DNA of 14,408 bases from a bacterium (GCA_025774805.1 JALGZR010000100.1:1-14408), one strand, 5' to 3'. Positions 1 through 14,408 are shown, counted from the first letter of the stretch. Numbers and translations are program-made. Notes: generated by a model from the letters alone, not told the origin.

Positions 1-227
1 CGCCAAATGCCTCCCCAGAAACCGGCGCCGAGTGATACGGTGTCGCCAGCCGAGAGGCCCACAACGCCGGATTCGCCGACGGTGGCGCGGAGCGCCCAGG
101 ACGTGCTCGTCGCGTCGATGGCGCTTCCCGAGTACGCGGTCTTCTCGAGTCTGTACGCGCTCACCGTCGCGGCCGCGGCAAGGAACATCGCCACGCCGGT
201 CGCGGCTCCGTGATAGACGCTCGCCAT
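1..227 (-). CDS. Secreted protein of unknown function, N-terminal part only (runs off left edge)
   Basis: Reading the minus strand from ATG at 227 gives 75 codons with no stop before the window edge. A good ribosome-binding site (GGGAGGTGA, 232-240) lies just upstream and fixes the start. The first 25 or so residues form an Ala/Val-rich hydrophobic segment that looks like a signal peptide, although it has no strongly basic start. The following part contains TSTSWALRATVGE and ends in GAGFWGG. This resembles the beta-strand segment with a Gly-Phe-Trp-Gly ending that often occurs near the start of secreted proteins in Eisenbacteria-like genomes, many of which carry a C-terminal FlgD-like domain. 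That family link is from memory and not verified. The gene is divergent from the sigma operon that starts at 356. Its function cannot be assigned. Confidence 0.65.
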   Translation of the reverse strand, partial: MASVYHGAATGVAMFLAAAATVSAYRLEKTAYSGSAIDATSTSWALRATVGESGVVGLSAGDTVSLGAGFWGGIW

Positions 228-355
228 GGTTTCACCTCCCGGTTCGGCAGTGGTCCGTTGCGGGCTCGGAGTCGGAAGGGGTATCGCGCGAGGCCGGAAA
301 ACCTAAAGAAGCGCAGGTCGTCCTCGGGAGCTTGCCGCTGCGCTATACTCCCGCC
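228..355. promoter_or_regulatory. Divergent intergenic region with a -10-like TATACT directly before the sigma gene
   Basis: These 128 nt separate the divergent secreted-protein gene and the sigma operon. TATACT at 344-349 matches a sigma-70 -10 hexamer and ends only 6 nt before the ATG at 356, so a transcript starting from it would begin at or within a base or two of the start codon. No Shine-Dalgarno-like sequence precedes that ATG, and no convincing -35 was found at 16-18 nt. The minus-strand gene has its own clear ribosome-binding site at 232-240. The promoter call is inference from base composition and spacing. Confidence 0.4.
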
Positions 356-1090
356 ATGGCCCCCCCCGAACCTCTCGGAGAGCGGTGGCCCCACCGCCTC
401 GAGACGCTTCTGGGCGAAGTGCGCGCCGCACCGGGTGGCGAGCGCGAGGAATCCGCCCGGCGCGACATTTGGGTAGCCCTCAACCTCTGCGTCGGGCGCT
501 ACTTGCGCCTCCACGCGCCCCGCCTCGGCCGCTTCGCGCGCGAGGACCTCGAGGATCTCGCCTCCCAAAAGTCCTTAGAATTGATCCGCAATCTCGATAC
601 CGGAGTAGGAGCCCTGAGGGGGCTCACGGCGGCGGACCTGCCCGGGTTCGTCTCCACGGTCGCGCGGAACGCGCTCGTCGACCGGCTCCGAGAGGGGGAA
701 CGCTACTCTCGGCCCGTGGACGAGGAGGAGGAGGTGGACGAAGTGATCGGTATGCGAGTGCCGTCGCCCGAACGCTCGGACGCCGACGTCGAGCGAAGAG
801 AATTCGCGGAGGCGTTGCGAGATTGCGCGCAATACCTGAGCGATCGCGATCGGCTCATGTGGTTCTTCCGGGTCTTCTACGACATGCGAACGAAGGACAT
901 CGCGAAGCACCCCGAGGTCGGCGTGAAGCCCGGGCTGGTGGACGTCGTGCTCTCGAACGTCCGGAAGAGCATTCGCGAGTGCATGAGGCGGCGCGGGTAC
1001 GAGCCGAGGGACATGCCGTGCGACGCGTTCGTCGAGCTGTGGAGAACCTTCCGCATGAAGACGGTCGCCGAGATGGAGGCGAAGACGTGA
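356..1090 (+). CDS. Sigma-70 family (ECF-like) RNA polymerase sigma factor
   Basis: This 244-residue protein has the two-region layout of ECF sigma factors. A region-2-like part (about residues 35-118) includes FVSTVARNALVDRLRE, the typical end of region 2 where the -10 element is recognised. An acidic linker follows (DEEEEVDE, 123-130). A region-4-like part (about 148-212) comes next, with LSDRDRLMWFFRVFYDM and a putative recognition helix before the basic RECMRRRGY. A C-terminal extension of about 30 residues is unusual for a minimal ECF factor. ATG at 356 was chosen because the homology-like region starts soon after it and a -10-like hexamer sits just upstream; the frame is open further upstream, so the start is not certain. 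The stop overlaps the GTG of the next gene (GTGA). With the anti-sigma gene directly behind it, it is most likely the regulator of its own operon and other targets. Confidence 0.8.
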   Translation: MAPPEPLGERWPHRLETLLGEVRAAPGGEREESARRDIWVALNLCVGRYLRLHAPRLGRFAREDLEDLASQKSLELIRNLDTGVGALRGLTAADLPGFVSTVARNALVDRLREGERYSRPVDEEEEVDEVIGMRVPSPERSDADVERREFAEALRDCAQYLSDRDRLMWFFRVFYDMRTKDIAKHPEVGVKPGLVDVVLSNVRKSIRECMRRRGYEPRDMPCDAFVELWRTFRMKTVAEMEAKT

Positions 1091-1848
1091 GCGCGTCCAC
1101 CGAGTCGACTCACTTCACGGAGGATTCCTGCCTCGAGCTCATCCTCGGGCTCCTGACCGATTTCGAGGCGACGCTCATGGTCGAGCACGCCGCGAGCTGT
1201 GCCCCCTGTGCCGAAATGCTCCGCGCTCGCTCGGCCGAGGTCGAAACCGCCGCCGCGAGCATGCCGCCCGAGCTCCTTCGTCCGGCAACCCTGCGGGCCG
1301 AGGCGGCGGCCGCGAAGGCGGGCGCCGGCTTCTTCGAGCGGCTGCGCGCTGCACTGTGGCCCACGCGCCTCGGGTTCGCCACGGCGGCCGCGGCTCTGTT
1401 GCTTCTCGTCGTGCTGCCGAGAACGCTGCGCGATACTCCTACCGATCTTCTCCGCTCGATTCCCCGTCCCGGCGAGGAACTCCAGCTTCGCATCGGCTCA
1501 GGAGGTTCGCCCGAGCTCTCTGTTGCCATCGATGCGTACGACCGAGGGGACCTGGATAACGCCGTGCACATGCTGCAGGAGCTCGAACTCGCCGAGCCGC
1601 TCGAGTCGCTTCGGCGCGTCTACCTCGGCAACGCCCTCGCCAGGAGCGGAGAGTACGCGAGGGCCGTGGACGCGCTCGAGTCAATCCCGTTCGATCTCGT
1701 GCCCGATCCCTGGTCGAGCGAAGCGAGGTGGACGCTCTACGTGGCGCTGCTCGAGGACGGCCGTGCCGGGGGCGCGGACTCCCTCCTGAGGGTCATCGCG
1801 AAGGAGCCTGGTGACGTCGGCGACCGCGCCCGGGAGCGGATCGAATGA
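1087..1848 (+). CDS. Membrane-anchored zinc-finger (ZAS-type) anti-sigma factor with TPR-like outer domain
   Basis: The start is GTG at 1087, overlapping the sigma stop by 4 nt, with GGAGG at 1075-1079 giving a normal spacing. The 253-residue product has three parts. An N-terminal cytoplasmic domain carries HAASCAPC (His34, Cys38, Cys41), the HX3CX2C signature of zinc-binding anti-sigma factors, and Cys15 may be the fourth ligand. A single hydrophobic span (about 95-110) follows Trp-Pro-Thr-Arg. The outer part, from about residue 134, contains helical repeats resembling TPRs (AYDRGDLDNAVHMLQELEL, then YLGNALARSGEYARAVDALE). By family knowledge, the N-terminal domain would bind and hold the sigma factor encoded just upstream. 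The inferred topology puts the TPR-like part outside the cytoplasm, where it could sense a signal or meet the exported protease encoded next. Confidence 0.8.
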   Translation: MSASTESTHFTEDSCLELILGLLTDFEATLMVEHAASCAPCAEMLRARSAEVETAAASMPPELLRPATLRAEAAAAKAGAGFFERLRAALWPTRLGFATAAAALLLLVVLPRTLRDTPTDLLRSIPRPGEELQLRIGSGGSPELSVAIDAYDRGDLDNAVHMLQELELAEPLESLRRVYLGNALARSGEYARAVDALESIPFDLVPDPWSSEARWTLYVALLEDGRAGGADSLLRVIAKEPGDVGDRARERIE

Positions 1849-4670
1849 CTCGGCGGCTGGTCGTCGGCCTCGTCTTGGGGGCGATCGCGGCCGGCGCGCA
1901 GACGACCGGGACATCGGGACCGCTGGCGGAAGCCGACTCGCTCACGGCCGTCATCGACGCGTACATGGAATCCGGCGAGTACTCGGCAGCGGAGGAAGCC
2001 GCGCGCCGGCAGCTCGAGATTCGCACCCGGCGTCTCGGAAATACGAGCCGGGAGGCCGCCGAGACCGAGCGGGCCCTCGCGAGCGTACTCTGGAAACAGA
2101 GCCGATACTCCGAGGGTGAGACGCTCGCACGCCGGTCCCTCGAGATCACGCGCGAGCTCGCCGGCGACGATCATCCCGATGTCGCGGAGACCCTGAATGT
2201 CCTTGGGCTCTTGCTCATGGCGCAGGGGGAACGGAAGGAAGCGGAGGGCCTCTACCGGGAGGCGCTCACGATCTTCCGCAGGAACCACGGCGACACGCAC
2301 CACACGATCGCGATGTGTCTCAACAATCTCGGCGCCGTGCGCGGCGAGGTGGGAGATTCGGACGGTGCCGATCTCTACTACCGAGCGGCGCTCGCGATGA
2401 ACCGGAAGCTCCTCGGCGAGGAGCATCCCACCGTCGCGCGCAGCCTTCACAACCTCGCGTTCCATCTCTCGCGCACCGATCCGATCCGCGCCGAGGAGCT
2501 CTTCCGGAAGGTGCTGGAGATGCGGCGACGGCTCCTGGGCGAGGAGCACGCGGACGTCGGGCTCACCATGCAGCAGCTCGCCGCGTCGCTGCACGCGCAA
2601 GATCGGACGGAGGAGGCGCTGGCCCTCGCAAACGGTGCGCTCGCGATCTACCGCAGGTCGTTTCCGGACGGTCACTGGTGGACGGCATGGGTCCTCGGAG
2701 ACCTGGCCCGGTACGCGGTCGCGGGACGCGACTTCGTGGCCGCCGAGCGGCTCGCCCGCGAGTCCGTGGAGCTGAAGAAGTCGATCTTCGGGGAGCGCCA
2801 TCGGGAGGCGCAGATCGCCCTCGGCATCCTGCGCACCGTCCTTCTGAAGGCCGGCCGGCACGACGAGGCCGAGCGTATGGCGCGCCGAGTCATGGAGCTG
2901 GGACCGGCGCCACGAGGCGGACACGCCCGTGAGCTCGATGCCCTCGCTTCGATCGCCGGCGTGCGGGGTGAGTTCGCCATCGCCGAATCCCTGCAGGCAC
3001 AGAGCTGTCGCGAGCTCGATACGTACCTCGACAGAACCACGGATCGCTTCCGCTGGTACGAGTGGAGCTCCGCTCAGTGCGACGCCCTGGCGGCGCTTCG
3101 GCTCCAAGCGGGAAAGACGGACCAGGCGTGGCCGGCGGCGGAGAGAGCGCGGGCCCGCTCTCTGGCGGACTTGCTCGCGGTCGCCCGGGAGCGAACCGTG
3201 CCTCCGGACGAGCTCCGTGAGGAGGAATCGCTCGCACGTCGAGTGGCCCGTCTGCAGGGTGAGGTCGAAGCGCTGGCGCCGGGAGCCGACGACGGCACCG
3301 CGGGCGCGTACGAGAGGGCGCACCAGGAGCTTCTCGACGCCGAGGCGGCGTTGAGCGCCCACCGGCATCGCTTGAGTCGGCGGTACCCGATCGTGCAGGG
3401 AGAACAGTATTCGCTCGAACGGATCCAGGCGACCCTCTCGGAGCGAACGGCGATCGTCGGTTGGCTCGACGTCAACCCGCACGAGGTGCTCCCGATGTCG
3501 TGGGGGTACGTCCTGCGCAACAGGGGACCGGTGCGATGGGCTCCCGTCGAGACGGGCGACGGCGACGGTCCCACCGGGCGCGCCGCGCACCTCCGCGAGG
3601 CGCTGCACTTCGCGGCGGCCTGGCCCTACCGGCTCGGCCGCGGAGAAAAGATCGCCCCGGCCGCGGAGGCGGTCTGGCGGGAGCGGCTGGCTTCCCTCGA
3701 GCCGTACCTCGAAGGGGTCGAGGAGCTCGTCGTCATCCCCTCGGCGCCGCTCTTCGGAGTTCCCCTGGGAGCTCTGAAGGACTCGGACGGGCTCTGGATC
3801 GAGGATCGCTTCGCGATCTCGTACGCACCTTCCGCGACGATTCACGCGTGGCTCGCCGCGCGGCCGCAGGGCAGGACGCCCGCAGGCGCGAGGGCGCTCG
3901 CTCTCGGGGATCCGCCGTTCGCACCGGACCACTTGCGGTCGTCCGCAGTCGGCCCGCAGAGCGGAGGCGTCCCCTTCGACGTTATTCTGCGGAGCGCCCT
4001 CGCGGGTGACAAGAAGGCGATCGCCCGCCTACCCCGCCTTCCCCGAACGCGACACGAAGTGCAGGCGGTCGTCTCGTACGTGCCCCAGTCGTCCCTCCTA
4101 CTGGGCCCGGACGCCTCGGAGCAGGAGCTCGTGGAGCTCGTGGATCGCGGTGCGCTGCGGGAGTACAGCCACCTTCACTTCGCCACGCACGCACTGGTCG
4201 ATCGCCGTTTCCCGGAGCGCTCCGCCCTCGTCCTTTCCCAGATCGATCTTCCGGATCCGCTCGAAGCGGCTCTGTCGGGCCGGAGAATCTACGACGGCCT
4301 CGTTACCGCGAAGGAGATCGCCGCCGAGTGGGAGCTCGACGCGGACCTCGTCACGCTCAGCTCCTGTCAATCCGCGCTCGGCCGGGAGCGGCGCGGAGAG
4401 GGCTACCTCGGGCTCGCGCAGGCTTTCCTGCATTCCGGAGCCCGGACCCTCCTCGTCAGCCTATGGCCGGTGGACGACGCCGCCACGGCGCTTCTCATGG
4501 CCCGCTTCTACGAGAACCTCTTCGCGGAGACGAAGCCCCGCTCGAAGGCGCGGGTGCTCCAGGACGCGAAGCGCTGGCTCCGGGAGTACACGGACGAGGA
4601 GGGTCGGCGCCCTTTCCAGCACCCCGCCTACTGGTCGGCGTTCATTCTGATCGGGGATCCGCGCGCGTAG
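1845..4670 (+). CDS. Exported TPR-CHAT domain protein, predicted caspase-like cysteine protease
   Basis: ATG at 1845 overlaps the anti-sigma stop (ATGA), which implies coupled translation. The 941-residue product begins with MTRRLVVGLVLGAIAAGAQ, a short signal peptide with a likely cleavage after about residue 18. Residues about 35-400 hold a run of roughly 42-residue kinesin-light-chain-type TPRs, recognisable by recurring LGEEHPTVARSLHNLA-like units. An acidic/basic helical stretch (about 446-520) may be a coiled coil. The CHAT domain fills about 530-941. It includes VIPSAPLFGVPLGAL, then HLHFATHA with His782 and LSSCQSALG with Cys841, the expected catalytic His/Cys pair, and ends in HPAYWSAFILIGDP. 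CHAT proteins are clan CD peptidases related to caspases and separases. The operon partners suggest that the anti-sigma or a related envelope protein is the substrate; this is inference. Confidence 0.88.
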   Translation: MTRRLVVGLVLGAIAAGAQTTGTSGPLAEADSLTAVIDAYMESGEYSAAEEAARRQLEIRTRRLGNTSREAAETERALASVLWKQSRYSEGETLARRSLEITRELAGDDHPDVAETLNVLGLLLMAQGERKEAEGLYREALTIFRRNHGDTHHTIAMCLNNLGAVRGEVGDSDGADLYYRAALAMNRKLLGEEHPTVARSLHNLAFHLSRTDPIRAEELFRKVLEMRRRLLGEEHADVGLTMQQLAASLHAQDRTEEALALANGALAIYRRSFPDGHWWTAWVLGDLARYAVAGRDFVAAERLARESVELKKSIFGERHREAQIALGILRTVLLKAGRHDEAERMARRVMELGPAPRGGHARELDALASIAGVRGEFAIAESLQAQSCRELDTYLDRTTDRFRWYEWSSAQCDALAALRLQAGKTDQAWPAAERARARSLADLLAVARERTVPPDELREEESLARRVARLQGEVEALAPGADDGTAGAYERAHQELLDAEAALSAHRHRLSRRYPIVQGEQYSLERIQATLSERTAIVGWLDVNPHEVLPMSWGYVLRNRGPVRWAPVETGDGDGPTGRAAHLREALHFAAAWPYRLGRGEKIAPAAEAVWRERLASLEPYLEGVEELVVIPSAPLFGVPLGALKDSDGLWIEDRFAISYAPSATIHAWLAARPQGRTPAGARALALGDPPFAPDHLRSSAVGPQSGGVPFDVILRSALAGDKKAIARLPRLPRTRHEVQAVVSYVPQSSLLLGPDASEQELVELVDRGALREYSHLHFATHALVDRRFPERSALVLSQIDLPDPLEAALSGRRIYDGLVTAKEIAAEWELDADLVTLSSCQSALGRERRGEGYLGLAQAFLHSGARTLLVSLWPVDDAATALLMARFYENLFAETKPRSKARVLQDAKRWLREYTDEEGRRPFQHPAYWSAFILIGDPRA

Positions 4671-4956
4671 CCTGGCATGTTGCGCCCACCTTCTATTCCG
4701 CCCGGCAGGGGCGAGCCATCCCGGATTCGAACCTCGCTCGGCCAGCGAGGGAAGTCCCGAGAAGCATGCCGGTGACGAGGTGGTCGCCATGGCCGCCTCC
4801 ACCAGAGACGCGGAGGGCTCATCCCGGGCCACGAACCGTAGTCGTCCAGCGCAAAGGTCCTCTGGACCCAGGTCACTCCCGCGAAGCCGGGGATGCAGAA
4901 AGGGGTCCGCCCCCGGGAATGGAGCGGACCCCCGAATCAACTTCGTCGGACCGTGT
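4671..4956. other. Intergenic region between convergent genes, no gene recognised
   Basis: These 286 nt lie between the convergent ends of the CHAT gene and the secreted-protein gene. They contain a 7-bp inverted repeat (CCTCGCT at 4732-4738 with AGCGAGG at 4744-4750, loop of 5) and the stronger hairpin listed separately at 4902-4932. Short open frames exist on both strands, but they have Pro/Arg/Trp-rich composition and no ribosome-binding site that supports them. Confidence 0.5.
4902..4932 (-). terminator. Probable transcription terminator of the secreted-protein gene
   Basis: GGGGTCCGC (4902-4910) and GCGGACCCC (4924-4932) form a perfect 9-bp stem around a 13-nt loop. On the minus strand the stem is followed by TTTCT, and it lies about 25 nt past the TAG stop at 4957. 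This fits a rho-independent terminator for the minus-strand gene. On the plus strand no T-tract follows, although the hairpin could still block read-through from the CHAT operon. Confidence 0.6.
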
Positions 4957-7093
4957 CTACCGGCCGAGATGGACGAACTTCGCCGTCCTTGTCCCCTCCG
5001 GGGTCGTCAGCCGCGCGAAGTACACGCCACGACCAATGAGGCGGCCGGCCGAGTCCCTGCCCCGCCACGCGATCTTCCGATGACCGGCCCGCATCTCACC
5101 CGACAGGAGCGTCGCGATGCGACGTCCGGCCACGTTGAAGATCTCCAGGCTCGCCCGTCCCGACATCGGGATCGAGAACGAGAGCGTGTAGTCTTGCGAC
5201 CCACCGCCCGGCTTCGGGAAGACGGACAGCGCCCGGTTCTCCACCGCCGGCCGTGCGTAGTAGACCGTCGTGTAGCCTTCCGGGATGACACCCGCCGGAA
5301 CGAGGGTCGCGTTGTTGATGTCGTCGCCGATGTCCTTGGCGATCTCGTCGTTCGACGAATCGCCGTCGTTGATGCAGTCGGCGACGTACTGGAGCGCCTG
5401 GCTCGCCGTACTCCCGTCGTCCGACACCACGGAGAACGTCTGCAGCTTCCCGGACGCGAGGTTCAGCAGGAAGGCCAGGTACTGCTGCTTCGCCTTCGCG
5501 AGCATGCCGGCATTGCCTTTGACCGAGAGGGTCGCGCCGATCGTCACGAGATCGAGCGGCTCCGGACCGTTTTCCCCGTCCATGAAGGTCACGCCCTCCA
5601 CGGCGATGCCGTTCAGCTCGTTCTCGTGGAAGTGATTGAAGATCGCCGCGGGGAAGTCCGTCTCCATGTCCGGCTCGGACTCCTGGGCGTTCCCCCGGTT
5701 CCTGAGGTAAACGTTCGCGTTGTGCTTCCAGTAGCCCATCGAACGCGCGTTCCCGGTCGGGGTCAGGCAGGCCAGGCTGAAGTCGACCGTCTGGTCGTGG
5801 TCGAGCGTGAGCGATGCGCCGCCGACTCCGGGGCTCACCGCCTCGAAGCCCAGCGGGATGGAGATCGAGATCTCCCCGGTATCGGCATCATCGGACCACA
5901 CGACGCCGTCGATCGAGTAGGCGCCGGAGGCGTCCGTCGTGTCGCTGTCGAACGCGCCGGAGGCGTCCACGAGACCGACGATGACGTTTTCCATCGGGCC
6001 CGTGCAGCCGCTGCTCACGACACCGGACACGGCGACGCGCGCACACTCGAGCGTGACGTCGACGCCGGTCTGATCCGCGTCCAACGGAACACTGATCGGA
6101 GCTGCAGCCTCGTAATCGGCCGGAGCCGCCATCGAGATCTGTCCCGAATTCTCCGAGGACGGAACGTCCGCGAACGAGTAGCTCCCGTCGCCGGCCGTCG
6201 TCGTGGTGCTCGAGCCGCCCTCGCCGTCGGTCAGCGTGACCGTGATCCCGCCGAGCGGACCGTCGCAGTCGGAGCCGACGGAGCCGGAGACGGCCACCGC
6301 CGCGGCGGACGGACCCACCCAGAAGTTGTCCACGATGTGGGCGTCGGCGGAGTTGACACGGCCGCCCTCGGGCAAGTTGAACACGGGTGCGTCGATCGGA
6401 AAGCCGACGCCGTCGTAGAAGTTCACAGTCGAGTAATTATCGCGGCCGAGCGCAACTGACTGCGCGCTGATCACCACCCGGACCGGGACCGTGACCCCGG
6501 TCGGGGAAGCCGGGACGGTGAACGTGGGGGACGTGAACACGCCGCTGAACGAAGGAGTCGTGATGGACGCGAACGGCTCCGCGGCCGGCCCCCACCAGAT
6601 GCCCTGGCCGGGAGGATACGTGTAGCGACCGATGAGATAGATGTTGTCGGGTGTGGCCACCTGCAGCTGCATGCCTCCCCGTGGGGTGTTACCGGTGACG
6701 CTCCCGCTGACCTTGACGTTCATGGCGACGGTCATGGTCGTGAGAGTCGGATGACAGAACGTCATGTCGTACCACACGTCGGTCGACAAAGTCCGGTAGG
6801 CGAGGGTACTCGTGTTGTCCCTCTGGTAGACGTGTTGCGCGACCCCGAGGAACTTGTTGGGGAGATCGTGCCCCCTCCCAGTGACTCGATACCACTCTGT
6901 AGTGGCTGTTGAGCACCTCGTGGCTGTAGTCGAGGGCGGGGGGGATGGACTGCGTGAAGTTGTAGTCGTGGGAGTTGTTTTGGTAGCTCCCCTGGCTGGC
7001 GCCAGCGGTCCCGGCTGCCTCGGCCGCCGGGGCGGTCATCAGGAAGACTGCGAGGAACGCGAGAACAGGACAGTCCAGTCGAATCTGTCGCAT
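4957..7093 (-). CDS. Large secreted surface protein with repeat domains and FlgD-Ig-like C-terminus, frameshifted near its start
   Basis: The natural start is ATG at 7093, with GGAAGGAG just upstream (7100-7107). It encodes a signal peptide (MRQIRLDCPVLAFLAVFLM, then an AAEAAG cleavage region). That frame reads sensibly as far as HEVLNSHY. The sensible sequence then continues one base over as TEWYRVTGRGHDLPNKFLG and stays open to the TAG at 4957. The body contains two related beta-rich units of about 100 residues (VSGSVGSDCDGPLGGITVTL and VSGVVSSGCTGPMENVIVGL) resembling SdrD_B/carboxypeptidase-regulatory folds. Next come a GNARSMGYWKHNA motif and a region of unknown type. The end (about the last 75 codons) has SLEIFNVAGRRIATL and GRGVYFARL, a FlgD-Ig/T9SS-like C-terminal domain. 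Total length would be about 712 residues. The only other usable start for the body frame is TTG at 6789, which would lack a signal peptide. The role is probably cell surface or extracellular; no enzyme motif was seen. Confidence 0.7.
6895..6905 (-). other. Apparent frameshift site separating signal peptide from protein body
   Basis: Minus-strand codons for NSHY (signal-peptide frame) run directly into codons for TEWYRV in the next frame at the sequence CACTACAGAGTGG. Losing two bases from an ancestral CACTACACAGAGTGG, or gaining one base, would explain the change. A C7 tract on the minus strand (6938-6944) lies just upstream, but the reading after it (PALDYSHEV) still looks like protein, so it is less likely to be the site. 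Confidence 0.6.
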
Positions 7094-7305
7094 AGGGGGA
7101 CTCCTTCCTACCGGTGAGCGAGTCGTTCCTTTGCCCGCGGGCATTCGAGATACGCGGGACGGACCCGGCCTCGGCCGGCCAGGGAGCGCCTCCCTTTTCA
7201 CCGACTAGACCGCTGCGACCCGTCGGACAGGAACGTGACAAAACCGCGAGAGAAGGGACAGAGACGTTGGGGATCGTGTAGAATCGGTCTCTACGGAGGG
7301 TTGCG
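7094..7305. promoter_or_regulatory. Divergent intergenic region with -10-like TAGAAT for the ECF sigma gene
   Basis: These 212 nt lie between the divergent secreted-protein and ECF sigma genes. TAGAAT at 7279-7284, with GGGACA 18 nt upstream (7255-7260, a 4/6 match to TTGACA), is a candidate promoter for the sigma gene. GGAGGG at 7295-7300 is its ribosome-binding site. A 6-bp palindrome arm pair (CCGGCC/GGCCGG, 7165-7178) and a small T-tailed hairpin (7182-7198) lie in the middle. No clear promoter for the minus-strand gene was found. Confidence 0.4.
7182..7198 (+). terminator. Small terminator-like hairpin between divergent genes
   Basis: GGGAG (7182-7186) and CTCCC (7190-7194) form a perfect 5-bp stem with a 3-nt loop and are followed by TTTT (7195-7198) on the plus strand. 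The stem is short. It could stop antisense transcription coming from the secreted-protein gene region before it reaches the sigma gene. Confidence 0.3.
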
Positions 7306-7887
7306 ATGTCCCCCCAGAGCGACGTGACCCGAATCCTCCAAGAGGTGAGCAACGGGGCGGAGGCCGCGGTCGACCGGCTCCTCCCCCTCGTCTATGCGGA
7401 CCTGCGGCGGATCGCCCAGAAGTACCTCGCCGGCGAGCGCCCCGACCACACGCTGCAGGCGACCGCGCTCGTTCATGAGGCCTATCTGCGACTCATCGAT
7501 CAGAGCCGGGCGGAGTACCGGGACCGCGCGCACTTCGTCGCGGTCGCCGCCCAGGCCATGCGGCGGATTCTCATCGACCACGCCCGCCGGCACGGCCGCC
7601 GGCGAAGAGGCGGCGATCGGTTGCGCGTCACGTTCGACGAGGCGCTCACCGTCTCGGCCGACCAGCCCTCGATGGACCTCATCGCCCTGGACCTCGCACT
7701 TACGAAGCTCGCGGAACAGGAGCCGCACAAGGCCAGAGTGGTCGAGATGCGCTTCTTCGGCGGCCTGTGCGTCGACGAGGTCGCGGAGGTGATGCACGTC
7801 TCCTCGCGCACGGTGAAACGGTACTGGCAGTATGCGCAGGCGTGGCTCTACCGCGAGATGGCCGGCGACGGAGCCCCCGGCTCCTGA
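7306..7887 (+). CDS. ECF RNA polymerase sigma factor, TIGR02999-like
   Basis: ATG at 7306 follows GGAGGG (7295-7300) at good spacing, giving 193 residues, a normal length for the family. Region 2 includes LLPLVYADLRRIAQKYLAGE, then TLQATALVHEAYLRLID and HFVAVAAQAMRRILIDHARR. This sequence pattern is characteristic of the ECF group modelled as TIGR02999 (Acidobacteria/Planctomycetes type). Region 4 has ARVVEMRFFGGLCVDEVAEV followed by SSRTVKRYWQYAQAWLYREM, a clear helix-turn-helix. In this group the sigma gene is usually followed directly by a Ser/Thr kinase gene rather than an anti-sigma gene. Here the next frame starts one codon on (TGAATG) with only a kinase-like N-terminus before changing into an oxidoreductase, so the usual partner seems lost or moved. 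Confidence 0.9.
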   Translation: MSPQSDVTRILQEVSNGAEAAVDRLLPLVYADLRRIAQKYLAGERPDHTLQATALVHEAYLRLIDQSRAEYRDRAHFVAVAAQAMRRILIDHARRHGRRRRGGDRLRVTFDEALTVSADQPSMDLIALDLALTKLAEQEPHKARVVEMRFFGGLCVDEVAEVMHVSSRTVKRYWQYAQAWLYREMAGDGAPGS

Positions 7888-8235
7888 ATGCCCGGTCGCT
7901 GGCCCCTCGAGGTCCCGTTCGGCGCGTTCCGTTACGAGGAGAACCGCTCTGTCATGACCGCGAGAGGACACCCTCGGGCCGCGGAGGTCTTCTCCCGCGC
8001 GCTCGAGATGCCGACCGAAGAGCGACCGCGCTTCTTGAAGGAGGAGTGCGGCGACGACGCGGCGCTCAGGGCCGAGGTCGAGTCGCTGCTGGAGGCACAC
8101 CGGAGGGGAGGCGAGTTCCTCGGATCGGAGAAGGCCTGCCGCCGCCGCAACGCGCTGGTCTGGAGCGCCGTTCTGGATGGGCTCGACGAGGCCGCACCCG
8201 AGGGGGATCATCCACGTTCGCGGAGAGGAGGCGCG
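7888..8235 (+). pseudogene. Remnant of a Ser/Thr protein kinase N-terminus, fused in frame to the NmrA-like gene
   Basis: From ATG 7888, or more likely ATG 7954 with GAGGAG at 7936-7941, the frame encodes the leader found in kinases that follow TIGR02999 sigma genes: RAAEVFSRALEMPTEER, then ECGDDAALRAEVESLLEAH. The complete kinase at 9181-11793 begins the same way (RVSEIFARAL and ACGDEEALRGAVLSLL). The match fades after about 8125 (GGEFLGSEKACRRR), where the kinase glycine loop should soon follow, and no kinase motif appears. The frame stays open into the next gene, so a 414-residue fusion could be made, but a strong internal start at 8236 argues that the two parts are separate. Most simply, a deletion removed the rest of the kinase. 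Confidence 0.6.
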
Positions 8236-9132
8236 ATGAACCTCTTGGTCGGGGCCACGGGCGTGCTGGGCGGAGAGATCTGCCGGCGGCTCCGTGACGG
8301 CGGAAACGATGTCCGCGGCCTGGTGCGATCCGATTCACCTCGTGAACGGGAACTGGCCGACCTCGGAGTCGAGATCGCTACGGGGGACCTCAAGGATCCC
8401 GCGAGCCTCGAGGTCGCCTGTCGGGGGGTGCAGCGTGTCATCTCGACCGCCACCTGCATCGCGTCACGGCGGCGGGGGGACACCCTGAGGAGCGTCGACC
8501 ACGACGGCCAACTCGCCCTGGTCGACGTGGCCCGGAAGGCGGGCGTGGAGCACTTCATCTTCGTCTCTCTGACGATCGCGGACGAGTCGGAGGGCCCGGC
8601 CGCCCGGTCTCCGTTCGTTCGCTACAAGCGGGAGGTGGAACGGACGGTCCGCGAGAGCGGGATGTCGTGGACGATCCTTCGGCCGGGCCCCTTCATGGAA
8701 ACCATGTTCAGCCCGCTCGCGGGGTGGAACCTGGAGAATGGCCGGGTTCGCGTGGTCGGCTCGGGGCGCGCAAAGGCGAGCCCGATTTCCTTGAAAGACG
8801 TTGCCGAGTTCGCCGTGGCCGCCTGTCGAGAGCCCGGCATGAGGGGCCGATGCCTCACTCTCGGCGGACCACAAGCTCTGTCCGCGCTCGACGCGGTGAA
8901 AGTGTTCGAAGACGTGACCGGTAGGAAACTGAAAGTGCAGCACACGCCCGTTGCGCTCTTGAGGGTCGCGAGCGCGCTCCTGCGCCCCCTTCATCCACCG
9001 ATTTCATCGATTCTCGCGCTGGGTTCCGGACCGGAGGTCGATCACGTCGTCGACATGGGTCCGGTTCTGGCGGAGTTTCCGATCGAGCTGACGACGGTTC
9101 GAAAGTTCGCCGAGGAACTCGCTCGAGGCTGA
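8236..9132 (+). CDS. NmrA-like/atypical SDR NAD(P)-binding protein
   Basis: ATG at 8236 with GGAGAGGAG (8222-8230) starts a 298-residue protein. It begins MNLLVGATGVLGGEICRRL, a beta-strand plus the GxxGxxG dinucleotide-binding loop at residues 6-12. VRGLVRSDSPRERELADLGV and ATGDLKDPASLEVACRGV follow, as in NmrA-like and complex-I NDUFA9-type atypical short-chain dehydrogenases. Further on are FVSLTIAD, a YKREVE motif (the Tyr-Lys pair in an altered setting) and SGMSWTILRPGPFMETM. The substrate is unknown; members act as redox sensors, epimerases or quinone/sugar-nucleotide reductases. A 15-nt repeat begins on the base after its TGA. It lies in the operon position where a kinase would be expected. 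Confidence 0.85.
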   Translation: MNLLVGATGVLGGEICRRLRDGGNDVRGLVRSDSPRERELADLGVEIATGDLKDPASLEVACRGVQRVISTATCIASRRRGDTLRSVDHDGQLALVDVARKAGVEHFIFVSLTIADESEGPAARSPFVRYKREVERTVRESGMSWTILRPGPFMETMFSPLAGWNLENGRVRVVGSGRAKASPISLKDVAEFAVAACREPGMRGRCLTLGGPQALSALDAVKVFEDVTGRKLKVQHTPVALLRVASALLRPLHPPISSILALGSGPEVDHVVDMGPVLAEFPIELTTVRKFAEELARG

Positions 9133-9147
9133 CCCGCATATCTCACC
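9133..9147 (+). repeat. 15-nt repeat CCCGCATATCTCACC, copy 1
   Basis: This sequence starts on the first base after the TGA of the NmrA-like gene. An identical copy lies at 14214-14228, also on the first base after a stop codon and in the same orientation. It is less GC-rich than its surroundings. It may be an end of a mobile repeat or insertion sequence; no transposase is present in the window. Confidence 0.6.
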
Positions 9148-9191
9148 GGGCTCGTCGCGAGACCGCGCACGTCGTACGAGTCAGCCCGGTG
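9144..9191. terminator. Inverted repeat between convergent genes, possible two-way terminator
   Basis: CACCGGGCT (9144-9152) pairs perfectly with AGCCCGGTG (9183-9191), and CTCGT (9151-9155) can pair with ACGAG (9176-9180) as an alternative or inner extension. The hairpin sits between the convergent NmrA-like and kinase genes and takes in the last codons of the kinase. No T-tract follows, so its function as a terminator is uncertain. Confidence 0.35.
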
Positions 9192-11793
9192 CGGTGGGAT
9201 CGGCGCCGTCCCGGTAGCCCGCGTGTCGCGCGGATTTCATCCATCGGTCGACTTCGTCCTGCCGATCGAGCACCCGGGCCGCCTTGGCCAGATCAAGCGA
9301 CGTGATGACGTCTGACGCCAGACCGCCGTACGCGAAGTCCACGTGCTTCCGATTCCTGAAGTGCTTCACGGCTTTCTCGAAAGGTCCCGGACCCCCACCC
9401 GCGCACGTGAGACCGGCCCGGGCCTGGACCATCAGGTGACCGTTCCCCCCACCCATGGAGGGCTTTCCCCCGATCGAAAGGGCCTGCTGAAAGGCGATTC
9501 GAGCGGTTTCGGGCTCCCCCCGATCCAACGCCGTACGGCCGAGGGCGGTCAGCGTCAGTGACCTCAGAGCGCTCCTCGACATGAGATCCTCCCCTTCGAG
9601 GATCTTCAGGCACTCGAGGGCCTTGTCCCGCGCGAGATCGAGCTCGCGCTGGCGCCTCAGGCATTCGACCAGGACGGTGCCCGCCCCAGCCCAATGAACG
9701 ACCGAGCCGGCTCCCTCGAGCTCCCAGGCTCGCTCGAGCGTCCAGCGGGCGGTGGGAAGGTCCGGGGTCTCCATCTGGGCTGTACCGAGCACCAGCCATG
9801 CCGGTGCCAGGCGCGGTTCCACAGCCACCGCGCGCTGCGCGGCCGCGATGCCCTCTTCCCATCGGCCCAGCTCGTTCAGACAACACGCGATGAAGTAGGC
9901 TGGCGGGGGAAACTCGACTCCGAGCTCCTCGGCGCGACCCAGGGACTCGAGCGCGGCTTCCGTCTTCCCGAGCCGCCACTTCGCGTACCCCTCCCACACA
10001 TTTGCCTCCGGGCAAGCCGGGTCGACTTCGAGGCTGCGCCGCGTGAGCCGCAGGGCAGCCTCGAGATGTCCGGGATCGCCGGACTGCACGTAGCGGAGCG
10101 GCGCGTGAATGCTCGCGAGATAGGCCAGCGCCGGGGCGTACTCCGGGTCGATGTCGATCGCCTTCTCCAGACACTCCTGGGCCTGGTCGGTGGAGGCTTC
10201 ACCCATCTGTTTCCACAAGGCTTTGGCCTTCGCGTAGTATTCGTAGGCACTGAGCCGCGGACCTCTGGTCCTCTTCGTATCCGGTACGACCAGTTTCAGG
10301 CTCTTCGCGGTGGCCGCCGCCAGGCGATCCTGCATCTCGAAGATCCCCTCCACCCTCCCGTCGAGCTTTTCCGTCCACACGTCCGCACCCGTCGACACCT
10401 CGACCAACCGCATGGTCAAGCGAAGCGCTCCCCCCATCCGCTGATAGGTCCCGGTCAGTACCCACCGGCACCCGATTCCGAACCCGAGCGCGACCGGATC
10501 CACCTTCCCCGCCGACATCGCGGCCAGACGCGCGGCAGTCCCTACGACCTTGGCCCGGGGCACGAGACTCAACCCCTCGGCTCGACGCAGATCCACTCCG
10601 AGGCTCTCGGCCATTCCGGTCCCGATCCACTCGTCCTCCTCCCGTCCGGTCAAGTTCTCCAGGTCCATGACGGCCAGTGTGTCCGGCAGCATCGCCACCG
10701 CTTCCCCGGTCGCGTAGCGCCGCAAATCAGCCAGGAACTCGCGTGCGGTCCCGTACCGCTCCTCGACGTTCCTCGCTGTCGCTCTCCTGATGATCGCATT
10801 GATGTCCGGATGAACCCCATTCACGTTGACGTATGGAATGTCACGCGACACCGTCGACGCCATCCGCTCCCGGGCGCTCTCCCCGGGGAACGCCGCCTCC
10901 CCTGTCAATGACTCGTACAGGACCGCACCCATCGCGAACACGTCCGTCCTCTCGTTCACCGGCTCCCCACGCATCTGCTCGGGCGACATGTAGCCGAGCG
11001 TCCCCACCATCATCCCCTGCGACGTCAGCTTGGTGCCCGTCACCACCGTCCGTGTCTCCGCTTCCTCGTGGACTTCGTCCGGATCCGTCACGTCCTTCGC
11101 GATTCCGAAGTCGAGGAGCTTCACGGCGCGGCTCTTCGCCAGCATGATGTTCTCGGGTTTGATGTCCCGGTGAACGACGCCCGCCGCGTGCGAGTGCACC
11201 AGAGCCTCCAACATGGCGGCCACCATTGAAACGGCATCCGCCGCCGGCAAAGCACCCCGCTGCAAGCGCGATCGGAGCGTCTCACCCTCCACGAACTCCA
11301 TGGCGAGAAACTCTCTCCCGTCCACTGTTCCCGACTCGTAGAACGCCGCGATCGCCGGATGCTCGAGACGCGCGCTCGTCCGAGCTTCCCTCACCAATCG
11401 CGACCGCACTTGCGAATCCATCCCCGGGTGGAGCAGCTTGATCGCCGCGGGACGTCCCAGCGCCGTATCCCAGGCCTTGTACACTTCCCCCATTCCACCC
11501 GCGCCCAGGAATCGATCGATGCGATAGTGGGAGATCGTCTCTCCGTCTCGGTCCTGATCACCCTCCGCCATCGACGCCGCAACCCGTCCGATCTCCCGCT
11601 CCTGCTCCTCGAAGACGAGCTCTCCCTTCGGGAAAGCGGCAAGGAGGCTCAGGACCGCACCTCGAAGGGCCTCCTCATCACCGCACGCCTGACTCACGAA
11701 CTCGTCGCGCAATCGGACCGGCTCCATCAGGGCACGAGCGAAGATCTCCGAGACTCGGTCCGGGGATGGAACCGGGGCGTCGGGCGCATTCAT
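9181..11793 (-). CDS. Ser/Thr protein kinase with TolB/FlgO-like and TPR regions
   Basis: ATG at 11793 follows CAGGAG (11803-11808) and gives 870 residues. The leader (1-85) has the ACGDEEALR motif of kinases linked to TIGR02999 sigma factors. The Hanks-type kinase domain (about 90-360) is complete: glycine loop GAGGMG at 97-102, Lys119 in AAIK, HRDIKPEN at 208-215, DFG at 228-230, and SPEQ at 270-273. The activation segment is long and Ser/Thr-rich (TRTVVTGTKLTS). Residues about 370-505 (LAVMDLENLTG, WVLTGTYQRMGGALRL) resemble the TolB/FlgO-like domain often found in these kinases. The rest is TPRs (AKALWKQMGE, CLEKAIDIDPEYAPALAYLA). No membrane span was seen, so it is probably cytosolic. 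It may be the functional partner of the ECF sigma factor at 7306; this is inference. Confidence 0.92.
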   Translation of the reverse strand: MNAPDAPVPSPDRVSEIFARALMEPVRLRDEFVSQACGDEEALRGAVLSLLAAFPKGELVFEEQEREIGRVAASMAEGDQDRDGETISHYRIDRFLGAGGMGEVYKAWDTALGRPAAIKLLHPGMDSQVRSRLVREARTSARLEHPAIAAFYESGTVDGREFLAMEFVEGETLRSRLQRGALPAADAVSMVAAMLEALVHSHAAGVVHRDIKPENIMLAKSRAVKLLDFGIAKDVTDPDEVHEEAETRTVVTGTKLTSQGMMVGTLGYMSPEQMRGEPVNERTDVFAMGAVLYESLTGEAAFPGESARERMASTVSRDIPYVNVNGVHPDINAIIRRATARNVEERYGTAREFLADLRRYATGEAVAMLPDTLAVMDLENLTGREEDEWIGTGMAESLGVDLRRAEGLSLVPRAKVVGTAARLAAMSAGKVDPVALGFGIGCRWVLTGTYQRMGGALRLTMRLVEVSTGADVWTEKLDGRVEGIFEMQDRLAAATAKSLKLVVPDTKRTRGPRLSAYEYYAKAKALWKQMGEASTDQAQECLEKAIDIDPEYAPALAYLASIHAPLRYVQSGDPGHLEAALRLTRRSLEVDPACPEANVWEGYAKWRLGKTEAALESLGRAEELGVEFPPPAYFIACCLNELGRWEEGIAAAQRAVAVEPRLAPAWLVLGTAQMETPDLPTARWTLERAWELEGAGSVVHWAGAGTVLVECLRRQRELDLARDKALECLKILEGEDLMSRSALRSLTLTALGRTALDRGEPETARIAFQQALSIGGKPSMGGGNGHLMVQARAGLTCAGGGPGPFEKAVKHFRNRKHVDFAYGGLASDVITSLDLAKAARVLDRQDEVDRWMKSARHAGYRDGADPTAPG

Positions 11794-12053
11794 GAGTCGT
11801 GGCTCCTGTTTGGGGACAGGTCGGTGGTGACAGAGTGTAGCACCTGTCTGAAGTCTCCTTCCGGACGCCCTCGGGAGGCTCTCGGGTGGTCTCCGCTCAG
11901 CCTCGAGCAGGCGCCTCGCGACAAGATCGCCGAGTGTATCCTGATTCCAGGATCCGGTATTGTCTTTCGGGATCCTCGGGATCCGGTGTCATCGGCGGTG
12001 GCTCGGACGGCGGTCGTTGGAGCGGGCCTCAACCCACAGGGAGGAAGGCGCGA
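11794..12053. promoter_or_regulatory. Divergent promoter region of kinase and TonB receptor genes, with GGATCC cluster
   Basis: This 260-nt divergent region holds a minus-strand TACACT (11834-11839), a candidate -10 about 40 nt before the kinase start, with no good -35. On the receptor side, AGGATCC (11949-11955) and GGATCCT (11970-11976) form a 7-bp inverted repeat with a 14-nt loop, and a further GGATCC lies at 11979-11984. These could form an operator or a leader hairpin. GGGAGGA (12040-12046) is the receptor's ribosome-binding site and supports the ATG at 12054 over upstream in-frame starts. Confidence 0.4.
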
Positions 12054-14213
12054 ATGAGAGCGCGTGCAACGTTTGCTCATGGTGGCGAGATCGCGATGAT
12101 CGTGTGGTGGGCGGCACTACTCGTCTCCACTTTCCCGGGCGTCACGCCAAGCCAAGCCACCGCGCGCGAGGATGCGGATTCTCAGGACGAGATCGCCACG
12201 GAGTCGGGAATGACGATGTGGGGAATGGACACGCTGGTCGTTACCGCCTCACGCATCGAGCAGCGCCTGGACGAGGCCCCCGCCGCGATGACAGTCATCG
12301 GGGAGAAGCAGCTCGGGCAAACGCCCGCCGACGACTTCGGTGACCTTCTCCGAGCGGTCCCCGGACTCAATGTCATGCAGGCGTCTTCGTGGGACATATC
12401 GATCTCGAGCCGCAATGCGACGAACGTCCTCCCGCAGGGTCAGCTCGTGCTGGTCGACGGCCGCAGCGTGTTTCAGGACTTCAACGGCACGGTCTGGTGG
12501 AACGCCGTCCCGCTTGCTCCCGAGGAGGTCAAACGAATCGAGGTGTTGCGCGGCCCGGCCAGCGCGGTTTGGGGCGCAAACGCGACCGACGGGGTGATCA
12601 ACATCATCCCGAAGTCCCCGAGGGAGATGGTGGGAACCAGAGTGACCGTCGGAGCGGGAGAGCTGGAGACGCGCTACGCGCGTATCACGCACGCGGACGC
12701 GAGGGGCCGGCTCGGCTACAAGGTCTCCGCGACCTGGCGTGAGCAAGATCCGTACGATCAACCGACGGGGACGATTCCCGGAACCGACGGCCCGACGAAT
12801 CCGGGTGGAACGGCCTACCCGACGTACGACAATCCTGCGAGTCGAACGCCAAAGCTCAACCTCCGGGTCGACTTCGATCAGAACGACGAGACGACCTGGT
12901 CGTGCAGTGCCGGATACGCAGGTATCGAGGGGTCCATTCTCCTGCCGGCCGGCCCCGCCGACTGGGCGAAAGACACTTTCGATGCGTTTGGGCAGGTCCA
13001 GTGGAGCCGCCGCGACGCCCATGCGACCTTCTATTCCAACTTCTTCGAGAGCCCCGATGGAGTCTTCCTGATCGGTGGCGAGCGGGCCAGCATCAAGACG
13101 GAAACCTACGCTCTCGACGTCAGCGATTCACGCACAGTGGGAGATCGGCACCGCCTGGCGTACGGCGGCAGCACGAGCCGGAGTCAGTACGACATGACCC
13201 TCGCTCCGGACGCGGGGGACCGGGATCGGATCGGTGCGTTCCTTCAGGACGAGATCCGGATCACCGATCACTTTCGTTGGCTGGGAGGCGTCCGCGTGGA
13301 CAACATCGACCCGATGGGCACCGCCTTTTCTCCGCGTACCACGCTGTTCTTCGTTCCGGTCCCCGGGCAGACCTTCCGGTTCTCGTACAATCGGGCATTC
13401 CTCGCCCCGTCGGCCATCGAGAGCCACGTGGATTTCGTGAACGTGACACCCATCACGATCCCGACACCCGGGGGAACGTTGACGCTGAACTTCCCTCTGC
13501 ACGTGACCACCAGCCCCGATCTGGAGGAGACCCGACTCGATGCTTTCGAAATCGGATGGGTCGGCCGCCTGACCGACCACGCCGAGGTATCGCTCGCCGC
13601 CTATCGAAACGAGATGCAAGGTCTCGCCCGGCTGGTGCCGACGGAGTTCTACAGTTCCTCCAATCCCCCGCCGGACTGGCCGCTGCCTCTGGATCTTCTG
13701 GACGTGCCGGCGCCGGACGGATTTGCCGGGATCCCCTCGGAGATCAGTGTCACGAACGTAGCAGAGCTGGTGAACCGGGGCGTGGAGGTCTCTCTCGACG
13801 TTCGCCCGTCGCGAGAGCTGTCGCTCTTCTTGAACTACTCCTGGCAGGACGACCCGAGCATAAGCGGCATCGATCCGCGTCCGATACCGGACGGAACCAC
13901 GCATCATCCCATCAACGACCCGCCGAAGCACCGTTTCAACGTGGGCGCGGCCTGGGACGGGGGGACGTTCTTCGCCAACGCGAACGTCAACTACCAGGAC
14001 GAGGCGTTCTGGACGGACGTCCTCGATGAGAGATTCTGGGGACCGACCAAGGACATCACGCTCGTCAATGTCGCGGGAGGCGTGCGGCTCTTCGACGAGC
14101 GGATGACGGTTTCGGTCGGCGCGCAGAACGTCTTCGACAGCGACGCTCAGCAACACGTGTGGGGCGATTTCATCAGTCGCAAGGTCACGGGCGAAGCGAC
14201 CTATCGGTTCTAG
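12054..14213 (+). CDS. TonB-dependent outer-membrane receptor
   Basis: ATG at 12054 follows GGGAGGA at 8-nt spacing. The frame extends upstream, but that part lacks a signal peptide and is Gly/Arg-rich. The 719-residue protein has a hydrophobic signal segment (AMIVWWAALLVSTFPGV) with likely cleavage around SQA-TA at residue 36. A TonB box (DTLVVTAS, 59-66) follows. The plug domain (about 70-190) includes DLLRAVPGLNV, LVLVDGRSVF, and RIEVLRGPASAVWGANATDG followed by VINI. The remainder is the 22-strand barrel, with periplasmic turns and long aromatic or Pro-rich loops, ending in GEATYRF with the terminal Phe needed for barrel assembly. The plug pattern is like that of siderophore and colicin I/vitamin B12 receptors. 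The substrate is unknown, and no partner transporter or TonB/ExbBD gene is in the window. The 15-nt repeat starts right after its TAG. Confidence 0.92.
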   Translation: MRARATFAHGGEIAMIVWWAALLVSTFPGVTPSQATAREDADSQDEIATESGMTMWGMDTLVVTASRIEQRLDEAPAAMTVIGEKQLGQTPADDFGDLLRAVPGLNVMQASSWDISISSRNATNVLPQGQLVLVDGRSVFQDFNGTVWWNAVPLAPEEVKRIEVLRGPASAVWGANATDGVINIIPKSPREMVGTRVTVGAGELETRYARITHADARGRLGYKVSATWREQDPYDQPTGTIPGTDGPTNPGGTAYPTYDNPASRTPKLNLRVDFDQNDETTWSCSAGYAGIEGSILLPAGPADWAKDTFDAFGQVQWSRRDAHATFYSNFFESPDGVFLIGGERASIKTETYALDVSDSRTVGDRHRLAYGGSTSRSQYDMTLAPDAGDRDRIGAFLQDEIRITDHFRWLGGVRVDNIDPMGTAFSPRTTLFFVPVPGQTFRFSYNRAFLAPSAIESHVDFVNVTPITIPTPGGTLTLNFPLHVTTSPDLEETRLDAFEIGWVGRLTDHAEVSLAAYRNEMQGLARLVPTEFYSSSNPPPDWPLPLDLLDVPAPDGFAGIPSEISVTNVAELVNRGVEVSLDVRPSRELSLFLNYSWQDDPSISGIDPRPIPDGTTHHPINDPPKHRFNVGAAWDGGTFFANANVNYQDEAFWTDVLDERFWGPTKDITLVNVAGGVRLFDERMTVSVGAQNVFDSDAQQHVWGDFISRKVTGEATYRF

Positions 14214-14228
14214 CCCGCATATCTCACC
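14214..14228 (+). repeat. 15-nt repeat CCCGCATATCTCACC, copy 2
   Basis: This copy is identical to the one at 9133-9147 and again starts on the first base after a stop codon (TAG of the receptor gene). The next bases differ (AGCCTAGGCT here, itself a palindrome), but GGCTCGT occurs close behind both copies (9149-9155 and 14234-14240). Confidence 0.6.
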
Positions 14229-14386
14229 AGCCTAGGCTCGTACCGTCGTCAGTCGCGGTACTCGCCCTTGACGGATCCCCAGCTCCTGTTCTCCGGAGCA
14301 ACGGATCCCGGCCCCGGGATCGCCCGGATGTCCGACGGGGGATCCCATGACTCGCGTCAGCCACCGGAGGCGGCCCCCGTGAAGGC
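14229..14386. other. Hairpin-rich intergenic region, no gene recognised
   Basis: Several inverted repeats lie here: AGCCTAGGCT (14229-14238), GTACCG/CGGTAC (14240-14245 with 14256-14261), CTCCGGAG (14291-14298), and GATCCCGG/CCGGGATC (14304-14311 with 14314-14321). GGATCCCC (14273-14280) can also pair with a GGGGATCC ending near 14343. None has a T-tract. Together they may terminate transcription from the receptor gene and from the gene beyond the right edge. A short plus-strand frame across this area has no coding character. Confidence 0.45.
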
Positions 14387-14408
14387 TCAGTCGATGACCA
14401 CCGCCTTC
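14387..14408 (-). CDS. Possible last codons of a minus-strand gene at the right edge
   Basis: The minus strand reads AAG GCG GTG GTC ATC GAC TGA (KAVVID-stop) into the window, with the stop at 14387-14389. The short hydrophobic ending after Lys-Ala resembles the last strand of secreted proteins with FlgD-like C-terminal domains. Seven codons are too few to be sure. The gene would be convergent with the receptor gene. Confidence 0.25.

Follow-up and report, generated by a model that had tools for sequence, protein, structure and literature searches.

Membrane anti-sigma factors with an outer domain, as in RseA/DegS and RsiW-type systems, receive their first cut outside the membrane. In Craspase, a TPR-CHAT protease, a sigma inhibitor and an ECF sigma factor are encoded together, and Csx29 cuts Csx30, thereby relieving CASP-sigma (PMC10028731). 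For the ECF54 group, protease control has been proposed from nearby CHAT, subtilase and carboxypeptidase-domain genes, and the group is described as lacking an anti-sigma factor (PMC8999054, citing Casas-Pastor 2021 and Huang 2015). Our literature searches found CHAT tied to ECF sigma factors only in the ECF54 and Craspase papers. The idea of protease control read from ECF gene context is not wholly new, being partly known already from ECF54 (PMC8999054).

The window analysed here is a whole contig of 14,408 nt from a genome of 5.1 Mb (284 contigs, about 96% complete). Close relatives of the host are Candidatus Eisenbacteria MAGs, and we treat it as a relative of Candidatus Eisenbacteria. Positions 356–4670 carry three co-directional, overlapping genes, which encode a sigma factor, an anti-sigma factor and a TPR-CHAT protein; all features of the trio lie on the plus strand.

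Composition of the three-gene locus

The trio comprises a divergent ECF sigma factor (356–1090; 244 aa), a membrane anti-sigma factor assigned from sequence, Pfam and an AlphaFold model (1087–1848; 253 aa) and a TPR-CHAT protein that is predicted to be exported (1845–4670; 941 aa). The GTG start of the anti-sigma gene overlaps the TGA stop of the sigma gene in a GTGA junction at 1087, and the anti-sigma and CHAT genes meet in an ATGA at 1845. Coordinates and domain matches agree with the initial annotation, which had described such a trio with both overlaps.

The sigma factor has zero Pfam matches even at E=1. It matches NCBIfam TIGR02937 (sigma70-ECF) with E=1.2e-9, just under the curated cut-off. 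Its AlphaFold model has a pLDDT of 72 from a six-row alignment, and a fold search with this model ranked first six matches at E≤0.001, all of which are ECF sigma factors; AlgU and E. coli sigmaE follow close behind. The profile match and the fold search both point to an ECF factor with sigma regions 2 and 4 only, which upholds the earlier reading of this gene as a sigma factor though Pfam is blank. Its orthologues form a narrow set: among 386 genomes searched, matches at E≤1e-12 occur only in the host genome (twice), G001 and G151, and every sigma gene in the set adjoins a CHAT gene.

The anti-sigma factor carries an HX3CX2C zinc motif (H34, C38 and C41; 1186–1209), followed by a transmembrane helix at about residues 93–111 (1363–1419) that is placed by hydrophobicity and the AlphaFold model, a juxtamembrane stalk (1420–1509) and an outer TPR domain (1510–1845). 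The outer domain matches TPR_19 (Pfam, E=7.8e-6), and its best fold match is the YbgF TPR domain (TMt 0.80). The outer part is modelled with pLDDT above 90, and the stalk is loose. A gene that adjoins the sigma gene, the zinc motif and the single membrane helix are the marks of a membrane zinc anti-sigma factor, as the initial annotation had proposed together with the TPR-like outer domain; the zinc ligands are lost in the orthologues L022 and L049.

Pro126 and Arg135 of the stalk are invariant in the alignment of seven window-type orthologues, and the stalk is a candidate cleavage region. The conserved arginine (1489–1491 in the window), often within TRG or VRG, is also found in other TPR anti-sigma factors, including those of L161, L093, L101 and L104, independently of CHAT linkage. 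The stalks of 46 of 60 TPR anti-sigma factors contain an Arg-small motif, and a control segment contains one in 16 of the 60 (p=6e-8). The motif is equally common in TPR anti-sigma factors with a nearby CHAT gene (35/46) and in those without (11/14); the arginine was therefore rejected as a mark of a CHAT cut site and is kept as a lead only.

The third protein matches PF12770 with E=3.5e-62 (210.9 bits, against a gathering score of 24) over residues 606–938 (3660–4658). Its TPR repeats, at about residues 71–435 (2055–3149), match TPR_12 and TPR_10 in Pfam as several TPR units. The predicted catalytic residues His782 (4188–4190) and Cys841 (4365–4367), already noted as intact, are invariant among its relatives, and both are retained in 155 of the 165 CHAT proteins aligned at these columns. 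The domain score and the dyad place the protein in the TPR-CHAT peptidase family as a predicted peptidase. The putative signal peptide spans residues 1–18 (1845–1898); the hydrophobic, Sec-like N-terminus reads MTRRLVVGLVLGAIAAGA-QT, and the orthologues have different yet similarly hydrophobic N-termini. Export was scored by N-terminal hydrophobicity, and on this score the signal peptide is plausible; the initial annotation had named a failed signal-peptide prediction as grounds for refutation. Searched with defence-system models, the CHAT protein matches only generic TPR and, weakly, BovA, and PD-T4-6 matches on a nearby kinase are those of generic Ser/Thr kinases.

The window shares with Craspase the joint encoding of a TPR-CHAT protease, a sigma inhibitor and an ECF sigma factor. 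In contrast to Craspase, it has no RNA guide, its CHAT protein is predicted to be exported rather than cytosolic, and its inhibitor is a zinc-motif, transmembrane and TPR protein instead of a soluble Csx30-like one. A PF03787 search of the host genome, which is about 96% complete, found no RAMP gene that could stand for the Cas7-11 effector with its crRNA, in line with the earlier description of a Craspase-like set of parts without CRISPR. A sequence search against structures with the window CHAT domain alone did not retrieve Csx29. Because a RAMP gene and a Csx30-like inhibitor are absent, we do not claim membership in type III-E. The membrane-bound anti-sigma factor with an outer domain is also a likeness to RseA/DegS and RsiW; the candidate site-1 protease differs, being an operon-encoded clan CD cysteine peptidase rather than a general PDZ serine protease.

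Recurrence of the linkage in the host and in other phyla

The host genome contains eight CHAT loci. Two further triplets of the exported type lie in tandem on contig C253 (L021), which brings the number in this genome to three, and contig C120 (L024) carries a soluble version. Orthologous triplets are present in other Eisenbacteria and in Krumholzibacteriota (L032, L035, L049, L022 and L030). Two samples were collected more widely: a CHAT-profile search of GTDB contigs, which gave 78 loci, and CHAT matches from 145 genomes that were not chosen for sigma factors. A sigma gene lies within 2.5 kb of CHAT in 46 of 81 cases in the first sample and in 25 of 89 in the second. In the second sample, sigma genes occupy 24 of the 468 slots up to three genes from CHAT, compared with 1 of 316 further off (p=4e-5), and peak at slot −2, which corresponds to the commonest order, sigma/anti-sigma/CHAT. 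Sixty-six of 67 sigma labels checked match TIGR02937.

The linkage was also followed from the anti-sigma side. A TPR anti-sigma profile was run against the genomes in which 21 of the loci lie, most of them Bacteroidota, and CHAT was searched for in 16 of these genomes. In the 16, which were picked as each having one CHAT locus, 46 of 60 TPR anti-sigma genes have a CHAT gene no more than 9 kb away, compared with 1.6 expected; at least 30 of 44 remain near CHAT when one anti-sigma gene per genome is removed. The association is non-local, being met again in many phyla in the absence of CRISPR. The conservation of the triplet in relatives, which the initial annotation had left to be checked for co-occurrence and gene order, is borne out by the orthologous triplets and by the linkage in the second sample and from the anti-sigma side. 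CHAT and ECF genes are both abundant in these genomes, which would favour chance or the hitch-hiking of unrelated genes. We regard this explanation as scarcely credible, since the linkage, from whichever side it is followed and in different phyla, is far more frequent than expected, the window genes overlap and a fusion exists (L134, below). The two additional host triplets and the linkage in other phyla likewise place the association beyond chance.

Gene arrangements in the first sample are mixed, with the sigma gene upstream on the same strand in 16 cases, downstream on the opposite strand in 14, upstream on the opposite strand in nine and downstream on the same strand in seven; many CHAT-linked TPR anti-sigma genes are divergent from or convergent with CHAT. 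The mixture indicates that the link is more than co-transcription in an operon. These arrangements bear on the possibility that CHAT is the output of the system, in which the sigma/anti-sigma pair would sense stress by itself and control an exported TPR-CHAT protein that acts on envelope proteins, on invaders or on the cell itself. The operon structure of the window and the divergent arrangements that share an intergenic region (L022 and L049) fit autoregulated expression, CHAT domains are found in many effectors, and in 64 of 89 cases in the second sample CHAT has no sigma gene nearer than 2.5 kb. However, convergent cases, in which CHAT stands tail-to-tail with the anti-sigma/sigma pair, have no common promoter region, the linkage persists when TPR-type anti-sigma factors are the starting point, and the best shared promoter-like motif sought upstream of four orthologous sigma genes scores no better than shuffles. 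We regard an output role as the main rival reading, possible though less likely than not.

Other layouts were seen beside the triplets. In L041, L046, L048 and L051 an exported CHAT gene lies directly behind sigma, and two of these loci, L041 and L051, encode a zinc-motif protein, a likely anti-sigma factor, divergently upstream. One complete genome (G051; L108, L109 and L133) has more than 10 CHAT genes, several of which form tandem clusters, with no sigma genes called nearby.

Judged by gene context, the window resembles ECF54 in that an ECF sigma gene has a conserved CHAT neighbour and invites a proposal of protease control. It differs from ECF54 in the predicted export of CHAT, in a membrane-spanning anti-sigma factor with TPRs in its outer domain, and in that no subtilase adjoins the triplet, whereas ECF54 is described with subtilase and carboxypeptidase-regulatory-domain genes and without an anti-sigma factor. 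The soluble variant is closer. In L024, L067, L072, L097, L142, L152 and L195 CHAT is followed by a secreted subtilase-like protein, assigned to S8 in L024 (E=2.5e-44) and judged by sequence in the others, and the middle protein has a carboxypeptidase-regulatory-like end (L097, E=0.0013). This variant, which occurs in the host (L024) and at loci of Rubrobacter and Anaerolineales, reproduces the published context of CHAT, subtilase (S8) and carboxypeptidase-regulatory-like protein. Several of the middle proteins start with a zf-HC2-like domain (e.g. L142, E=1.4e-5), which suggests that ECF54-like systems may possess an anti-sigma factor after all.

Matching predicted compartments and fused forms

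Among 55 linked pairs, CHAT has an export-like N-terminus with 41 of 43 membrane anti-sigma factors and lacks a signal peptide with all 12 soluble ones; export was labelled from N-terminal hydrophobicity, and L072, in which the middle gene is uncalled, was labelled from its clade. Two loci either depart from the pattern or are mis-annotated: L106, in which a membrane anti-sigma factor is paired with a CHAT protein that shows no clear signal, and L116. On the CHAT tree the compartment label needs four changes, three of which are forced by supported branches; the AU test does not reject one origin for the soluble type (p=0.14), and independent pairs agree in 3 of 3 cases (p=0.25). The compartment match rests on one to four evolutionary events, too few for significance, and is suggestive only. 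CHAT and the outer domain of the anti-sigma factor are predicted to share a compartment.

In one locus the two proteins are a single chain. The gene behind sigma in L134 (6335–9907; genome G138) encodes zf-HC2(x2)-TM-TPR-CHAT in a single frame of 1191 residues, with a predicted topology that leaves the zinc fingers inside and CHAT outside. The same layout, at 41% identity, is present in L206 (G146) with one in-frame TGA between the membrane helix and the TPRs. The fusion places CHAT on the anti-sigma factor itself, which counts against CHAT as the output of the sigma factor.

Small CHAT proteins of 260–275 aa without TPRs adjoin TPR anti-sigma genes in L161 (7942–8727), L083 (5863–6687) and L089 (5932–6744). 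Each has a signal peptide and a C-terminal hydrophobic helix, and the L161 gene overlaps its anti-sigma gene by ATGA; the anti-sigma factor might supply the TPRs that these proteins lack. Their position, and the presence of TPRs, which are protein-binding repeats, in both window proteins, would suit a non-proteolytic co-sensor, in which the CHAT TPRs bind the TPR domain of the anti-sigma factor and alter its grip on sigma without cutting. We think this improbable, as the widespread retention of the His/Cys dyad described above would be hard to explain if catalysis were not needed. In L169 (6387–9611; G044) a CHAT gene lies beside sigma and a soluble anti-sigma gene, and the N-terminus of its product resembles an adenylate/guanylate cyclase domain (TILFTDIKGSTAFFE).

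A putative envelope sigma switch

We favour, at roughly even confidence, a reading in which CHAT is an envelope protease that inactivates the anti-sigma factor, with the three genes forming one envelope signalling unit. The analysis documents the parts, how often they are linked, compartments that are predicted to match, a fusion that occurs in nature and a catalytic dyad that is intact; contact between CHAT and anti-sigma, cleavage, the signal and the liberation of sigma are what we infer. The zinc-finger end of the anti-sigma factor would hold sigma inactive at the membrane, and export would bring TPR-CHAT to the side of the membrane that carries the TPR domain of the anti-sigma factor. A signal sensed via the TPRs of either protein would bring CHAT to the anti-sigma factor, whose outer part, in the stalk or the TPR domain, would be cut. 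The remaining stub would be destroyed by the usual intramembrane and cytoplasmic proteases of the cell, and sigma would be freed. This logic, to us the most likely one, has precedents in RseA/DegS and in Csx29/Csx30/CASP-sigma (PMC10028731).

More tentatively, and somewhat short of an even chance in our estimate, TPR-CHAT may be a dedicated site-1 protease for TPR anti-sigma factors, and the trio would then belong to a CRISPR-independent class of envelope sigma switches spread widely over Bacteroidota, Eisenbacteria, Acidobacteriota and other groups, with Craspase and ECF54 as its cytosolic relatives. If so, the Craspase-style freeing of a sigma factor by a protease would turn out to be a frequent means of signalling in bacteria and not a peculiarity of CRISPR, many exported CHAT proteins would gain a function, the activation of a large group of TPR-type anti-sigma factors would be explained and ECF54 would be placed in a wider frame. 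The protease switch is directly testable in cultivable Bacteroidota, e.g. Tenacibaculum and Runella.

Two neighbouring regions of the window were also annotated. At 7306–9132, an ECF sigma gene (PF07638, E=3.2e-59) precedes a frame whose first 110 or so residues resemble the N-terminus of an ECF-associated Ser/Thr kinase and which continues into an NmrA-type protein with a probable start at about 8243; either part of a former kinase is left here or the start of the frame has been wrongly set. On the minus strand, the product of 4957–6789 carries CarboxypepD_reg/SdrD repeats and, at its C-terminus, a sorting domain of T9SS type A (TIGR04183, 23.6 bits; cut-off 23), which suggests type IX-like secretion in Eisenbacteria.
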